A DNA stretch of 64,000 bases from Mycobacterium sp. 852002-50816_SCH5313054-b (GTDB lineage Bacteria > Actinomycetota > Actinomycetes > Mycobacteriales > Mycobacteriaceae): NCBI RefSeq assembly GCF_001667185.1, contig NZ_LZIC01000041.1, positions 1-64,000 on the forward strand. Reading direction: 5' to 3'. The notes under the pieces were generated by a model, which was given only the letters and a program-made list of their open reading frames with translations, searched no databases and was not told the DNA's origin. Positions 1-64,000 of this stretch are shown in pieces (the first letter of the stretch is position 1; the number at the start of each line of letters is the position of its first letter). The translations under genes were made by a program, and so were the position numbers.

Positions 1-98
1 GGTCGTGGCCCCGGGCTCACCGGGCGGGGGCCGGGACGTGGTCCCGGTCGCGGCACCGGCCTGGGAACGGCGGTGCTGCCTGGCTCGTCTGCCGTCAT
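1..98 (-). CDS. N-terminus of a DUF349-type Ala/Arg-rich protein (Rv2731-like), truncated by window edge
   Basis: On the minus strand an ATG at 98 opens a frame that stays open to the window edge. It gives about 32 residues beginning MTADEPGST and running into a Pro-Arg-Gly repeat (PRPGPRPGPRP). A GAGGGG stretch lies directly before the ATG. In M. tuberculosis the divergent neighbour of the Rv2729c-type membrane gene in this direction is Rv2730/Rv2731, and Rv2731 is an alanine/arginine-rich DUF349 protein. Position, orientation and low-complexity start fit, but the diagnostic domain lies outside the window, so the identity is inferred from context. Confidence 0.5.
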   Translation of the reverse strand, partial: MTADEPGSTAVPRPVPRPGPRPGPRPVSPGPR

Positions 99-550
99 CC
101 CCTCGTCACCACCCTTCTTTCGCGCGGACAGTGTCCCGCGCGCCTGCCGCGCGTAGCGGCGCCTTGTCAACCGGTTCCCACAGTATTCAAGCAGCTTGGC
201 GGGCGGCGCGCGCCTACCAGTTCTCGGGGACCCCGCCCCCGGGCCGCCGGATGCATAACAGTTCGATTCCACCGCCGCTTCGGCCGTAGGGCACCGCGGC
301 GCCGCCCGGTAGCGTGGCGGAAGCGAGTGGAGTTTCTGGTGGGATGAGCGGGGGGCGATGGATGCCACGGCCAGCCGTCGTTCGGCTGTACAACGGTTTG
401 CTGCGGGCGCAGTATTGATGGACCGCCAGGGCCGCTGAGGGCCTCAGCCCGGCGCCGTCGCAGTACAGTGGTCGCTGAATTCTGATCGAACAGCGCGTGT
501 ACACGCAGCGTCAAGGGAATGCTGCCCGGAACGCCGGAGAGGGGGTTCGC
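99..550. other. Divergent intergenic region
   Basis: About 450 bases between two divergently transcribed genes. I see no convincing gene: the open frames here lack family resemblance and lie opposite each other. The minus strand carries a TTGACA-like -35 element near 164-169. The plus strand carries a palindrome and a -10 element near 434-469, annotated separately. The region probably holds promoters for both flanking genes. Confidence 0.5.
434..469 (+). promoter_or_regulatory. Palindrome plus TACAGT -10 upstream of membrane protein gene
   Basis: A 15-base perfect palindrome (GCTGAGG-G-CCTCAGC, 434-448) ends 15 bases before TACAGT (464-469), a good mycobacterial -10. The palindrome therefore sits over the -35 region, where a repressor or activator would bind. 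The start codon of the downstream gene is about 80 bases further on. Regulator unknown. Confidence 0.45.
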
Positions 551-1519
551 ATGACGAAAGTGGATGTCGCGGCGCTGATTGCCCTGTGCGCGGCGCTGGC
601 TTCCGCCGTCGGTGACGTGATCCGGCAGCGCTCGGCGCAGGAGATCACCGACAAGGAAGTCGGGCACCTCGAGCTGTTCCGGATGTCGTTGCGGGACAAG
701 CGGTGGTGGCTCGGTGGCCTCGCGGCGATCGTCAACTACAGCTTGCAGGCCGCCGCCCTGGCGTGGGGCTCGGTGGTCTTGGTGACGGCGCTGCAGGTGA
801 CCGCGCTGCTGTTCGCGCTGCCGATCTATGCGCGGCTGACCAACATCCGGGTGACCCGCTGGGAGTGGGTGTGGGCGCTGGTGCTGGCCGCGGCGCTGGC
901 GGTGGTGATCATCGTCGGCGATCCGCGCTCCGGTCACGAACGGGCCTCACTGTCGACGTGGCTGATCGTGGCCGCGGTGATGGGCCCCACGCTGGTGCTG
1001 TGTGTGCTGGGGGCCCGGATCTGGAAGGGCCGTCCGGTCGCGGCGACACTGCTGGCGGTGGTGGCGGGTTCGTCGCTGGCGCTGTTCGCGGTGCTGACGA
1101 AGGGCGTCGTCGAGGTGGCCGAACGCGGCCCCGGCGCCGTGGTGCGCATGCCGGAGTTCGTTCCGTGGTTGCTGGTGGCGCTGTGCGGGATGGTTTTCCA
1201 GCAGTCCGCCTTCCGCGCCGGCGCGCTCACCGCGTCCCTGCCCACCATGACCGTGGCCAAGCCCGTGGTGGCCGGTGTCCTCGGGGTCACCGTGCTCGAG
1301 GAGACGTTGCGGGCCACCGGACCCGCGGCGCTCGCGCTGGTTTCGGCGGTCGCCTTAGTCATCATCGCGACGGTGGCGCTGGCCCGGGGCGAGGCCGCCT
1401 CGATGGCGGCCGGGACCGGGCGAGACCTGCACAACGACCCGCTGCCCGGCGACCCGCCGGCCCAGGAGTCGATTCCGGTTGCCCCGGCGGCGCCGGACCC
1501 GACCCAGACGATTACCTAG
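551..1519 (+). CDS. Multi-pass membrane protein, DMT-like (Rv2729c-like)
   Basis: 322 residues, rich in Ala, Val and Leu, with about nine hydrophobic stretches spread along the chain and a hydrophilic Pro/Ala tail after residue 290. The layout resembles the drug/metabolite transporter (EamA) fold, but I see no decisive motif, so the substrate is unknown. The ATG at 551 was chosen over the in-frame ATG at 497 because a GGAGAGGG ribosome-binding site sits 7 bases upstream and the first helix starts a few residues in. It precedes the Rv2728c-miaA-dapF series as in M. tuberculosis. Confidence 0.8.
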   Translation: MTKVDVAALIALCAALASAVGDVIRQRSAQEITDKEVGHLELFRMSLRDKRWWLGGLAAIVNYSLQAAALAWGSVVLVTALQVTALLFALPIYARLTNIRVTRWEWVWALVLAAALAVVIIVGDPRSGHERASLSTWLIVAAVMGPTLVLCVLGARIWKGRPVAATLLAVVAGSSLALFAVLTKGVVEVAERGPGAVVRMPEFVPWLLVALCGMVFQQSAFRAGALTASLPTMTVAKPVVAGVLGVTVLEETLRATGPAALALVSAVALVIIATVALARGEAASMAAGTGRDLHNDPLPGDPPAQESIPVAPAAPDPTQTIT

Positions 1520-1536
1520 TCCGGTCCGCGTCCCGT

Positions 1537-1542
1537 TAGTTT
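1537..1542 (+). promoter_or_regulatory. TAGTTT -10 element for Rv2728c-like gene
   Basis: TAGTTT lies six bases before the GTG at 1549, so transcription would start at the start codon. This favours GTG 1549 over the out-of-frame GTG at 1544. Confidence 0.45.
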
Positions 1543-1548
1543 TGTGGC

Positions 1549-2232
1549 GTGCTGGGCGCCATCGCGATCGTTCCCTCCGCGCCGGTGCTCGTTCCCGAGC
1601 TCGCCGGGGCGGCCGCCGCCGAGGTGGTTGAGCTCACCGCGGCGGTGCTCGCGGCGGCGGCCTTGCTGCCGCCGCGCTGGGTCGCGATCGCAACGGGCCG
1701 AGCCGACGACGTACTCGAGCCGGAGTCCCGCGGCACCTTCGCCGGCTTCGGGGTCGATGTCCGGGTCGGGCTGTCGCCGCGGGCCGACGCCCCCGCCGAC
1801 CTCCCCGTGTGCGCGCTGCTCGCCGGGTGGGTGCGCGGGCAGGCGCGCCCCGACGGCGGCGTGCAGGTCCGGGTCTACCGCGGCGACCACGACGTCGACA
1901 CCGCGCTGGCCCGCGGCAGGCGCTTGCGCGCCGAGCTGGACCGGACCCCGGACCCGGTCGGGGTGCTCGTCGTGGCCGACGGCGCGAACACCCTGACGCC
2001 CGCCGCGCCCGGCGGTCACCATCCAGGCGACGCCGACGCGCAAGCGACCCTGGACGACGCCCTGGCCAACGGCGACGTCGCCACCCTGGCCGAGCTGCCG
2101 CCGCAGATCCTGGGGCGGGTCGCGTTTCAGGTGCTCGCCGGCCTGGCGGGGCCGGGGCCGCGATCGGCCAAGGAGCTCTACCGGGGAGCGCCGTTCGGCG
2201 TGGGCTACTTCGCCGGCTTTTGGCAGCTATGA
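1549..2232 (+). CDS. Conserved Ala-rich hypothetical protein (Rv2728c-like)
   Basis: 227 residues beginning with GTG. It resembles the mycobacterial protein that always precedes miaA. The N-terminus ([17 protein letters not shown]) is the recognisable part and recalls the class III extradiol dioxygenase/LigB-like fold found in actinobacterial homologues; that assignment is tentative. The C-terminus contains a conserved [22 protein letters not shown] stretch. Its stop overlaps the miaA start in ATGA, which implies translational coupling. Function unknown. Confidence 0.8.
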
Positions 2233-3182
2233 ACCAAGGTGGGCGGCCGCTCGCCATCATCGGGCCGACCGGCACCGGCAAGTCGCAGCTGGCGCTCGAC
2301 GTCGCCGAGCGCGTGGGCGGGGAGATCGTGAATGCCGACGCGATGCAGCTGTATCGCGGGATGGACATCGGCACCGCCAAGCTGCCGGTGCAGGCGCGCC
2401 GCGGCATTGCCCATCATCAGCTCGATGTTCTCGACGTCACCGAGACGGCCACCGTCGCCCGCTATCAGCGGGCCGCCGCGGCGGACGTCGAGGCGATCGC
2501 GGCCCGGGGCGCCGTGCCGGTGATCGTGGGTGGCTCGATGCTCTACATCCAATCCCTGCTCGACGACTGGTCGTTTCCCGCGACCGACCCCGCGGTGCGC
2601 ACGCGCTGGGAGCGGCGGCTCGCCGAGGTCGGGGTGGGGCGGCTGCACGCCGAGCTGGCGCGCCGCGACCCGGCGGCGGCCGCGGCGATCCTGCCGACCG
2701 ACGGCCGGCGCACGGTGCGCGCGCTCGAGGTCGTCGAGCTCACCGGGCAGCCGTTCGCCGCCTCCGCCCCGCGCATCGGCGCCCCGCGCTGGGATACCGT
2801 CATCATCGGATTAGATTGCGACACAACAGTTCTCGACGAGCGATTGGCCCGGCGCACCGACGCGATGTTCGATCAGGGCCTGGTCGACGAGGTCCGGGGG
2901 CTGCTGGGCGACGGCCTGCGCGACGGGGTCACCGCCCCGCGCGCCCTGGGCTACGCGCAGGTGCTGGCCGCGCTCGACGCGGGCGGTGCAACAGGCCCTA
3001 GCCCGGACCAGCTGCGCGACGCGCGGGAGCAGACCTATGTCGGCACCCGGCGCTACGTGCGACGGCAGCGGTCGTGGTTTCGCCGGGACCACCGCGTGAC
3101 CTGGCTGGACTGTGAAAAAGGGGGAGCCGAGGGCCCCGGGCTCGTCGACGACGCGTTGCGGGCCTGGCGACAAGTACCCTGA
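2229..3182 (+). CDS. miaA: tRNA dimethylallyltransferase
   Basis: 317 residues. The enzyme transfers a dimethylallyl group to N6 of A37 in tRNAs reading UNN codons, the first step of the i6A/ms2i6A modification. A P-loop GPTGTGKS lies at residues 12-19. The catalytic D37/Q40 pair sits in a [15 protein letters not shown] motif (the family usually has DSMQ). A C-terminal block with [13 protein letters not shown] contacts tRNA. The ATG overlaps the stop of the upstream gene, and dapF starts four bases after its end, so the three form one unit. Confidence 0.95.
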
Positions 3183-3186
3183 ACAG

Positions 3187-4059
3187 GTGATCTTCGCCAA
3201 GGGCCACGGCACGCAGAACGACTTCGTGCTGCTGCCCGACCTCGACGCCGAGCTGGCGCTGACGGCCGCCCGGGTGGCCGCGCTGTGCGACCGGCGCCGG
3301 GGCCTGGGCGCCGACGGGGTGCTGCGGATCACCACCGCGGGCGCCGCCGTGCGGGTGGGTGTGCTCGAGCGCCTGCCCGACGGCGTCGGCACCGGCGACT
3401 GGTACATGGACTACCGCAACGCCGACGGGTCCACCGCGCAGATGTGCGGCAACGGCGTGCGGGTCTTCGCGCACTACCTGCGGGCCTGCGGCCTGGAATC
3501 GCGCGACGAGTTCGTCGTCGGGTCGCTGGCCGGCCCGCGGCCGGTCACCCTGCACCACGCCGGCCAGACCAACGCCGACGTCACCGTCGACATGGGCAAG
3601 GCGAACCGGGTCGGCAGCGGGGAGGCCACGGTCGGGGGCAGTCGGTTCACCGGCCTGGCGGTCGACGTCGGCAACCCGCACTTGGCCTGCGTCGACCCGC
3701 AACTGGACGCCCAGGCGCTGGCGGCCCTGGACGTGGGCGCGCCCGTGCAGTTCGACCGCGCGCAGTTCCCGGACGGCGTCAACGTCGAGGTGCTCACCGC
3801 GCCGGTCGGGGGAGTGGTCCGGATGCGCGTCCACGAACGCGGCGTGGGTGAGACGCGCTCCTGCGGCACCGGAACGGTCGCGGCGGCCGTCGCCGCGCTG
3901 GCCGACGCCGGGGCCGACACCGGGACCCTCACCGTGCGGGTGCCCGGCGGCGACGTCGTGGTGACGATCACCGACGCCACGAGCTACTTGCGCGGACCGT
4001 CGGTGCTGGTGGCCCGCGGCGAGATCAGCGAGGAATGGTGGCGCGCCCAGGAGCGTTAA
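3187..4059 (+). CDS. dapF: Diaminopimelate epimerase
   Basis: 290 residues. Converts LL- to meso-diaminopimelate for lysine and peptidoglycan synthesis, using two cysteines as acid and base. Both are present: Cys87 in the AQMCGNGVR motif and Cys226 in RSCGTGT. Start is GTG 3187, giving the family N-terminus [12 protein letters not shown]; the 25 in-frame codons upstream lie inside miaA and are not conserved. TACCCT at 3175-3180 sits six bases before the GTG and could give an internal leaderless transcript in addition to read-through from miaA. Confidence 0.95.
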
Positions 4060-4085
4060 ATCGGATGCGCTGCACCGATTTAACG
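4054..4085 (+). terminator. 11-bp hairpin overlapping the dapF stop, upstream of hflX
   Basis: Arms CGTTAAATCGG (4054-4064) and CCGATTTAACG (4075-4085) pair perfectly over 11 bases around a 10-base loop. The left arm contains the dapF stop codon, and the right arm ends 20 bases before the hflX ATG. There is no T-run after it, so it would be an I-shaped mycobacterial terminator, an attenuator, or an operator at the DNA level. A/T-rich arms in such GC-rich DNA are unusual. Confidence 0.6.
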
Positions 4086-4105
4086 TGCACTATTGCTAAT
4101 TGCCT

Positions 4106-5533
4106 ATGACACATCCCAAATCTCCCTTTTACGATCGGCCGGATCTCGAGCCCAGTGCGGGCGAACTCGCCCTCGAAGACCGATCGGCGCTGCGCCGGGT
4201 CGCCGGGCTGTCCACCGAACTCGCCGACGTTTCCGAGGTCGAATACCGCCAGCTGCGCCTGGAGCGCGTGGTGCTGGTGGGCGTGTGGACCGAGGGCAGC
4301 GCGGCCGACAACCAGGCCAGCATGTCCGAGCTGGCGGCCCTGGCCGAGACCGCCGGCTCGCAGGTGCTCGAGGGGCTCATCCAGCGCCGCGACCGGCCCG
4401 ACCCGTCGACCTACATCGGGTCCGGCAAGGCCGCCGAACTGCGCGAGGTGGTCCTGGCCACCGGCGCCGACACCGTGATCTGCGACGGCGAGCTGTCCCC
4501 GGCGCAGCTGACCGCGCTGGAAAAGGCCGTGAAGGTCAAGGTCATCGACCGCACCGCGCTGATCCTGGACATCTTTGCCCAGCACGCCACCAGCCGGGAG
4601 GGCAAAGCGCAGGTGTCGCTGGCCCAGATGGAGTACATGCTGCCCAGGCTGCGCGGCTGGGGCGAGTCGATGTCGAGGCAGGCCGGCGGCCGCGCCGGCG
4701 GCAGCGGCGGCGGCGTGGGCCTGCGCGGTCCCGGTGAGACCAAGATCGAGACCGACCGTCGTCGCATCCGCGAACGGATGGCCAAGCTGCGCCGCGAGAT
4801 CAAGGACATGAAGCAGGCCCGCGACACCCAGCGCAGCCGCCGCCTGCACAGCGACGTCCCGTCGATCGCCATCGTCGGCTACACCAACGCGGGCAAATCC
4901 AGCCTGCTCAACGCGCTGACCGGGGCCGGGGTGCTGGTGCAGGACGCGTTGTTCGCCACCCTGGAACCCACTACCCGGCGCGCCGAGCTCACCGACGGCC
5001 GGCCGGCCGTGCTCACCGACACCGTTGGGTTCGTCCGGCACCTGCCCACCCAGCTGGTCGAGGCGTTCCGCTCGACGCTGGAGGAGGTCGTCGACGCCGA
5101 TCTGCTGGTGCACGTGGTCGACGGCTCCGACGCCAACCCGATGGCCCAGATCAACGCGGTTCGCCAGGTGATCTCCGAGGTGATCGCGGACCATGACGGC
5201 AGCCCGCCGGCCGAGCTCCTGGTGGTGAACAAGGTCGACGCCGCGAGCGATCTGACGCTGGCCAAGCTTCGCCACGGCCTGCCCGGCGCGGTGTTCGTCT
5301 CCGCGTGCACCGGCGAGGGCATCGAGGACCTGCGGCGGCGGATGACCGAGCTGGCCGCGCCGACCGATACGGCCGTCGACGTGGTGATCCCGTACGACCG
5401 CGGCGACCTGGTCGCCCGGCTGCACGCCGGCGGGCGCGTCCAGCAGGAGGAGCACAGCGCCGACGGCACCCGGATCCGGGCGCGCGTCCCGGTGGCGCTG
5501 GCGGCCAGCCTGCGCGAGTTCGCCGCCCGCTAG
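4106..5533 (+). CDS. hflX: Ribosome-associated GTPase HflX
   Basis: 475 residues. HflX binds the 50S subunit and splits or rescues stalled ribosomes under heat or antibiotic stress. The N-terminal HflX domain carries a GGRAGGSGGG-type glycine-rich linker. The G domain has the P-loop GYTNAGKSS at about residue 257, DTVGF at about 305 and NKVD at about 373. ATG 4106 was chosen; a TTG two codons upstream is an alternative. In M. tuberculosis the gene likewise follows dapF. Confidence 0.93.
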   Translation: MTHPKSPFYDRPDLEPSAGELALEDRSALRRVAGLSTELADVSEVEYRQLRLERVVLVGVWTEGSAADNQASMSELAALAETAGSQVLEGLIQRRDRPDPSTYIGSGKAAELREVVLATGADTVICDGELSPAQLTALEKAVKVKVIDRTALILDIFAQHATSREGKAQVSLAQMEYMLPRLRGWGESMSRQAGGRAGGSGGGVGLRGPGETKIETDRRRIRERMAKLRREIKDMKQARDTQRSRRLHSDVPSIAIVGYTNAGKSSLLNALTGAGVLVQDALFATLEPTTRRAELTDGRPAVLTDTVGFVRHLPTQLVEAFRSTLEEVVDADLLVHVVDGSDANPMAQINAVRQVISEVIADHDGSPPAELLVVNKVDAASDLTLAKLRHGLPGAVFVSACTGEGIEDLRRRMTELAAPTDTAVDVVIPYDRGDLVARLHAGGRVQQEEHSADGTRIRARVPVALAASLREFAAR

Positions 5534-5558
5534 CCAGGGCCCGCCCCGCCGACTGCCG

Positions 5559-5583
5559 ACCAACCGGCTGGTTGGTATATCTT
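5559..5583 (+). promoter_or_regulatory. Inverted repeat abutting a -10, upstream of fadE20
   Basis: ACCAACC-GGCT-GGTTGGT (5559-5576) has perfect 7-base arms typical of TetR-family operators. It runs into TATATCTT (5576-5583), which contains TATCTT as a -10. Binding would block the promoter of the acyl-CoA dehydrogenase. No regulator gene lies nearby. Confidence 0.5.
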
Positions 5584-5626
5584 GGGCGGCAGAGTCCCAT
5601 TCGCCGACGGTCAGCGGAGGTTGTCC

Positions 5627-6787
5627 ATGAGCGGTGCCATCAAGTACGAGCGCACTCTTTTCGAGCCCGAGCACGAATTGTTCCGTGAGTCCTACCGCGG
5701 CTTCCTCGATCGCCACGTGGCGCCGTACCACGACGAATGGGAGAAGGCCAAGATCGTCGACCGCGGCGTGTGGCTGGAGGCCGGAAAGCAGGGTTTTCTG
5801 GGCATGGCGGTGCCCGAGGAGTACGGCGGTGGCGGCAACCCCGACTTCCGGTACAACACGATCATCACCGAGGAGACCACGCTCGGTCGCTACAGCGGGA
5901 TCGGCTTCGGCCTGCACAACGACATCGTCGCGCCGTACCTGCTGTCGCTGACCAACGAGGAGCAGAAGCAGCGCTGGCTGCCCAAGTTCTGCACCGGCGA
6001 GATCATCACCGCGATCGCCATGACCGAGCCGGGCACCGGCAGCGACTTGCAGGGCATCAAGACCCGCGCGGTCAAGCAGGGCGATCACTACGTCCTCAAC
6101 GGCGCAAAGACGTTCATCACCAACGGGATCAACTCCGACCTGGTCATCGTGGTCGCCCAGACGGATCCGGACAAAGGCGCGCAGGGCTTCTCGCTGCTGG
6201 TCGTCGAGCGCGGCATGGAGGGATTCGAACGCGGCCGGCACCTCGACAAGATCGGGCTCGACGCGCAGGACACCGCCGAGCTGTCGTTCAGCGACGTGCA
6301 TGTCCCGGCCGAAAACCTGCTCGGCGAGGAGGGCATGGGATTCATCTACCTCATGCAGAACCTGCCGCAGGAACGGATCGGGATCGCCATCATGGCCGCC
6401 GCGGCGATGGAAGGCGTGCTGGAGCAGACCCTGCAATATACGAAGGAGCGCAAGGCCTTCGGCAAGCCGATCGGCAGCTTCCAGAACAGCCGCTTCGTCC
6501 TCGCCGAACTGGCCACCGAGGCCACCGTGGTGCGGATGATGGTCGACGAGTTCGTCCGCCTGCACCTCGACCACAAGCTGACCGCCGAGCAGGCCGCCAT
6601 GGCCAAGTGGTACTCCACCGAAAAGCAGGTGCACCTCATCGACCGGTGCCTGCAGCTGCACGGCGGCTACGGCTACATGCGCGAATACCCGGTCGCCCGA
6701 GCCTATCTCGACGCCCGGGTGCAGACGATCTACGGCGGCACCACCGAGATCATGAAAGAGATCATCGGCCGCAGCCTCGGCGTCTAG
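5627..6787 (+). CDS. fadE20: Acyl-CoA dehydrogenase (FadE20-like)
   Basis: 386 residues, full length for the family. FAD-dependent enzyme that introduces the alpha,beta double bond into acyl-CoA during beta-oxidation. Visible signatures are AMTEPGTGSDLQGI (flavin/substrate contact), an ERKAFGKPI motif, a QLHGGYGYM motif and the C-terminal YGGTTEIMKEIIGRS. CGGAGG sits six bases before ATG 5627, which fixes the start. An operator-like inverted repeat lies in the promoter. M. tuberculosis has its fadE20 at the same place after hflX. Confidence 0.9.
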   Translation: MSGAIKYERTLFEPEHELFRESYRGFLDRHVAPYHDEWEKAKIVDRGVWLEAGKQGFLGMAVPEEYGGGGNPDFRYNTIITEETTLGRYSGIGFGLHNDIVAPYLLSLTNEEQKQRWLPKFCTGEIITAIAMTEPGTGSDLQGIKTRAVKQGDHYVLNGAKTFITNGINSDLVIVVAQTDPDKGAQGFSLLVVERGMEGFERGRHLDKIGLDAQDTAELSFSDVHVPAENLLGEEGMGFIYLMQNLPQERIGIAIMAAAAMEGVLEQTLQYTKERKAFGKPIGSFQNSRFVLAELATEATVVRMMVDEFVRLHLDHKLTAEQAAMAKWYSTEKQVHLIDRCLQLHGGYGYMREYPVARAYLDARVQTIYGGTTEIMKEIIGRSLGV

Positions 6788-7210
6788 GAATCATGTTGCG
6801 GCGCAAGGCAATCGCGGCTTCCTGCGCGGCCAGGACGCCGCGACGCGGGTGCCGCCGGCTAGCTAGTCCGCCAAATAATGAATGGCCTGATCGGCCATTT
6901 CGCCGGGTAGTTCGCTGACCAGCTAACGGCCTCGCGTACCGTCGGCGCATGTGTTTCTCGTATAGCGACTGCGTAGTCACACATCGCCACATCGGCGATC
7001 GCGGTGCTGGTGAGCGGGGTCGATTGCAATCCGGGCGCGCTCCGGCATCATTTCGACATCGGCGCGGTCTCCGTTTCCGTACTATTTCCAATTTGACTTC
7101 GCATTGCATGTCGGCCGGGGCAAAGTTATGCGAGCCCGGCGATAATGCGGTTCGTCACGGGTTTAGGTGCGGTCATGACCGGGGATAGGGGCCTATCCAT
7201 CGGAGGCTTG
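6788..7210. other. Intergenic region with two palindromes; site of missing TerC-type gene
   Basis: M. tuberculosis carries a TerC-type membrane gene (Rv2723) and a small gene (Rv2722) between fadE20 and the LGFP gene; neither is recognisable here. The short open frames have stops, no family resemblance and lower-GC bias. Two palindromes stand out: AATGGCC-TGATC-GGCCATT (6881-6899) and GGATAGG-GG-CCTATCC (7183-7198). The base composition is lower in GC than the flanks, which suits a regulatory region or a deletion scar. Confidence 0.5.
7183..7198 (+). promoter_or_regulatory. Palindrome GGATAGG-GG-CCTATCC before the LGFP-repeat gene
   Basis: Perfect 7-base arms around two bases, ending 12 bases before the GTG start and just ahead of the GGAGG ribosome-binding site (7202-7206). 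It could be an operator at the promoter or an mRNA hairpin next to the ribosome-binding site. Confidence 0.45.
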
Positions 7211-9319
7211 GTGAACGGGCAGAGAGGTCGAATGCGCAAGCTGGTCGGGCGCGCGCTGGTCGGGATGGCGACCGCGGTGCTGGCGGCCGCACTGCTGGCG
7301 CCGTCCGTGTCCGCGTCGCCGATCGGCGACGCCGAGGCCGCCATGATGGCCGCGTGGGAGAAGGCCGGCGGCGACACCTCGCCGCTCGGTGCCCGCAAGG
7401 GGGACGTCTACCCCGCCGGCGACGGGTTCGCGCTGGACTTCGACGGCGGCAAGATGTTCTACACCACCGACACCGGTGCCAAGTTCGTCTACGGCCCCAT
7501 CATGGACAAATACGAGGCGCTGGGCGGTCCGGTCGGCAGCGACCTGGGGTTCCCCACCATCAACGAAGTTCCCGGCCTGGCGGGACCAGACAGCCGGGTG
7601 GCCACCTTCTCGGCCAGCGACAAGCCGGTGATTTTCTGGACCCCCGACCACGGCGCCTTCGTGGTGCGCGGCGCGATGAACGCCGCCTGGGACAAGCTGG
7701 GCAGCTCGGGCGGCGTGCTGGGCGCGCCGGCCGGGGACGAAACCTACAACGGCGAGGTCACCTCCCAGAAGTTCAGCGGCGGCGAGATCTCCTGGAACAG
7801 GAAGACCAAGGAGTTCGCCACCAACCCGGCGCCCCTGGCCGACCAACTCAAGGGCCTGCAGGTGGCGATCGATCCGGCCGCCGCCATCAACATGGCGTGG
7901 CGGGCGGCCGGCGGGGCCAGTGGGCCGCTGGGTGCAAAGCAGGGCGCAACGTATCCGATCGGCGGCGATGCGATCGCCCAGAACTTCGCCGGCGGCAAGG
8001 TCTTCTTCAACCCGGCCACCGGCGCAAACGCCCTCGAGAGTGACATCCTCGCCAAGTACGAGTCGCTGGGCGGGCCGGCGGGCAGCGACCTGGGTTTCCC
8101 GACCGCCAACGAGTCCGACGGGGGCATCGGCCCGTCCAGCCGGATCGCCACCTTCGCGGCGGCCGACAAGCCGGTGATCTTCTGGACACCCGACCACGGC
8201 GCGTTCGTGGTGCGCGGCGCGATGAAGGCCGCGTGGGACAAGCTGCGCGGCCCCAGCGGCAAGCTGGGCGCCCCGGTCGGCGATCAGGCCGTGGACGGCG
8301 ACGTCGTCTCGCAGCAGTTCACCGGCGGCAAGATCTCGTGGAACCGGGCGAAGAACTCGTTCGCCACCGAGCCGTCGAACCTGGCTCCGTTGCTGTCCGG
8401 CCTGCAAGTGTCGGGGCAGAATCAGCCGAGCACCGCGGCGATGCCCACCCACGGCAAGAAGTTCGCCTGGCAGCGGTGGTGGTTGCCGGCCGCCATCGGG
8501 GTCCTGGTGCTGATCCTGCTGTCGGGGTTGCTGACATTCGGATTGCGTCGGCGTCGCGCCCGCCGCGGCGCCGGCGACATCGCCGGGGCCCCCGCCTACG
8601 AGCCCGAGCGCGACGTGCACGTCGGCTACGAGGCCCCGGCCGACGCGCACTGGGGGCATGACGACGCTGGGCTCGCGACCGACCACTTCGCGGTCGAGGA
8701 GCAGCCGGCCCCCGACGCCGATTCCGTGGGGCGGGTCAGCTGGAGCCGGGGCCCCGAGGGCCCGGTTGCCGAGGAAGAAGATCCCGACGCGGTGGACACG
8801 GATTCCATCCCCATCGTCGCGGTGGCCGCCCTGTCGGAGGGGGGCTATCCCGGAGTTGACGACGAGGGCGTCTACGAGGACGCCGCCTACGACGACGTCG
8901 CCTACGAGGACACGGGCTACGAGCAGGCCGACTACGAAGAGCCCGGCTACGAGCGGGCCGGCCACCCGGACGCCGCGGAAGACGCCGAGCTACCCGAGAC
9001 CGTCGGTCCCGAAGCCGCGGAGGCCTTGGCGATGAGCGCCGAGTCCCGCATCGGGCGGCACCACGCGGCCGCGGACGAAGAGGAACCGTCGGAGGGCGGG
9101 GAAACGGCCGCCGCGGCGCCCGTCGTCGGCGGGCGCCCGACGATCCGCATGCCGCTGGACGATCCTTACCAGGTGCCCGACGGCTACCCGATCAAGGCCA
9201 GCGCGAGCTTCGGCCTGTACTACACGCCCGAGAGCCCGCTCTACCACGACACCCTGGCCGAAATCTGGTTGGCCAGCGAAGAAGTCGCGCAGGCCAACGG
9301 CTTCGTCAAGGCCGACTGA
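7211..9319 (+). CDS. LGFP-repeat membrane protein with acidic tail (Rv2721c-like)
   Basis: 702 residues. A signal peptide ending near residue 37 (SVSASPIG) is followed by two tandem copies of a block of about 190 residues. Each block contains several LGFP repeats (PLGARKGD, DLGFPT, VLGAPAGD), a module found in cell-wall-associated actinobacterial proteins. Then come a Gln-Trp-rich stretch, one membrane helix (WWLPAAIGVLVLILLSGLL, about residues 420-438), an RRRRARR stop-transfer and a long acidic cytoplasmic tail. The tail holds six consecutive pentapeptides starting with Tyr (nucleotides 8873-8962). GTG 7211 has GGAGG four bases upstream; ATG 7232 is an alternative. Probably links the wall to the cytoplasm; role unproven. 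Confidence 0.85.
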   Translation: MNGQRGRMRKLVGRALVGMATAVLAAALLAPSVSASPIGDAEAAMMAAWEKAGGDTSPLGARKGDVYPAGDGFALDFDGGKMFYTTDTGAKFVYGPIMDKYEALGGPVGSDLGFPTINEVPGLAGPDSRVATFSASDKPVIFWTPDHGAFVVRGAMNAAWDKLGSSGGVLGAPAGDETYNGEVTSQKFSGGEISWNRKTKEFATNPAPLADQLKGLQVAIDPAAAINMAWRAAGGASGPLGAKQGATYPIGGDAIAQNFAGGKVFFNPATGANALESDILAKYESLGGPAGSDLGFPTANESDGGIGPSSRIATFAAADKPVIFWTPDHGAFVVRGAMKAAWDKLRGPSGKLGAPVGDQAVDGDVVSQQFTGGKISWNRAKNSFATEPSNLAPLLSGLQVSGQNQPSTAAMPTHGKKFAWQRWWLPAAIGVLVLILLSGLLTFGLRRRRARRGAGDIAGAPAYEPERDVHVGYEAPADAHWGHDDAGLATDHFAVEEQPAPDADSVGRVSWSRGPEGPVAEEEDPDAVDTDSIPIVAVAALSEGGYPGVDDEGVYEDAAYDDVAYEDTGYEQADYEEPGYERAGHPDAAEDAELPETVGPEAAEALAMSAESRIGRHHAAADEEEPSEGGETAAAAPVVGGRPTIRMPLDDPYQVPDGYPIKASASFGLYYTPESPLYHDTLAEIWLASEEVAQANGFVKAD
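8873..8962 (+). repeat. Six tandem Tyr-acidic pentapeptide codon repeats
   Basis: Codes for YEDAA, YDDVA, YEDTG, YEQAD, YEEPG, YERAG in register (15 bases each) in the cytoplasmic tail of the LGFP protein. Low-complexity repeat of this kind can vary in copy number between strains. Confidence 0.75.
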
Positions 9320-9325
9320 GCGGCG

Positions 9326-10015
9326 CTAGACCTTGCGGATCACCGTGACGACTTTGCCGAGCACGGTCGCGTCGTTGCCGGGGATCGGGTCGAACGCCGG
9401 GTTGTGCGGCATCAGCCACACCTGACCGCCCGCGCGCTTGAACGTCTTGACGGTGGCCTCCCCGTCGATCATGGCCGCGACGATGTCGCCGTTGTCGGCG
9501 ACGTGCTGCTGGCGCACCACCACCCAGTCGCCGTCGCAGATCGCGGCCTCGACCATCGACTCGCCCACCACCTTGAGCAAAAACAGCGTGCCCTCGCCGA
9601 CCAGCTCGCGGGGCAGCGGGAAGACGTCCTCGATGGCCTCCTCGGCGAGGATCGGCCCCCCGGCGGCGATGCGTCCGAGTACCGGGACATAACTGGGTTC
9701 GGGCAGCGCGTCCGACCCGGCGACCTCGGTGACCGGCGCCGCGGCGCCGACGTCCTCGGCGCCCCGGACGTCCACGGCCCGCGGGCGGTTCGGGTCGCGG
9801 CGCAGGTATCCCTTGCGCTCCAGCGTGCGCAGCTGGTGGGCCACCGACGACGTCGAGGTCAGGCCGACGGCATCGCCGATCTCCCGGATGCTCGGCGGGT
9901 AACCGCGACTGGTGACCGAGGCGCGGATGACGTTCAGAATGGTGCGCTGCCGTTCGGTCAGCGAGGAGTCCACGGGGTGCGAGCTGCTTGATGGGGTGGC
10001 GTTGCTGTCGCTCAT
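9326..10015 (-). CDS. lexA: SOS repressor LexA
   Basis: 229 residues. Represses the SOS regulon and self-cleaves when RecA filaments form. The winged-helix DNA-binding domain (about residues 19-80) contains [13 protein letters not shown]. The cleavage bond lies at Ala118-Gly119 in GRIAAGGPI, with catalytic Ser153 in GESMVE and Lys190 in [11 protein letters not shown] 10015 was chosen; a 13-residue in-frame extension upstream would run into the LexA box at 10047-10062. Divergent from chiZ, convergent with the LGFP gene. Confidence 0.96.
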
Positions 10016-10046
10016 GCACCGAATGTAGCGGCACCGCGTCGAAGAA

Positions 10047-10062
10047 TCAAACATGTGTTCGA
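10047..10062 (-). promoter_or_regulatory. LexA (SOS) box upstream of lexA
   Basis: TCAAACATGTGTTCGA matches the mycobacterial SOS box TCGAAC-N4-GTTCGA at 11 of 12 fixed positions. It lies about 32 bases before the lexA start, as expected for autoregulation. Confidence 0.8.
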
Positions 10063-10183
10063 GTAGCGTGTCGCGGTGGTGCGAATCCGGCCGGCGGCAC
10101 GCGCCCGCCGGCGGAATAACAAACGTGTAACTCTTCGATCGATCGGGTACTTCAAGGCCATGTCAGTGGTCACGCCCACAAAG

Positions 10184-10206
10184 TTGTCGGTGGGGTGCTC
10201 TAGCGT
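10184..10206 (+). promoter_or_regulatory. RecA-independent DNA-damage promoter (PafBC type) for chiZ
   Basis: TTGTCGGTG, eight bases, TAGCGT reproduces exactly the RecA-NDp architecture TTGTCRGTG-N8-TANNNT recognised through PafBC in mycobacteria. It points toward chiZ, about 100 bases upstream of its ATG. Confidence 0.8.
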
Positions 10207-10244
10207 TTTGCTCGGCCGACACGCTTCGCTCAAATGTTCGGGTA

Positions 10245-10282
10245 TCGAACACACGAGCGACTATAGTCGAACACACGAGCGA
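10245..10282 (+). promoter_or_regulatory. Tandem degenerate LexA boxes around a TATAGT -10 upstream of chiZ
   Basis: The 16-mer TCGAACACACGAGCGA occurs twice, at 10245-10260 and 10267-10282, with a 22-base period. Each copy fits TCGAAC-N4-GTTCGA at 10 of 12 positions. TATAGT (10262-10267) lies between them and would be a second promoter that LexA could occlude. Confidence 0.65.
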
Positions 10283-10307
10283 GTATGAGTTGACCGGAGG
10301 AACGCAG

Positions 10308-10805
10308 ATGACCATCATCCACACAGTCGCGCCGCGTACCGGCGGCGTTCGGCACCCGGTCAACGGGCCGGTGCCGGGGCTCCGCTACGGCCGGGATGGG
10401 CTGGCCCGTTCCCGCAGGCCGGGTCCGTCCAGGCCGGCGGGCGCGCCGCCGCGCTACCACGGCACGGGCGTCGCGATGTCCGTCGCGCCGCACCGCCCGC
10501 GTCGGCCCGTCACGCTGGCGACGACGGTCGGGCTGGCGCTGGTCGCCGGGATCATCACGCTGTGGCTGGGGCTGGTCGCCAACATCGGGCAGGCGGTCAA
10601 CGGCGAGTCCCCGGGATCGGCCGCCGCCGTACCGGATCGGCTCGCCGTCGTGCGGGTCGAACCCGGCGAGTCCTTGCAGGATGTCGCCCACCGGGTGGCG
10701 CCGGACGCGCCGACCCGCCAGGTGGCCCAGCGGATTCGCGAACTCAACGACCTGAACTCGCCGTCCGTCGCCGCGGGTCAGACGCTGATCGCGCCGGTCG
10801 GCTGA
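10308..10805 (+). CDS. chiZ: LysM-domain membrane protein ChiZ, DNA-damage inducible
   Basis: 165 residues, the same length as M. tuberculosis Rv2719c. The N-terminal 65 residues are disordered and Arg/Pro/Gly-rich. A membrane helix follows at about 69-91 and a periplasmic LysM domain at about 113-163 ([11 protein letters not shown]...[12 protein letters not shown]). ChiZ is described as a peptidoglycan hydrolase and cell-division inhibitor that interacts with FtsI/FtsQ. ATG 10308 has GGAGG seven bases upstream. Its promoter carries both PafBC-type and LexA-like sites, which ties division arrest to DNA damage. Confidence 0.92.
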
Positions 10806-10825
10806 CCCGCCGAGGCGGGTACGCT
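10805..10825 (+). promoter_or_regulatory. ACCCGCC-GA-GGCGGGT palindrome and TACGCT -10 before nrdR
   Basis: A 7-base perfect inverted repeat (10805-10820) begins on the last base of the chiZ stop codon and runs into TACGCT (10820-10825). It could end the chiZ transcript, serve as an operator for nrdR, or both. Transcription from this -10 leaves a leader of about 40 bases with a GAAGGAG ribosome-binding site. Confidence 0.4.
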
Positions 10826-10872
10826 CGGGGTGTTCTGCGACCCCGGGATGTGAGCACGGCGAAGGAGCGGTC

Positions 10873-11352
10873 ATGCACTGTCCGTTCTGCCGCCATCCCG
10901 ACTCCCGGGTGATCGATTCGCGGGAAACCGATGAAGGCCAGGCTATTCGGCGCCGCCGATCGTGCCCCGAGTGCGGGCGGCGCTTCACCACCGTCGAAAC
11001 GGCGGTGCTGGCCGTCGTCAAACGCAGTGGTGTCACCGAGCCCTTCAGCAGGGAAAAGGTCATCAGCGGGGTCCGTCGGGCCTGCCAGGGCCGCCAGGTC
11101 GACGACGACGCGCTGAATCTGCTTGCCCAGCAGGTGGAAGACAGCGTGCGCGCCGCCGGGTCGCCCGAGGTGCCCAGCCACGAGGTCGGCCTGGCCATCC
11201 TGGGCCCGTTGCGCGACCTCGACGAGGTGGCCTACCTGCGGTTCGCCTCGGTGTACCGCTCGTTTTCGTCCGCGGAGGACTTCGAGCGCGAGATCGAGGC
11301 GCTGCGCGCGCACCGCAACGCGCCGACCGACCCGGAGCCGGCCACTCGCTAG
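10873..11352 (+). CDS. nrdR: Transcriptional repressor NrdR
   Basis: 159 residues. Zinc-ribbon/ATP-cone regulator that senses ATP/dATP and represses ribonucleotide reductase genes. Zinc ligands are Cys3/Cys6 (CPFC) and Cys31/Cys34 (CPEC). The ATP-cone spans roughly 49-139 and begins at the [16 protein letters not shown] stretch. GAAGGAG precedes the ATG. Downstream of chiZ and lexA, which groups dNTP control with the damage response as in other mycobacteria. Confidence 0.95.
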
Positions 11353-11362
11353 GCTGGCGCTC

Positions 11363-11848
11363 ATGCCGCCTGACTTGCATCCCGATCTCGAGGCGCTGGC
11401 ACCCCTGCTGGGCACATGGGCCGGTCGGGGCACCGGTAAGTACCCGACGATCGCGCCCTTCGAGTACCTCGAGGAAGTCGTGTTCTCCCATGTGGGCAAG
11501 CCGTTTCTGGCGTATGCGCAAAAGACCAGAGCGGCGAGCGACGGCAAACCCATGCACGCCGAGACGGGATACCTTCGCGTGCCGCGGCCGGGCCACGTCG
11601 AGCTGGTGCTGGCCCATCCGAGCGGCATCACCGAAATCGACGTGGGCACCTATTCGGTGACCGGCGACCTCATCGAATTCGAGCTATCGACCACCGAGGT
11701 CGGGCGGACCCCGACCGCCAAAGAGGTGACCGCTCTTGGCCGTTCGCTGCGCATCAACGGCGACGAGCTGTCCTACTCCGTGCGGATGGGCGCCGTGGGG
11801 CAGCCCCTGCAGGACCACCTCGACGCCGTCCTGCACCGGCAGCGCTGA
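11363..11848 (+). CDS. Nitrobindin-family haem protein (Rv2717c-like)
   Basis: 161 residues. Nitrobindins are ten-stranded beta-barrels that bind ferric haem, isomerise peroxynitrite and bind NO. The family signature GTWAGRGTGKYP is at residues 17-28. The C-terminal QPLQDHLDAVLHR supplies a histidine in the region of the haem ligand. TAGGCT (11350-11355) lies seven bases before ATG 11363 and overlaps the nrdR stop region, so the gene probably also has a leaderless transcript of its own. Confidence 0.88.
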   Translation: MPPDLHPDLEALAPLLGTWAGRGTGKYPTIAPFEYLEEVVFSHVGKPFLAYAQKTRAASDGKPMHAETGYLRVPRPGHVELVLAHPSGITEIDVGTYSVTGDLIEFELSTTEVGRTPTAKEVTALGRSLRINGDELSYSVRMGAVGQPLQDHLDAVLHRQR

Positions 11849-11856
11849 GCCGCGCG

Positions 11857-12543
11857 TCAGTCGACCTGCCTGGCACCGTCGTCGACGACACGCCCGGCCA
11901 CCCCGACCCAGCCCTCGGCGTTCCACGTCGTTTCGATGACGGAGCCCTTGCCCTGGGTGATGCGCAGGTCGCGGCTGAGGTAGTCGGTGAGCCGCATCGC
12001 CGCCGAGCCGGTCGCCTCGTCTTCCGGCACACCGAGGTTCGCGAAAAATCCCCGGGAGCGCACGGCGCCGGCGGCCCGATCGATCCAGGCCCACAGGTAG
12101 TGCGCGGTGTCGTCCGGAAAGTCCCCCGGATCGGCGGCGAGCACGTCGTCGGCCGAACCGAATTCGTGCAGGGCCAATTCCGGCGCCCATTCCGAGCGCG
12201 CGCTGATGCCCGTCACGTCGCCCTGATAGCTCACCTGCACCAGGCCGGGCGGCACCTGCAGCGTCTTGATCGGCCAGCCGTTCTCGCGCAGCCACCACGC
12301 GGCGCCGACAGTGGGGTGCCCGGCGAACGGAAGTTCGGTGCGGGGAGTGTAAATCTTGGCGTGCGCGGTGGTTGCGCCGGCGGCCGGAAGATCGATGAAT
12401 ACCGTTTCGCTGTAACCCAATTGGGTCGCGAGCCGCTGCCGGTCCCCGGGCCCCACCCGGGCCGCATCGACCACGCCGAGCGGATTACCGAAATTGCCGT
12501 CCGCGTCGGTGAACACCCGCAGCACCGTCACGTCGATACCCAT
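11857..12543 (-). CDS. PhzF-family isomerase-like enzyme (Rv2716-like)
   Basis: 228 residues. Typical PhzF N-terminus ([19 protein letters not shown]) with the family's acidic catalytic residue in GYSETVFID, and the later [13 protein letters not shown] motif. PhzF relatives have the diaminopimelate-epimerase fold and catalyse proton-transfer isomerisation; the substrate here is unknown. ATG 12543 lies six bases after TACAGT (12550-12555, minus strand), implying a leaderless message. Convergent with the nitrobindin gene, with 8 bases between the stops. Confidence 0.85.
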
Positions 12544-12576
12544 GACCCGACTGTACGGGCCGGGTCAAAGCAATTG

Positions 12577-13608
12577 TCAGGTGGCGCTGCGCTCGTCGGA
12601 ACCCATGGCGTTCAACACCGCGACGCGGGTGTCGGCCGGGCCGGTGACGGTCTTCTCCCCGCCCCCGGTGCGCAGCAACGCGCGCAGGGCGGCCTGGTCG
12701 TATTCGGCGGGTTGGGTGCTGTCGATGAAGCGCTGAACGACGTCGATGAAGCGGGCCGGGTCGTCATGGAACGGGAAATGGCCCGACCCTTCGAAGATCT
12801 CCAGGCGCGAGCCGGGCATTGCGGCGTGCGCCATCCAGGCGTGCCGGACGGGGACCACCACATCCTTGGTGCCCCAGACGATCTGCACCGGGATGGCCTC
12901 GGTCAAGTAACATCGGTCCAGCATCGTCACGATCTGCCCGCGCCAGTCCACCACCGCCCGCAGGGTCCTGCTGAACGCCGCCGAGGCCGTCGGCTCCGGC
13001 AGGTCGTCGAGGATGCGCAGCACGTTGGGCAGGTCGTGGCCCAGCGCGGTCGATCCGATCGCCAGCCCGGCCAGCTTCCCCGCCAACTGAACCGCCGGCA
13101 GCACCAGCGGCAGCCGCAGCAGGGCCAGCGCCTCGCTGCCCATCGGCAACGAGGCCAGCCGGAACACGACGTTGACGTCCTTGGTGACACCGCCCGCGGC
13201 GACCAGGATCAGCCGGTCAACCAAATGCGGGAACTGGTAAGCGAATTGCATGGCCACTCCGCCGCCCAGCGAGTGGCCGATGATCGTCACCCGCTCGATG
13301 TCGAGCACGGACAGCAGGTCACGCATCCCGTTGGCATAGGCGGCCGCCGAGTAGTCGGCGCGCGGCTTGTCGGATTTACCGTGACCCAGCAGGTCGGGGG
13401 CGATGACCGTGAACCGCTGGGCGAGCTTGGCCTGCACGGCATTCCAGGTGGTGGAGTTGTCGCCGATGCCGTGCAGCAGCAGGATCGCCGGGCCGGAACC
13501 GGCGATCCGGTAGGCCCGCTGGTAGCCGTGAATGGTGCGGAACTCGAGCGTGGGGGCCGTCACCTCGCGCACCGGGCGAAGGTTGCTCTTGCGCTTGCGC
13601 TCGGTCAT
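12577..13608 (-). CDS. Alpha/beta-hydrolase (Rv2715-like)
   Basis: 343 residues. Alpha/beta-hydrolase fold with oxyanion motif [13 protein letters not shown], nucleophile Ser in IIGHSLGGG, an Asp candidate in [10 protein letters not shown] and His in [14 protein letters not shown] 13608 was chosen because it gives MTERKRKS and matches the M. tuberculosis length; an upstream in-frame start would overlap the PAC2 gene. Probably an esterase or epoxide-hydrolase-like enzyme; substrate unknown. Likely cotranscribed with the PAC2 gene 46 bases upstream. Confidence 0.88.
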
Positions 13609-13654
13609 CTCGCCAACCTTGGTGTCGGCCCGGGCTATGGGCGTTTTAAGAGTC

Positions 13655-14626
13655 TCAAGTTTGGTCGTCGTCGTTCTTCTTCTCTGCCTGCTGGGCAAGG
13701 AATCGCTCGAATTCGGCGCCAAGCTCGTCGCCGCTAGGCAGATCCTCGTCGTGAGTTAGTAACGACCTGTTCTCCTGAGCGTCGATGAAGGCATCGTACT
13801 GGCGCTCGAGCGCGGCCACCACTTGAGCGACTTCCGCGCTCGCCTGGACCTGTTCGTCGATTTTGGTCCGGATCTCTTCCGCGGCCTCGGTCAGCGCCGA
13901 CAGCGGCAGCTCGAGCGATCCGCTCTTGGCGACCTGCTCGAGCAGCGCCTGGGCGGCGGCGGGGTAGTCGGTCTGGGTCAGGTAGTGCGGGACGTGCACG
14001 GTGAAGCCGACGACGTCGTGGCCGTGCTGGGCCATTCGGTATTCGAGCAGGTTGGACGCGCTGCCCGGAACCTGGATCTCCGAGATCCAGGGCTGGAAGT
14101 CGGAGATGAGTTCCTTGTTGTTGGAATGGGCCGTCAGCGTGATCGGGCGCGTGTGCGGGACGGCCATCGGGACGGTGCCCAGGCCGATGGTGCGCCGCAC
14201 ACCCAGCCGCTCGGCCAACAGGCGCACCGCGGTGATGAAACGCTCCCACTTCAGGTCCGGCTCCATGCCGGCCAGCAGCAGGAACGGGGTGCCGACGCTG
14301 TCGCGCAGCGCGTACAGGCTCAGCTCCGGGTCGTCGTAGTGGGTGAAGTGATCGGTCTTGAACGTCATCAGGGGCCGCCGCGAGCGGTAATCCAGCAGCT
14401 CGTCGATCGCGAACGACGCCACCAGCTCGGCGTCCAGCGCCGCCTTGAGGTGGGTGGCGGCCAGCCGGATCGCGTGACCCGCGTCGGAGAAGCCCTCCAG
14501 GGCGTGCACCATCACCGGGCCCTGGCCGTCGGCCGTCGACAACTGGGGCGCCGGGAACTCGAGCTCGTACATGCCGGGCTGGCCCGGCTGATAGTCGTCG
14601 TCGTCCGGACTGTGATGGCGCGCCAT
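13655..14626 (-). CDS. PAC2-family protein (Rv2714-like)
   Basis: 323 residues. Contains the PAC2 fold (VMVHALEGFSDAGHAIRLA near residue 38; GFTVHVPHYL near 205), named after eukaryotic proteasome assembly chaperone 2. The C-terminal 80 residues form a predicted coiled coil ending in an acidic tail. Actinobacteria with proteasomes carry this family, but a chaperone role has not been shown from sequence. A strong GAGGAGG ribosome-binding site precedes the ATG. Confidence 0.9.
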   Translation of the reverse strand: MARHHSPDDDDYQPGQPGMYELEFPAPQLSTADGQGPVMVHALEGFSDAGHAIRLAATHLKAALDAELVASFAIDELLDYRSRRPLMTFKTDHFTHYDDPELSLYALRDSVGTPFLLLAGMEPDLKWERFITAVRLLAERLGVRRTIGLGTVPMAVPHTRPITLTAHSNNKELISDFQPWISEIQVPGSASNLLEYRMAQHGHDVVGFTVHVPHYLTQTDYPAAAQALLEQVAKSGSLELPLSALTEAAEEIRTKIDEQVQASAEVAQVVAALERQYDAFIDAQENRSLLTHDEDLPSGDELGAEFERFLAQQAEKKNDDDQT

Positions 14627-14781
14627 CGGGCTTCCTCCTCTCGGGAATCTCTCCAGGGTGCCCTAACCAAGTGTCCCCCGGATCAACGGGCACCCCTAAC
14701 GAAACACCAAAGCGCGCGGAGAGCGTCCCCGGCGGGTTCAACCCTGCCCGGCGCCCCATGGTCGGGCATGATGGACCCCAA

Positions 14782-15606
14782 ATGCGCATATCGAGGGTGT
14801 TGCTGTGCTCGGGGGTTGGCCTGGCGGCGTTGCTGACGTCGTGCACCAGGCCCGCCGACCCTGCCGCGCGCCCGGTCGTGTCCGCCGACGTGGCCACCGC
14901 GCCGGTGCAGCGCCTCAGCCAGCCCCAACAGAAGACCGTCGCGCGCCCCGTCGAGCCGGACCGGCGCGTCGGCGCGATCTTCATCAACGACGGCCCGCTG
15001 CACGTGTGCACGGGCGCGGTGGTGCATTCGGGGGCCGGGAACCTGGTGATGACGGCGGCGCACTGCCTGGCGGGAGCCGCCAAGATCACCTTCGTCCCCG
15101 GGTTCGCCGGCGACTCCGCGCCCCCGCCCGCGGACGTCTGGAAGGCCGACGCCGTTTACGTCGATCCGCGCTGGACCGCCGGCAAGGACCCGCACGCGGA
15201 TTACGCGATCGCGCGGGTCAGCAACGACGCCGGTGGTTCGGTCGAGTCGCACGTCGGGTTGGCGCTGACGCTGGGCATCGCACCGCCTCCGGGCAGCCAC
15301 GTCACGGTGCTGGGGTACGCGGCCGGGGTGGGCGGCTCGCCCATCGGCTGCCAGGCCACCACCTCGGTCAACGACAGCGGATTCCCGTCGTTGACGTGCG
15401 AGGGGTTGGTCGACGGCACCAGCGGCGCGCCGTGGGTCAGTGGCACGACGCTCACCGGGGTGATCGGCGGTTTCGAGCGCGGGGGATGCGCCGCCAACGT
15501 GTCGTACTCGGCGCCGTTCGACGCCCAGACCGCGCAGTTGCTGGCGCGCGCCGAGGCCGGCGGTCCCGGCGACCCGGTGCCCAACGACCTCGACGACAGC
15601 TGCTGA
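14782..15606 (+). CDS. Secreted lipoprotein serine protease, trypsin-like
   Basis: 274 residues from ATG 14782. A lipoprotein signal peptide ends in the lipobox LTSC (Cys21). The chymotrypsin-like triad is visible: His in MTAAHC, Asp in HADYAIA, Ser in DGTSGAPW. Two further cysteine pairs could form disulfides. It would act on the outside of the membrane. The gene sits between the PAC2 gene and sthA, where M. tuberculosis has none, so it is a gain here or a loss there. It is divergent from the PAC2 gene and convergent with sthA (one base between stops). Confidence 0.85.
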   Translation: MRISRVLLCSGVGLAALLTSCTRPADPAARPVVSADVATAPVQRLSQPQQKTVARPVEPDRRVGAIFINDGPLHVCTGAVVHSGAGNLVMTAAHCLAGAAKITFVPGFAGDSAPPPADVWKADAVYVDPRWTAGKDPHADYAIARVSNDAGGSVESHVGLALTLGIAPPPGSHVTVLGYAAGVGGSPIGCQATTSVNDSGFPSLTCEGLVDGTSGAPWVSGTTLTGVIGGFERGGCAANVSYSAPFDAQTAQLLARAEAGGPGDPVPNDLDDSC

Positions 15607-15607
15607 G

Positions 15608-17014
15608 TCAGCGCCGGAACTGGGACAGCGCCCGCATCTTGTTGGTCACGTCCAGCGCGGCGACCTTGTAGGCCTCGGAGAAGGTCGGATAGTTGAACAC
15701 CGCGTCGACCAGGTAGTCGACGGTGCCGCCGCAGCCCATCACGGCCTGCCCGATGTGCACCATCTCGGTGGCGCTGGTGCCGAAGATGTGCACCCCGAGC
15801 AGCTTGCGGTCCTCGGTGGACACCAGCAGCTTGAGCATCCCGTAGGAGTCGCCGGCGATCTGGCCGCGGGCCAGCTCCTTGTACCGCGCGACGCCCACCT
15901 CGTACGGGACGGCGCTCTTGGTCAGTTCCACCTCGGTGGCCCCGACGTAGGAGATCTCGGGGATCGAGTAGATGCCGATCGGCTGCAGGTCGGTGATGCC
16001 CTCGCAGGCTTCCCCGAACGCGTGGTAGGCCGCCAGCCGGCCCTGCTCCATCGAGGTCGCGGCCAGCGCCGGGAAACCGATCACGTCGCCGACGGCGTAG
16101 ATGTGCTCCACCTTGGTCTGGAACTTGTCGTCCACCCAGATCCGCCCGCGGCCCTCCACCTCGATGCCGGCGTTGTGCAGGTCGAGGTGATCGGTCTGCC
16201 CCTGGCGTCCCGCGGAGTACATGACCGTCTCGGCGGGGATCTGCTTGCCGCTGGCCAGGGTGGTGACGGTGCCCGAGGAGCCGACGTCGACCGCGGTCAC
16301 CTCCTCGCCGAACCGGAACGTCACCGCCAGGTCGCGCAGGTGGAACTTCAGCGCCTCGACCACCTCGGGGTCGCAGAAGTCCAGCATGTCGTCGCGCTTC
16401 TCCACCACGGTCACCTTGGTGCCCAGCGCGGCGAACATCGAGGCGTACTCGATGCCGATCACCCCGGCGCCGACGACGACCATCGAGGCCGGCAGCGACT
16501 TGAGGTCGAGGATCCCGTCGGAGTCGAGCACGCGATCTTCGTCGAACTCGACCCCGGACGGCCGGGCGGGCCGGGTGCCGGTGGCGATGACGATGTAGTC
16601 GCCGGTGACGGTCGTCGTCTCCCGGCGGCCCGGGTCCTCGACGACGATGGTGTGCGGGTCGACGAATCGGCCGTGGCCGACCAGCAGGTCGATTCGGTTG
16701 CGCATCAATTGGTTGCGCACCACGTCGACTTCCTTGCCGATCACGTGCTGGGTGCGCGCCAGCAGGTCGGCCGGCGTGATCCGGTCCTTCACGCGGTAGC
16801 TGGCCCCGTACAGCTCGCGCTGGGCCATCCCGGTGAGGTAAAGGACCGCCTCGCGCAACGTCTTCGACGGGATGGTGCCCGTGTTGACGCACACGCCGCC
16901 CAGCATCCGGCCGCGTTCGATGATGGCGACCGATTTGCCCAGCTTGGCCGAGGCGATGGCGGCCTTCTGGCCGCCCGGTCCCGAACCGATGACGACGATG
17001 TCGTACTCCTGCAT
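15608..17014 (-). CDS. sthA: Soluble pyridine nucleotide transhydrogenase
   Basis: 468 residues, the same length as M. tuberculosis SthA. Flavoprotein of the lipoamide-dehydrogenase superfamily that moves hydride between NADPH and NAD+. FAD-binding [11 protein letters not shown] is at the N-terminus and the NAD(P) motif [10 protein letters not shown] near residue 180. The usual redox pair CxxxxC is CVNTGT, with the second cysteine replaced, as in SthA. An alternative start at ATG 17023 sits seven bases after TATCGT (17031-17036, minus strand) and would add three residues. Confidence 0.94.
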
Positions 17015-17128
17015 CGAACCCATGAGATAGACGATAAGGCCCACAGTCCAGACTTTCTCCACAGACGAGCGGCGGGATCTCGTTACGGGGGCACGGCCTG
17101 ACGGTGCCGGCCGTCAGCGTGGGTGCCC

Positions 17129-18184
17129 ATGACGACGCATCGAGCTGATTTCGAACTCAACCGCCCCGGCGCGCTGATCGCGGCGCTACCGGCCGTTCTC
17201 GGCTTCGTTCCGGAGAATTCATTGGTCTTGGTGTCTCTGGACCGCGGCGAAATGGGGTCCGTGCTGCGGGTCGACCTGTCCGAGGAGGTGACCGACCGGG
17301 TGGGGCACCTGGCCGAAATCGCCGCCGCCGCCGAGCCCGAGGCCGCGATCGCGGTGATCGTCGACGCCGACGGCGCGCACTGCCCGGGCTGCAACGAGGA
17401 ACACCGGCTGCTGTGCGCGGCACTCGCAGACGCGTTGGCGCAGCACGACATTCAGCTGTGGGCCGCGCACGTGGTGGACCGGGTTGCCCTCGGCGGCCGC
17501 TGGCATTGCGTGGACCGCTGCGGCGCCGGCGGCGCCATCGACGATCCCTCGGCGTCGCCGCTGGCCGCGGCGGCGGTGCTGGACGGCCGGCGGCTCTACG
17601 CCCGGCGGGCCGACCTGCAGGCCGTGATCGCGGTCGACGCGGCGCGCAGCGCGGGGCTGGCCGACGCGCTCTGGCGCCAGGCGACGAAGCGGGAGGCGGC
17701 GCAGCGCGACGATCCCGTGGGTTGCGCCCGCCGCGACGTGCGGCGCGCGCTGGCCATCGCGAAGCGCGTCGCCGCCGGCGAAACGCCGTCCGCCACCCAG
17801 CTTGGGGCGCTGGGCTGCGCGCTGGGCGACGCGCAGGTGCGCGACACGCTGTATGCGCTGGCGGTCGGCGAGCGCGCCGACGACGCCGAGTCGCTGTGGG
17901 CGCTGCTGGCGCGCTCGCTGCCCGAGCCGTGGCGGGTGGAGGCGCTGGTGTTGCTCGCGTTCAGCGCGTACGTCCGCGGCGACGGCCCGCTCGCGGGCGT
18001 GTCGCTGGACGCCGCGCTGCGCTGCGACCCCGAGCATCGGATGGCGGGGATGCTGGACAGAGCCCTGCAGTCCGGTCTGCGGCCCGAGCGCATCCGGGAG
18101 CTGGCGGACACCGGCTACCGGCTGGCCAAGCGGCTGGGGGTGCGGTTGCCGCCGCGGCGGTCGTTCGGGCGCCGGGCGGGGTAG
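17129..18184 (+). CDS. DUF4192-family protein (Rv2712c-like)
   Basis: 351 residues. DUF4192 proteins are actinobacterial and uncharacterised; the N-terminus RPGALIAALPAVLGFVPENSLVLV is the family signature. An internal CPGC...C/H cluster (about residues 90-130) could bind metal. The C-terminal half is helical and Ala/Leu-rich with a basic end. ATG 17129 was preferred to GTG 17123. Divergent from sthA, convergent with ideR. Confidence 0.85.
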   Translation: MTTHRADFELNRPGALIAALPAVLGFVPENSLVLVSLDRGEMGSVLRVDLSEEVTDRVGHLAEIAAAAEPEAAIAVIVDADGAHCPGCNEEHRLLCAALADALAQHDIQLWAAHVVDRVALGGRWHCVDRCGAGGAIDDPSASPLAAAAVLDGRRLYARRADLQAVIAVDAARSAGLADALWRQATKREAAQRDDPVGCARRDVRRALAIAKRVAAGETPSATQLGALGCALGDAQVRDTLYALAVGERADDAESLWALLARSLPEPWRVEALVLLAFSAYVRGDGPLAGVSLDAALRCDPEHRMAGMLDRALQSGLRPERIRELADTGYRLAKRLGVRLPPRRSFGRRAG

Positions 18185-18199
18185 GTCAGACGGATAGGG

Positions 18200-18895
18200 T
18201 CAGACCTTCTCGACCTTCACGGCATGGGCCATCTCGTGCGGCAGGGTGACGTTCTCGTGGCCCGGGATGAGTATGGTGACCCCGACCCCGCCCGGGCTGG
18301 TCTCGACGGTCACCCGCGCGTTGGGCACCACGCCGGCGTCCTTCAGGCGGGTGATCAGGTCGATGTCCCCCTGGACGTGTTCGGTGAGCTGCCGGACGAC
18401 CACCGCGACCGGCGACCCGGCGGGCAGCTCGGTCAGCCGGACCAGGTTGACCTCGCCGGAGGCGGAATCCGGGCCGACGCCGAGGTCAAGCAGACCCGGA
18501 ATCGGGTTGCCGAACGGGGACGTGGTCGGGTGGTTGAGCACCTTGACGAGCCGGCGTTCGACTTCCTCGCTCATCACGTGCTCCCACCGGCATGCCTCGG
18601 CGTGCACTTCCTCCCACGGCACCCCGATGACGTCGACGAGCAATCGTTCGGCCAGGCGGTGCTTGCGCATCACGGCGATGGCCAGCGCCCGGCCCTTGTC
18701 GGTGAGCTCCAGGTGGCGGTCCCCGGCGACGTGGAGGAGCCCGTCCCGCTCCATGCGGGACACGGTCTGGCTGACGGTCGGACCGCTCTGCTCGAGACGT
18801 TCGGCGATCCGGGCGCGCAGCGGCGTCACGCCCTCTTCCTCGAGGTCGTAGATGGTTCGCAGGTACATCTCGGTGGTATCAACCAGCTCGTTCAT
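18200..18895 (-). CDS. ideR: Iron-dependent repressor IdeR
   Basis: 231 residues. Fe(II)-activated DtxR-family regulator of iron uptake and storage. It has an N-terminal winged helix (SGPTVSQTVSRMERDGLL). Metal ligands present: His79, Glu83, His98 (ancillary site) and Met10, Cys102, Glu105, His106 (primary site). A C-terminal SH3-like domain completes it. ATG 18895 carries a GAGGGTG ribosome-binding site; TAGACT (18918-18923, minus strand) is a plausible -10. It lies next to sigB, as in all mycobacteria. Confidence 0.96.
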   Translation of the reverse strand: MNELVDTTEMYLRTIYDLEEEGVTPLRARIAERLEQSGPTVSQTVSRMERDGLLHVAGDRHLELTDKGRALAIAVMRKHRLAERLLVDVIGVPWEEVHAEACRWEHVMSEEVERRLVKVLNHPTTSPFGNPIPGLLDLGVGPDSASGEVNLVRLTELPAGSPVAVVVRQLTEHVQGDIDLITRLKDAGVVPNARVTVETSPGGVGVTILIPGHENVTLPHEMAHAVKVEKV

Positions 18896-19083
18896 CCAGC
18901 ACCCTCCATTGACGCCGAGTCTACTTGGCAAGCTGCGCGAATGGGTGTAACGCGTCCCCGGCAAGCAGTATGCCCGCCGCGTGACGCGGCGGGCATACCG
19001 TCTTGCTACCTGGCTCTGGCGGCGATCGCACGCGCGGCGTGAGCCGGGCGCCGCGGGTCGCCGCGATCTATCTGGTTGGGACC

Positions 19084-20043
19084 TCAGCTGGCATACGACC
19101 GCAGCCGGTCGGCGCGGTCGCCGTTGCGCAGCTTGGACATCACGTCGCGCTCGATCTGGCGGACCCGCTCGCGGGACAGCCCGAACAGCTTGCCGATCTG
19201 GTCCAGGGTGCGCGGCTGGCCGTCGTCCAGGCCGAAGCGCAGCCGGATCACCTGATGCTCGCGCTCGTCGAGAGTGGCCAGGACGCTGCGGATGTCGGTG
19301 TGCAGCAGCTCGGCGATCACCGCGTTCTCGGCGGACATCGCCTCGGCGTCCTCGATGAAGTCGCCCAGCGGGGCCTCTTCCTCGGAGCCGACGGGCATGT
19401 CGAGGCTCACCGGGTCGCGGCTGTGCTCCAGCAGGTCGTTGATCTTCTCGATCGGGATGCCGGATTCCGCGGCCAGTTCCTCGTCGGTGGCCTCACGCCC
19501 CAGGTTCTGGTGCATCTCCCGCTTGATCCGCGCCAGCTTGTTGACCTGCTCGACCAGGTGGACGGGCAGGCGGATGGTGCGGCTCTGGTCGGCCATCCCG
19601 CGGGTGATCGCCTGACGGATCCACCACGTCGCGTAGGTGGAGAACTTGAATCCCTTTGTGTAGTCGAACTTCTCCATCGCGCGGATCAGGCCCAGGTTGC
19701 CCTCCTGGATGAGGTCCAGCAGGGGCATGCCGCGGCCCGTGTAGCGCTTGGCCAGCGAAACCACCAGGCGCAGGTTCGCTTCCAGCAGGTGGCGCCGGGC
19801 GGCCTGGCCATCGCGGACGACGGCTTCGAGATCGCGTTTGCGGTTCTCGCCGAGGCGCTTACGGGTCTCGAGCAGATGCGCGGCATACAGACCGGCCTCG
19901 ATGCGCTTGGCCAGTTCGACTTCGCCCGCCGCGTTGAGTAGCGCCGTCTTACCAATGCCATTGAGGTATACGCGCACTAGGTCCGCTGCGGGGCTCTGAG
20001 CATCCAGATCGCCGTCGATCCTGCTTGTGCCGGCATTCGCCAT
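19084..20043 (-). CDS. sigB: Stress/stationary-phase sigma factor SigB
   Basis: 319 residues. Group 2 sigma-70 factor, closely parallel to SigA from region 1.2 onward: [20 protein letters not shown] (1.2), [20 protein letters not shown] (2.1), [14 protein letters not shown] (2.3-2.4) and SRERVRQIE (4.2). It lacks SigA's long N-terminal extension. ATG 20043 has a GGGAGGG ribosome-binding site. The promoter upstream matches the SigE/SigH consensus, so expression should rise with envelope, heat or oxidative stress. Confidence 0.96.
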
Positions 20044-20079
20044 AGCGACCCTCCCGTTCGGCTTTGTACTGTCAAGTCG

Positions 20080-20109
20080 TTCAACGACAGACCCAGCCTG
20101 GGAGTTCCC
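20080..20109 (-). promoter_or_regulatory. SigE/SigH-type promoter of sigB
   Basis: On the minus strand GGGAACT, 16 bases, CGTTG fits the ECF sigma consensus GGAAC-N16/17-CGTT. The -10 lies about 37 bases from the sigB ATG. M. tuberculosis sigB is known to be driven by SigE, SigH and SigL from a comparable site. Confidence 0.8.
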
Positions 20110-20193
20110 GCCCCGTCGCGATCTCACACGCTTTGACGTGCAGAAATGTGCCGACGACCTGAGAATGTCCTGAGAAGTGCGGGTAGCGGGGAC

Positions 20194-20604
20194 TTATCGG
20201 GAACCGGGGTCGGGGTGGTCCCAGCTCGGCGAGTGCGTTTGCGGCTCGGGGGCGCGGCGCGGTTCGAGCGCCCGCTGCCCGGCCCGGGGGAACAAGGGCG
20301 TCCGCCGGCGGCCCTCGTCGAAGCGCCGCGGTTCGTCGTCGCGGCGCGGTGGGCGGTCGTTGGCGATCAGCACCGCCATCCACGGCAACGGCACCGAGAC
20401 CGCCACGATCGCCACGGAGATCAGACCGTTGTGCCAGGCGCCGTACGCAACGGCGGCCAGGATCAGCGCCGGAATCCGAAACGCCATCAGGGTCAGGTAC
20501 TTACGCACCCGCGCGCGGTGCTCCTCCTCGTACGAGGGGGCGGCGGAGGTGATCAGGACCGGACGGCCCGCGTCGTCGAAACCCAGCTGGTCGCCGCGCT
20601 TCAT
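20194..20604 (-). CDS. DUF3099-family membrane protein (Rv2709-like)
   Basis: 136 residues. The cytosolic N-terminus (QLGFDDAGRPVLITSAAPSY) is followed by two closely spaced membrane helices (about residues 43-82) and a basic C-terminal tail rich in Arg and Pro. This is the DUF3099 pattern; function unknown. ATG 20604 has GGAGGT immediately upstream; the longer frame to 20622 lacks that. Upstream of sigB on the same strand but separated by the sigB promoter. Confidence 0.82.
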   Translation of the reverse strand: MKRGDQLGFDDAGRPVLITSAAPSYEEEHRARVRKYLTLMAFRIPALILAAVAYGAWHNGLISVAIVAVSVPLPWMAVLIANDRPPRRDDEPRRFDEGRRRTPLFPRAGQRALEPRRAPEPQTHSPSWDHPDPGSR

Positions 20605-20667
20605 ACCTCCACTGTCCCACACGTCATCGATTCCGGTAACGGCGAGTCAGGAGGCACAATGTGAGGC

Positions 20668-20907
20668 ATGCGCACCCAGACGATCGAACGCACCGAGACC
20701 GACGAACGCGTCGACGACGGGACCGGTAGCGATACCCCGAAGTACTTCCACTACGTCAAGAAGGACAAGATCGCCGAGAGCGCGGTCATGGGCAACCATG
20801 TGGTGGCGCTGTGCGGCGAGGTGTTTCCCGTCACCCGGGCGGCCAAACCGGGCTCGCCGGTCTGCCCGGAGTGCAAGCGGGTCTACGAGCAACTCAAGAA
20901 GGGCTGA
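20668..20907 (+). CDS. DUF3039-family small zinc-ribbon-like protein (Rv2708c-like)
   Basis: 79 residues. The N-terminal third is charged and probably disordered. The rest carries a Cys-rich element with ALCGEVF and CPECKRVYEQL, suggesting one bound zinc. DUF3039 is conserved across actinobacteria without known function. Its stop is followed immediately by the stop of the convergent YihY gene. Confidence 0.85.
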   Translation: MRTQTIERTETDERVDDGTGSDTPKYFHYVKKDKIAESAVMGNHVVALCGEVFPVTRAAKPGSPVCPECKRVYEQLKKG

Positions 20908-21891
20908 TCAGGCCGGCGGGTCCGCCGTCGCGACGGCGGGTGGTGCGGGGTTAGCCGGTGTGTCCACCGTGTGTCTGGGGCCACGCGTGCGCGCCAGCAC
21001 CCAGTTGCGCAGCCGGTGGGCGTGCGTCTTCGGCGCGGGGAACTCCTCCTGGATGGCCGCATTGAGTTCGGCGCCGATCATGATCGCGAAACCGCCGAAA
21101 AACGCGAACAACAGGAACGCGATCGGCGTGGACAGCGCGCCGTAGGTGTAGCCGGTGCTGGTGATCCACGTCAGGTAGAACCGCAGGCCCAGTGTGGCGA
21201 TCACGAAGACCGCGGTCGCCAGGATCGCACCGAAGATCAGGCGATGCGACGGCAGCGGCACGGGCAGCGACACCCGGTACAGGATCATCACCGCCAGCGT
21301 CAGACCCAGGATCAGCGCCGGGTAGTACCCGTAGCGCAGCACGTTGGCCAGCCCGACCGGGATGTGCTCGGAGATCTTGCGCGGGCCCACCGCCACCAGC
21401 GGCGCGGTGACCACCACGACCACCAGCCCCACCACATAAAGGAACAGCGCGAAGAACCGCTGCCGCACCGGATGACGCAGCGGGGTCTGGTCGTGTGCCT
21501 CGACGACGGAATCCACCAACGCCGAGATCGCCGACGACCCCGCCCACAGCGAGATCAAAAAACCCAGCGAAATCACCTCACCGCGAGCGTTGTTGGCGAT
21601 GTCGCGGATGGTCGGCTCGATGATCTCGTTGACGACGCTGGGGGAGAACACGCTGTGGGCCATCGAAATCACCTGGTGCTCGATGCTGGGCAACATGTCC
21701 GGCCCGAACAGCGGCGCCACGTAGGCCAGGACGCCCAGCAACCCCAGCAGCAGCGGGGGCAGCGACAGCGCCGACCAGAACCCGGCCTGCGCCGACTCGG
21801 AGAAGATCGAGTCGTCCCAGCTTTTGCCCAAAGTCCTCAGACTGATTCGCCAGATGTGGTGGCGGGACGGCTTTGCGACCTGATCGCTCAT
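20908..21891 (-). CDS. YihY/BrkB-family membrane protein (Rv2707-like)
   Basis: 327 residues with six hydrophobic helices between about residues 40 and 280. The family motif SLWAGSSAISALVDSV lies near 120. These proteins were once called ribonuclease BN by mistake; their role (perhaps transport or envelope) is unknown. The C-terminal 45 residues are hydrophilic and Pro/Ala-rich. The ATG is divergent from the small DUF7455-type gene's end. Confidence 0.87.
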   Translation of the reverse strand: MSDQVAKPSRHHIWRISLRTLGKSWDDSIFSESAQAGFWSALSLPPLLLGLLGVLAYVAPLFGPDMLPSIEHQVISMAHSVFSPSVVNEIIEPTIRDIANNARGEVISLGFLISLWAGSSAISALVDSVVEAHDQTPLRHPVRQRFFALFLYVVGLVVVVVTAPLVAVGPRKISEHIPVGLANVLRYGYYPALILGLTLAVMILYRVSLPVPLPSHRLIFGAILATAVFVIATLGLRFYLTWITSTGYTYGALSTPIAFLLFAFFGGFAIMIGAELNAAIQEEFPAPKTHAHRLRNWVLARTRGPRHTVDTPANPAPPAVATADPPA

Positions 21892-21956
21892 ACCCGTCCA
21901 GCATTACCGATGACTGCCCGCACCGCCCACATTGCCGATGGGTGAGTTCGGTGAAA

Positions 21957-22142
21957 CTAGCTGGCGCTGGCCTCCAGCACGGCGTCCTGCTCGGTCAGTT
22001 TCGCCTCGTGCTGGTTCGCGTGGTGCTGGCAGAAGAGAAGCTCAAGTCCGGAAGACAGCTTGGCGCGGACTCGAGCCGCGGCGCCGCAGCGATCGCAGCG
22101 GTCCGCCCTTGTCAGCTCGGGACTGGTCAGAGTTGCATTCAT
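21957..22142 (-). CDS. DUF7455-type small Cys/His protein (Rv2706c region)
   Basis: 61 residues from ATG 22142 (GGAGA four bases upstream). The in-frame ATG at 22163 would add seven. A zinc-binding pattern is visible: RCDRCGA followed by LLFCQHHANQH. The same small protein is widespread in actinobacteria next to sigma-factor genes, function unknown. It may bind nucleic acid or RNA polymerase, but the sequence does not show that. Confidence 0.7.
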   Translation of the reverse strand: MNATLTSPELTRADRCDRCGAAARVRAKLSSGLELLFCQHHANQHEAKLTEQDAVLEASAS

Positions 22143-22261
22143 GGCTTCTCCGTTCTCGTTCATTCACTCTCTCAGACGTATGGGGTTTTCGCCTTGTTCC
22201 CCGATCGTTCTCGGGTGTGTCGTTTCTCACGAGCCGCAGCGGTTTGTGCGGCGGGCCCGGT

Positions 22262-22267
22262 TAGGGT
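22262..22267 (+). promoter_or_regulatory. TAGGGT -10 element for the DUF952 gene
   Basis: Spacing of eight bases to GTG 22276 implies a leaderless message and decides the start. Confidence 0.4.
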
Positions 22268-22275
22268 GGCCGACT

Positions 22276-22641
22276 GTGGCCTTCGCTCCCGGCGTCTTAG
22301 TGCACTTATGCGGGCGCCAGGAGTGGTCCCGGGCCCGCGATCGCGGCGGAATTTACCCCGGCGCGCCCGGCGCGGAATTCATCCATCTGTCGACGCCCGG
22401 TCAGGTGCACCTGCCGGCCAACCGGCTCTACCGCGGCCGCGACGACCTAGTGCTGTTGCACATCGATCCGGCCGTGCTGGACTCACCCGTGCGTTGGGAG
22501 CCGGGGGTGGCAACGGATCCGGACTCGATGCTGTTCCCGCATCTGTACGGCCCGCTGCCGGCGAGCGCTGTGGTCGGCGTCACCGACTATCCGCCCGGAC
22601 CCGACGGCACCTTCGGCCCGGTATCCGGGTCCGCGACGTAG
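22276..22641 (+). CDS. DUF952-family protein (Rv2705c-like)
   Basis: 121 residues. DUF952 signature: VHLCGRQEWSRA, then EFIHLSTPGQV and DDLVLLHIDPAVL. The fold is related to ADP-ribosyl-transfer and glutathione-related proteins, but activity is unknown. GTG 22276 was chosen because TAGGGT (22262-22267) ends eight bases before it and the conserved region begins directly after. The last 55 bases overlap the 3' end of the convergent RidA gene. Confidence 0.72.
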   Translation: MAFAPGVLVHLCGRQEWSRARDRGGIYPGAPGAEFIHLSTPGQVHLPANRLYRGRDDLVLLHIDPAVLDSPVRWEPGVATDPDSMLFPHLYGPLPASAVVGVTDYPPGPDGTFGPVSGSAT

Positions 22642-23003
22642 GCGTCGGCCTCGATCTCCACCATCAGCTCGGGTGCGATCAGCGCCGACACCTCCACCAT
22701 GGTGGCCACCGGCCGTATCTCGCCGAAGATCTCCGCGTGCACCGCCGCAACCTCCGGCCAGCGTGCGATGTCGGTGACGTAGATGCGGGTGCGCACCACA
22801 TCGGTGAGCGCCGCGCCCGCCTGCTGCAGCGCAATCTCGATGCGGCGCAGGGCGTCTCGCGCCTGCGCGGCGATGTCGCCGGCGGGTCCCGCGCCGGTGG
22901 TTCCGGCCACCGCAACGTGGGGGCCGACCCGCACCGCGCGCGAATATCCCACCGCCGACTCGAAGTCGGACCCGGACGAGACCACTATGCGGTTGGCTGG
23001 CAT
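22587..23003 (-). CDS. RidA/YjgF-family protein (Rv2704-like)
   Basis: 138 residues. RidA proteins hydrolyse reactive enamine/imine intermediates released by PLP enzymes. Family features: VGPHVAVAGTTG in the middle, the conserved arginine in VVRTRIYVTDIARW, and the C-terminal block ELMVEIEADAYV. TACTGT (23010-23015, minus strand) sits six bases before ATG 23003, so the message is probably leaderless. The 3' end overlaps the DUF952 gene by 55 bases, tail to tail. Confidence 0.87.
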   Translation of the reverse strand: MPANRIVVSSGSDFESAVGYSRAVRVGPHVAVAGTTGAGPAGDIAAQARDALRRIEIALQQAGAALTDVVRTRIYVTDIARWPEVAAVHAEIFGEIRPVATMVEVSALIAPELMVEIEADAYVADPDTGPKVPSGPGG

Positions 23004-23094
23004 GCGGCCACAGTACGACGGCGGCACGGTACGGCACACCCGAATTTGCCTCGACTTGACTTGGGCACCAACGCGTTCGGTTAGCATGCTGTCG

Positions 23095-23517
23095 ATGACC
23101 ACGCCCGGCATCTCCGAGGACGCGCTGCGCGCACAAGAGGAGTGCTTCACGCGGGCGTTCGCGGCCCGCGATCCGGCGCTCGCGCGCGACCTCTATCGGC
23201 CCGACGTGGTGTACGTGAGCCCGACGGTGCGCCTCTTCGATTGGCCCGACCGGATCGACGGCATCGAGCGCACGCTCGAGTTCATCGCGCTCACCATCCG
23301 TGGTTGCGACGACATCCGCTACGAGGCGACCGACCTTGCCGTCACGCCCGGCGCCGACGCGGCGTTCGTGCGCGTGCAGTTCGACTGGACCCAGGGCGGG
23401 CGGCGCATGCGTTCGACGTACGTGGTCCGCTACCGCTACCGCGACGGCCAGATCGCCCGTCAGGAGCTGTATTACGACCCGAGCGGACGGCTGGAAGTAC
23501 TCGGCGTCGAGGGCTGA
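23095..23517 (+). CDS. SnoaL/NTF2-like protein
   Basis: 140 residues. NTF2-like cone fold pattern: an N-terminal helix EECFTRAFAARDPALARDLY, then DVVYVSPTVRLF and the strand-rich RYRDGQIARQELYYDPSG. Such proteins can be enzymes (isomerases, cyclases) or binding modules; the active site is not identifiable. TAGCAT (23082-23087) is seven bases before ATG 23095, supporting this start over ATG 23086. I do not recall a counterpart between the RidA gene and sigA in M. tuberculosis. Confidence 0.78.
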   Translation: MTTPGISEDALRAQEECFTRAFAARDPALARDLYRPDVVYVSPTVRLFDWPDRIDGIERTLEFIALTIRGCDDIRYEATDLAVTPGADAAFVRVQFDWTQGGRRMRSTYVVRYRYRDGQIARQELYYDPSGRLEVLGVEG

Positions 23518-23520
23518 ATC

Positions 23521-25080
<1,560 letters not shown>

Positions 25081-25258
25081 TTACACCCCTTCGTTTGGAC
25101 GCACTTTCGTGGGTATGGGCATGGAGAACCGAAAGTGTCTGCTATGTCGAATGTCGGCGTTGATATCGGCGTGTGTGTGTTTGCACGCTTTCAGTCGGGC
25201 GGTCGCCGAGCACCATTGTAACGACAGCGGCCGCCCGTACCCGGCTACCGGCCAAAAT

Positions 25259-26065
25259 TCAGTGGGTCACATCCGAAGTGGCCGCCATCGCCGCGCCCAC
25301 GATGCCGGCGGTGTTCTGCAAGGCGGCGGCCACCACCGGGGTCCGGTTTTCCAGCAGCGGGAGCCACTTGTCGGCCTTGCGGCTGATCCCGCCGCCCGCG
25401 ATGAACAGGTCCGGCCAGATCGCGTTCTCGATGGCCACCAGCACCCGTGTGACCTGCTTGGTCCACTTTTCGTAGCTCCAGCCGTTGCGCTCCTTGACCG
25501 ACGATGCCGCCCGCAGTTCGGCCTCCTTGCCGCCCACTTCGAGGTGACCGAACTCGGTGTTGGGTATCAGGGTCCCGTTGTGAATGACCGCGGAGCCGAT
25601 CCCGGTGCCGAACGTCAGCAGCACCACCAGGCCGGACTGGTTCCTGCCCGCGCCGTAGTGCTCCTCGGCGAGCCCGGCCGCGTCGGCGTCGTTGAGGATC
25701 ACGACCTCCTGGCCGCCCAGTTCGGCGCTGATGACGTCGCGCGCGTTGGTCCCGATCCAGGCCTTGTCGACGTTGGCGGCCGTCTGCACGACGCCGTGGG
25801 TGACGACGCCGGGATAGGTCACCCCCAAAGGACCGGTCCAGTCGAACCCGCGGACGACCTCGGCGATGGTCTTGGCGACGGCCGACGGGGTGGCCGGTTG
25901 CGGGGTCAACAGCTTGATCCGTTCGCCGATCAGCAGCCCGGTGTCCATGTCGACGATGCCGCCCTTGATGCCGCTGCCCCCGACGTCGATGCCGAACCCG
26001 CGCCGCTGCGGCTTGCCGGTGACCGGTGTGGGTGGCGCGGCCGTGGTCGAGTCGGTGCTGGTCAT
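25259..26065 (-). CDS. ppgK: Polyphosphate glucokinase
   Basis: 268 residues. ROK-family kinase that phosphorylates glucose using polyphosphate or ATP. Visible: the phosphate loop GIDVGGSGIKGG near residue 23, NDADAAGLAE (catalytic Asp), LLTFGTGIGSA, and a GHLEVGGKEAE segment. ATG 26065 has GAGGAG upstream. It follows sigA on the same strand in genomic order, with a 178-base gap to the sigA start. Confidence 0.96.
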   Translation of the reverse strand: MTSTDSTTAAPPTPVTGKPQRRGFGIDVGGSGIKGGIVDMDTGLLIGERIKLLTPQPATPSAVAKTIAEVVRGFDWTGPLGVTYPGVVTHGVVQTAANVDKAWIGTNARDVISAELGGQEVVILNDADAAGLAEEHYGAGRNQSGLVVLLTFGTGIGSAVIHNGTLIPNTEFGHLEVGGKEAELRAASSVKERNGWSYEKWTKQVTRVLVAIENAIWPDLFIAGGGISRKADKWLPLLENRTPVVAAALQNTAGIVGAAMAATSDVTH

Positions 26066-26178
26066 GGAAACTCCTCGGCGAGAGTTGGCCTGTCCGCCCA
26101 CCTTAGCCCGGCCGGGCCAGGCGACGACGCCGGTTGCGGGTGTCTGCGGGGTCGTGGCGTCTGTGATGCGATGGACCG

Positions 26179-27063
26179 GTGACGCGACCCGACAACGACC
26201 CCGCGCAGCTGCGTTCGGTGGCCGAAGAACTGGCCGTCGAGGCCGCCGAGTTCGTGCGGCGCCGCCGCGCCGAGGTGTTCGGTGGCCGGGCGGCGAGCCT
26301 TTCGGCGGCGGGCAGCGGCGCGGTGCGGTCGAAGACCACCCCGACTGATCCCGTGACCGTGGTCGACACCGAGACCGAGCGGCTACTGCGGGATCGGTTG
26401 GCCCAACTGCGCCCGGGTGACCCGATCCTCGGCGAGGAGGGCGGTGGGCCCGCCGGTGCGGGGGGCGCGCCCGCCGGCGCGGTCACCTGGGTGCTCGATC
26501 CCATCGACGGCACAGTGAATTTCGTTTACGGCATCCCCGCCTACGCGGTGTCGGTGGGCGCCCAGATCGACGGCGTGTCGGTGGCGGGCGCCGTCGCCGA
26601 CGTCGTCGGCGGCCGGGTGTATTCGGCCGCGACCGGCCTTGGTGCGCACGTCAGCGACGAGCGGGGGACGGAATCGTTGCAGTGCGCCGCGGTCAACGAT
26701 TTGTCGATGGCGTTGCTGGGCACCGGTTTTGGCTACTCGCGACGGCGCCGCGTGAGCCAGGCGGCCTTGGTGGCGCAGCTGCTGCCGGTGGTGCGCGACG
26801 TCCGCCGCATCGGTTCGGCGGCGCTGGACCTGTGCATGGTCGCGGCGGGCCGGCTGGACGCCTTCTACGAACACGGGCTGCAGGTGTGGGACCGCGCGGC
26901 GGGCGCGCTGATCGCGGCCGAGGCAGGGGCCCGCGTGGTGGTGACCGAGCCGGACGGCCCGTCGGGCAGCGCCGGGTTGGTGGTGGCCGCCGCCCCCGGA
27001 ATCGCCGACGAGCTGCTGGCGGCCCTGGATCGGTTCGGCGGCCTGCAGCCGCTGCCGGAGTGA
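26179..27063 (+). CDS. suhB: Inositol monophosphatase SuhB
   Basis: 294 residues. Mg-dependent, Li-sensitive phosphatase acting on inositol-1-phosphate, supplying inositol for phosphatidylinositol mannosides and mycothiol. Metal site motifs: EEGGG near residue 80, DPIDGTVNF at 107-115 and WDRAAGALIAAEAG near 235. The start is GTG 26179, 113 bases from the divergent ppgK ATG. Convergent with cei. Confidence 0.94.
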   Translation: MTRPDNDPAQLRSVAEELAVEAAEFVRRRRAEVFGGRAASLSAAGSGAVRSKTTPTDPVTVVDTETERLLRDRLAQLRPGDPILGEEGGGPAGAGGAPAGAVTWVLDPIDGTVNFVYGIPAYAVSVGAQIDGVSVAGAVADVVGGRVYSAATGLGAHVSDERGTESLQCAAVNDLSMALLGTGFGYSRRRRVSQAALVAQLLPVVRDVRRIGSAALDLCMVAAGRLDAFYEHGLQVWDRAAGALIAAEAGARVVVTEPDGPSGSAGLVVAAAPGIADELLAALDRFGGLQPLPE

Positions 27064-27070
27064 GCGGGTA

Positions 27071-27721
27071 TCAGCAGCTGCTGGAGTGAATCTTTTGCAG
27101 CAGTGCGGGATCCGACGGCTCGGTGGCACCGGGCTTCAGGCTGGCGAGCACCGCATCGACGTCGTCGCTGTGGGCCAGCGCGCTGAACTCGGTGCCGACG
27201 GCCAGGTCGACGGAATCGTCGGCGCGGTTGTCGTTGAACAATTCCGTGCACGGCGCCACCAGCCAGACCGCGGCCGCGGTGGCCTGCCCGGCCGTGCCGA
27301 AGCGGATCTGCCCTTGGCAGTTCAGCCTGGTGCCGGCGTAAACGGGGTCATTGGCTGCGGTGGGCTGCGCGAAGCCCAGGTCCTTCATGGCGCCGGCGAC
27401 ATCGCCGGCCTGGCCACCGCGACCGCTGGCGTTGAGGACGCGGACCTTGGTGTCGGCGAGTTTGGCGGGGGTGACGTCGGTCATGGCGCTGCGCGACACC
27501 TGCTCACCGAGTTGCGGGGCCGTCGACCCGGGCGGCTGCGGCGGCGGGTTGCACACGACGGCCTCGTGCACCTTCGCCGGTCGCGTCAGCGCCACGGTCC
27601 ACACCACGCCGGTGGCTACCACCAGGAGGGCGAGCACCACGAACGCGGGCCGGGGATTGCGCCGCCGGAATGGTCTACCGTGCTTGTCAAAAGCGGTACC
27701 TTCGGTAATCTGTGCGACCAC
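27071..27721 (-). CDS. cei: Cell-envelope integrity protein Cei (LytR_C domain)
   Basis: 216 residues, the same length as M. tuberculosis Rv2700. A short cytosolic N-terminus with RRRNPRPA, one membrane helix (about residues 26-44), then an extracytoplasmic LytR_C-type domain with four cysteines that can form two disulfides. Loss in M. tuberculosis weakens the envelope and virulence. The start is GTG 27721; TAGAGT (27728-27733, minus strand) lies six bases before it, implying a leaderless message. Confidence 0.93.
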   Translation of the reverse strand: MVAQITEGTAFDKHGRPFRRRNPRPAFVVLALLVVATGVVWTVALTRPAKVHEAVVCNPPPQPPGSTAPQLGEQVSRSAMTDVTPAKLADTKVRVLNASGRGGQAGDVAGAMKDLGFAQPTAANDPVYAGTRLNCQGQIRFGTAGQATAAAVWLVAPCTELFNDNRADDSVDLAVGTEFSALAHSDDVDAVLASLKPGATEPSDPALLQKIHSSSC

Positions 27722-27727
27722 ATGTGC

Positions 27728-27766
27728 ACTCTAAAGGCACTGTTTAAGACTCGAGGCAAGTGTCAA
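27728..27766 (-). promoter_or_regulatory. Promoter region of cei
   Basis: On the minus strand TTGACA (27761-27766) is a consensus -35. TAAACA (27741-27746) is a possible -10 with short spacing (14). The better -10 for a leaderless start is TAGAGT (27728-27733), six bases from the GTG. Two starts may exist. Confidence 0.45.
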
Positions 27767-27902
27767 TCCGCCGGTGTGACGTAAATCACACACTAATGGC
27801 GCGCGATACGGGCACGAATCGTTTGGTGGATGCGTTCGACGCTGGTACAAAGCGTTGCTTGGGATAAACGAGGCCTGTTAGAGGGGATGGGGCAGGGGAG
27901 AT

Positions 27903-28205
27903 ATGCCTACCGACTACGACGCTCCGCGGCGTACCGAGACCGACGACGTCTCGGAAGACTCGCTGGAGGAGCTCAAAGCACGACGCAACGAGGCGGCCTC
28001 GGCCGTCGTCGACGTCGACGAATCCGAAACTGCGGAGAATTTCGAACTGCCCGGCGCCGACCTTTCCGGAGAAGAGCTGTCCGTACGCGTCATCCCGAAA
28101 CAGGCCGACGAGTTCACCTGCTCGAGCTGCTTTTTGGTGCAACACCGCAGCCGTCTCGCCAACGAGAAGAACGGCGTGATGATCTGTACCGACTGCGCAG
28201 CCTGA
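27903..28205 (+). CDS. DUF4193-family zinc-ribbon-like protein (Rv2699c-like)
   Basis: 100 residues. Acidic N-terminal half (EDSLEELKARRNEAA, then an ELPGADLSGEELSV stretch) and a C-terminal four-cysteine element, FTCSSCFLVQHRSRL and MICTDCAA. Highly conserved and abundant in actinobacteria, function unknown; the zinc-ribbon end suggests contact with RNA, DNA or polymerase. GGGGAGAT precedes the ATG. Confidence 0.9.
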   Translation: MPTDYDAPRRTETDDVSEDSLEELKARRNEAASAVVDVDESETAENFELPGADLSGEELSVRVIPKQADEFTCSSCFLVQHRSRLANEKNGVMICTDCAA

Positions 28206-28209
28206 TCGG

Positions 28210-28695
28210 TCAGCTGCGCAATGCCGACAGCACCCGCTCCGGGTGACGGCAGCTCACCAGCCAGTACGGCGTCGGGTCGTCTGGGTCATCGAGGACCACC
28301 AGCACCATCGGGCCGACCCATGCCCGGTGCAGCACGTAGGCGGCCGGGTCGAGCTGACGGCCCAGGGCTGCCGACTTTGCCGACGGAGCTATCTCGGCGG
28401 ACCGGGCGATCACGTTGACCGGTAGATGCGCGTCGCCGGCCCACAGCTCCACCCCGCCCGGGGCGGACGGGTCCGCGGCGACGCGGATCTCGACCCGGCC
28501 CAGCCACAGCAGCGCACCGGTGGCCACCACGAACAGCGTTGCGTACGGCAGCCAGTCGGGCAGGGAGCGAACGCCGAGGTTGACTTCGAACGCGATCAGC
28601 GCCGCCAGCCCGAAAGCCAGTGGCCACCACCACCATGGCACCCACAGCCGTTCGCGATATCGCACGCTGTGCGGCGCGACGCGCGTTGCAGACAC
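28210..28695 (-). CDS. DUF3093-family membrane protein (Rv2698-like)
   Basis: 161 residues, the same length as Rv2698. Two membrane helices near the N-terminus ([19 protein letters not shown] and the following [15 protein letters not shown]), then a cytosolic or periplasmic beta-rich domain containing [11 protein letters not shown]. The start GTG 28695 leaves only 25 bases to the divergent dut start, so the two promoters overlap. Function unknown. Confidence 0.85.
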
Positions 28696-28706
28696 GCGGT
28701 CAAGGG

Positions 28707-28712
28707 TAGTCT
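28707..28712 (+). promoter_or_regulatory. TAGTCT -10 element for dut
   Basis: Eight bases before GTG 28721; selects that start and a leaderless transcript within the 25-base divergent spacer. Confidence 0.45.
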
Positions 28713-28720
28713 GTGGCCCC

Positions 28721-29197
28721 GTGTCGACCAGTCTGGCCTCGCAAGTCAAAGTTGTCCGCCTCGATCCCGAACTGCCGCTGCCCGCCCGCGCCCACGACGG
28801 CGACGCCGGGGTCGATCTTTTCAGCGCCGAAGACGTCGAGTTGGACCCGGGGCGGCGCGCCCTGGTGCGAACGGGCATCGCGGTGGCCATTCCGTTCGGG
28901 ATGGTGGGTCTGGTGCACCCGCGCTCGGGATTGGCTGCGCGCGTTGGGCTTTCGATCGTCAACAGCCCGGGTACCATCGACGCGGGCTACCGCGGCGAGG
29001 TCAAGGTCGCGCTGATCAATCTCGACCCGGACGAGCCGATCGTGGTGCACCGCGGCGACCGGATTGCCCAATTGCTGGTGCAGCGGGTCGAGTTGGTGGA
29101 GCTGGTCGAGGTGTCGTCGTTCGACGAGGCCGGGCTGGCCGAAACATCCCGTGGCGACGGTGGTCACGGTTCCTCCGGAGGACATGCGAGTTTGTGA
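28721..29197 (+). CDS. dut: Deoxyuridine 5'-triphosphate nucleotidohydrolase
   Basis: 158 residues. Trimeric dUTPase that makes dUMP and keeps uracil out of DNA. Motifs in order: [12 protein letters not shown] (1), HPRSGLAAR (2), [10 protein letters not shown] (3), [11 protein letters not shown] (4) and [13 protein letters not shown] (5, P-loop-like arm). GTG start. Slightly longer than M. tuberculosis Dut, owing to a few extra residues after the start. Its TGA shares an A with the next ATG (TGATG), so translation is coupled. Confidence 0.96.
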
Positions 29198-29940
29198 TGG
29201 CGGCATTCGGTAAGCGCTCAGACAAAGGCGACGGCGACCCCACGGACGACGTCGAGGCCCAGGGTTCCCCCGAGGAGTCCGAAGAGCTCGAGGGTCCGTT
29301 CGACATCGACGACTTCGACGATCCCGCGGTGGCCGAACTGGCGCGCCTCGACCTGGGTTCGGTCCTGATTCCCATGCCGGAGGCAGGCCAGCTGCAGGTC
29401 GAGCTGACCGAGACCGGCGTGCCCAGCGCGGTGTGGGTCGTCACGCCCAACGGTCGTTTCACGATCGCCGCCTACGCCGCGCCCAAGACGGCCGGCCTGT
29501 GGCGCGAGGTGGCCGCCGAGCTCGCCGACTCGCTGCGCAACGACTCGGCCAAGGTCAGCATCAAGGACGGCCCGTGGGGCCGCGAGGTGGTCGGCACCGC
29601 CACCGGCGTGGTGCGGTTCATCGGGGTCGACGGCTACCGGTGGATGATCCGCTGCGTGATCAACGGCGCGCACGAAACCATGGAAGCGTTGGAGCAGGAG
29701 GCGCGTGCGGCGTTGGCGGACACCGTGGTCCGCCGCGGCGACACCCCGCTGCCGGTGCGGACGCCGTTGCCCGTGCAGCTGCCCGAGCCGATGGCCGAAC
29801 AGCTGCGGGCGGCCGCGGCCGCGCAGCAGGCCCAGGTGCCGGGGGACCAGCCCCAGGGGGAACAGCCGCCCGAACCGGCCGCGCGCCGCAGCGCCGAGGG
29901 ATCGGCCATGCAGCAGCTGCGCACCACGACCGGCGGCTGA
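29197..29940 (+). CDS. DUF3710-family protein (Rv2696c-like)
   Basis: 247 residues. Acidic N-terminal 45 residues, a conserved core with DFDDPAVAELARLDLGSVLIP and RFIGVDGYRWMIRCVINGAH, then a Pro/Gln/Ala-rich C-terminal 60 residues. DUF3710 is actinobacterial and uncharacterised. It is coupled to dut by TGATG and always follows it in mycobacteria, so a role linked to nucleotide quality or DNA is possible but unproven. Confidence 0.87.
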   Translation: MAAFGKRSDKGDGDPTDDVEAQGSPEESEELEGPFDIDDFDDPAVAELARLDLGSVLIPMPEAGQLQVELTETGVPSAVWVVTPNGRFTIAAYAAPKTAGLWREVAAELADSLRNDSAKVSIKDGPWGREVVGTATGVVRFIGVDGYRWMIRCVINGAHETMEALEQEARAALADTVVRRGDTPLPVRTPLPVQLPEPMAEQLRAAAAAQQAQVPGDQPQGEQPPEPAARRSAEGSAMQQLRTTTGG

Positions 29941-29943
29941 CTC

Positions 29944-30642
29944 CTACAGCTCGGCGAGGGCGGCCAGGCAGGCCGCGCCCAGCGCGGCGGGGTCCGCGCC
30001 GAGCTGATCGAGCGTCACCGTCCGCAGTGCCGCACGCGGCGCGGCGGTGACCCAGTCGACCGCCACCTGCAACGGGTGGATCGGATCATCGACCGCGGCG
30101 GCCACCGCCAGCGGCGTGTCCAGCCCGGTCAGGTCCGCGTAGCTGGGCGCGACGTAGGCCGCCGCCTCCTCCATCGCGTCCGGCAACTGCGGCCACTGGG
30201 CGCGCCACGACCGGGTCAGCTCGTCGGCCAGCCACGGCGGGCTGGAGGCCCGCATCTGCGTCGTCGTCGCCGCCAGGCCGTCGGCGCGAAGCTGGCACGC
30301 CGAATACCGCGCGGCCAGCGCCGCGGGTGCGGTACCGGGAGCGCCGGCCCAGGCGGGCAGCGCGGCCAGGACGGCGACGGCGCGGTCGGGATGGGTCAGG
30401 GCCCACGCGGCCGCCACCGCGGCGCCGATCGAGACGCCGCCGACGCCGATCGGGCCTTCGCGCGCGGCGTCGTCCAACGCGGACAGGTAGCCGTCGATCA
30501 ACCGATCCGGCCGGGGCGGCGGGGCGACCAGCGTGGCGCCGACCTCGCGCAGCGGGTGAGAAAACGCCCGGTAGACGTAGTCGTCGTCGGAGCCGGTGCC
30601 CGGCAGCAACACGGTCGCGACGCCCCGCAGATCGACAGCCAT
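29944..30642 (-). CDS. Alpha/beta-hydrolase-like protein (Rv2695-like)
   Basis: 232 residues. Compact alpha/beta-hydrolase layout: VLLPGTGSDDDYV near the N-terminus, nucleophile elbow GGVSIGAAVA near residue 90, an AVDDPIHPL acid region. No clear catalytic His near the end, so activity is uncertain. ATG 30642 gives MAVDLRGV and a length close to the M. tuberculosis protein. Convergent with the DUF3710 gene. Confidence 0.8.
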   Translation of the reverse strand: MAVDLRGVATVLLPGTGSDDDYVYRAFSHPLREVGATLVAPPPRPDRLIDGYLSALDDAAREGPIGVGGVSIGAAVAAAWALTHPDRAVAVLAALPAWAGAPGTAPAALAARYSACQLRADGLAATTTQMRASSPPWLADELTRSWRAQWPQLPDAMEEAAAYVAPSYADLTGLDTPLAVAAAVDDPIHPLQVAVDWVTAAPRAALRTVTLDQLGADPAALGAACLAALAEL

Positions 30643-30778
30643 CCCTCGATAGTGCCCGGCCCCCGGGAGCGGTCCAACATCACGTTTCATTCGGTTGGCG
30701 CCAGGGAACCAACAGGTCTACGGTGTCCGTTGGCATGGAGGAAGCACCGAGGCTTTAACAGCACTGTCAGGAGTGGCC

Positions 30779-31147
30779 ATGGGGGCCCAAGGATATTTGC
30801 GCCGGCTCACCCGTCGGTTGACGGAGGACCCGGAGCAGCTCGACTCCGAAGAATTGTCCGACGAAATCGCGAGTACCGGCGCGCAGCGCGCGATCGACTG
30901 CGAACGTGGCCAGGAAGTCACCATGGTCGGCACGCTGCGCAGCGTGGAAACGAACGGCAAGGGTTGCTCCGGCGGGGTCCGCGCCGAACTGTTTGACGGC
31001 ACCGACACCGTCACCCTGGTGTGGTTGGGCCAGCGCCGCATTCCCGGTATCGACTCGGGCCGCACGCTGCGGGTCCGGGGCCGGCTGGGCAAGCTGGACA
31101 ACGGCACCAAGGCGATCTACAACCCGCACTACGAAATTCAGCGGTGA
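30779..31147 (+). CDS. OB-fold nucleic-acid-binding-like protein (Rv2694c-like)
   Basis: 122 residues, the same length as Rv2694c. An OB-fold of the tRNA-anticodon/RecG type: QEVTMVGTLRSVETN, AELFDGTDTVTLVWLG, TLRVRGRLG and the C-terminal AIYNPHYEI. It probably binds single-stranded nucleic acid. ATG 30779 has AGGAG upstream. Its TGA overlaps the GTG of the next gene (GTGA). Confidence 0.87.
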   Translation: MGAQGYLRRLTRRLTEDPEQLDSEELSDEIASTGAQRAIDCERGQEVTMVGTLRSVETNGKGCSGGVRAELFDGTDTVTLVWLGQRRIPGIDSGRTLRVRGRLGKLDNGTKAIYNPHYEIQR

Positions 31148-31821
31148 CGTCCCCCCGCCGCATGGGGGGCACGCCCGAGACCACTAACCGCATGAGCCCG
31201 GAGCGCCTGCTGGAACAGGTGGGCGGGCTCAGTGGTGTCATCTACTCGTCGCTGCCCGTGGTGATCTTCGTGGCGGTTTCCGGCCTGTCCGGGCTGCTGC
31301 CCGCCATCGGCGCCGCGCTGGGCGCGGCCGCGCTGGTCTTGCTGTGGCGCCTGATCCGGCGGGAGTCCACCCAGCCGGCGTTCTCCGGGTTCATCGGCGT
31401 CGCCGTCTGCGCGCTGATCGCCTACGCGGTGGGGCAGTCCAAGGGCTACTTCCTGGTGGGCATCTGGATGTCGCTGCTGTGGGCGGTGCTGTTCGCGGCG
31501 TCGGTGCTGATCCGTCGGCCGCTCGTCGGCTACGCCTGGAGCTGGGCCACCGGGCGCGATCGCGCCTGGCGCGACGTGCCGCGGGCCGTCTACGCGTTCG
31601 ACATCGCCTCGCTGTGCTGGGTGCTGGTGTTCGGCGCCCGGTTCGTGGTCCAGCGCATCCTCTACGACGCCGACCAGACCGGTTGGCTGGGCGTGGCCCG
31701 CATCGGGATGGGCTGGCCGCTGACGGTGCTGGCCGCGCTGGCGACATTCGCGGCGATCAAGGCCGCGCAGCGCGCGATGCCCGCCGGACAGAGCGCCGGC
31801 GCCGACACCGTGACCGACTAG
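31144..31821 (+). CDS. DUF3159-family integral membrane protein (Rv2693c-like)
   Basis: 225 residues with about five to six helices (SSLPVVIFVAVSGLSGLL, AAALVLLWRLI, FIGVAVCALIAYAVG, FLVGIWMSLLWAVLFAASVL and others). The conserved loop VGYAWSWATGRDRAWR lies between helices. GTG 31144 overlaps the preceding stop and gives a length close to the M. tuberculosis protein. The stop overlaps the convergent ceoC stop by four bases (CTAG). Function unknown. Confidence 0.85.
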   Translation: MTSPRRMGGTPETTNRMSPERLLEQVGGLSGVIYSSLPVVIFVAVSGLSGLLPAIGAALGAAALVLLWRLIRRESTQPAFSGFIGVAVCALIAYAVGQSKGYFLVGIWMSLLWAVLFAASVLIRRPLVGYAWSWATGRDRAWRDVPRAVYAFDIASLCWVLVFGARFVVQRILYDADQTGWLGVARIGMGWPLTVLAALATFAAIKAAQRAMPAGQSAGADTVTD

Positions 31822-32492
31822 TCGCCGGGCTCGCTGGCCGGCAGCAGCAGCTTCTGCAGCTCCTCTTCGGCTTCGGCGACCGCCACGAAGAGGAGTTCGT
31901 CACCGCCCTCGAGCGGCTCGTCGGCCTCCGGCACGATGACGCGCGGGCCGCGCAGGATGGTCACCAGCGTCGCGTCCCGGGGCAGCTGCAACCGGCGCAC
32001 CGGCTTGCCGCCCCATGGCGTGTCGTCGGGCAGGGTGATCTCGACCAAGTTGGCCTGACCCCGGCGGAATTCCATGAGCCGCACCAGATCACCGACGGCG
32101 ACGGCCTCCTCGATGAGCGAGGCCAGCATGCGCGGCGTGGACACGGCGACGTCCACCCCCCACGCGTCGGTGAACAGCCATTCGTTGCGGGGATCGTTGA
32201 CCCGGGCGACCACCCGGGGCACCGCGAACTCGGTCTTGGCCAACAGGCTGAGCACCACGTTGACCTTGTCATCGCCGGTCGCGGCGACCACCACGTCGAA
32301 GCCCTCCAGGTGCACCGACTGCAGCAGGCTCAGCTCGCAGGCGTCGCCGAGGCGCCAGTGCGCGGCCGGGATGGCGTCGACGTCGACGTGCTCGGGGTTG
32401 CGCTCGATCAGGGTCACGTCGTGGCCGTTGCCGACGAGTTCGCGGGTGACCGATCGGCCGACGGCGCCGGCCCCGGCGACAGCTACCTTCAT
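31818..32492 (-). CDS. ceoC: TrkA-type potassium-uptake regulator CeoC
   Basis: 224 residues. RCK domain with N-terminal Rossmann motif VAGAGAVGRS, an acidic residue after the second strand (IERNPEH), and a C-terminal TrkA_C domain. It gates a potassium channel or symporter subunit by binding NAD(H) or nucleotides. The ATG overlaps the ceoB stop (ATGA). M. tuberculosis CeoB and CeoC are reported as the TrkA-type K+ system components. Confidence 0.93.
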   Translation of the reverse strand: MKVAVAGAGAVGRSVTRELVGNGHDVTLIERNPEHVDVDAIPAAHWRLGDACELSLLQSVHLEGFDVVVAATGDDKVNVVLSLLAKTEFAVPRVVARVNDPRNEWLFTDAWGVDVAVSTPRMLASLIEEAVAVGDLVRLMEFRRGQANLVEITLPDDTPWGGKPVRRLQLPRDATLVTILRGPRVIVPEADEPLEGGDELLFVAVAEAEEELQKLLLPASEPGD

Positions 32493-33172
32493 TTGCGCGG
32501 TCCCGACTCGAGGTCCTCAGCCGGGGGCAGCGCCGCGATGGCGACCGCCTCGGCGGCGCGGCCGGATATCGCCGCGATGTAGACCTTATCGCCGGCCTGG
32601 ATCACGGTCTTCGGTTCGGGCAACACCCCGGTGCCGAACCGGATCAGAAACGCCACCCGCGCGCCGGTGGCCTGCTCCAGGTCGGTGGCCCGGTGCCCCA
32701 CCCAGTCCTCGTGCAGATCGACCTCGGCCACCGCAACGGTCCCGGTCGGATCGCGCCACTTGGCGGTCTCGCTTTCCCGGGTGAGGGTGTTGAGCAGGCG
32801 GTCGGTGGTCCAGGGGACGGTCGCGATCGTCGGGATGCCGAGGCGCTCGTAGACCTCGGCGCGCTTGGCGTCGTAGATCCGGGCCACGACGCGCTGTACG
32901 CCGAAGGTCTCCCGCGCCAGCCGGGCCGAGATGATGTTCGAGTTGTCCCCGGACGACACCGCGGCGAAGGCATCGGCCCCCTCGATGCCGGCGCTGAGCA
33001 GCACGTCCCGGTCGAATCCCTGGCCCAGCACCCGCTCGCCGGAGAACTCCGGACTCAGCCGGTTGAAGGCGGTGCTGTCGCGGTCGATGACGGCCACGTC
33101 GTGGCCGATGCGGGAGAGCGCGTCGGCCAGCGAAGAGCCCACCCGCCCGCAACCCATCACAACCACGCGCAC
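32489..33172 (-). CDS. ceoB: TrkA-type potassium-uptake regulator CeoB
   Basis: 227 residues from GTG 33172, matching the M. tuberculosis length. Paralogue of CeoC: Rossmann motif VVMGCGRVGSS, IDRDSTAF after strand 2, SSGDNSNIISARLAR, then a TrkA_C domain (GTGVLPEPKTVIQAGDKVYIA). First gene of the ceoB-ceoC pair. Divergent from the APC permease gene, with 131 bases between starts. Confidence 0.93.
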   Translation of the reverse strand: MRVVVMGCGRVGSSLADALSRIGHDVAVIDRDSTAFNRLSPEFSGERVLGQGFDRDVLLSAGIEGADAFAAVSSGDNSNIISARLARETFGVQRVVARIYDAKRAEVYERLGIPTIATVPWTTDRLLNTLTRESETAKWRDPTGTVAVAEVDLHEDWVGHRATDLEQATGARVAFLIRFGTGVLPEPKTVIQAGDKVYIAAISGRAAEAVAIAALPPAEDLESGPRK

Positions 33173-33289
33173 TTGGGGTCCTCTCGGCTGCGTCCTGCGC
33201 TGTTCAATCGGCAACCCGGGGCTGGCCAGCCGATTCGGTCCGTCCGCGAACATTCTTGCCTACGAAACGCTAGCAAGCCCGGGTGGGCT

Positions 33290-33295
33290 TACTCT
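33290..33295 (+). promoter_or_regulatory. TACTCT -10 element for the APC permease gene
   Basis: Eight bases before GTG 33304; it lies inside the longer reading frame and so argues against the GTG at 33283. Confidence 0.4.
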
Positions 33296-33303
33296 TGGCT
33301 CTC

Positions 33304-35298
33304 GTGTCCAAACTTTCGACCGCTGCGCGCCGGGTGCTCATCGGCCGGCCGCAACGCAGCGACCGGCTGAGTCACACCCTGCTGCCCAAGCGGATCGCCT
33401 TGCCGGTGTTCGCCTCCGACGCGCTGTCCTCGGTGGCCTACGCGCCCGAGGAAGTCTTCCTGATGCTCTCGGTGGCGGGGGTGAGCGCGTACGCGCTGAC
33501 GCCGTGGATCGGCCTGGCCGTGGCCGCGGTCATGTTGGTCGTGGTGGCCAGCTACCGGCAGAACGTGCACGCCTATCCGTCGGGCGGCGGCGACTACGAG
33601 GTGGTCACCACCAACCTCGGCGATACCGCGGGCCTCGTGGTGGCCAGCGCCCTGATGGTGGATTACGTTCTCACCGTTGCCGTTTCGACGGCGTCGGCGA
33701 TGTCGAACATCGGCTCGGCGATCCCGATCGTCGCGCACAACAAGGTGTGGTTCTGTGTCGCCGCGATCCTGTTGGTGATGGCGTTGAACCTGCGCGGGGT
33801 CCGCGAGTCCGGGCTGGCGTTCGCCATTCCGACCTACGCGTTCATCGTCGGCGTGCTGGTCATGATCGGCTGGGGCTTGTTCCGGATCTTCGTGCTGGGC
33901 AACCCGCTACGCGCGGAATCGGCCGGTTTCGAGATGCACGCCGAGCACGGCCAGATCGTCGGCTTCGCTTTGGCTTTCCTGGTGGCGCGGTCGTTCTCGT
34001 CGGGGTGCGCGGCGCTGACCGGTGTCGAGGCGATCAGCAACGGCGTGCCGGCGTTTCAGAAGCCCAAGTCGCGCAACGCGGCAACGACCCTGCTGATGCT
34101 GGGTGGCATCGCGGTGACCCTGCTGATGGGCATCATCGTGCTGGCCGAGAAGATCGGGGTCAAGCTCGTCGAGGATCCCGCGCGCCAGCTGACCGGCGCC
34201 CCGCCGAACTACTACCAAAAGACGTTGGTCACGCAGTTGGCGGAGACGGTGTTCGGCAGCTTTCATGTCGGGTTCCTGCTGATCGCCACGGTGACCGCGC
34301 TGATCCTGGTGCTCGCCGCCAACACCGCGTTCAACGGGTTCCCCGTGCTCGGCTCGATCCTGGCGCAGCACAGCTACCTTCCGCGCCAATTGCACACCCG
34401 CGGTGACAGATTGGCGTTCTCCAACGGAATCCTGTTTCTGTCCGGGGCGGCCCTGTTGGCGATCATCGCGTTCCGTGGCGAGGTCACCGCGCTGATCCAG
34501 CTGTACATCGTCGGCGTGTTCATCTCGTTCACGCTGAGCCAGATCGGCATGGTCCGGCACTGGACCCGGTTGCTGCGCACCGAGACCGATCCGCGGGCGC
34601 GGGGCAAGATGATGCGCTCGCGGGTGGTCAACACGGTCGGATTGCTGTCCACCGGCGCCGTGCTGCTGGTCGTGCTGGTCACCAAGTTCGCCGCGGGGGC
34701 GTGGATCGCCCTGTTCGCGATGAGCTTGCTGTTCATCATCATGAAGATGATCCACCGGCACTACCACACCGTGAGCCGGGAATTGGAGGAGCAGGAGGCG
34801 GCCGAGCACGACGTGGTGTTGCCCAGCCGCAATCACGCCTTGGTGCTGGTGTCCAAGCTGCACCTGCCGACCCTGCGCGCGCTGGCCTACGCGCGCGCCA
34901 CCCGTCCCGACGCGCTCGAGGCCCTCACGGTCAGCGTCGACGACGCCGAAACCCGCGACCTGGTGCACAGGTGGGAGGAAAGCGATATCAGTGTGCCGCT
35001 CAAGGTCATTGCGTCGCCGTATCGCGAGATCACCCGGCCCATACTCGATTACGTCAAACGGGTCAGCAAGGAGTCACCGCGCACCGTGGTGACGGTGTTC
35101 ATCCCCGAGTATGTGGTGGGCCACTGGTGGGAGCAGGTGCTGCACAACCAAAGCGCGCTGCGGCTCAAGGGCAGGTTGCTGTTCATGCCCAATGTGATGG
35201 TGACTTCGGTTCCCTGGCAACTGAATTCGTCGGAACGACTCAAGGCCTTCCAACCGCACGCGGCGCCCGGCGACGCCCGTCGCGGCATCTTCGATTGA
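33304..35298 (+). CDS. APC-superfamily permease with C-terminal soluble domain (Rv2690c-like)
   Basis: 664 residues. Twelve predicted helices in the first 480 residues, beginning LPVFASDALSSVAYAPEEVFL, then a soluble domain of about 170 residues with RALAYARATRPDALEALTVSVDD, similar to domains on KimA/YdaO-type potassium importers. That similarity, plus the neighbouring TrkA-type genes, hints at K+ transport; amino-acid transport is the other option. The TGA overlaps the next start (TTGA). Confidence 0.85.
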   Translation: MSKLSTAARRVLIGRPQRSDRLSHTLLPKRIALPVFASDALSSVAYAPEEVFLMLSVAGVSAYALTPWIGLAVAAVMLVVVASYRQNVHAYPSGGGDYEVVTTNLGDTAGLVVASALMVDYVLTVAVSTASAMSNIGSAIPIVAHNKVWFCVAAILLVMALNLRGVRESGLAFAIPTYAFIVGVLVMIGWGLFRIFVLGNPLRAESAGFEMHAEHGQIVGFALAFLVARSFSSGCAALTGVEAISNGVPAFQKPKSRNAATTLLMLGGIAVTLLMGIIVLAEKIGVKLVEDPARQLTGAPPNYYQKTLVTQLAETVFGSFHVGFLLIATVTALILVLAANTAFNGFPVLGSILAQHSYLPRQLHTRGDRLAFSNGILFLSGAALLAIIAFRGEVTALIQLYIVGVFISFTLSQIGMVRHWTRLLRTETDPRARGKMMRSRVVNTVGLLSTGAVLLVVLVTKFAAGAWIALFAMSLLFIIMKMIHRHYHTVSRELEEQEAAEHDVVLPSRNHALVLVSKLHLPTLRALAYARATRPDALEALTVSVDDAETRDLVHRWEESDISVPLKVIASPYREITRPILDYVKRVSKESPRTVVTVFIPEYVVGHWWEQVLHNQSALRLKGRLLFMPNVMVTSVPWQLNSSERLKAFQPHAAPGDARRGIFD

Positions 35299-36476
35299 GC
35301 ACCGAACTGACGCTGGTCACCGGCCCCCCGGCCAACGGGGGGAGCTGCGTGGCGCACCACGAGGGCCGGGTCGTGTTCGTCCGCTACGCGCTGCCCGGCG
35401 AGCGGGTCCGCGTTCGGGTCACCTCCGAGCGCGATTCCTATTGGCACGCCCAGGTTGTCGAGGTGATCGAGCCGTCGGACGACCGCGTCGCGTCGCTGTG
35501 CCCTATCGCCGGGCCCGAGGGCGCGGGCTGTTGCGATCTGGCTTTTGCCGCCCCCGAGGCGGGGCGGGCGCTCAAGGCCCACGTCGTGGCCAACCAGCTG
35601 TCCCGGCTGGGCGGGCATGACTGGAGCGGCGAGGCGGAGCCGCTTTCCGACGCCGGGCCCGCCGGCTGGCGCACCCGGGTCCGGCTGGAGGTGGGCCAGG
35701 ACCGTCGGCCCGGCTTCCACCGCTATCACAGCGACGAGTTGGTCACCGACCTGCGTTGCGCGCAGCTGGCGCCCGGCATGCTGGACGGACTTTCCGGGGC
35801 CGAGTGGCCCCCGCGGGCGCAGCTGCACGTCGCCTTGGACGACGACGGCGAGCGCCACGTCGTGTGCGCCCTGCGGCGGGGGCGGCGGACGGAGACCACG
35901 GTGGTCGAGGGCGGCTACGAGGCGGTGCAGCGGGTGGGCGGGCGCAGCTGGCGGGTACCGGTCACCGCGTTCTGGCAGGCGCATCGGGATGCGGCGCGCG
36001 TCTACAGCGGCCTGGTGGTCGACTGGGCGCAACCGGGTGCGGGCATGACCGTGTGGGATCTCTACGGCGGCGCAGGGGTTTTCGCCGCCGCGTTCGGCGA
36101 CGCGGTGGGGTCCTCGGGGCGGGTGGTGACCGTCGACACCTCGCGCTCGGCGACGCGGGCCGCGCGCGCCGCGCTGGCCGACCTGCCCCAGGTGAGCGTC
36201 ATCACCGACTCGGTCCGGCGGGCGCTGACGGCGCAACGCGCGAGCGCCGGGGTCGCCGTGCTGGATCCGCCGCGGGCCGGCGCCGGGCGCGAGATCATCG
36301 ACCTGCTGGCCGCCGCCCAGGTGCCGCGAGTGGTCCACATCGGTTGCGAGGCGGCGTCTTTCGCGCGCGACATCGGCCTCTATCGCGCGCACGGCTACGC
36401 CGTCGAGAAGATCAAGGTGTTCGACGCGTTCCCGCTGACCCATCACACCGAATCCGTCGCGCTGCTGACCTGTTAG
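35295..36476 (+). CDS. TRAM-domain class I RNA methyltransferase (RumA/RlmD type, Rv2689c-like)
   Basis: 393 residues from TTG 35295, which overlaps the preceding stop. N-terminal TRAM domain (GSCVAHHEGRVVFVRYALPGE), a central insert with few of the iron-sulfur cysteines (CPIAGPEGAGCC remains), then the SAM fold: DLYGGAGVFAAAFG, LDPPRAGAGREII, and nucleophile Cys in VHIGCEAASFARD. It probably makes m5U in rRNA or tRNA; the exact target is unknown. No ABC exporter genes (Rv2686c-2688c) follow, unlike M. tuberculosis. Confidence 0.87.
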   Translation: MSTELTLVTGPPANGGSCVAHHEGRVVFVRYALPGERVRVRVTSERDSYWHAQVVEVIEPSDDRVASLCPIAGPEGAGCCDLAFAAPEAGRALKAHVVANQLSRLGGHDWSGEAEPLSDAGPAGWRTRVRLEVGQDRRPGFHRYHSDELVTDLRCAQLAPGMLDGLSGAEWPPRAQLHVALDDDGERHVVCALRRGRRTETTVVEGGYEAVQRVGGRSWRVPVTAFWQAHRDAARVYSGLVVDWAQPGAGMTVWDLYGGAGVFAAAFGDAVGSSGRVVTVDTSRSATRAARAALADLPQVSVITDSVRRALTAQRASAGVAVLDPPRAGAGREIIDLLAAAQVPRVVHIGCEAASFARDIGLYRAHGYAVEKIKVFDAFPLTHHTESVALLTC

Positions 36477-36483
36477 GGGCGGT

Positions 36484-37773
36484 TCAGCCAAAGACGAAGT
36501 AGCGCAACCAGAGATAGGCCGCGGCCAGCCCGGCGGACATCACGGTGACGATCGCGCCCTTGCGGGTGAATTCCCCGAATGAGATGGGATTGTCGGAGCG
36601 CGCGGCGATCCCGAGCACAACGACGTTGGCGCTGGCGCCCACGGCGGTGAGGTTGCCGCCGAAATCGGTGCCGAGCGCAAGCGCCCACCACAGGGCGCCG
36701 GGATTGACGTGGTCCCCGAGAGCCGGGACCAAGTCCGCGACGACCGGTGCCATCGTGGCGGCGTACGGAACGTTGTTGACGACCCCGCTGATCACCAGCG
36801 ACGCGGCCAAGATCACCATGGTGGCCAACAGGGTGTTGCCGCCGGTAGCGGTGATCGCCAGATGCGCCAGTTGCTTGACGACGCCCGTCTTGACGAGCGC
36901 CCCGACCATGATGAACAGACCGGCGAAGAACAGCAGCGTCTCCCACTCGACGCTGGACAAGTAATCGTCGTGCTCCAGCCGCGACACCACGATCAGGATG
37001 CCTGCCCCCAACATCGCCACGATGGAGGGCGCCATGTGCAGCGCGGAGTGGGCGATGAACGCGGCGAATACTGCCAGCAACACGACGCCGCACGCGATGA
37101 GCAACCGGCGATCGCGAATCGCCTCCTTCTCTTCCAACGACATGACGTCGGCGACCCGCTCGGGGTCGACGGCGAAGGAACCACGAAACAGCCGCGGCAG
37201 CAATGCGATCAGGACGACCATCACGATGATCACGATGGGTGCCAGATGGATCAGGAAGTCGTTGAAGGTCAGACCGGCCTTGCTGGCGATGATGATATTG
37301 GGCGGGTCGCCGATCAACGTCGCCGTCCCGCCGATGTTGGACGCGAACGCCTCGGCCATCAGGAACGGCGCGGCGTTGATCGCCAGCCGATCACACACCA
37401 ACAGGGTTACCGGGGCGATCAGCAACACCGTGGTGACGTTGTCGAGCAGGGCCGACGCGATGGCGGTGACCAGCACCAGCAGGATCATGACGCGCAGGGG
37501 GGAACCGCGGGCACGTTTGGCGGACCAGATCGCGACGTACTCGAACACACCGGTTTGGCGCAGCACGCTGACGATGATCATCATGCCCAGCAGCAAAAAG
37601 AGGACGTCCCAGTCGATTCCGGTCTCGTGCGAGTAGAAGACATCATCGGAATTGATGACCGGCAACGCGACGACGATCGCGGCGCCGGTGAGCGCCACCA
37701 AGGTCTTGTTGACGCGGTCGCTGGCGATCAGCGCATAGGCGACGACGAATACAACGATCGCGACGACGCTCAT
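36484..37773 (-). CDS. ArsB/NhaD-type ion transporter (ArsA/ArsB1-like)
   Basis: 429 residues with about 11-12 helices. Family markers: [54 protein letters not shown] and, late in the chain, [19 protein letters not shown]. The ArsB/NhaD superfamily exports arsenite or exchanges Na+ for H+. M. tuberculosis has two adjacent copies (Rv2684, Rv2685); only one is present here. A CBS-domain gene lies 17 bases upstream on the same strand. Confidence 0.88.
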
Positions 37774-37790
37774 CTATTCACCTGTGGGAA

Positions 37791-38234
37791 TCAATGCCGT
37801 AGCGCCGCCTCGAGCACACGCGATGCCGTGATCACCCCGATCAACTTGCCGCCCTTGACGACCGCGACGAGCGGGCTTCTCTCGCGCGCCATGAGGGCCG
37901 CGACCTCGATGATGGTGTCGTCGGCGTCGGCCGGCGGCACGTCGAGCAGGTGCTCAGGCAGCACGTCACGCACCTTCTTGCCGCTCAATTTCTCCGCGCA
38001 CCGGTCGGCCGTCGATTCGTTGAGCACCCCGGCCAGCGAGGGATCGTCCTGCACGTAACGGGGCACGATGAAGCGGACGACCTGCGAGGCGGGCAGTACC
38101 GCGTAAGGATGCCCCGAGGTATCGGTGACCAAGAGGCCTGGCAGCCGGTGCTCGGCGAGCAACCGGGCGGCGTCCAGCGCGTCCCCGTCGATGCTGACGA
38201 TCGGAAAATCTTCGGCGATCTGCTCGGCGCGCAT
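37791..38234 (-). CDS. CBS-domain-pair protein (Rv2683-like)
   Basis: 147 residues. Two CBS motifs: AEDFPIVSIDGDALDAARLLAEHRLPG near the start and VPPADADDTIIEVAALMARE with SPLVAVVKGGKLIGVITASRVLEAAL at the end. CBS pairs bind adenosyl ligands and regulate partners. It precedes the ion transporter by 17 bases on the same strand, so it probably regulates it. ATG 38234 was chosen; an upstream in-frame ATG (38348) would add 38 unconserved residues. Confidence 0.83.
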   Translation of the reverse strand: MRAEQIAEDFPIVSIDGDALDAARLLAEHRLPGLLVTDTSGHPYAVLPASQVVRFIVPRYVQDDPSLAGVLNESTADRCAEKLSGKKVRDVLPEHLLDVPPADADDTIIEVAALMARERSPLVAVVKGGKLIGVITASRVLEAALRH

Positions 38235-38406
38235 AGTGCGAGAATACGGTGGCGCGGTCAACGCGAAGCGGTCGACGGCGATGAGCACGGTGAGCTCCGG
38301 GGTCGGGGACAACCAGGGACAACTTGCCGACCAGGCTTCCCGGCACACCGCGGTCCGAGGTTACCAAAGTCTCGTCGCGGACTCTGATCTCCGCGGCGGT
38401 GCTGCG

Positions 38407-38412
38407 TAGACT
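38407..38412 (+). promoter_or_regulatory. TAGACT -10 element for dxs
   Basis: Six bases before ATG 38419; no purine-rich ribosome-binding site is present, so dxs is probably leaderless. Confidence 0.5.
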
Positions 38413-38418
38413 AACGGG

Positions 38419-40332
38419 ATGCTGGAACAGATCCGCGGGCCCGCTGATCTGCAGTACCTCTCCCAACCGCAGCTCCGGGATCTGGCGACCGAGATTCGCG
38501 AGTTCCTGATCCACAAGGTGGCTGCCACCGGGGGGCATCTGGGGCCCAACCTGGGCGTCGTCGAGCTGACGCTCGCGCTGCACCGCGTGTTCGACTCACC
38601 GCACGACCCGATCGTCTTCGACACCGGCCACCAGGCCTACGTCCACAAGATGCTGACGGGCCGCTCGCACGACTTCGAGAGCCTGCGCAAAAAGGGCGGC
38701 CTGTCGGGGTATCCGTCGCGCGCGGAGAGCGAACACGACTGGGTGGAGTCCAGCCACGCCAGCGCGGCGCTGTCGTACGCCGACGGGCTGGCCAAGGCGT
38801 TCGAGCTGAGCGGGCACCGCAACCGGCACGTGGTCGCCGTCGTCGGCGACGGCGCGCTCACCGGCGGCATGTGCTGGGAGGCGCTGAACAACATCGCCGC
38901 GTCGCGCCGGCCGGTGATCATCGTCGTCAACGACAACGGCCGCAGCTACGCGCCCACCATCGGCGGGGTCGCCGACCACCTGGCCACGCTGCGGCTGCAG
39001 CCGGCCTACGAGCACATGCTGGAACGGGGTCGCGACGCGGTGCGCTCGCTGCCGCTGTTCGGCCAGATCGCCTACCGCTTCATGCACAGCGTCAAGGCCG
39101 GCATCAAGGACTCGCTCTCACCGCAGCTGCTGTTCACCGACCTCGGCCTGAAGTACGTCGGCCCGGTCGACGGCCACGACGAGCGCGCGGTGGAGGCCGC
39201 GCTGCGCCACGCCCGCGGCTTCGGGCGGCCGGTGATCGTGCACGTCGTCACCCGCAAGGGCATGGGCTACGCGCCGGCCGAGGACGACGAGGCCGAGCAG
39301 ATGCACTCCTGCGGTGTGATCGACCCGGCCACCGGCCTGGCCACCAAGATCCCCGGCCCGGGCTGGACGGCGACCTTCTCCGACGCGCTCATCGCCTACG
39401 CGCGCAAGCGCCGCGACATCGTGGCCATCACCGCCGCGATGCCCGGCCCCACCGGGCTGACCGCGTTCGGGCAACAGTTCCCGGACCGCCTGTTCGACGT
39501 CGGCATCGCCGAGCAACACGCGATGACGTCGGCGGCCGGGCTGGCGATGGGCGGCATGCACCCGGTGGTGGCGATCTATTCGACGTTTCTCAACCGGGCC
39601 TTCGACCAGATCATGATGGATGTCGCGCTGCACAAGTTGCCCGTCACCATGGTGCTCGACCGGGCCGGGGTCACCGGTTCCGACGGCGCCAGCCACAACG
39701 GGATGTGGGACCTGTCGATGCTGAACATCGTGCCCGGCATCCGGGTGGCCGCGCCCCGCGACGCGGCCCGGCTGCGCGAGGAGCTCGGCGAGGCGCTCGA
39801 CGTCGATGACGGTCCGACGGCGATACGGTTCCCCAAAGGCGATGTGGGCGAGGACATTCCGGCGCTCGAGCGGCGCGACGGTGTGGACGTGCTGGCGGTC
39901 CCGGCCGACGGGCTGAACCACGACGTGCTGCTGGTCGGGGTTGGCGCGTTCGCGCCGATGGCCCTGGCTGCGGCCAAGCGGCTGCACAACCAGGGCATCG
40001 GGGTGACGGTGATCGACCCGCGCTGGGTGTTGCCGGTGGCCGGCGGCGTGCTCGAGATGGCGGCGCAGCACAAGCTGGTCGTCACCCTCGAGGACAACGG
40101 CGTCAACGGCGGGGTGGGGTCGGCGGTGTCGGCGGCGCTGCGGCGCGCCGAGATCGACACGCCCTGCCGCGACGTCGGGCTGCCGCAGCAGTTCTACGAC
40201 CACGCGTCGCGCGGTGAGGTGCTCGCCGATCTGGGTATGACCGACCAGGACGTGGCCCGCCGTGTCACCGGATGGGTCGCGGCCCTGGGGTCGTCGGTTC
40301 CCGAAGCCGAGATCCGGGAGCACCTGGACTAG
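38419..40332 (+). CDS. dxs: 1-deoxy-D-xylulose-5-phosphate synthase
   Basis: 637 residues. Thiamine-diphosphate enzyme that condenses pyruvate and glyceraldehyde-3-phosphate in the first step of the MEP isoprenoid pathway. ThDP/Mg motif [16 protein letters not shown] near residue 153; [25 protein letters not shown]; catalytic Glu region [11 protein letters not shown] near 370; C-terminal transketolase domain. Slightly shorter than most bacterial homologues through small loop deletions but complete. The stop overlaps the convergent RNase D-like gene by four bases. Confidence 0.96.
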
Positions 40333-41615
40333 TCGCCGTCCTCCGGCGGCTGCAACGCCCGGGCCAGCACCGGGTCCACGAGCTCCCGCTGCCACGCGCG
40401 CGCCTGTCCGGCGCGCAGGAATTCGTCGACGGCCCCGTCGGGGTCGCGCGCGGCCTGCCAGTCCCAGCACAGCCGCCGCACCAGGTCGGGCGAAACCAGG
40501 TTCTCCGTCGGGACGCCGACCCGCTCCGACACGTCCCCCAGCGCCGCGCGGGCCGCTTCCAGGCGTGCCGCGGCCTCCGGTTTGCGCCTGCTCCAGCGCG
40601 CCGGCGGCGGCGGCCCGTTCGGCGGTTCGGCGTCCTCCGGCTGATTGCGGCTTTCGCGGGCCGCTTCCAGCGCCCCCAACCACACCGCGGCGCTGCGGCG
40701 CTGGTTGCGCCCGCCGAACACCGGCAGCTTGACGAGTTCCTCGACCGTCTTCGGGTCGGCGAGGGCGGCGTCGATGATGGCCGAATCCGGCAGAACGCGT
40801 CGGGGCGCGATGTCGCGGCGCTGCGCGATGCGGTCGCGCGCCGTCCACAGTTCGCGCACCGCGGCGAGGCCGCGCCGGTCGCGCACCCGATGGATGCCCG
40901 ATGTGCGACGCCAGCGGTCCCGTCGTGCGGCCGGGCCCAATTCCCTGACGCCCGCGTTTCGCAGGTAGTCGAATTCCTCTGTGGCCCAACCGGTCTTGCC
41001 CTGCCCGGCCAGCACCTCGGAGATCGCCGAGCGCAGCTCGATCAGCAATTCGACGTCCAGGGCCGCGTAGTTGAGCCAATCGGGGGGCAGCGGGCGCTTG
41101 GACCAGTCCGCCGCGCCGTGGCCCTTGGCCAACCCGAACCCCAGCAGCCGCTCGACCATGGTGGCCAGGTTCACCCGGTCGAACCCGGCCAGCCGCCCGG
41201 CGAGCTCGGTGTCGTACAGGGCGGGGGGCCGCATGCCGACCTCGGCCAGGCACGGCAGGTCCTGATCGGCCGAGTGCAGAATCCACTCGTCGGAGCCCAG
41301 CACGTCGGCGACCGGCCGCAGCGCCGTCACCGGGTCGGCGCCGTGGCTGACCGGGTCGATGAGCACCGTGCCGGCGCCCGCCCGCCGGATCTGAATCAGG
41401 TAGGCCCGGTTGGAGTAGCGGAAACCCGACGCCCGCTCGGCGTCCACCGCGAACGGTCCGCGCCCACGATCCAGGAGCCGTGCGGCCGCCTCGATCTCAC
41501 GCACGCTCACGGCGAGATCGGGAACTCCGTCGGCCGGGTGCAGCAGCGGGCAGGGTTCGGGCGGGTCGCTGCCGGGCACGGCGCTGTCGGGCCCGTCGGC
41601 CCCAGCTTCGCCCAT
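40329..41615 (-). CDS. RNase D-like exonuclease with HRDC domain (Rv2681-like)
   Basis: 428 residues. DEDDy 3'-5' exonuclease domain: [22 protein letters not shown] (Exo I with D-x-E), [12 protein letters not shown] (Exo II), and [12 protein letters not shown] (Exo III, Y-x-x-x-D). A C-terminal HRDC domain follows from about residue 230 ([20 protein letters not shown]...[11 protein letters not shown]). Probably trims the 3' ends of structured RNAs. One base separates its start from the stop of the DUF3000 gene, so the two form an operon. Confidence 0.88.
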
Positions 41616-41616
41616 G

Positions 41617-42198
41617 TCAGGCGCGTGACCGGGAGCTCAGGTCGGTGACCCCGGTCGGCGGTAGGCCCGCGGCGTGCTCGAGCACTTCGCAGAACGCCTC
41701 GACGTGCGCGCCGACTTCGGGGGTGGTCGCCGTCCACGACGCCCGCAGCTCCAGCTGGTGTGCGCGGGGCGGCCCGGAGATGTCGCCGTAGCGCACCGAC
41801 GTGGTGGCGGTCACGGTGCCGCCCAGCGCGGTGGTGTGTTCGAGGCGCGACTCCAGCGCGTCGACCAGCCAGCTCCACGCCACCTCAGGCAGCAGGGGGT
41901 CGACGGCCTCGGTGGGGTCCAGGTCGGCCTGGATGTAGGCGACCAGGCGGATGGTGCCGTCCCAGGCGTCGGCGCCGTCCGGGTCGTACAGCAGGATCAG
42001 CCGGCCGAACGCGTCGCCCTCGGATCGCTCCGGGACGATCTCGAGGTCGGGGTGCTTGACCTCGGCCCCCAGCGCGTAGCTGAAGGGCGCCAGGCGCTGC
42101 GGCGGTCGGATCGGGCCCAGCTCGATTTCCGGCCGCACGGCGACGGCGTTCATCGCCGCTACCGCCTCGCGGAAGGGGGCCGGTTCAGCTGACGTCAC
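41617..42198 (-). CDS. DUF3000-family protein (Rv2680-like)
   Basis: 193 residues. The conserved core begins AVAVRPEIELGPIRPPQRLAP and continues with DAFGRLILLYDPDGADAWDG and a WSWLVDAL segment. DUF3000 is actinobacterial; function unknown. GTG 42198 was chosen because TAGCGT (42207-42212, minus strand) ends eight bases before it; ATG 42219 would add seven residues. Upstream partner of the RNase D-like gene. Confidence 0.8.
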   Translation of the reverse strand: MTSAEPAPFREAVAAMNAVAVRPEIELGPIRPPQRLAPFSYALGAEVKHPDLEIVPERSEGDAFGRLILLYDPDGADAWDGTIRLVAYIQADLDPTEAVDPLLPEVAWSWLVDALESRLEHTTALGGTVTATTSVRYGDISGPPRAHQLELRASWTATTPEVGAHVEAFCEVLEHAAGLPPTGVTDLSSRSRA

Positions 42199-42206
42199 AG
42201 CGTTCG

Positions 42207-42212
42207 ACGCTA
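42207..42212 (-). promoter_or_regulatory. TAGCGT -10 element for DUF3000/RNase D operon
   Basis: On the minus strand, eight bases before GTG 42198; decides between the two candidate starts. Confidence 0.4.
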
Positions 42213-42317
42213 GACCCATCACCCGACACGCCGAAACAGGCGCGCCGAATTTCGCGCCCGTCGCGACCAAGCCGTTACCAGCGCCGATCGGGGCCCGCAC
42301 CGGGCCGTCTTGCCTGC

Positions 42318-43124
42318 TCAGGGCGCGGTTCCCCCGTCGAATCGGGCCGGCCGCTTCTCCCGGTGCGCGGCGAGGCCCTCCCGGACGTCGGGGCCGCCGA
42401 AGCTGAGGAATTCCAGGCCGAGCGACGTTTCGAAGGTGGGACCGAACATGCGGTACCAGTAGTTGAGGCTGTGCTTGGTCCAGCGGATGGCGGTTTGCGC
42501 GCCCTGGGCCAGGTTCTCGGCGATGCGGGTGGCCGTCGCCAGCACGTCGTCGTCGTCGACGCAGGTGGAGACGAGGCCGATGCGTTCGGCCTCCTCGCCC
42601 AGCAGGGTTTCGCAGGTGAGCAGGTAGTACTTGGCCTTGGCCATGCCGACCAGCAGCGGCCAGCAGATCGCGGCGTGGTCGCCCGCGGCCACCCCGAGCT
42701 TGGTGTGCCCGTCGATGAACCGCGCGGTGCGGCCCGCGACCGAGATGTCGGCGAGCAGCGCCACCACCAGGCCGGCGCCGACGGCGGGGCCCCGGATCGC
42801 CGAGACGACGGGCTTGTCGAAGTTGACCATGTTGAGCACCAGGTCGCGGGCCTCCCGCATGATGCGGATCCGGCCCTCGTAGTCGCCGATGGTTTCGTCG
42901 ATCAGGTCGAAGCTGCCGCCGGAGGAGAAGGCCTTGCCCTCGCCGCGGACCAGGATGACGCGCACGGCGGGGTCGCGATCGAGCACCGGCCAGACGTCGG
43001 CGAGGTCGCGGTGCATCTGCGGCCCGACGGAGTTCAGGCCGGGGGAGTCGAGCACCAGTGTCAGCACGCCGTTTTCTGCGGGTTCGAAGCGAAGGCTGGG
43101 AAATTCGTCGTAGCTGATCGGCAC
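42318..43124 (-). CDS. echA15: Enoyl-CoA hydratase/isomerase-family protein EchA15
   Basis: 268 residues, crotonase fold. Oxyanion residues are in [13 protein letters not shown] and [17 protein letters not shown]. The two catalytic glutamates of true hydratases are missing: the first position is Val in [12 protein letters not shown] and the second is His in [10 protein letters not shown]. It may be an isomerase, thioesterase or non-catalytic. GTG 43124 follows TAACAT (43132-43137, minus strand) by seven bases. Divergent from hemE with 52 bases between starts. Confidence 0.9.
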
Positions 43125-43131
43125 GGGCTCG

Positions 43132-43137
43132 ATGTTA
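43132..43137 (-). promoter_or_regulatory. TAACAT -10 element for echA15
   Basis: On the minus strand, seven bases before the GTG at 43124. Supports this start over the much longer open frame reaching 43520 inside hemE. Confidence 0.45.
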
Positions 43138-43176
43138 CGCAAGCGCCGATCGGCACTCGTGGCAGCATTGAGGCTG

Positions 43177-44262
43177 ATGAACACCCCTGTGCGTGCCCGC
43201 CGTGACCTGCCCGAGTCGCCGTATCTGGCCGCCGTCAGCGGACGCAAGCCCGGCCACGTGCCGGTGTGGTTCATGCGGCAGGCCGGGCGCTCGTTGCCCG
43301 AATACCGGGCGCTGCGGGAACGGCACAGCATGCTGGCGGCCTGCTTCGAGCCCGAGGTGGCCTGCGAGATCACCCTGCAGCCGGTGCGCCGCCACGGCGT
43401 CGACGCGGCGATCCTGTTCTCCGACATCGTGGTACCGCTGCGCGCCGCGGGCATCGAGCTGGACATCGTCGCCGACGTCGGGCCGGTCATCGCGCACCCG
43501 GTGCGCACCGACGCCGACATCGAGGCGATGAAACCCCTTGAGCCGCAAGCGATTCAGCCGATCACCGAGGCGGTCTCGCTGCTCGTGGGGGCGCTGGGCG
43601 ACGTCCCGCTGATCGGTTTCGCCGGCGCGCCGTTCACGCTGGCGTCCTACCTCGTCGAAGGCGGCCCCAGCCGCAACCACGCCCGCACCAAGGCGATGAT
43701 GCTGGCCGAGCCGCACAGCTGGCATGCGCTGATGTCGAAGCTGACCGACCTCACCGTCGCGTTCCTGCAGGGGCAGCTCGAGGCCGGGGTGGACGCGATC
43801 CAGGTGTTCGACTCGTGGGCGGGGACGCTGTCGCTGGCCGACTACCGCCATTACGTGCTGCCGCACAGCTCGAGGGTGTTCGCCGCGCTGTCCGACTACG
43901 GCGTGCCCATGACGCATTTCGGGGTGGGGACCGCCGAACTGCTGGGGGCGATGTCGTCGGCGCTGAAGTGCGGCATGAAGCCGCGGCAGGCCACCGCCGT
44001 CGGGGTGGACTGGCGCACCTCGCTGGCCGACGCCGCCGCCCGGGTCGAGCCCGGCACGGCGCTGCAGGGCAACCTCGACCCGGTGGTGCTGCAGGCGGGC
44101 TGGCCGGTGGTGGAACACGCCGCGCGGGTCGTCATCGACGACGGACGCCGCGCGGTCGACGCCGGCGCGACCGGCCACGTGTTCAACCTGGGCCACGGGG
44201 TGCTGCCCGAGACCGACCCCGCCATCCTGACCGACCTGGTTGCGCTGGTCCACTCGCTATGA
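43177..44262 (+). CDS. hemE: Uroporphyrinogen decarboxylase
   Basis: 361 residues. Removes four carboxyl groups from uroporphyrinogen III to give coproporphyrinogen III. Signatures: [17 protein letters not shown] near residue 28, [23 protein letters not shown] and the C-terminal [17 protein letters not shown] 43177 yields [17 protein letters not shown]; 15 in-frame codons upstream are unconserved. Its TGA overlaps the hemY ATG. First gene of the haem cluster. Confidence 0.96.
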
Positions 44263-45614
44263 CGGGCCGCTTGTATTGCGTTGTGGGCGGCGGTGTTTCG
44301 GGGCTTACGGCGGCGTACCGGCTGCGCGCGGCCGCCGGTGACGACGCGACGATCACGTTGTTCGAGCCCGCCGACCGGCTCGGCGGCGTGTTGCGCACCG
44401 AGCAGGTCGGCGGCCAGGCGATGGACGTGGGCGCCGAGGCGTTCGTGCTGCGCCGGCCCGAGATGCCGGCGCTGCTGGCCGAACTGGGCCTGTCGGATCG
44501 CCAACTGGCCACCACCGGAGCCCGGCCGTTGATCTACAGCCAGCGGCAATTGCACCCGCTGCCCACCGGGACCGTCGTCGGGATTCCGGCGTCGTCCGCG
44601 TCGGTGGCCGGATTGGTCGACGCGGCGACGGTCGCGCGCATCGACGGCGAACCCAGCCGAAGTCTGGCATGGCGGCCCGGCAGCGATCCGGCCGTCGCCG
44701 GACTGGTCGGCGACCGGTTCGGCGCGCAGGTGGTGGCGCGGTCGGTGGATCCCCTGCTGAGCGGGGTGTACGCGGGCTCCGCGGCGACCATCGGCCTGCG
44801 CGCGGCGGCCCCCACCGTCGCGGCGGCCCTCGACCGCGGCGCCACCAGCTTGACCGAGGCCGTCGCCAACGGGCTGCCCGCGAACACCGGCGCGCCGGTG
44901 TTCGGGGCGATCGACGGCGGCTACCGGGTGCTCGTCGACGAGCTCGTCGCGCGCGGCCGGCCGAACTGGGTGCGCGCCGCGGTGCAACGGCTCGAACCCG
45001 CCGGGCCCGGCTGGGCGCTGCTCGACGACGCCGGCGCGCGCTGGCACGCCGATGCGGTGGTCTTGGCCATCCCGGCCCCGCGGCTGGCGGCGCTGGTCGC
45101 CGAGGTGGCGCCGCACACCGCCGCCGCCGCGCGCCGGATCGAGAGCGCGTCTGCGGCGGTGGTGGCGCTGGCGGTGCCCGCCGACACCGCGTTCCCGCAC
45201 TGCTCCGGCGTCCTGGCCGCCAGCGGGGAACCCCTGCGGGCCAAGGCGATCACGCTGTCGTCGCGCAAATGGGGCGGCCGCGGCGACACCCAGCTGCTGC
45301 GGCTGTCATTCGGGCGCTTCGGCGACGACGTGGCCGCCGGCACCCCCGATGACGAACTGCTGGGATGGGCGTTGAGCGACCTGGTCGACGTGTTCGGGCT
45401 GACCGTCGACCCCGTCGACGCCCGCGTGCAGCGCTGGATCGACGCGATGCCGCAGTACGGTCCCGGCCACGCGGACGTGGTCGCCGAGGTACGGGCCGGG
45501 CTGCCGCCGGGGCTCGCGGTGGCCGGCAGCTACCTCGACGGGATCGGCGTGCCGGCGTGCGTCGGGGCGGCCGCCCGGGCGGCCGAGGCACTGCGGGCGG
45601 AAGTGGCACGATAG
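44259..45614 (+). CDS. hemY: Coproporphyrinogen III oxidase, HemY/CgoX type
   Basis: 451 residues. FAD enzyme that aromatises coproporphyrinogen III in the Gram-positive coproporphyrin-dependent pathway. N-terminal FAD motif [36 protein letters not shown] contacts, [12 protein letters not shown] in the substrate domain, and a C-terminal FAD motif with [22 protein letters not shown] split over the end. Often annotated protoporphyrinogen oxidase HemG/HemY. Overlaps hemE by four bases; chdC starts five bases after it. Confidence 0.92.
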
Positions 45615-45619
45615 ATGCC

Positions 45620-46315
45620 ATGGCCAAACTCGATTACGAGGCGCTGAACTCGCAGCTGCGCTACCTGATGTTCTCGGTGTTTTCCGTGCGGCCCGGCGAG
45701 CTCGGTGACGAGCGCGATGCCGTGATCGAGGACACCGCCCGGTTTTTCAAGGAGCAGGAGGCACGCGGCGTCGTGGTGCGCGGCCTCTACGACGTGGCGG
45801 GTCTGCGCGCCGACGCCGATTTCATGATCTGGACCCACGCCGAGCGCGTCGAGGCGCTGCAGGCGACCTACGCCGACTTCCGGCGTACCACCACCCTGGG
45901 GCGGGCCAGCGCGCCGGTGTGGAGCAGCGTGGCGCTGCACCGGCCCGCCGAGTTCAACAGGAGCCACATCCCGGCGTTTCTGGCGGGCGAGGAGCCCGGC
46001 AACTACATCTGCGTGTATCCCTTTGTGCGGTCCTACGAGTGGTACCTGCTGCCGGACGAGGAACGGCGGCGCATGCTCGCCGAGCACGGCATGGCCGCGC
46101 GCGAATACAAGGACGTCCGCGCCAACACCGTCCCGGCGTTCGCCCTGGGCGACTACGAATGGATCCTGGCCTTCGAGGCCCCCGAGCTGGATCGCATCGT
46201 CGACCTGATGCGTGAGCTGCGGGCCACCGACGCGCGCCGCCACACCCGCGCCGAGACGCCCTTTTTCACGGGGCCGCGGGTGCCCGTCGAGCAGTTGGTG
46301 GCGGCGCTGCCGTGA
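45620..46315 (+). CDS. chdC: Coproheme decarboxylase ChdC (HemQ)
   Basis: 231 residues, the same length as M. tuberculosis Rv2676c. Chlorite-dismutase-like fold; decarboxylates coproheme to haem b with peroxide. Visible family blocks: [25 protein letters not shown], the [13 protein letters not shown] strand carrying the catalytic tyrosine, and the haem-ligand region [14 protein letters not shown]. It completes the hemE-hemY-chdC order. Its TGA overlaps the GTG of the following methyltransferase. Confidence 0.94.
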
Positions 46316-47067
46316 CGACCGCACCGTTCGACCCGACCGACCCCGCCCGCTTCGAGGAGATGTACCGCGACGACCGGACGTCGCACGGCCTGCCCGCCGC
46401 CACGCCGTGGGACATCGGCGGTCCGCAGCCGGTGGTTCAGCGGCTGGTCGCGCTGGGCGCCATCAAGGGCGAGGTGCTCGACCCGGGCACCGGCCCCGGT
46501 CACCACGCGATCTACTACGCCTCGAAGGGCTACTCGGCGACCGGCATCGACGGGTCGGCGGCTGCCGTGGAACGGGCCCGGGAAAACGCCCAAAAGGCCG
46601 GTGTATCAGTCAATTTCGAGCTGGCCGACGCCGCCAAGCTGGAGGGGTTCGACAACCGGTTCGACACCGTCGTCGACTGCGCCTTCTACCACACCTTCAG
46701 CACCGACCAGGACATGCAGCATGCGTACGTGCAGGCGCTGCACCGGGCGACCAAGCCGGGGGCGCGGCTCTACATGTTCGAATTCGGCGAGCACGACGTC
46801 AACGGCTTCAAAATGATGCGGTCGTTGTCCGAGGACGACTTTCGTGACGTGCTGCCGGTCGGCGGGTGGGAGATCACCTACCTCGGCCCGACGACCTATC
46901 TGGTCAACATGAGCACCCAGACGATCGAGCTGATGGCCGCGCGCAACCCGGACATGGCGGACCAGGTGCAGGCGCTGCTGGACCGCTTCCGGGCGATGGA
47001 GCCGTGGCTGGAGGGCGGCCGGGTGCACGCCCCCTTCTGGGAGGTGCACGCGACGCGGGTGGACTAG
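46312..47067 (+). CDS. SAM-dependent class I methyltransferase (Rv2675c-like)
   Basis: 251 residues. Methyltransferase motif I is [16 protein letters not shown] near residue 54, the acidic residue ending strand 2 is in ATGIDGS, and [12 protein letters not shown] is motif IV-like. The substrate is unknown. The GTG start overlaps the chdC stop (GTGA), so translation is coupled to haem synthesis in mycobacteria. That suggests a tetrapyrrole, small-molecule or detoxification role, but nothing in the sequence proves it. Confidence 0.87.
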
Positions 47068-47090
47068 TGGACTAGCGCCGTGCGGCGTTT

Positions 47091-47147
47091 CGCGACACAT
47101 AAACGTCTGCGACGACACGCCGAGATGTGTCGCAACGGTTTATGTCT
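47091..47147. repeat. 57-bp quasi-palindromic element, left copy
   Basis: Starts CGCGACACATAAACG and ends GGTTTATGTCT. It matches the reverse complement of 48026-48082 at 46 of 57 positions without gaps. It also folds on itself: ACATAAAC (47097-47104) pairs with GTTTATGT (47138-47145) and TGCGAC (47108-47113) with GTCGCA (47129-47134). It lies between the methyltransferase stop and the nuclease start. Confidence 0.8.
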
Positions 47148-47184
47148 GGGGGATCCAGTCGCCGGGTAGCGACGTCTTCCGTTT

Positions 47185-48033
47185 GTGGACGAGGTGTTCA
47201 TCGGCAGCGAGGCGGTGCGCCAGGGGCGGCTAAGTCCCTACCAATTGCGCACCGAATTCCGCGCGATCTATCCCGATGTTTACCTGCCGGCCCACGCCGC
47301 CCCGTCGCTGCGAACCCGATCGGTCGCGGCGTGGCTGTGGTCGGGCCGGCGCGGCGTCGTGGCCGGCCTTGCCGCGGCGGCGCTGCACGGCGCGCGCTGG
47401 ATCGACGACGACGTGCCCATCGAGTTGATCTGGCGCAACCAACACGCTCCGACCGGCGTGATCACCCGTAATCAGCGAGTTCGGCCGGATGAGGTCACCC
47501 GCGCCGTGGGTCTGCCGGTGACCACTCCTGCGCGCACGGCGTTCGACCTGGCCAGGCAATTGCCCACGGGCGAGGCGGTGGCGCGACTCGACGCGTTGAT
47601 GCGGGCGACACCGTTTTGCGCCGAGCAGGTGTGGCTGCTGGCCAAGCGGTACCCGGGTGCGCGCGGCCTGCGACGGCTACGCACCGCGCTTCCGCTGGTC
47701 GATGCGGGCGCCGCGTCGCCCAAGGAGACGTGGCTGCGCCTCTTGCTGATCGACGCCGGGCTGCCGGCTCCCGAGACACAGATACCGGTAAATGAGAATT
47801 GGCGAACCGTCGGCGTACTCGATATGGGCTGGGAGAGATACAAAGTGGCCGCCGAGTACGACGGTGACCAACACCGCACCGACCGCCGCCAGTATGCCCG
47901 TGATCAGTGGCGGACACGCAGGCTCGAGGCACTCGGCTGGATCGTTATCAGGGTGATCGCCGAGGACAAGCCGGCGGAAGTCGTGCGATGCGTGCGCGAA
48001 GCGCTCGCCCGTAGGGGGTTTCGCGAGACGTAA
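47185..48033 (+). CDS. DUF559/Vsr-like PD-(D/E)XK nuclease-fold protein with AbiEi-like N-terminus
   Basis: 282 residues. The N-terminal two thirds resemble the AbiEi-type antitoxin-associated proteins of mycobacteria (RRGVVAGLAAAALHGARW; LPVTTPARTAFDLARQL). The C-terminal third has the very-short-patch-repair/DUF559 nuclease pattern: Glu in SPKETWLR, Asp in GVLDMGW, ExD in AAEYDGDQH, and LEALGWIVIRV. GTG 47185 chosen. The gene is framed by imperfect 57-bp repeats; the right copy overlaps its last codons. A mobile or defence-related origin is an inference. Confidence 0.8.
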   Translation: MDEVFIGSEAVRQGRLSPYQLRTEFRAIYPDVYLPAHAAPSLRTRSVAAWLWSGRRGVVAGLAAAALHGARWIDDDVPIELIWRNQHAPTGVITRNQRVRPDEVTRAVGLPVTTPARTAFDLARQLPTGEAVARLDALMRATPFCAEQVWLLAKRYPGARGLRRLRTALPLVDAGAASPKETWLRLLLIDAGLPAPETQIPVNENWRTVGVLDMGWERYKVAAEYDGDQHRTDRRQYARDQWRTRRLEALGWIVIRVIAEDKPAEVVRCVREALARRGFRET

Positions 48034-48082
48034 ACGATTGCGATGCGTGTCGGCGTGTCGTCGCAACTGGTTATGTGTCGCG
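48026..48082. repeat. 57-bp quasi-palindromic element, right copy (inverted)
   Basis: Inverted partner of 47091-47147 at 81% identity. It overlaps the last eight bases of the nuclease gene and ends 14 bases before the convergent msrB stop, so it may also act as a bidirectional terminator. Confidence 0.8.
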
Positions 48083-48096
48083 GACCGGGAAACGCG

Positions 48097-48507
48097 CTAG
48101 GCGCCCGTCGGCACCAGCCGCAACGAGATCGAGTTGATGCAGTAGCGCTGGTCGGTCGGGGTGGGGTAACCCTCGCCGGCGAACACGTGGCCCAGGTGGC
48201 TGTGGCAGTTCGCGCACAGCACCTCGGTCCGCGTCGTCCCCATCGAATGATCGGGGCGCAGAATCACCGCGTCGGAGTTCGCCGGGTCGAAGAACGACGG
48301 CCAGCCGCAGTGCGACTCGAATTTCTCTGTGCTGCGGAACAATTCGGCGCCGCACGCCCGGCATTGGTAGACGCCCTCGGTCTTGGTGTCGGTGTACTCG
48401 CCGGTGAACGGCCGCTCGGTGCCGGCGCGGCGCAGCACGTCGAACTCCTGCGGGTTCAGCTTTCGGCGCCACTCGTCGTCGGACAGTTGCACCTTCGGAC
48501 TCGTCAT
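48097..48507 (-). CDS. msrB: Peptide methionine-(R)-S-oxide reductase
   Basis: 136 residues. Reduces the R epimer of methionine sulfoxide. Zinc is held by two CxxC pairs (YQCRACGAEL and LCANCHSHLGH). The catalytic cysteine is in QRYCINSISLRL, and the substrate pocket is SHCGWPSFFDP. Full length for the family. ATG 48507. Downstream of aftC on the same strand with a 9-base gap, so possibly cotranscribed. Confidence 0.95.
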   Translation of the reverse strand: MTSPKVQLSDDEWRRKLNPQEFDVLRRAGTERPFTGEYTDTKTEGVYQCRACGAELFRSTEKFESHCGWPSFFDPANSDAVILRPDHSMGTTRTEVLCANCHSHLGHVFAGEGYPTPTDQRYCINSISLRLVPTGA

Positions 48508-48516
48508 GCCTCCACG

Positions 48517-49869
48517 CTAGCTCGGATGGCGCTGACCCGCTGCGCCCGGCTCCGCCGCGTTTGCGATCAGCGCGTCGTCATCCGGCTTGGCCGTCAGCCA
48601 CGCCGGGTCGATGCCCTCGTCCAGCCGGTTCTCGGCCTTGGCGTCCAGATACCGGAAGTAGAGCACGGTGAACGCCACGATCAGCAGCAGCGACCAGCCG
48701 TAGGTGATCTTCAGGTAGTGCAGCGCGCGGCCATACCTCATGTACCGGTAAATCAGCCAGTCGTCCAGCGCCAGGAAGCCGTAGATCCCCAGCCACGCCG
48801 GCCAGTTGCGGATCAGCGAATTGGGCAGCACGACAGTCATCAGGAACGGGAACAGCATCATCGAGTAGTAGCCCTGGGCCAGCGGCAGCACCAGCCAGGA
48901 ACACAGCAGCAGCACGCCCGAGGAGCTGGTGTACCAGAGCAGCGGGTCGCGGGTGCGGTAGTAGCGGTAGAGCAGCCACAGCGCCGCGATGGCCAGCACA
49001 GTGAAGAGGATCCGCAGGAACACGATCAGCCAGGTGGGCAGCCCGAAGTACACGCCGTTGCCCTCGATCGAGCTGTTGAAATAGTCGCGGACGCCCCCGA
49101 TGTAGGGCAGCGTGCGGGTGACGAAGTCCATCGGGTCGCTGACCAACGGCCACGCGGCCGCGTTGATGACGATCGGGACGACCAACGCGGGCACCAGCGT
49201 CCGCCACTGGCGGTTCAGCAGCGGCAGCAACAGCAGCGGGCCGAGCACCGGTTTGAGCGTCAACGTCAGCCCGATGACGAGGCCGGCCCACCACTGGTGC
49301 CCGACTTTCCCGTCCAGCAGCCAGCGCAGGAACAGCACCTCCGCCAGCAGTACGCAGCCGTTGATGTTGGTGAACACCAGCGTGCTGGTCACGCTTTCCG
49401 TGCAGAACATGGCCAGCAGCAGCGCGGGGGCGGCCACCGAGGACAGCGTGTAGTTGAACAGCCGCAGCAGCAGGTACCAGGCGATCAGGATGGCCACGGT
49501 GTTGATCAGGATGAACAGATAGCGCGACGGCGTGAAGGACAGGTACCCGAAGGGCGCCATCAGCAAGGTGCCGCCGGGCGGGTAGAGGTAGTGCGGGTCG
49601 ACGTAGTCGAAGTGCTCGTTGTAGATGTCCCAGCCCTGGCGGAAGTTCAGCACCGCGCGGTACACCGGTTTGAAGTCGTCGGTGATGTTGCCGTTGAGGG
49701 TGAGGATGATGCTGCGGTGCAGGACCGACATGATGGCCACCGGCCACAGCACCGATCGCAGTATCGTCGCGGTGCTCGGGGCGCCGGTGCGGGGACGAAA
49801 GGCGGCCAGGATCCCGTCGCGCAGGCCGGTTCGGGGCGAGTCAGCTGCGGTCACCAGCGCACCGTACAC
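48517..49869 (-). CDS. aftC: Alpha-(1->3)-arabinofuranosyltransferase AftC
   Basis: 450 residues. GT-C membrane glycosyltransferase (DUF2029/GT87) that adds 3-linked branch arabinose to arabinan of arabinogalactan and lipoarabinomannan using decaprenyl-phospho-arabinose. About ten to eleven helices. The first extracytoplasmic loop has NITDDFKPVYRAVLNF and DYVDPHYLYPPGGTLLMAP, the region holding the catalytic acidic residues. GTG 49869 gives the N-terminus seen in M. tuberculosis (YGALVTAADS). Confidence 0.93.
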   Translation of the reverse strand: MYGALVTAADSPRTGLRDGILAAFRPRTGAPSTATILRSVLWPVAIMSVLHRSIILTLNGNITDDFKPVYRAVLNFRQGWDIYNEHFDYVDPHYLYPPGGTLLMAPFGYLSFTPSRYLFILINTVAILIAWYLLLRLFNYTLSSVAAPALLLAMFCTESVTSTLVFTNINGCVLLAEVLFLRWLLDGKVGHQWWAGLVIGLTLTLKPVLGPLLLLPLLNRQWRTLVPALVVPIVINAAAWPLVSDPMDFVTRTLPYIGGVRDYFNSSIEGNGVYFGLPTWLIVFLRILFTVLAIAALWLLYRYYRTRDPLLWYTSSSGVLLLCSWLVLPLAQGYYSMMLFPFLMTVVLPNSLIRNWPAWLGIYGFLALDDWLIYRYMRYGRALHYLKITYGWSLLLIVAFTVLYFRYLDAKAENRLDEGIDPAWLTAKPDDDALIANAAEPGAAGQRHPS

Positions 49870-49888
49870 CGGGACAAGCCGCGAAGTG

Positions 49889-51448
49889 TCAGGCGGGACA
49901 GTAGGTGTCGGTCCCGGGCAGCTTGCCGCTGTTGAGGTAGCCGATCAGCGGCGGGACCGCACAGGGCGAATAGATGCTGGCGCCGTGACCGATGCCCTGC
50001 CACATCACCCGCTTGCTGGCCGCGTTGGCGTTGATGATGGTGGCCGCCGTCTGAGCCACCCCCTCGGTGCCGACGATCGGGTCGTTCTGCACGCCCGCCA
50101 ACAGGATGTCGACCTTGAGGTTCTTCGGCGGGGCCGGCGGCGCAATCGTGGGCCAGTGCACGCATTTGACCAAGCTCAGTGCGGCGACGGTGCCGAACTG
50201 GGGATAGAGCTTCGCCCACGCCACGACGAGCTCGCGCACCCGGTCGGGGGTGGGGCGGTTGACGGCGTCGCTGCAGGAGCTGACGAACTGGCCGTCCGAG
50301 TCGGTGACGGCGTACGCGTGGTTGATCAGGTTGTTCAGCTGGTTGGCGTCGCCGGAGCGGGCGGCGGCCAGCGCGTTGGCCAGGCTCGTGGTGGCGCCGA
50401 CGCGGCCGCCGGACGGGAAGCCCAGCGCGACGGTGAGGGCGTTGGCGATCCCGGCCACCGGCGCGCCGCCGGGTCCCTTGCCGCCGCGCGCGTCGGCGAG
50501 CAGCGCGCTGACGGCGCCCTTCGGGTCGGGACCCAGCGCGCAGTTGACGGCGACGCACTGGGCGGCGAACGCGTCGAGCGCGGCCTGCTGGCCCTTGACC
50601 TGTTGCTCGGCGGCCGCTTCGGCGTTGACGCCCAGGGCGATCGGGGAGTCGAGGATCAGCCGGGCGACCCGGTCGGGCCGCGACGCGGCGTAGGCCAGCG
50701 CCACCTGGGCGCCGTTGCCGACCCCGATCAGCGCGACCGCGGGCACGTCCCACAGCGAGCGCAGCCGCTCGATGTCGGACGCGGCGTGCGAATTGTCGTA
50801 GGAGGACGCGCCCGGAGAGATGGCGTCGGTGCAGTTCGTGGTGGCGGTGTTGGAGATGTCGGAAAGGTTGGCGACCGGGTCGTCGCCGGCCTGGAATTGC
50901 GCCTGGTCGCGCATCGACTGCCGGTCAAGCTGGTCGCGGCAGTCGATGGGGCTCGACATGCCCATGCCGCGCCGGTCCACGGCGACGACGGGGTGGGTTT
51001 GCAGCACGTCGGCGCCCGAGCGGGCCAGCCACACCGGCAACTGCGTGGACGACGGCAGGTCCGAGCCGGTGGTGAAGACGAGCGGTCCCGCGTCGTGCGG
51101 CGTCTGGTTCGAGCGGGCGCGCACCACACCGATGGTCAGGTTTCCGCCCTGGCCGTTGACGGGGTCGAGGTCGCTGTCGTAGGTCGCACAGTCCAGCTGC
51201 ACACCCGGCGCCGCAGGGACGGCCGCGTCGCCGAAGACCTTCGACGTGCAGTCATGCCAGGCCAGGTCGTTCTTGGGCGCCGCGATCGGTGGCGGACCGC
51301 TGGGGGGCGGCTTGCTCGGGGCCACGCCCTGCGGGCGGGCGCCGGAGTCGGTCGCGAAGCGCGGGTCCGCGGCCAGGCCGGGAACGCAGCCGGCCACCAG
51401 CGCGGTCACCGCGAGCAGCACCGTGGCCGATGCGATCTGCCGACTCAT
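49889..51448 (-). CDS. Secreted alpha/beta-hydrolase-like lipoprotein (Rv2672-like)
   Basis: 519 residues. Signal peptide with lipobox LVAGC (Cys21). The body follows the tripeptidyl-peptidase/S33 fold: DRRGMGMSSPIDC, then the elbow IGVGNGAQVALAYA, an Asp in AGVQNDPIVG and His in GIGHGAS. The elbow residue that should be the nucleophile serine is Asn, so proteolysis is doubtful. ATG 51448 lies seven bases after TACTGT (51456-51461, minus strand), implying leaderless expression. Confidence 0.87.
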   Translation of the reverse strand: MSRQIASATVLLAVTALVAGCVPGLAADPRFATDSGARPQGVAPSKPPPSGPPPIAAPKNDLAWHDCTSKVFGDAAVPAAPGVQLDCATYDSDLDPVNGQGGNLTIGVVRARSNQTPHDAGPLVFTTGSDLPSSTQLPVWLARSGADVLQTHPVVAVDRRGMGMSSPIDCRDQLDRQSMRDQAQFQAGDDPVANLSDISNTATTNCTDAISPGASSYDNSHAASDIERLRSLWDVPAVALIGVGNGAQVALAYAASRPDRVARLILDSPIALGVNAEAAAEQQVKGQQAALDAFAAQCVAVNCALGPDPKGAVSALLADARGGKGPGGAPVAGIANALTVALGFPSGGRVGATTSLANALAAARSGDANQLNNLINHAYAVTDSDGQFVSSCSDAVNRPTPDRVRELVVAWAKLYPQFGTVAALSLVKCVHWPTIAPPAPPKNLKVDILLAGVQNDPIVGTEGVAQTAATIINANAASKRVMWQGIGHGASIYSPCAVPPLIGYLNSGKLPGTDTYCPA

Positions 51449-51462
51449 GCCGACCACAGTAG

Positions 51463-52206
51463 CTAGGCCTTGACGTAGCGGCCGTAAAGGTAGCCGGCCT
51501 CGTCGGTGAGCAGGTGGGCCGGGCGCATCCGGGTGAGCGCCTGGGCCGGGCCCGCCGCGATGCGCCGCGCCAGGCCGCCGACGAGGTACGGCGCGATCGT
51601 CAGGCACAACTCGTCGAGCAGGTCGCGCTCGATGAACGCCCCGAGCAGCGTCGGCCCGCCCTCGGTCAGGATGCGGCGCATTCCGCGCGCCGCGAGCGCG
51701 CCCAGCAGGGCGGCCTCGTCGACCGTGCCGGGATCGTCGCCGGAGCAGTCGAGCACCTCACACACGTCGCCGATCAGGCTTCGGGTCTCGTCGGCCGCCG
51801 CCGTGCAGGTGAGCACCAGGGGCGGCACCTCGGTCCGGGTGAACACCGCCAGGTCCGGATCGAGGCGACCCGACTGGGTGACGACCGCCAGTTGCGGGAC
51901 CTCGCTTTGCCCGCGGGCCTGGCGCACCTGTCGCTGCGCGACGGCCACGTGCGCGCCGGAATACCCCTCGATGCGCACCGTGCCGGCACCGACCACGATC
52001 ACGTCGGCCAGTTCGCGCAGCAGGTTGAAGATGTGCCGGTCGCCGGGCCCGCCCATCGCTCCGCTGCTGCCGTCGGCGGTGGCGCCGCCGTCGAGGCTGG
52101 TGATGAAATTCGCCCGCACCCAGACGCTGTCGCGGTCCGGATAGCCGTAGAGCCCGGCAAGTTCGCCGTCGTCGAGTTCGCGGGCGGACCCGAGCAGCGT
52201 CAGCAT
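51463..52206 (-). CDS. ribD: RibD C-terminal-type reductase (Rv2671-like)
   Basis: 247 residues. Only the NADPH-dependent reductase domain is present; the zinc deaminase domain of full RibD is absent. Signatures: VRANFITSLDGGATADGSSG, LADVIVVGAGTVRIEGY and ILTEGGPTLLGAF. M. tuberculosis Rv2671 can supply dihydrofolate reductase activity when overproduced and is linked to para-aminosalicylate resistance. ATG 52206 lies only 34 bases from the divergent AFG1-type gene. Confidence 0.9.
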   Translation of the reverse strand: MLTLLGSARELDDGELAGLYGYPDRDSVWVRANFITSLDGGATADGSSGAMGGPGDRHIFNLLRELADVIVVGAGTVRIEGYSGAHVAVAQRQVRQARGQSEVPQLAVVTQSGRLDPDLAVFTRTEVPPLVLTCTAAADETRSLIGDVCEVLDCSGDDPGTVDEAALLGALAARGMRRILTEGGPTLLGAFIERDLLDELCLTIAPYLVGGLARRIAAGPAQALTRMRPAHLLTDEAGYLYGRYVKA

Positions 52207-52227
52207 GGCTTGATTGCAGCACGCCAC

Positions 52228-52233
52228 TACAGT
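52228..52233 (+). promoter_or_regulatory. TACAGT -10 element for the AFG1-type gene
   Basis: Seven bases before ATG 52241, within the 34-base spacer to the divergent ribD. It fixes this start and a leaderless message. Confidence 0.5.
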
Positions 52234-52240
52234 TCGGTGC

Positions 52241-53281
52241 ATGCATGGGTCCCCCGTGCCCCGGTTGGTGGATCGGCATCCGAGCGTGTCGCCGGAGCGA
52301 CTCATCGCCCAATTGCGGCCGCCGCCAACGTTCGCCGACGTGAGCTTCTCGACGTATCGCCCGGATCCGGCGGAACCGACCCAGGCGGCCGCTGTCGGGG
52401 CCTGTCAGGACTTCTGCCGGCAGGCCGTCGAGCGCCGGGCCGGCCGCCGAAGACTGTTCGGAAAGCGGGCGGTGCTGCCCGGGGTCGGGCTCTATCTCGA
52501 CGGCGGCTTCGGGGTGGGCAAGACCCACCTGCTCGCCTCGGCCTATTACCAGTTGCCCGGCGGGGGACCGGAATCACCAACCCCCAAGGCGTTCGCCACC
52601 TTTGGTGAACTCACCCAGCTCGCCGGGGTGTTCGGGTTCGCCGAATGCATCGAGATGCTGGCCGATTACACCGCGGTGTGCATCGACGAGTTCGAGCTCG
52701 ACGACCCCGGCAACACCACCCTCATCTCGCGGCTGTTGTCGTCGTTGGTCGAGCGGGGCGTGTCGGTGGCCGCGACCTCGAACACCCTGCCCGAGCAACT
52801 CGGCGAGGGCCGCTTCGCCGCCCAGGATTTCCTGCGCGAAATCCACACGCTGGCAAGCATTTTCAACACCGTACGGATCGATGGGCGCGACTACCGGCAC
52901 CGCGGCCTGCCGCCGGCGCCCCAGCCGCTGTCCGACGAGGAGGTGGGCGCGCGCGCCCGGCAGGCCGACGGGGCGACGCTGGACGACTTCGACGCCCTGT
53001 GCGCGCACCTGGCCACCATGCATCCCTCGCGGTATCTGACGCTGATCGAGGGCGTGACGGCGGTGTTTATCACCGGCGTGCACGGCATCGACGACCAGAA
53101 CGTCGCGCTGCGGTTGGTGTCGCTGACCGATCGCCTGTATGACGCCGGCATCCCGGTGGTGGCTTCGGGCGCGAAGCTGGACAGCATCTTCAGCCAGGAG
53201 ATGCTGGCGGGCGGCTTTCGAAAGAAGTATCTGCGGGCCACGTCACGGCTGGTGGCGCTGACCCAAGCTCGCGAACCATGA
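52241..53281 (+). CDS. AFG1/ZapE-family P-loop ATPase (Rv2670c-like)
   Basis: 346 residues. Walker A in GGFGVGKTHLLAS near residue 95, Walker B in VCIDEFELDD, sensor-like VAATSNTLP. AFG1 relatives assist quality control of membrane proteins; ZapE acts at the division ring. The C-terminal MLAGGFRKKYLRATSRL is conserved. The last 92 bases overlap the convergent GNAT gene. Confidence 0.88.
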   Translation: MHGSPVPRLVDRHPSVSPERLIAQLRPPPTFADVSFSTYRPDPAEPTQAAAVGACQDFCRQAVERRAGRRRLFGKRAVLPGVGLYLDGGFGVGKTHLLASAYYQLPGGGPESPTPKAFATFGELTQLAGVFGFAECIEMLADYTAVCIDEFELDDPGNTTLISRLLSSLVERGVSVAATSNTLPEQLGEGRFAAQDFLREIHTLASIFNTVRIDGRDYRHRGLPPAPQPLSDEEVGARARQADGATLDDFDALCAHLATMHPSRYLTLIEGVTAVFITGVHGIDDQNVALRLVSLTDRLYDAGIPVVASGAKLDSIFSQEMLAGGFRKKYLRATSRLVALTQAREP

Positions 53282-53756
53282 GGTAATCGTTCTCGGTGCG
53301 GCTGCCCACCCGAAAGGTCCTGGTGCCGTTGATCGTAAAGCCGCTCTTGGCGTAAAAGCGTTGTGCGCGTTGATTCGCCTGGTTGACGCCCAGCCACACC
53401 CGCCGCGCGCCCCAGCGCTGGGCGGTGGCCAGCGCCCGGTCCATCAGCGTCGTCGCTGCCCCGCCGCCGTGGTGGTCGGGCAGCACGTAGATCTTCGACA
53501 GCTCGGCGGTGTCGGTGCCGTCGCGAATGAGCATGGCGTAGCCGATGATTCGGCCGCCCCGCGCCGCGGCGATGACCGCGCGGTCCGGATCGGCCAGGTA
53601 TTCCGCGAAGCGCTCCGCCGACAGGTTGGCGTCGATGAACGAGGCGATGTCTTCAGGAGCCGTCGAGGGCGGACAGGCTAGCGGAAAGGTTTGCGCCGCA
53701 ACGGCAGCCAACTCCCCGGCGTCGACGCAACCCGTCGCGAGCGTCAGAGATTCCAT
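53190..53756 (-). CDS. GNAT-family N-acetyltransferase (Rv2669-like)
   Basis: 188 residues. Acetyl-CoA-binding motif: ELSKIYVLPDHHGGGAATTLMDRAL, followed by WLGVNQANQRAQRFYAKSGF. Substrate unknown. The last 25 or so residues after LMVREL extend into the opposite-strand AFG1 gene and are not typical of the family, so a longer frame than in M. tuberculosis. ATG 53756 overlaps the 3' end of the upstream exported-protein gene by 13 bases. Confidence 0.85.
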   Translation of the reverse strand: MESLTLATGCVDAGELAAVAAQTFPLACPPSTAPEDIASFIDANLSAERFAEYLADPDRAVIAAARGGRIIGYAMLIRDGTDTAELSKIYVLPDHHGGGAATTLMDRALATAQRWGARRVWLGVNQANQRAQRFYAKSGFTINGTRTFRVGSRTENDYLMVRELGSAPPAVTWPADTSFESRPPASPG

Positions 53757-54253
53757 TGGGCGAGGTGATAGCCCGTCTTCTTGTCCAGCAGGACGACGGT
53801 GGAGACCGGGTCGCGGTAGGCGTCCCAATACACGCCACCGCGCACGACCGCCCCGTTCGGTGCGTTGACGAGCACGTTGTCCAGCGCGTCGGGCGCGTCG
53901 GTGGCACGCGGTTTGTAGGCGTCGGCGAACGGGGTCACGCCGTCGAAGCTGAAGTCGGTCGCCATGATGTACGGATTGGGCACCCGGATCGCGCGCACCG
54001 TCACGTCGGCGCGGTTGGGGGTGCTGCCGGGGAAGCTTTTGATCGGCACGCCGCTGCGCGTGTAGCCGAATCCCGGGGGCGGGTCGCACGGTGTCACGCT
54101 GCTGACGGTGACGTCGGCGATGTAGGTGCCGGTGTCCACCCGCAGCGTGTCACCGATGTGGCCGATCGGCGCGTCGCCGGCCCAGGCGCGCGGCGCCGAG
54201 ATATTCGCGGCGGCGACCAGCAAGATTGACAGGGCGATCAGCCAGCGGTGCAT
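53744..54253 (-). CDS. Exported protein (Rv2668-like)
   Basis: 169 residues. Signal peptide MHRWLIALSILLVAAANI ending near AWAGD. The mature part is beta-rich and may be an immunoglobulin- or MPT63-like sandwich (DTLRVDTGTYIADVTVSSV); it has one cysteine and no lipobox. MPT63-like proteins are secreted mycobacterial antigens; this relation is a guess from pattern. Same strand as clpC2, 21 bases downstream of its stop. Confidence 0.8.
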   Translation of the reverse strand: MHRWLIALSILLVAAANISAPRAWAGDAPIGHIGDTLRVDTGTYIADVTVSSVTPCDPPPGFGYTRSGVPIKSFPGSTPNRADVTVRAIRVPNPYIMATDFSFDGVTPFADAYKPRATDAPDALDNVLVNAPNGAVVRGGVYWDAYRDPVSTVVLLDKKTGYHLAQWNL

Positions 54254-54274
54254 CCTCGCATGATCGCACACGCG

Positions 54275-55012
54275 CTACGGCGAGGGGGAGGGGTTCTTGC
54301 CGCTGGCCAGTGCTTCGAGCGCCGCCGCGGCATCGTCATCAACCCGGTCCTTGTCGACGCCGCATCGGTGCAGCGGCCCCGCGCCGTCCTCGAGTTCGAG
54401 CAGCGCCAGCAGCAGGTGTTCGGTGCCGATGTAGTTGTGGCCCAGCCGAAGCGCCTCCCGGAACGTCAGCTCCAGCGCCTTGCGCGCCGGGCCGCTGAAC
54501 GGGATGAGTTTGGGAGGCTCACCGGTGGACGGGGGCAGCGTTATGGTGGCCCGAAGTGCCTCGACGTCGACCTGTTGCCGTTGCAGCAGCAGCGTGGCCA
54601 GCCCGGCCGGATCGCTGATGACGCCGAGCAGCAGATGGTCGGGGGTGATCTCATTATTGGCGGCTTCGTGGGCGGCATTCTGTGCCGCCACGACGGCATT
54701 GCGCGCCCGCGGCGTGAAGCGCCCGAAGCCCTGCTCGGGGTCCAGCGTGGTGGCCTCGGCCCGGGGGACGAACCGCTTCTGGGCGGCCTGTTTGGTGACG
54801 CCCATGCTCTTGCCGATGTCGGTCCAGGAAGCCCCCGAGCGGCGGGCCTGATCGACGAAGTGCCCGATCAGGTGGTCGGCGACCTCGCCCAGATGCTCGG
54901 CGGCCAGGACCGCGTCGGCGAGCTGATCCAGCGCGTCCGTGTGCACTCGTTTGATCGCGTTGATCAGCTCGTCGAGGCGGACGGGATAGGAGATGGGCGT
55001 CGGTTCGGACAT
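54275..55012 (-). CDS. clpC2: ClpC2: Clp N-domain protein with HTH-like N-terminus
   Basis: 245 residues. Residues 1-90 are helical, with a helix-turn-helix-like SWTDIGKSMGVTKQAAQKRF. Residues 95-235 hold two Clp N-terminal repeats: FTPRARNAVVAAQNAAHEA with ITPDHLLLGVI, and FSGPARKALELTFREAL with IGTEHLLLALL. There are no ATPase domains. The Clp N fold matches the ClpC1 site bound by cyclomarin, for which ClpC2 can act as a decoy. Two palindromic operators sit immediately upstream, suggesting that the HTH region autoregulates. Confidence 0.92.
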   Translation of the reverse strand: MSEPTPISYPVRLDELINAIKRVHTDALDQLADAVLAAEHLGEVADHLIGHFVDQARRSGASWTDIGKSMGVTKQAAQKRFVPRAEATTLDPEQGFGRFTPRARNAVVAAQNAAHEAANNEITPDHLLLGVISDPAGLATLLLQRQQVDVEALRATITLPPSTGEPPKLIPFSGPARKALELTFREALRLGHNYIGTEHLLLALLELEDGAGPLHRCGVDKDRVDDDAAAALEALASGKNPSPSP

Positions 55013-55015
55013 GCC

Positions 55016-55061
55016 GTCAACACTAGGTTGACGCTAGCCGATGTGTCAACCGAAGGTTGAC
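55016..55061. promoter_or_regulatory. Two GTCAAC-N5-GTTGAC operators between clpC2 and a divergent DUF732 gene
   Basis: GTCAAC-ACTAG-GTTGAC at 55016-55032 and GTCAAC-CGAAG-GTTGAC at 55045-55061. Both have perfect arms and the same 5-base spacer, with centres 29 bases apart. The first starts three bases before the clpC2 ATG. The ClpC2 HTH-like region is the obvious candidate binder. Confidence 0.75.
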
Positions 55062-55110
55062 GACGATTTGGGCTGCGGCGCGGCCTTCGTTCTGCGACGA
55101 TCAGTGGACC

Positions 55111-55443
55111 GTGAAACCGCTGCTCCTGACGATGCTGAGCCTCGCGGCCCTGGTCGGCGTGGCCGGTCCGGCGCGGGCCGACAGCGACGACGACGCATTC
55201 CTCGTCTCGCTGCGGGCGGCGGGCATCACCTTTCCGGACCCGGGCCCGGCCATCGCGGCCGGAAGATGGGTGTGCCAGGCGGTGGGCAAGGGGACGCAGA
55301 TGGCGGACGTCGTCAAGACCGTGCAGTCCCAGAACCCCGGACTGCACGGCGATAACGCCGCCAGGTTCACGGCGATCGCGGCCAACGTGTACTGCCCCCA
55401 ATCCCTGACGGTCACCAGCACTAAGGTCGACGGCGGCGCCTAA
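55111..55443 (+). CDS. DUF732 secreted protein
   Basis: 110 residues from GTG 55111. Signal peptide KPLLLTMLSLAALVGVAG ending near ARADS. The mature DUF732 domain carries AFLVSLRAAGITFPDP, two cysteines (WVCQAV and NVYCPQ) that likely form a disulfide, and a helical middle. Secreted mycobacterial family of unknown role. Paralogous to the protein at 58647-59006. Divergent from clpC2 and placed behind its operators. Confidence 0.87.
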   Translation: MKPLLLTMLSLAALVGVAGPARADSDDDAFLVSLRAAGITFPDPGPAIAAGRWVCQAVGKGTQMADVVKTVQSQNPGLHGDNAARFTAIAANVYCPQSLTVTSTKVDGGA

Positions 55444-55555
55444 CGCCCGTCATTGTTTTTTTACATTCGCGTCCGCCAACGCCGGGTTAACGAAACCTGT
55501 CGTCAACATTTCGCATCTACGCTGCTGCAAACAACGGCCCAGCTAAGGATGCAAT

Positions 55556-57040
55556 TTGGACTTCGTTCAGGCGCAGCTGATCGACCCGCTGAGCAATGCC
55601 CTGAATGGCCACGTCCTCGTTTATCTGCTTCTCGGCGTTGGCATCTATTTCACGGTGCGCACCCGATTCATTCAGATCCGCTACTTCGGACGCATGCTTC
55701 GCCAGCTCCGCCGATCCCACCGCCAAGACGGTGGGATCTCTTCTTTTCAGGCCTTCTGCGTCGGCCTTGCTTCGCGGGTGGGCACCGGGAACATCGCCGG
55801 CGTCGCGATAGCCCTCACCGTTGGCGGGCCCGGTGCGATCTTCTGGATGTGGGTGGTGGCCGCGGTCGGCATGGCCACGGCGCTGATCGAGGCGACGCTC
55901 GCCCAGATCTTCAAGGTCCGATCCGCCGACGGCGCGTTCCGTGGCGGCCCGGCGTTCTACATCCAGCGCGGCCTGGGCTCGCGGACGGGCGGCGTCTTGT
56001 TCGCCCTGTTGCTGGTGGTCGCGTTCTCCACCGCGTTCAACATGGTGGAGACCAACGCGATCAGCGGCGTCTTGAAGTCGTCGCATGGTGTCGACGTCGG
56101 TTGGACGACGGCGGCTTTGGCGGTGCTCGCGGCGTCGGTGCTGTTCGGCGGGGTGCGCAGGGTCGCCAAGGTCGCCGAACTGGTCATCCCGGTCGTCGCG
56201 GTGTTGTATGCGCTGCTGGCGCTGACGATCGTGGCGGTCAACATCACGGCGCTGCCGGCCGTCATCGAGGAGATCGTCGGTGGCGCGTTCGGAATCCGCC
56301 AGTTGGCAGGCGGTTTCGCCGGTGGCATCGCGACGGCGATGCTGACCGGGGTCAAGCGCGGGCTGTTCGCCTGCGAGGCGGGCATGGGCAGTTCACCCAA
56401 CATCGCGGGCGCCGCGACGGTGTCACATCCGGTGGAGCAGGGGCTGATTCAGTCGCTCGCCGTCTTCGTCGACACCATGGTGATCTGCACGGCGACCGCG
56501 TTCATCGTGCTGATGTCGGGCCCCGGCGTTTACGATCCGGCCCACACCGGTTCGGTGGCCGGCGCGAGCCTGACCGAGTCGGCGATCGCCGTCGGCCTCG
56601 GGTCGTGGACCACCGTGCTGATGACGGCAGTCGTCTTCGTCTTCGCGTTCGCCTCGGTGCTCAGCAACTACGTCTGCGCGGAGGCCAACCTGTTCTTCCT
56701 GGGCGGCCGCCACGTGGCGATCAACGTCCTGAAAGTCGTGACGCTGCTGGCCATCGCTTTCGGCGCGATGTCTCAGCTGACGGTGGTCTGGGCGCTCGCC
56801 GATCTCGCGATGGCGCTGATGGCCATCGCCAACCTGGTCGCGATCTGCCTGTTGGGCAAGTGGGCGTTCGCGGCGGTGCGCGACTTTCATCGCCAGGCCG
56901 CCCAGGGCGCAAGGCCGGTCTTCGTCGCCAGCGCGGCCGGACTGCCCGGCGATCTCGACGGCGACATCTGGGAAATCCCGGAGCGCCGCCCGGTCGGCGC
57001 CCTGCCCGACTCGTTGCGGATGAGCCGCCCGGCGGCGTAG
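55556..57040 (+). CDS. Alanine/glycine:cation symporter (AGCS family)
   Basis: 494 residues with about eleven helices. AGCS markers: VGIYFTVRTRFIQIRYF near the N-terminus, GLASRVGTGNIAGVAIALT near 70, GGPGAIFWMW, and ACEAGMGSSPNIAGAA in mid-chain. It imports alanine or glycine with Na+. The start is TTG 55556, with AAGGA upstream. No counterpart is known to me at this place in M. tuberculosis. A hairpin follows its stop. Confidence 0.9.
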   Translation: MDFVQAQLIDPLSNALNGHVLVYLLLGVGIYFTVRTRFIQIRYFGRMLRQLRRSHRQDGGISSFQAFCVGLASRVGTGNIAGVAIALTVGGPGAIFWMWVVAAVGMATALIEATLAQIFKVRSADGAFRGGPAFYIQRGLGSRTGGVLFALLLVVAFSTAFNMVETNAISGVLKSSHGVDVGWTTAALAVLAASVLFGGVRRVAKVAELVIPVVAVLYALLALTIVAVNITALPAVIEEIVGGAFGIRQLAGGFAGGIATAMLTGVKRGLFACEAGMGSSPNIAGAATVSHPVEQGLIQSLAVFVDTMVICTATAFIVLMSGPGVYDPAHTGSVAGASLTESAIAVGLGSWTTVLMTAVVFVFAFASVLSNYVCAEANLFFLGGRHVAINVLKVVTLLAIAFGAMSQLTVVWALADLAMALMAIANLVAICLLGKWAFAAVRDFHRQAAQGARPVFVASAAGLPGDLDGDIWEIPERRPVGALPDSLRMSRPAA

Positions 57041-57055
57041 TCGTCGACTGGGGAT

Positions 57056-57070
57056 GGCCGGAAACCGGCC
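57056..57070 (+). terminator. Short hairpin after the AGCS gene
   Basis: GGCCGG-AAA-CCGGCC, 16 bases after the stop. It has no T-run, as is common for mycobacterial terminators. Confidence 0.4.
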
Positions 57071-57145
57071 TCCCACGACGGGGGACACCAGGGCGTAAGG
57101 TCAGGGCATCGGGACCACAAAGGCCCCCACGATCAAGGGGCGACC

Positions 57146-57283
57146 ATGTCTGACAAATCTCCGCGGCAAACGATGACGAAGAAGTCCGGAAAATCTCTGA
57201 AAGAGAAGCGCGCCGCCAAACACGCCAAGGCGGCGACTCGTGTCACGTCCACCGAGGCCCTACTTCACGACAAGAAGCGCTGA
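57146..57283 (+). CDS. 45-residue basic protein (small conserved mycobacterial type)
   Basis: ATG 57146 to TGA 57283, beginning MSDKSPRQTMTKKSGKSLKE and ending LLHDKKR. About a third of residues are Lys, Arg or His, and there are no hydrophobic segments. An AAGGGG ribosome-binding site lies 6-11 bases upstream. Related short lysine-rich proteins with the SDKSPRQ...KSGKSLKEKRAAK pattern occur across mycobacteria. Nucleic-acid or ribosome binding is plausible from charge; function unknown. Confidence 0.75.
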   Translation: MSDKSPRQTMTKKSGKSLKEKRAAKHAKAATRVTSTEALLHDKKR

Positions 57284-57334
57284 CGCGCAAGGCCTTCGCT
57301 AGGCCGGTGGCTCGCTCATGATGCGGCCCACGTT

Positions 57335-57472
57335 TCAGCGTGGCGGCTTAGCCGAGGAATCGCTCGCGGGCCGGTCCGAAAAAGTGGGAAGTTGAACCGG
57401 TTCCGGGTCACGACCATTGTCGGACACCACCTCGGGCTCGTAGCGATGTGAAAACAAATCCGATGAATTCAT
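57335..57472 (-). CDS. Possible 45-residue protein, unrecognised
   Basis: An ATG at 57472 opens a 45-residue frame starting MNSSDLFSHRYEPE with an AAGGA motif about nine bases upstream. It is hydrophilic, Pro/Ser/Asp-rich and probably disordered. No family recognised. The frame extends upstream to 57607, but that part looks random. Could be chance. Confidence 0.25.
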   Translation of the reverse strand: MNSSDLFSHRYEPEVVSDNGRDPEPVQLPTFSDRPASDSSAKPPR

Positions 57473-57645
57473 CGGGCGGGTCCTTAAATTGGTTGGGTCT
57501 GGGCGGAAATGTTGATCTGTCGAGAGAAGACGATCGGTTCTGAGCTGCTCATCTGCTGGACAAAATGTCCAAGGTGGCAGGCCCAACACGAACGGCCTAC
57601 CAACCAATCTACACGCGAGCCCGCGGGCGATGGCGCGCGCCGCAA

Positions 57646-57651
57646 TAGGCT
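57646..57651 (+). promoter_or_regulatory. TAGGCT -10 element for the CtaG-like gene
   Basis: Eight bases before ATG 57660, with no ribosome-binding site between; leaderless start. Confidence 0.5.
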
Positions 57652-57659
57652 AACGGGCT

Positions 57660-58598
57660 ATGAGCACCAATCCAGGGCCGCTGACGTGGGCCGCCCTGGT
57701 CCAGACCTGGCGTCTGGATCTGGTCTCCGCGGCGGTCATTGTGGTGGTGGCCACCGCATATGCGTGGTGTTACCGGCGCGGCCCAAGGGCGGAGCCACCG
57801 GTCGGGCCCGCGCAGGCCAGCTGCTTCGGGGTCGGCGTCGCGCTGTGGGTGCTGGCGACGATGAGCGCGGTCGGCGCCTACGCCTACGCCCTGTTCTGGA
57901 TGCGTGCACTGCAGGTGCTGGTGCTGCTCTACGTCGCGCCGTTCTTCCTGGCGCAGGGTAAGCCGGTCACCGTCGTGCGTGGCGCGCTCGAATCAGCCGG
58001 GCGCGACCGCATCGACCGGCTGTTGGCCACCCGGTTCGCGCGCGTGCTCGCCCACCCGTTGACCACGTCGCTGGCGATGCTGGGCACGCCGTGGCTGCTC
58101 TACCTGACCCCCTGGTGCACCATGTCCCTCGCCAACGAATGGATCGGTGCACCTACGCGTATCATTCTGGTGGCCATCGGTTTTGGCTATTTCTACGCCC
58201 GGCTGCAAGCGGATCCGGTTCCCCGCAGGTACTCTCAGGCGATCTCGTTGCTCATCACCGTCGCCGAGGCGCTTGGCGACGGCGTGCTGGGATTGGTCAT
58301 CTGGCAGGGTTCGTTGATCGGCGCGGCGTACTACGCGGCGTTGTACCGATCGTGGGGGCCAGATCAGCGGCTCGACCAGACGATCGGCGCCGGCGTCTTA
58401 TGGATCCTCGGGGACCTGGTCGGCTGGCCGTTCGTACTGTTGCTGATGCGCGCGTTGACGCGCGACGAGAAGGCGCACGCGGTTGCGGTCGACGCCGAGT
58501 TGGACGCGGCCGAAGCGGATCAGGGCGAAACCGCAGCACCGTCGGGATTGTGGTGGGAGAACGATCCCGCGCTGCGCGAGCGGTTCCGGCGCCGCTAG
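57660..58598 (+). CDS. CtaG-like cytochrome c oxidase assembly membrane protein
   Basis: 312 residues with about seven helices. The caa3_CtaG family pattern is visible in WMRALQVLVLLYVAPFFLAQGKPV and WLLYLTPWCTMSLANEWIG, with late conserved GVLWILGDLVGWPFVLLLM. Family members are implicated in Cu insertion into caa3-type oxidases, though actinobacterial relatives may have other roles. The C-terminal 60 residues are cytosolic and acidic, ending RERFRRR. Confidence 0.83.
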   Translation: MSTNPGPLTWAALVQTWRLDLVSAAVIVVVATAYAWCYRRGPRAEPPVGPAQASCFGVGVALWVLATMSAVGAYAYALFWMRALQVLVLLYVAPFFLAQGKPVTVVRGALESAGRDRIDRLLATRFARVLAHPLTTSLAMLGTPWLLYLTPWCTMSLANEWIGAPTRIILVAIGFGYFYARLQADPVPRRYSQAISLLITVAEALGDGVLGLVIWQGSLIGAAYYAALYRSWGPDQRLDQTIGAGVLWILGDLVGWPFVLLLMRALTRDEKAHAVAVDAELDAAEADQGETAAPSGLWWENDPALRERFRRR

Positions 58599-58646
58599 GT
58601 TGCCCGCAATGCGGGTCCGGCGCGAGTCTGGCACGATCACGAGGTC

Positions 58647-59006
58647 ATGAAATCGCTACAGGGGGTGGCGGCGGTCGTCGCCATGGTGTGCCTGGCCGCG
58701 CCGGCGCACGCCGACCAAGGCCCCGAGACCGACCCGGCGACCGACGCCGACTTCCTCGCCGGACTCAGATTCGCGGGGATCACCTACCAGGATCCCAACG
58801 CCGCGATCTCGGCCGCCAAGACGCTGTGCCAGTTGGAGGACACGGGATCGTCCGAGGACGAAGTCATCGGAAACCTCCAGCAGCGCAACGGGTTTAGCGA
58901 GAACGGCGCGGCCAAGTTCACGGTGATCGCCCTCGGCGCGTACTGCCCGAAGTACATCACCGGCGAGGGTCGTGGCCCCAAGCCCGAGGGCGCGGTCGGC
59001 GATTAG
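58647..59006 (+). CDS. DUF732 secreted protein (second paralogue)
   Basis: 119 residues. Signal peptide MKSLQGVAAVVAMVCLAAPAHA, then DUF732 with DFLAGLRFAGITYQDPNAAI and the cysteine pair TLCQLE and AYCPKY. It shares the layout of the 55111 protein but adds a short charged tail. GAGGTC lies just before the ATG. Convergent with the O-methyltransferase gene, five bases between stops. Confidence 0.87.
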   Translation: MKSLQGVAAVVAMVCLAAPAHADQGPETDPATDADFLAGLRFAGITYQDPNAAISAAKTLCQLEDTGSSEDEVIGNLQQRNGFSENGAAKFTVIALGAYCPKYITGEGRGPKPEGAVGD

Positions 59007-59011
59007 CCCCG

Positions 59012-60034
59012 CTAAACCGCGCGGCCCTCGATGATGCTGAACCGCGATGCGGTGTCGACCACGCCGACGAACTCGAAGCCGGCCGCATCGAACAGGCGGC
59101 GGTACTCGTTGGCGGTGCGTTCGCGTCCGTTGTTGATGATCAGCATCTCCATGTCCGTCCACTTGCCGATCGACCCGCTGTCGTCTTCGGGGATGACCGT
59201 CTCGATGAGCAGCAGCGCGGCTCCGGCGGGAGCGGCCTTGCGCACGTTCCGCAGGATCCGCACCGACGCGTCGTCGTCCCAGTCGTGGATGATGTGCTTG
59301 AGGACGTACGCGTCGGCGCCGGTCGGGACGCTGTCGAAAAAGGAACCCTCGGCAAGCCGGACCCGTTCGGCATGGGTTTCCCGCAGCAGGGCCGGGGCTC
59401 CCGCGATCACTTCCGGCAGGTCGTACAGCACGCCTTGGGCGTCGGGCGCCGATGCCAGGATCGCGGCGAGCAGCCGGCCGTGGCCGCCGGCGACGTCGAC
59501 GATGGTGGCGAACCGGTTGAAGTCGTAGGCCTCGACGACGGGTCCGATCGACACCCCGGACAGGCCGGTCATGGCGTCGTTGAAGATCTGGCCGAATTCG
59601 GGCTCGTCGCCCAGGTAGTCGAAAAAGTCCTTGCCGCGCAACCCAGGAACGACCGAGGTGCCGGTTTTGATGGCCTCCGTCAGCAGGCTCCAGTGCTCGC
59701 GGTGTTGCCGCGCGCCAATGAAGCGCGCCATCGGCGCCATGGACACCGGGGCATCGGAGCGCAACAGTTCGGCCAGCGGGGTCAGCTCGTAGCGACCGTC
59801 ATCGCGTTGCGCGAAGATGCCCTGGCTGATCAGCGCCCGCAGCAACCTGCCCAGCGCGTCGGGATTGGCCCCGACCTTGCCGGCCAATTCGTCGATCGGC
59901 AGCGGTCCCGCGGACAGCGCGTCCGCGACGCGAAGGTCGGCGACCGCGGTGATGCCCTGCGAGACCCACGCGGCGAGGATGAGCTCCTGCATCACCTCGG
60001 CCGGGGAAGCGGCCTGTGCGTCTGGGGAAGTCAT
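59012..60034 (-). CDS. O-methyltransferase family 2 enzyme
   Basis: 340 residues. N-terminal dimerisation/winged-helix domain (AAWVSQGITAVADLRVADALSAG) and a SAM domain with VDVAGGHGRLLAAIL near residue 178 and the catalytic-His region LKHIIHDWDDD near 250. The C-terminal RERTANEYRRLFDAAGFE is typical of the hydroxyindole-/hydroxyneurosporene-type group. Such enzymes methylate phenolic or polyketide hydroxyls; the substrate here is unknown. ATG 60034 chosen. Confidence 0.88.
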   Translation of the reverse strand: MTSPDAQAASPAEVMQELILAAWVSQGITAVADLRVADALSAGPLPIDELAGKVGANPDALGRLLRALISQGIFAQRDDGRYELTPLAELLRSDAPVSMAPMARFIGARQHREHWSLLTEAIKTGTSVVPGLRGKDFFDYLGDEPEFGQIFNDAMTGLSGVSIGPVVEAYDFNRFATIVDVAGGHGRLLAAILASAPDAQGVLYDLPEVIAGAPALLRETHAERVRLAEGSFFDSVPTGADAYVLKHIIHDWDDDASVRILRNVRKAAPAGAALLLIETVIPEDDSGSIGKWTDMEMLIINNGRERTANEYRRLFDAAGFEFVGVVDTASRFSIIEGRAV

Positions 60035-60131
60035 CTGCGGAGTCTCGCACGTTTCTCGGGTAGCCAAGGCCGCGGGCGGTCCGCTATGTTGCGCGAGACG
60101 TCGGCGGTGGCCGGCGCGCCGGAAGGAGCCA

Positions 60132-60761
60132 ATGGTGATCAAGGTATCGGTCATGGCAGCCGGTCTGGCGGCGAGCGCCCTGGTAGTCGGTGTTGCGGGG
60201 TGCGGAAGCGACAAGTCGTCGCCGCCGAGGCAAACACCATCGGCCACGTCGACCTCCGCCGCGCCGTCGTCGGCCGCGTCACCGACATCGAGCACCGGTG
60301 CCGCCCAGCCGTCCGACTACAGCAACCTGCTGATCAAGGCCACCGACATCGTGGTGCCCGGCGACACCTTCACCCTGACGCAGACGCTGCCGGTTCCCAA
60401 CCCCGCGGGAACCGAAGGCGTATTCATGAATCAGGCCGCCTCCCGCAAGGTCGACGACACTATCTACGTCTATCCCGACGCGGGCGCGGCGTCGCAGGCG
60501 CTCGACCAGAGCGCCAAGGGGATTCAGGAGCTCAGCGTCAAGGCCGCCCCGACGCCGGCCGACGTGGGTACGGGCGGCCAGATGGCGGTGGGGCCGTCGC
60601 CGGACGGTTCGAAGTCGAAAGCGATCGTGATGTTCACCGAGGGCAAGGTCTTCGTGGTCCTTGAATTCGAAAGCGCGCCAAACGATCCGCTGCAACCGGA
60701 CTTCGTTCTCGATCTCGCGAAGAAGCAGGATGCGGCGATCAAGAACGGGTTACCGTCCTGA
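60132..60761 (+). CDS. LpqN-like lipoprotein
   Basis: 209 residues. Signal peptide with lipobox VAGC (Cys24), then a Ser/Thr/Pro/Ala-rich linker of about 35 residues. The mature domain resembles the LpqN/Lpp family (LLIKATDIVVPGDTFTL, PAGTEGVFMNQ, KAIVMFTEGKVFVVLEF). LpqN relatives interact with trehalose-mycolate transport and host targets. GGAAGGAG lies before ATG 60132. Immediately upstream of a hydrolase gene. Confidence 0.87.
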   Translation: MVIKVSVMAAGLAASALVVGVAGCGSDKSSPPRQTPSATSTSAAPSSAASPTSSTGAAQPSDYSNLLIKATDIVVPGDTFTLTQTLPVPNPAGTEGVFMNQAASRKVDDTIYVYPDAGAASQALDQSAKGIQELSVKAAPTPADVGTGGQMAVGPSPDGSKSKAIVMFTEGKVFVVLEFESAPNDPLQPDFVLDLAKKQDAAIKNGLPS

Positions 60762-60790
60762 GGGTCGTCACGGCGCTCGGCGCGGCCGGA

Positions 60791-61696
60791 TTGCTGGGCT
60801 GGGGAGCCGCGCGGGCGGTGACGGCGCGGATACGGCGCAACCCGGATCCTTTTCCGCGCGAACGGCTTACGGCGGAACCCGAGGGTGAGCACGTCTTCAT
60901 CGAGCGCCCCGACGGGACGGTGCTCAGCGCAGTGGCCGCGGGGCAGGGGCCGCCGGTGATCCTCGTCCACGGCTACACCGCCCGCGTCCTCGAGTGGAAC
61001 CTGGTGTGGGAAGAGCTGCAGGCGCGCGGGTTTCGCGTCATCGCCTTCGATCAGCGCGGCCACGGGCGTTCCACGCTTGGCTCCGACGGAATCGGATCGG
61101 AACCGATGGCGGCCGACATCGCCGCGGTCCTCGAGCACTTCGACGTTCACGACGGCGTGCTCGTCGGCCACTCGATGGGCGGGTTCGTCAGCATCCGTGC
61201 GGTGCTCGACCACGCCGACGCGGCGCGGCGGCTGCGCGGGCTGGTGTTGTTCGCGACGTGGGCGGGCCGGATCCTGGACGGCGCGCCGCAGAACCGGCTG
61301 CAGATCCCGCTGCTCCAACTCGGCATCCTGCAATTGCTGATGCGCAACCAGACCGTCGCGGCGCTGTTCGGTGCCGCGCAGTGCGGGACGCGCCCGTCGC
61401 CGCTGATGGTGTCGGTCTTCATGGAGGCGTTCAACCAGCACCTGGACGAACACGGGCCCCTGCTGCCGATCGTGCGGGCTTTCTCGCGGGAGGATCGATA
61501 CCCGCGGCTCGGCGAGATACGGGTGCCGACCGTGGTCATGGTCGGCACCGCGGATCGCACTACGCCGCAAAGCCATTCGCGCCGGCTCGCCGACGGTGTC
61601 CCCGGGGCGCGGCTGGTAAGCGTGCCCGACGCCGGACACCTACTGAACTGGGAAGCCCCCGACGAGCTGATCGAGGTCGTCGAATCGTTTCACTGA
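60791..61696 (+). CDS. Alpha/beta-hydrolase
   Basis: 301 residues from TTG 60791. A hydrophobic N-terminus may be a membrane anchor; if the start is the CTG at 60758 overlapping the lipoprotein stop, the anchor is longer. Catalytic elements: VILVHGYTARVLEW (oxyanion), VGHSMGGFVS (Ser), MVGTADRTTP (Asp), DAGHLLNWEAP (His). It resembles epoxide hydrolase/lipase families. Probably cotranscribed with the lipoprotein gene. Confidence 0.85.
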   Translation: MLGWGAARAVTARIRRNPDPFPRERLTAEPEGEHVFIERPDGTVLSAVAAGQGPPVILVHGYTARVLEWNLVWEELQARGFRVIAFDQRGHGRSTLGSDGIGSEPMAADIAAVLEHFDVHDGVLVGHSMGGFVSIRAVLDHADAARRLRGLVLFATWAGRILDGAPQNRLQIPLLQLGILQLLMRNQTVAALFGAAQCGTRPSPLMVSVFMEAFNQHLDEHGPLLPIVRAFSREDRYPRLGEIRVPTVVMVGTADRTTPQSHSRRLADGVPGARLVSVPDAGHLLNWEAPDELIEVVESFH

Positions 61697-62616
61697 GTCG
61701 CCGCGCGCGCACTCCAGGTGAAGCTGTGCATCTCGGGGATCTGTGGTGACAGCGCGGCCGCCACGCTGCGACCGATCCGATCGGCTTCTGCGAGCGGGGT
61801 TTTCGGGTCGAGGAAGCCCTCCACCTCAACCCGCAGGGTCCGCCCGGTCCAGCGCGCGCGGGCGTGCGCGTGCAGCACACCGGGAACCGCCGCCGTCGCC
61901 GTTTCGGCCGTCGTGATGATCTCGGGGTCTACCCCGTCGAGCAGGCGGTGAGCGATGTCGGCGGTCACCTCCCAGCCGACGTGGCAGATGAAGGCGGTGA
62001 CGACGATTCCGGCGACCGCGTCCGCCCACGCCCAGCCGAGCGCCACACCGATCAGGCCCAGCATCGCGCCGGCGGAGGACAACGCGTCCAGCCAGGAATG
62101 CTTCGCGTCGGCCACCATGGTCGCCGAGCGAATCCGCCGGCCCACCACCAGCTTGTAGCGGGCCACCAGCTGATTGCCCGCGATGCCGATCGCCGCGGCG
62201 GCGATGCCCCAGCCCAGGTGCCCGGTGCCGCCGTGGCGCAGCAGCTTCGTGACGCTTTCAAAACCGGCGACCAGCGCGCTGCCCCAGATCACCAGGGCCA
62301 CACCGATCCCGGCGAGGTCCTCGGCGCGTTCGTAGCCGTACGGGTAGCGCTCGGTGGGGACCTTGCGGGATGCCCGGAAACCCACGAACACCAGGGCGCT
62401 GGTCGACACGTCGGACAGGTTGTGCAGCGCGTCGCCGAGCAGGGCCACCGATCCGGACAGCAGCGCGATCGCCAACTCGACGAAGCCCGTCAGGGCCAGG
62501 CCGACGGCGCTGACCGCCACGGCGCGGTTGGCCTGCCGTCGCTCGTGCGCGTCGTCCGCAACCGTATCGAGGGGGAAACTCGCCGCCGGGTCGCGGACTC
62601 CGCTGATCACATGCAT
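61690..62616 (-). CDS. Cation diffusion facilitator metal transporter
   Basis: 308 residues with six helices and a cytosolic C-terminal domain. Metal site residues: HNLSDVSTS after LLGDAL in helix 2, and DAKHSWLDAL in helix 5, the HxxxD pattern of Zn/Fe/Co transporters. The C-terminal CDF dimer domain carries VPGVLHAHARARWTG. The last seven bases overlap the convergent hydrolase stop. ATG 62616; the longer frame to 62652 is unlikely. Confidence 0.92.
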   Translation of the reverse strand: MHVISGVRDPAASFPLDTVADDAHERRQANRAVAVSAVGLALTGFVELAIALLSGSVALLGDALHNLSDVSTSALVFVGFRASRKVPTERYPYGYERAEDLAGIGVALVIWGSALVAGFESVTKLLRHGGTGHLGWGIAAAAIGIAGNQLVARYKLVVGRRIRSATMVADAKHSWLDALSSAGAMLGLIGVALGWAWADAVAGIVVTAFICHVGWEVTADIAHRLLDGVDPEIITTAETATAAVPGVLHAHARARWTGRTLRVEVEGFLDPKTPLAEADRIGRSVAAALSPQIPEMHSFTWSARAATQ

Positions 62617-62705
62617 ACCGCCTAATATGCCCGCGTCAGCGGTGCCGCTCAAGCGGGGCTCGGGTAGCGCTGTGCTGCAACGGCTTTAATGTTACGGTTC
62701 CGCCG

Positions 62706-63872
62706 ATGAAGCTCGTGCTGGCCGGCTACGGAAGTCGTGGCGACGTCGAGCCCTGTGCCGCCCTCGCCCGGGAGCTGCTGCGCCGGGGTCACGACGTACG
62801 GATGGCCGTCTCGCCCGACAAGATGGCCTTCGTCGAGGCGGCGGGGGTCACCGCGGTCGGCTACGGACGCGACACGCGCGGGCAAATGGACTCGGCCGTG
62901 GACTTCGTCCGCAAGGTGGTCAACCCGCTCAACGCGTTGCCCGCGGTGATGGAGCGCCTGACGCAGGTCTGGACGGAGAAAACCGCGACGCTCACGTCGC
63001 TGGCCGAGGGCGCCGACCTGCTCGTGGCGGGCATCAACGAGCAGGAGCTCGCCACCGCCGTCGCGGAGTACTGCGGCATTCCGCTGGTCGCGCTGCACTT
63101 CTTCCCGGCGCGGTTGTTGTCCAGCGGTGCGCTGTATGCGGGCATGATGAAGGACGTTGCGGCGGCCCAGCGAACTGCGCTCGGCTTGCCGGAGGCCGGG
63201 TCCTCCGGTGAAGCGCTGGAAATCCAGGCCTACGACGAGCTCTGCCTGCCCGGACCCGTCGCCGAATGGGTGGAACCGGACGGCAGAAGGCCCTTCGTCG
63301 GCGCGCTGACGCTGGAGTTGCCAACGGACGCCGACGACGAGGTCCTGGGGTGGATCGCCGACGGACCGCCACCGATCTGCTTCGGCCTGGGCAGCACGCC
63401 GATCTCGTCTCCGGCGGACCTGGTCGCCATGATCGGCGCGGCCTGCGCGGAGTTGGGGGAGCGGGCGCTCGTGTGCGCCGGCCCCAACGACTTCGCCGGG
63501 GTCCCGCGCTTCGACCACGTCAACGTGGCGGGCGCGGTGAACCACGCGGCCGTCCTCCCGGCCTGCCGCGCGGTCGTCCACCATGGCGGCGCCGGCAGCA
63601 CCGCCGCGGGGCTGCGGGCCGGAATTCCCGCGCTGGTGCTGTGGCTCTGGCTCGACCAGCCCTTCTGGGCGACGGGCCTCGAGCGGCTGAAAGTCGCCGC
63701 GGAGCGTCAGTTCGTGGCCACCACCCAGGAATCGCTGGTCGCCGACCTGCGTCGCATCCTCGCGCCGGACTACGCGGCCCGAGCCCGCGAGGTGGCCGCC
63801 CAGATGATCACCTCCGCCGACAGCGTTGCCCGCGCCGCCGATCTGGTGGAAGACGCCGCCCGCCCTGGCTGA
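62706..63872 (+). CDS. Family 1 (UGT-like) glycosyltransferase
   Basis: 388 residues, GT-B fold. N-terminal LAGYGSRGDVEPCAALARELL (acceptor domain) and C-terminal donor motif HHGGAGSTAAGLRAGIPALV, with WLDQPFWATGLERL following. Closest in pattern to mycobacterial sterol/lipid glycosyltransferases such as those for glycopeptidolipids or phenolic glycolipids (Rv1524/Rv1526c type). Target unknown. TAATGT at 62687-62692 could be the -10, with a leader of about six bases. Confidence 0.9.
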   Translation: MKLVLAGYGSRGDVEPCAALARELLRRGHDVRMAVSPDKMAFVEAAGVTAVGYGRDTRGQMDSAVDFVRKVVNPLNALPAVMERLTQVWTEKTATLTSLAEGADLLVAGINEQELATAVAEYCGIPLVALHFFPARLLSSGALYAGMMKDVAAAQRTALGLPEAGSSGEALEIQAYDELCLPGPVAEWVEPDGRRPFVGALTLELPTDADDEVLGWIADGPPPICFGLGSTPISSPADLVAMIGAACAELGERALVCAGPNDFAGVPRFDHVNVAGAVNHAAVLPACRAVVHHGGAGSTAAGLRAGIPALVLWLWLDQPFWATGLERLKVAAERQFVATTQESLVADLRRILAPDYAARAREVAAQMITSADSVARAADLVEDAARPG

Positions 63873-63964
63873 GTCGGCCATCGTGCCCAAGTTGCGCCTG
63901 GCCGTCGCCTATTTCAGGCTGGGAGTCAGCTGCCCGGCGGGGCGGCACTTTGATGGGGGACACC

Positions 63965-64000
63965 ATGGCTGACCGCCCGATTCGTCCGGGATTAGTGGCC
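63965..64000 (+). CDS. Possible gene start truncated by the right window edge
   Basis: ATG 63965 preceded by GGGGGA opens MADRPIRPGLVA and continues past the edge. Too short to recognise. Confidence 0.3.
   Translation, partial: MADRPIRPGLVA

What the first reader, a model, noticed from the sequence alone, without database searches (positions are those of the whole stretch)
47091..48082. DUF559 nuclease gene framed by inverted 57-bp quasi-palindromes
Two 57-base elements, 46/57 identical as inverted copies and each folding into its own hairpin, bracket one gene that joins an AbiEi-like region to a Vsr/DUF559 nuclease fold. The pair sits inside an otherwise conserved housekeeping block between the haem cluster and msrB. 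Options: ends of a small mobile module, operators bound by the protein itself, or bidirectional terminators. If these repeats recur next to other DUF559 genes, this would be a nuclease that travels with its own recognition site.
Basis: partly seen in the sequence, partly recalled or inferred. Interest (0 to 1): 0.72.

Follow-up and report, generated by a model that had tools for sequence, protein, structure and literature searches.

The report
Nuclease gene with its own palindromes
In this mycobacterial genome a gene for a predicted DNA-cutting protein sits between two copies of a 62-letter palindrome that also stands alone at 18 other places, related genes carry palindromes of their own, and the protein likely recognises its palindrome and uses it to move its gene, which would make this a little-noticed kind of mobile DNA.

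Summary
In detail: two quasi-palindromes (47090-47151 +, 48022-48083 -; 46 of 57 identical) bracket one gene (47185-48033) for an AbiEi-like part fused to a nuclease part with the predicted fold of homing endonuclease I-Bth0305I. Wider evidence still supports the bold idea. Of 118 family loci tested, 88 carry a matched flanking repeat pair (10 of 11 in this genome; 5 of 407 control windows), with different palindromes in different clades. Between different genomic sites, the palindrome is shared by 30 of 33 locus pairs at >=75% protein identity and by 0 of 1272 below 50%. Geometry is fixed: spacing 930-934 in all 21 two-sided R1 loci (19 distinct), stop codon usually inside the downstream palindrome. 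At the mt-msrB site relatives show the gene in either orientation, one palindrome alone, or other palindromes. No Y1 (REP) transposase was found in six genomes. I conclude: a REP/RAYT-like unit built on an unrelated nuclease that likely binds and cuts its cognate palindrome. Binding, cutting and mobility are inferred, not shown; copy number follows the gene only loosely.

The parts
47090..47151 (+). upstream R1 palindrome (62 nt), polarity + relative to the gene
   Evidence: model R1 hit E 1.0e-15; polarity and spacing
47152..47184 (+). 33-nt spacer between palindrome and start codon; in many related modules a PafBC-like promoter lies here, but the window's copy does not match that pattern
   Evidence: gap 33; L031 not among the 59 matches
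47185..48033 (+). DUF559/MTES_1575 gene, 282 aa plus stop
47185..47703 (+). codons 1-173: AbiEi-like half, likely the palindrome-binding part
47710..48030 (+). codons 176-282: nuclease half, fold of I-Bth0305I catalytic domain and Vsr; D213, E224, H230 invariant in the 34 aligned sequences
48022..48083 (-). downstream R1 palindrome (62 nt), holding the gene's stop codon 48031-48033; the copy on the msrB side has this polarity in all 12 R1-bearing genomes read at this site
   Evidence: E 3.8e-15; starts 11 nt before end of stop codon
46312..47067 (+). left neighbour, SAM methyltransferase gene ('mt'), anchor of the site
48097..48507 (-). right neighbour, msrB (SelR), anchor of the site
   Evidence: found in 75 of 78 genus genomes

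Best explanation
The finding is a module of about 1 kb in which a gene, encoding a protein predicted to join an AbiEi-like and likely DNA-binding half to a half with the fold of the homing endonuclease I-Bth0305I, is framed by two copies of a 62-nt palindrome that also stands alone at 18 other places in this genome, and the protein likely recognises this cognate palindrome, cuts at or near it, and so would drive its gene into, out of and between palindrome copies. The organisation is that of a REP/RAYT unit (an enzyme gene framed by its own dispersed palindromes) with an unrelated nuclease in place of the Y1 transposase. SHOWN by sequence: matched palindrome pairs around most tested members of the family, palindrome type following protein relatedness even between different sites, fixed internal geometry, solitary copies, alternative states of one site (none, one palindrome, palindrome-gene-palindrome in either orientation). 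INFERRED: that the AbiEi-like half reads the palindrome, probably as a dimer spanning about 60 bp; that the nuclease half cuts there; that repair from a gene-bearing copy, or joining of a gene-plus-palindrome unit to a resident palindrome, inserts the gene; that recombination between the two palindromes removes it again and leaves one. How solitary palindromes reach new sites is the least supported step; capture at breaks is one guess.
For: (1) Pairing is general: 88 of 118 loci have up/down flank repeats above the 99th percentile of control windows (5 of 407 controls; 2 of 120 loci dropped for short flanks; controls came from the long named loci only); 10 of 11 in this genome. In other families of the order L307, L309, L318 (direct) and L302 (inverted) show palindrome pairs, judged by eye (24 loci examined, 6 without a readable motif). 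(2) Cognate: at different sites palindromes are shared in 30/33 pairs at >=75% protein identity, 123/332 at 65-75, 120/1413 at 58-65, 33/3153 at 50-58, 0/1272 below 50 (pairs are not independent). (3) At equal overall identity, palindrome-sharing pairs are more alike in residues 1-113 and less in the nuclease, in all three bins (same-site and other pairs pooled, no significance test). (4) Geometry: 23 R1-flanked loci (at least 2 duplicates); the 21 with both palindromes have spacing 930-934 and upstream polarity + in 21 of 21; register of the downstream palindrome to the stop codon -11/-12 in 18 of 21. (5) Copy number: of 78 genomes, six of the seven with 12 or more R1 matches hold an R1-flanked module, the seventh (G052) a remnant. 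R2, a second palindrome, flanks its own gene here and has 4 solitary copies. (6) Site states at mt-msrB in 30 loci: 8 full (4 each way), 1 remnant, 3 single R1, 5 other palindromes, 6 none, 7 not comparable. G092 and G047 alleles differ, to within a few bases, by one palindrome plus the gene. (7) Fold; I-Bth0305I dimer target near 60 bp in print (PMC3943268, passage); AbiEi proteins bind inverted repeats (PMC7319586, abstract). (8) Y1_Tnp in 0 of 6 genomes, while 6 of 14 control genomes ring.
Against: No binding, cutting or movement has been observed. Of the 18 genomes with the closest relatives of the gene (E <= 1e-115) 17 carry R1, but in 8 of the 18 (G006, G015, G023, G045, G063, G073, G080, G090) the best gene is not flanked by R1, so R1 presence does not simply follow an R1-flanked gene; G047 (10 matches) and G076 (5) also carry R1 without one seen; and some module-bearing genomes have few copies (G064 1, G062 3, G067 3). 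At equal protein identity, same-site pairs share the palindrome more often than different-site pairs (e.g. 72/95 against 123/332 at 65-75%), so place matters too. One control window scored 226, above every module. No general target-site duplication: 5.75 against 5.33 mispaired; 7 of 81 at score >= 9 against 3.0%. In the mt-msrB tree the single-palindrome genomes G047 and G077 nest among full ones, so these can be plain deletions between repeats. 30 of 118 loci show no matched pair. G017, the closest relative compared, lacks R1 at 6 of 6 comparable sites, 2 of which are occupied in own, G074 and G001, so loss is as visible as gain. About half of the strong copies are shared with three near relatives (8, 10, 9 of 20), so turnover is not fast. 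Foldseek gave no match at E <= 0.001 (best 6.9e-3, Rv2827c; 3r3p 0.076); the fold claim rests on VIA-align Z. The window's own gene lacks the PafBC-like promoter.
Confidence: 0.57

Rival explanations
1. Operator model: the palindromes are binding sites through which the AbiEi-like protein represses its own gene; the dispersed copies are further regulatory targets or decoys, and the nuclease acts on something else.
For: AbiEi-type proteins autoregulate through inverted repeats (PMC7319586 abstract); the upstream palindrome has one polarity in 21 of 21 and lies 32-35 nt before the called start in 17 of 21 loci; it abuts the place where many modules carry a PafBC-like promoter.
Against: A downstream copy overlapping the stop codon, solitary copies of which none of 20 here lies between divergent genes (in relatives 9 of 55 do), flips of the gene and single-palindrome alleles are not needed for an operator.
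Confidence: 0.18
2. Another agent spreads the palindromes as small non-autonomous elements or they persist as bidirectional terminators; the DUF559 gene only recombines into them and rides along.
For: Most copies are solitary; different palindromes occupy the same intergenic site; R1 exists in genomes where no R1-flanked gene was seen; stem-loop repeat families are in print for M. tuberculosis (Myt-1, 72 nt; PMC2267715 passages; relation to R1 not tested).
Against: Palindrome type follows protein relatedness between different sites; no Y1 transposase in 6 genomes; no covariation (1 pair with a double change, shuffles mean 1.8) and no Rfam match, so an RNA terminator role has no support here.
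Confidence: 0.15
3. A conflict or defence nuclease (AbiEi/DUF559) whose flanking repeats let it be swapped, inverted or lost like other defence cassettes.
For: PADLOC AbiEi models match (E 4e-11); gene presence at the site is patchy.
Against: No AbiEii toxin gene beside it; defence cassettes are not known to me (recall) to own a cognate palindrome family dispersed in the genome.
Confidence: 0.06
4. Phase-variable switch: recombination across the two inverted palindromes flips the gene to change its expression.
For: The gene lies in either orientation at the same site in different species.
Against: The window orientation is one gene clade and the inverted one falls into two, so flips are rare; in the flipped alleles the palindromes are direct, not inverted, which simple inversion between inverted repeats does not give; the upstream palindrome goes with the gene.
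Confidence: 0.04

Closest known systems
REP / RAYT units (REP-associated tyrosine transposases)
   Same: Enzyme gene framed by two palindromes, cognate palindromes dispersed, enzyme and palindrome co-vary (RAYT features as in the abstract of PMC2817692; here).
   Different: The enzyme has an EDxHD-type nuclease fold with an AbiEi-like half, not a Y1 transposase; palindromes are 62 nt, 20 strong copies, and several families coexist, each with its own enzyme clade; abundance follows the enzyme only loosely.
EDxHD homing endonucleases (I-Bth0305I)
   Different: No intron or intein seen around it (not searched for), and the gene does not interrupt its presumed target: an intact copy stands on each side.
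AbiEi antitoxins / Rv2827c
   Different: Fused to a nuclease; no toxin partner gene beside it.
Vsr endonuclease
   Different: Vsr is a mismatch-repair nickase without palindromes (recalled).
REP13E12 repeats of M. tuberculosis
   Same: Mycobacterial repeats tied to a nuclease family (recalled).
   Different: A different nuclease family (HNH/DUF222, recalled); not examined here.

Membership tests
REP/RAYT unit | Y1 (HUH tyrosine) transposase encoded between the palindromes | tested here: not met
   Pfam up to E 0.1 lists MTES_1575, DUF559, AbiEi_1; PF01797 in 0 of 6 genomes while 6 of 14 control genomes ring
REP/RAYT unit | gene flanked by two cognate palindromes in inverted orientation | tested here: met
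   met in the window (+,-); in other clades the pair is direct (+,+)
REP/RAYT unit | enzyme and palindrome co-vary | tested here: met
   same-site pairs share more at equal protein identity, so place contributes
REP/RAYT unit | palindrome abundance follows presence of the cognate enzyme | tested here: inconclusive
   6 of 7 high-copy genomes hold an R1-flanked module, but R1 occurs in genomes with none seen and some module-bearing genomes have 1-3 matches
REP/RAYT unit | usually more than 100 copies per genome | tested here: not met
   20 strong copies plus a few weak ones
EDxHD homing endonuclease | EDxHD catalytic domain | tested here: met
   prediction only; Foldseek E 0.076
EDxHD homing endonuclease | gene or its intron/intein interrupts its own target site | tested here: not met
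   full palindromes on both sides, if the palindrome is the target
EDxHD homing endonuclease | cuts the gene-free allele and homes into it | not testable with these tools
   alleles with one palindrome exist; cutting needs the bench
AbiE toxin-antitoxin | AbiEi-like protein | tested here: met
AbiE toxin-antitoxin | adjacent AbiEii (DUF1814) toxin gene | tested here: not met
   neighbours are a methyltransferase gene and msrB
MITE or DDE-type insertion sequence end | target-site duplication | tested here: not met
   81 copies, mean 5.75 against 5.33; 7 of 81 at score >= 9 against 3.0% of mispaired
RNA-level terminator or structured RNA family | compensatory changes or a known family | tested here: not met

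The most novel reading that the evidence does not exclude
Actinobacterial genomes harbour a class of selfish element in which an AbiEi-EDxHD nuclease reads a palindrome of about 60 bp that it carries on both flanks; each clade has evolved its own palindrome specificity through the AbiEi-like half, each seeds its genome with solitary copies that serve as landing pads, and several such nuclease-palindrome pairs compete for the same intergenic sites. It would be a REP system invented independently of Y1 transposases and the likely origin of many small palindromes between mycobacterial genes.
Probability: 0.47. Interest if true: 0.9.

Novelty: new variant of a known kind. Interest (0 to 1): 0.8.

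Why it matters
Small palindromes between bacterial genes lack an assigned enzyme in genomes without RAYTs. A nuclease family with matched palindromes would give mycobacteria a source for such repeats, would assign a role to a widespread domain of unknown function (DUF559/MTES_1575), and would offer a natural library of nuclease-palindrome pairs in which specificity seems to lie in an AbiEi-like part of about 113 residues, so a recognition code could be tested directly.

Tried and rejected
Phage or plasmid origin: DNA search in phages and plasmids found nothing; protein search found one partial phage record and six plasmid records, all below 60% identity. Rfam: no match. RNA structure: no covariation. 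Target-site duplication: a few suggestive sites (C141:59248, C141:18175) but no general signal over 81 copies. Sequence search of the PDB with the profile gave only a chance-level match (Hax3, E 0.011); Foldseek gave nothing at E <= 0.001; the structural aligner's second look gave the matches used. First control for flank pairing (mispaired loci) was inflated because loci share palindrome families; replaced by same-locus windows. Inserts of 1.1-1.2 kb at C54:70905 (G074, G067) and C54:38508 (G017), which my notebook first listed as candidate modules, gave no DUF559 match. The R2 module of G090 lies where G017 has a solitary R2 palindrome, but the alleles are not an exact palindrome-for-module exchange: no downstream copy is visible in G090 and G017 has about 790 other bases there. 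Papers: 'DUF559' 14 papers, search listing only, none with a title or abstract start about palindromes; mycobacter+Vsr+homing endonuclease+palindrom 0; further listings; passages read in PMC10117815, PMC2267715, PMC11804915, PMC8151990, PMC3943268; outline with abstract of PMC7319586 and PMC2817692. The library holds open-licence papers only, so absence there is weak.

Full report
OBSERVATION. The two elements are real and as described: inverted arms 47086-47156 and 48017-48087, 46 of 57 identical (81% over 57 nt). The hairpins are only modestly better than shuffled DNA (z -1.77 and -2.16). Between them lies one gene, 47185-48033, 282 aa, with DUF559 similarity above the Pfam cut-off and MTES_1575 and AbiEi_1 below theirs; PADLOC AbiEi models match at 4e-11.

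THE ELEMENT IS A DISPERSED REPEAT. A search of the 5.52-Mb genome with the upstream element found 19 places at E < 0.005. Twenty copies aligned without gaps over 62 nt, consensus CCGCGACACATAAACnTCTGCGACGACACGCCGAnAAGCGTCGCAAnGGTTTATGTCTCGCG. A profile made from them (R1) finds these 20 at E < 2e-11, by construction, and a few weaker places. Two of the 20 flank the window gene. The 1.5 kb on either side of the other DUF559 family members of this genome holds no R1 element (best E 0.23). The structure shows no covariation and no Rfam family matches; the palindrome looks like a DNA feature.

MOST FAMILY MEMBERS HAVE THEIR OWN PAIR. The genome has 11 places with a relative of the protein (13 match rows; C18 and C80 hold broken copies in two rows each). 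Their printed flanks showed palindrome pairs of about 55-70 bp, different from R1. Over 120 loci (11 own, 29 from unnamed genus genomes, 80 named mycobacterial loci), 118 with enough flank, 88 have matching flanks above the 99th percentile of windows of the same size and spacing elsewhere in the long named loci, which 5 of 407 windows exceed; 10 of the 11 own loci are among the 88. One control window scored 226, above every module. In other families of the order, L307, L309 and L318 have direct palindrome pairs and L302 an inverted pair, judged by eye; 24 loci were examined, 6 gave no readable motif, and several others showed long non-palindromic matches or none.

COGNATE PAIRS. Comparing 117 loci pairwise (score >= 30 = shared), the palindrome is shared by 30 of 33 pairs at different sites when the proteins are at least 75% identical, 123 of 332 at 65-75%, 120 of 1413 at 58-65%, 33 of 3153 at 50-58% and 0 of 1272 below 50%. 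At the same site the figures are 101 of 108, 72 of 95, 60 of 119, 27 of 109 and 2 of 34: place adds to sharing. Pairs are not independent, and 'different site' means no DNA match in the outer 1.25 kb. At matched overall identity, pairs that share a palindrome are more alike in residues 1-113 (56.1 against 52.2, 58.8 against 55.4, 63.5 against 60.6%) and less alike in the nuclease half (58.6/60.9, 63.4/65.1, 65.9/68.3) (same-site and other pairs pooled, no test).

GEOMETRY. Among 23 R1-flanked loci, 21 (19 distinct) have both palindromes; in all 21 the spacing is 930-934 nt and the upstream palindrome has the same polarity relative to the gene; in 18 of 21 the downstream one starts 11-12 nt before the end of the stop codon, so the stop codon lies within it (exceptions L126, L263, L286). 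The downstream polarity is opposite in the window's gene clade (and in L128/L266) and the same in the others.

DISTRIBUTION. Of 78 genus genomes, 31 carry R1 at E <= 1e-5 and 77 carry DUF559 relatives at E <= 1e-75. With a cut chosen after seeing the data (best hit E <= 1e-115), 17 of 18 genomes with a close relative of the gene carry R1, and 14 of 60 others (Fisher p 6e-8, descriptive). This is weaker than it looks: in 8 of those 18 (G006, G015, G023, G045, G063, G073, G080, G090) the best gene has no R1 flank at E 1e-3, and 7 of the 8 still carry R1. R1-flanked genes were seen in G000, G001, G042 (one side), G054, G062, G064, G067, G074, G078, G092, G008, G051 and G072, and in G005 by the positions of R1 hits. 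Of the seven genomes with 12 or more R1 matches (G000, G001, G052, G054, G074, G078, G092; matches count some places on both strands) six hold an R1-flanked gene and G052 a remnant; but G064, G062 and G067 have a module and only 1-3 matches, and G047 has 10 matches with no R1-flanked gene seen. Only one to a few genes per genome were examined for flanks. A second palindrome (R2, of the paralogue at C71) has 6 places here, of which 2 flank its gene, 8 in G017, 8 in G090, 5 in G073, 2 in G078, 1 in G001 and none in G074. The R2 module lies at one site in own, G017 and G078 and at another in G090 and G073, where G017 has a solitary R2 palindrome.

ONE SITE, MANY STATES. msrB was found in 75 of 78 genomes; 30 loci were read. 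At the methyltransferase-msrB gap: 8 full R1 modules (own, G074, G078, G054 in the window orientation; G001, G092, G062, G064 inverted), one gene remnant with one palindrome (G052), three single R1 palindromes (G077, G006, G047), five other palindromes (G090 and G073 of the R2 family, confirmed; G061 and G063; G017; the last three by eye), six without a palindrome by eye, and seven not comparable. In all 12 R1-bearing genomes the palindrome next to msrB has the same polarity, whichever way the gene points. I read this as a resident palindrome into which the gene came in either orientation; this is inference. The G092 and G047 alleles differ, to within a few bases, by one palindrome plus gene: the single palindrome of G047 (1422-1486 of L110) aligns to both palindromes of G092. 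In a tree of the flanking genes G047 is sister of G092 and G077 of G062+G064, so loss by recombination between direct palindromes explains these two at least as well as gain. In the gene tree the window orientation is one clade and the inverted orientation falls into two.

GAIN AND LOSS ELSEWHERE. G017, the closest relative compared (flanks about 94% identical), lacks R1 at all six comparable sites: mt-msrB, C54:95293, C54:70905, C141:18175, C141:59248 and C54:38508, the last with a 1.07-kb insert without DUF559 match. C141:18175 and C141:59248 are occupied in own, G074 and G001, so G017 most likely lost them, with a few replacing bases. About half of the 20 own copies recur at the same place in each of G001, G074 and G078 (8, 10, 9 of 20) and 3 of 20 in G092; the lists of relatives were partial. 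At C39:14023, where this genome has a solitary R1 copy, M. simulans has an alignable but degenerate palindrome (R1 profile E 0.028) followed by a DUF559 gene 70% identical to the window's; at C104:70194 M. numidiamassiliense has a DUF559 gene, 61% identical, with palindromes only weakly R1-like (E 5e-5 and 1e-3). There is no general target-site duplication. By a crude gene call, of 20 own copies 8 lie between convergent genes, 8 between tandem genes, 4 overlap a called frame and none lies between divergent genes; in 55 loci of relatives the numbers are 19, 18, 9 and 9, and background gaps are 110 convergent, 215 tandem, 123 divergent.

PROMOTER OF RELATED MODULES. TGTCRGTG-N8-YANNNT lies within 110 bp upstream of 33 of 119 genes against 3 of 7732 control windows; a relaxed form in 59 of 119 against 26 of 7732, with a peak 28 nt before the start. 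It resembles the PafBC damage-response motif TGTCGG-N10-TA-N3-T (PMC8151990, passage), except that all 59 have C, not T, in the first place of the -10; with any base there are 67 (59 C, 6 G, 2 A). The window's own gene does not match. Damage control of these modules is thus a prediction for relatives.

VERDICT. The architecture is that of a REP/RAYT unit by features named in the RAYT abstract (PMC2817692): two flanking palindromes and co-variation met, abundance following the enzyme inconclusive. It is not a RAYT: no Y1 domain. It is not a classical homing gene: its presumed target is intact on both sides. I commit to a nuclease-driven mobile module with cognate palindromes; the cognate pairing is well supported, the driving role of the nuclease is inference.

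Noticed in passing
window 47068-48096 and L095, L102, L108, L112, L115: The methyltransferase-msrB gap is a hot spot: R1, R2 and, by eye, two further palindromes occupy it in different species.
   Followed up: partly
upstream of DUF559 genes in L131-L291: PafBC-like promoter, mostly about 28 nt before the start codon, in 59 of 119 modules, with CA instead of TA in the -10; suggests leaderless, damage-linked transcription.
   Followed up: partly
   Followed up: partly
L039/L041 (C18), L040/L043 (C80), L042 (C139): Broken DUF559 relatives in this genome, with frame breaks or stops; those on C18 and C80 are still flanked by matched palindromes.
   Followed up: no
G001:C169:31426-31571: Two R1 palindromes 84 nt apart in opposite polarity at the site where this genome has one.
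   Followed up: no
L118 (G087): Two adjacent copies of the methyltransferase gene before msrB.
   Followed up: no
palindromes of several clades (L033, L038, L186, L108, L115 and R1): A shared asymmetric core like CGACACGCCG appears inside palindromes whose arms differ; seen by eye, not tested.
   Followed up: no
M. tuberculosis family Myt-1 of PMC2267715: A 72-nt stem-loop family with 75 members in print could be a palindrome of this kind; its sequence was not seen.
   Followed up: no
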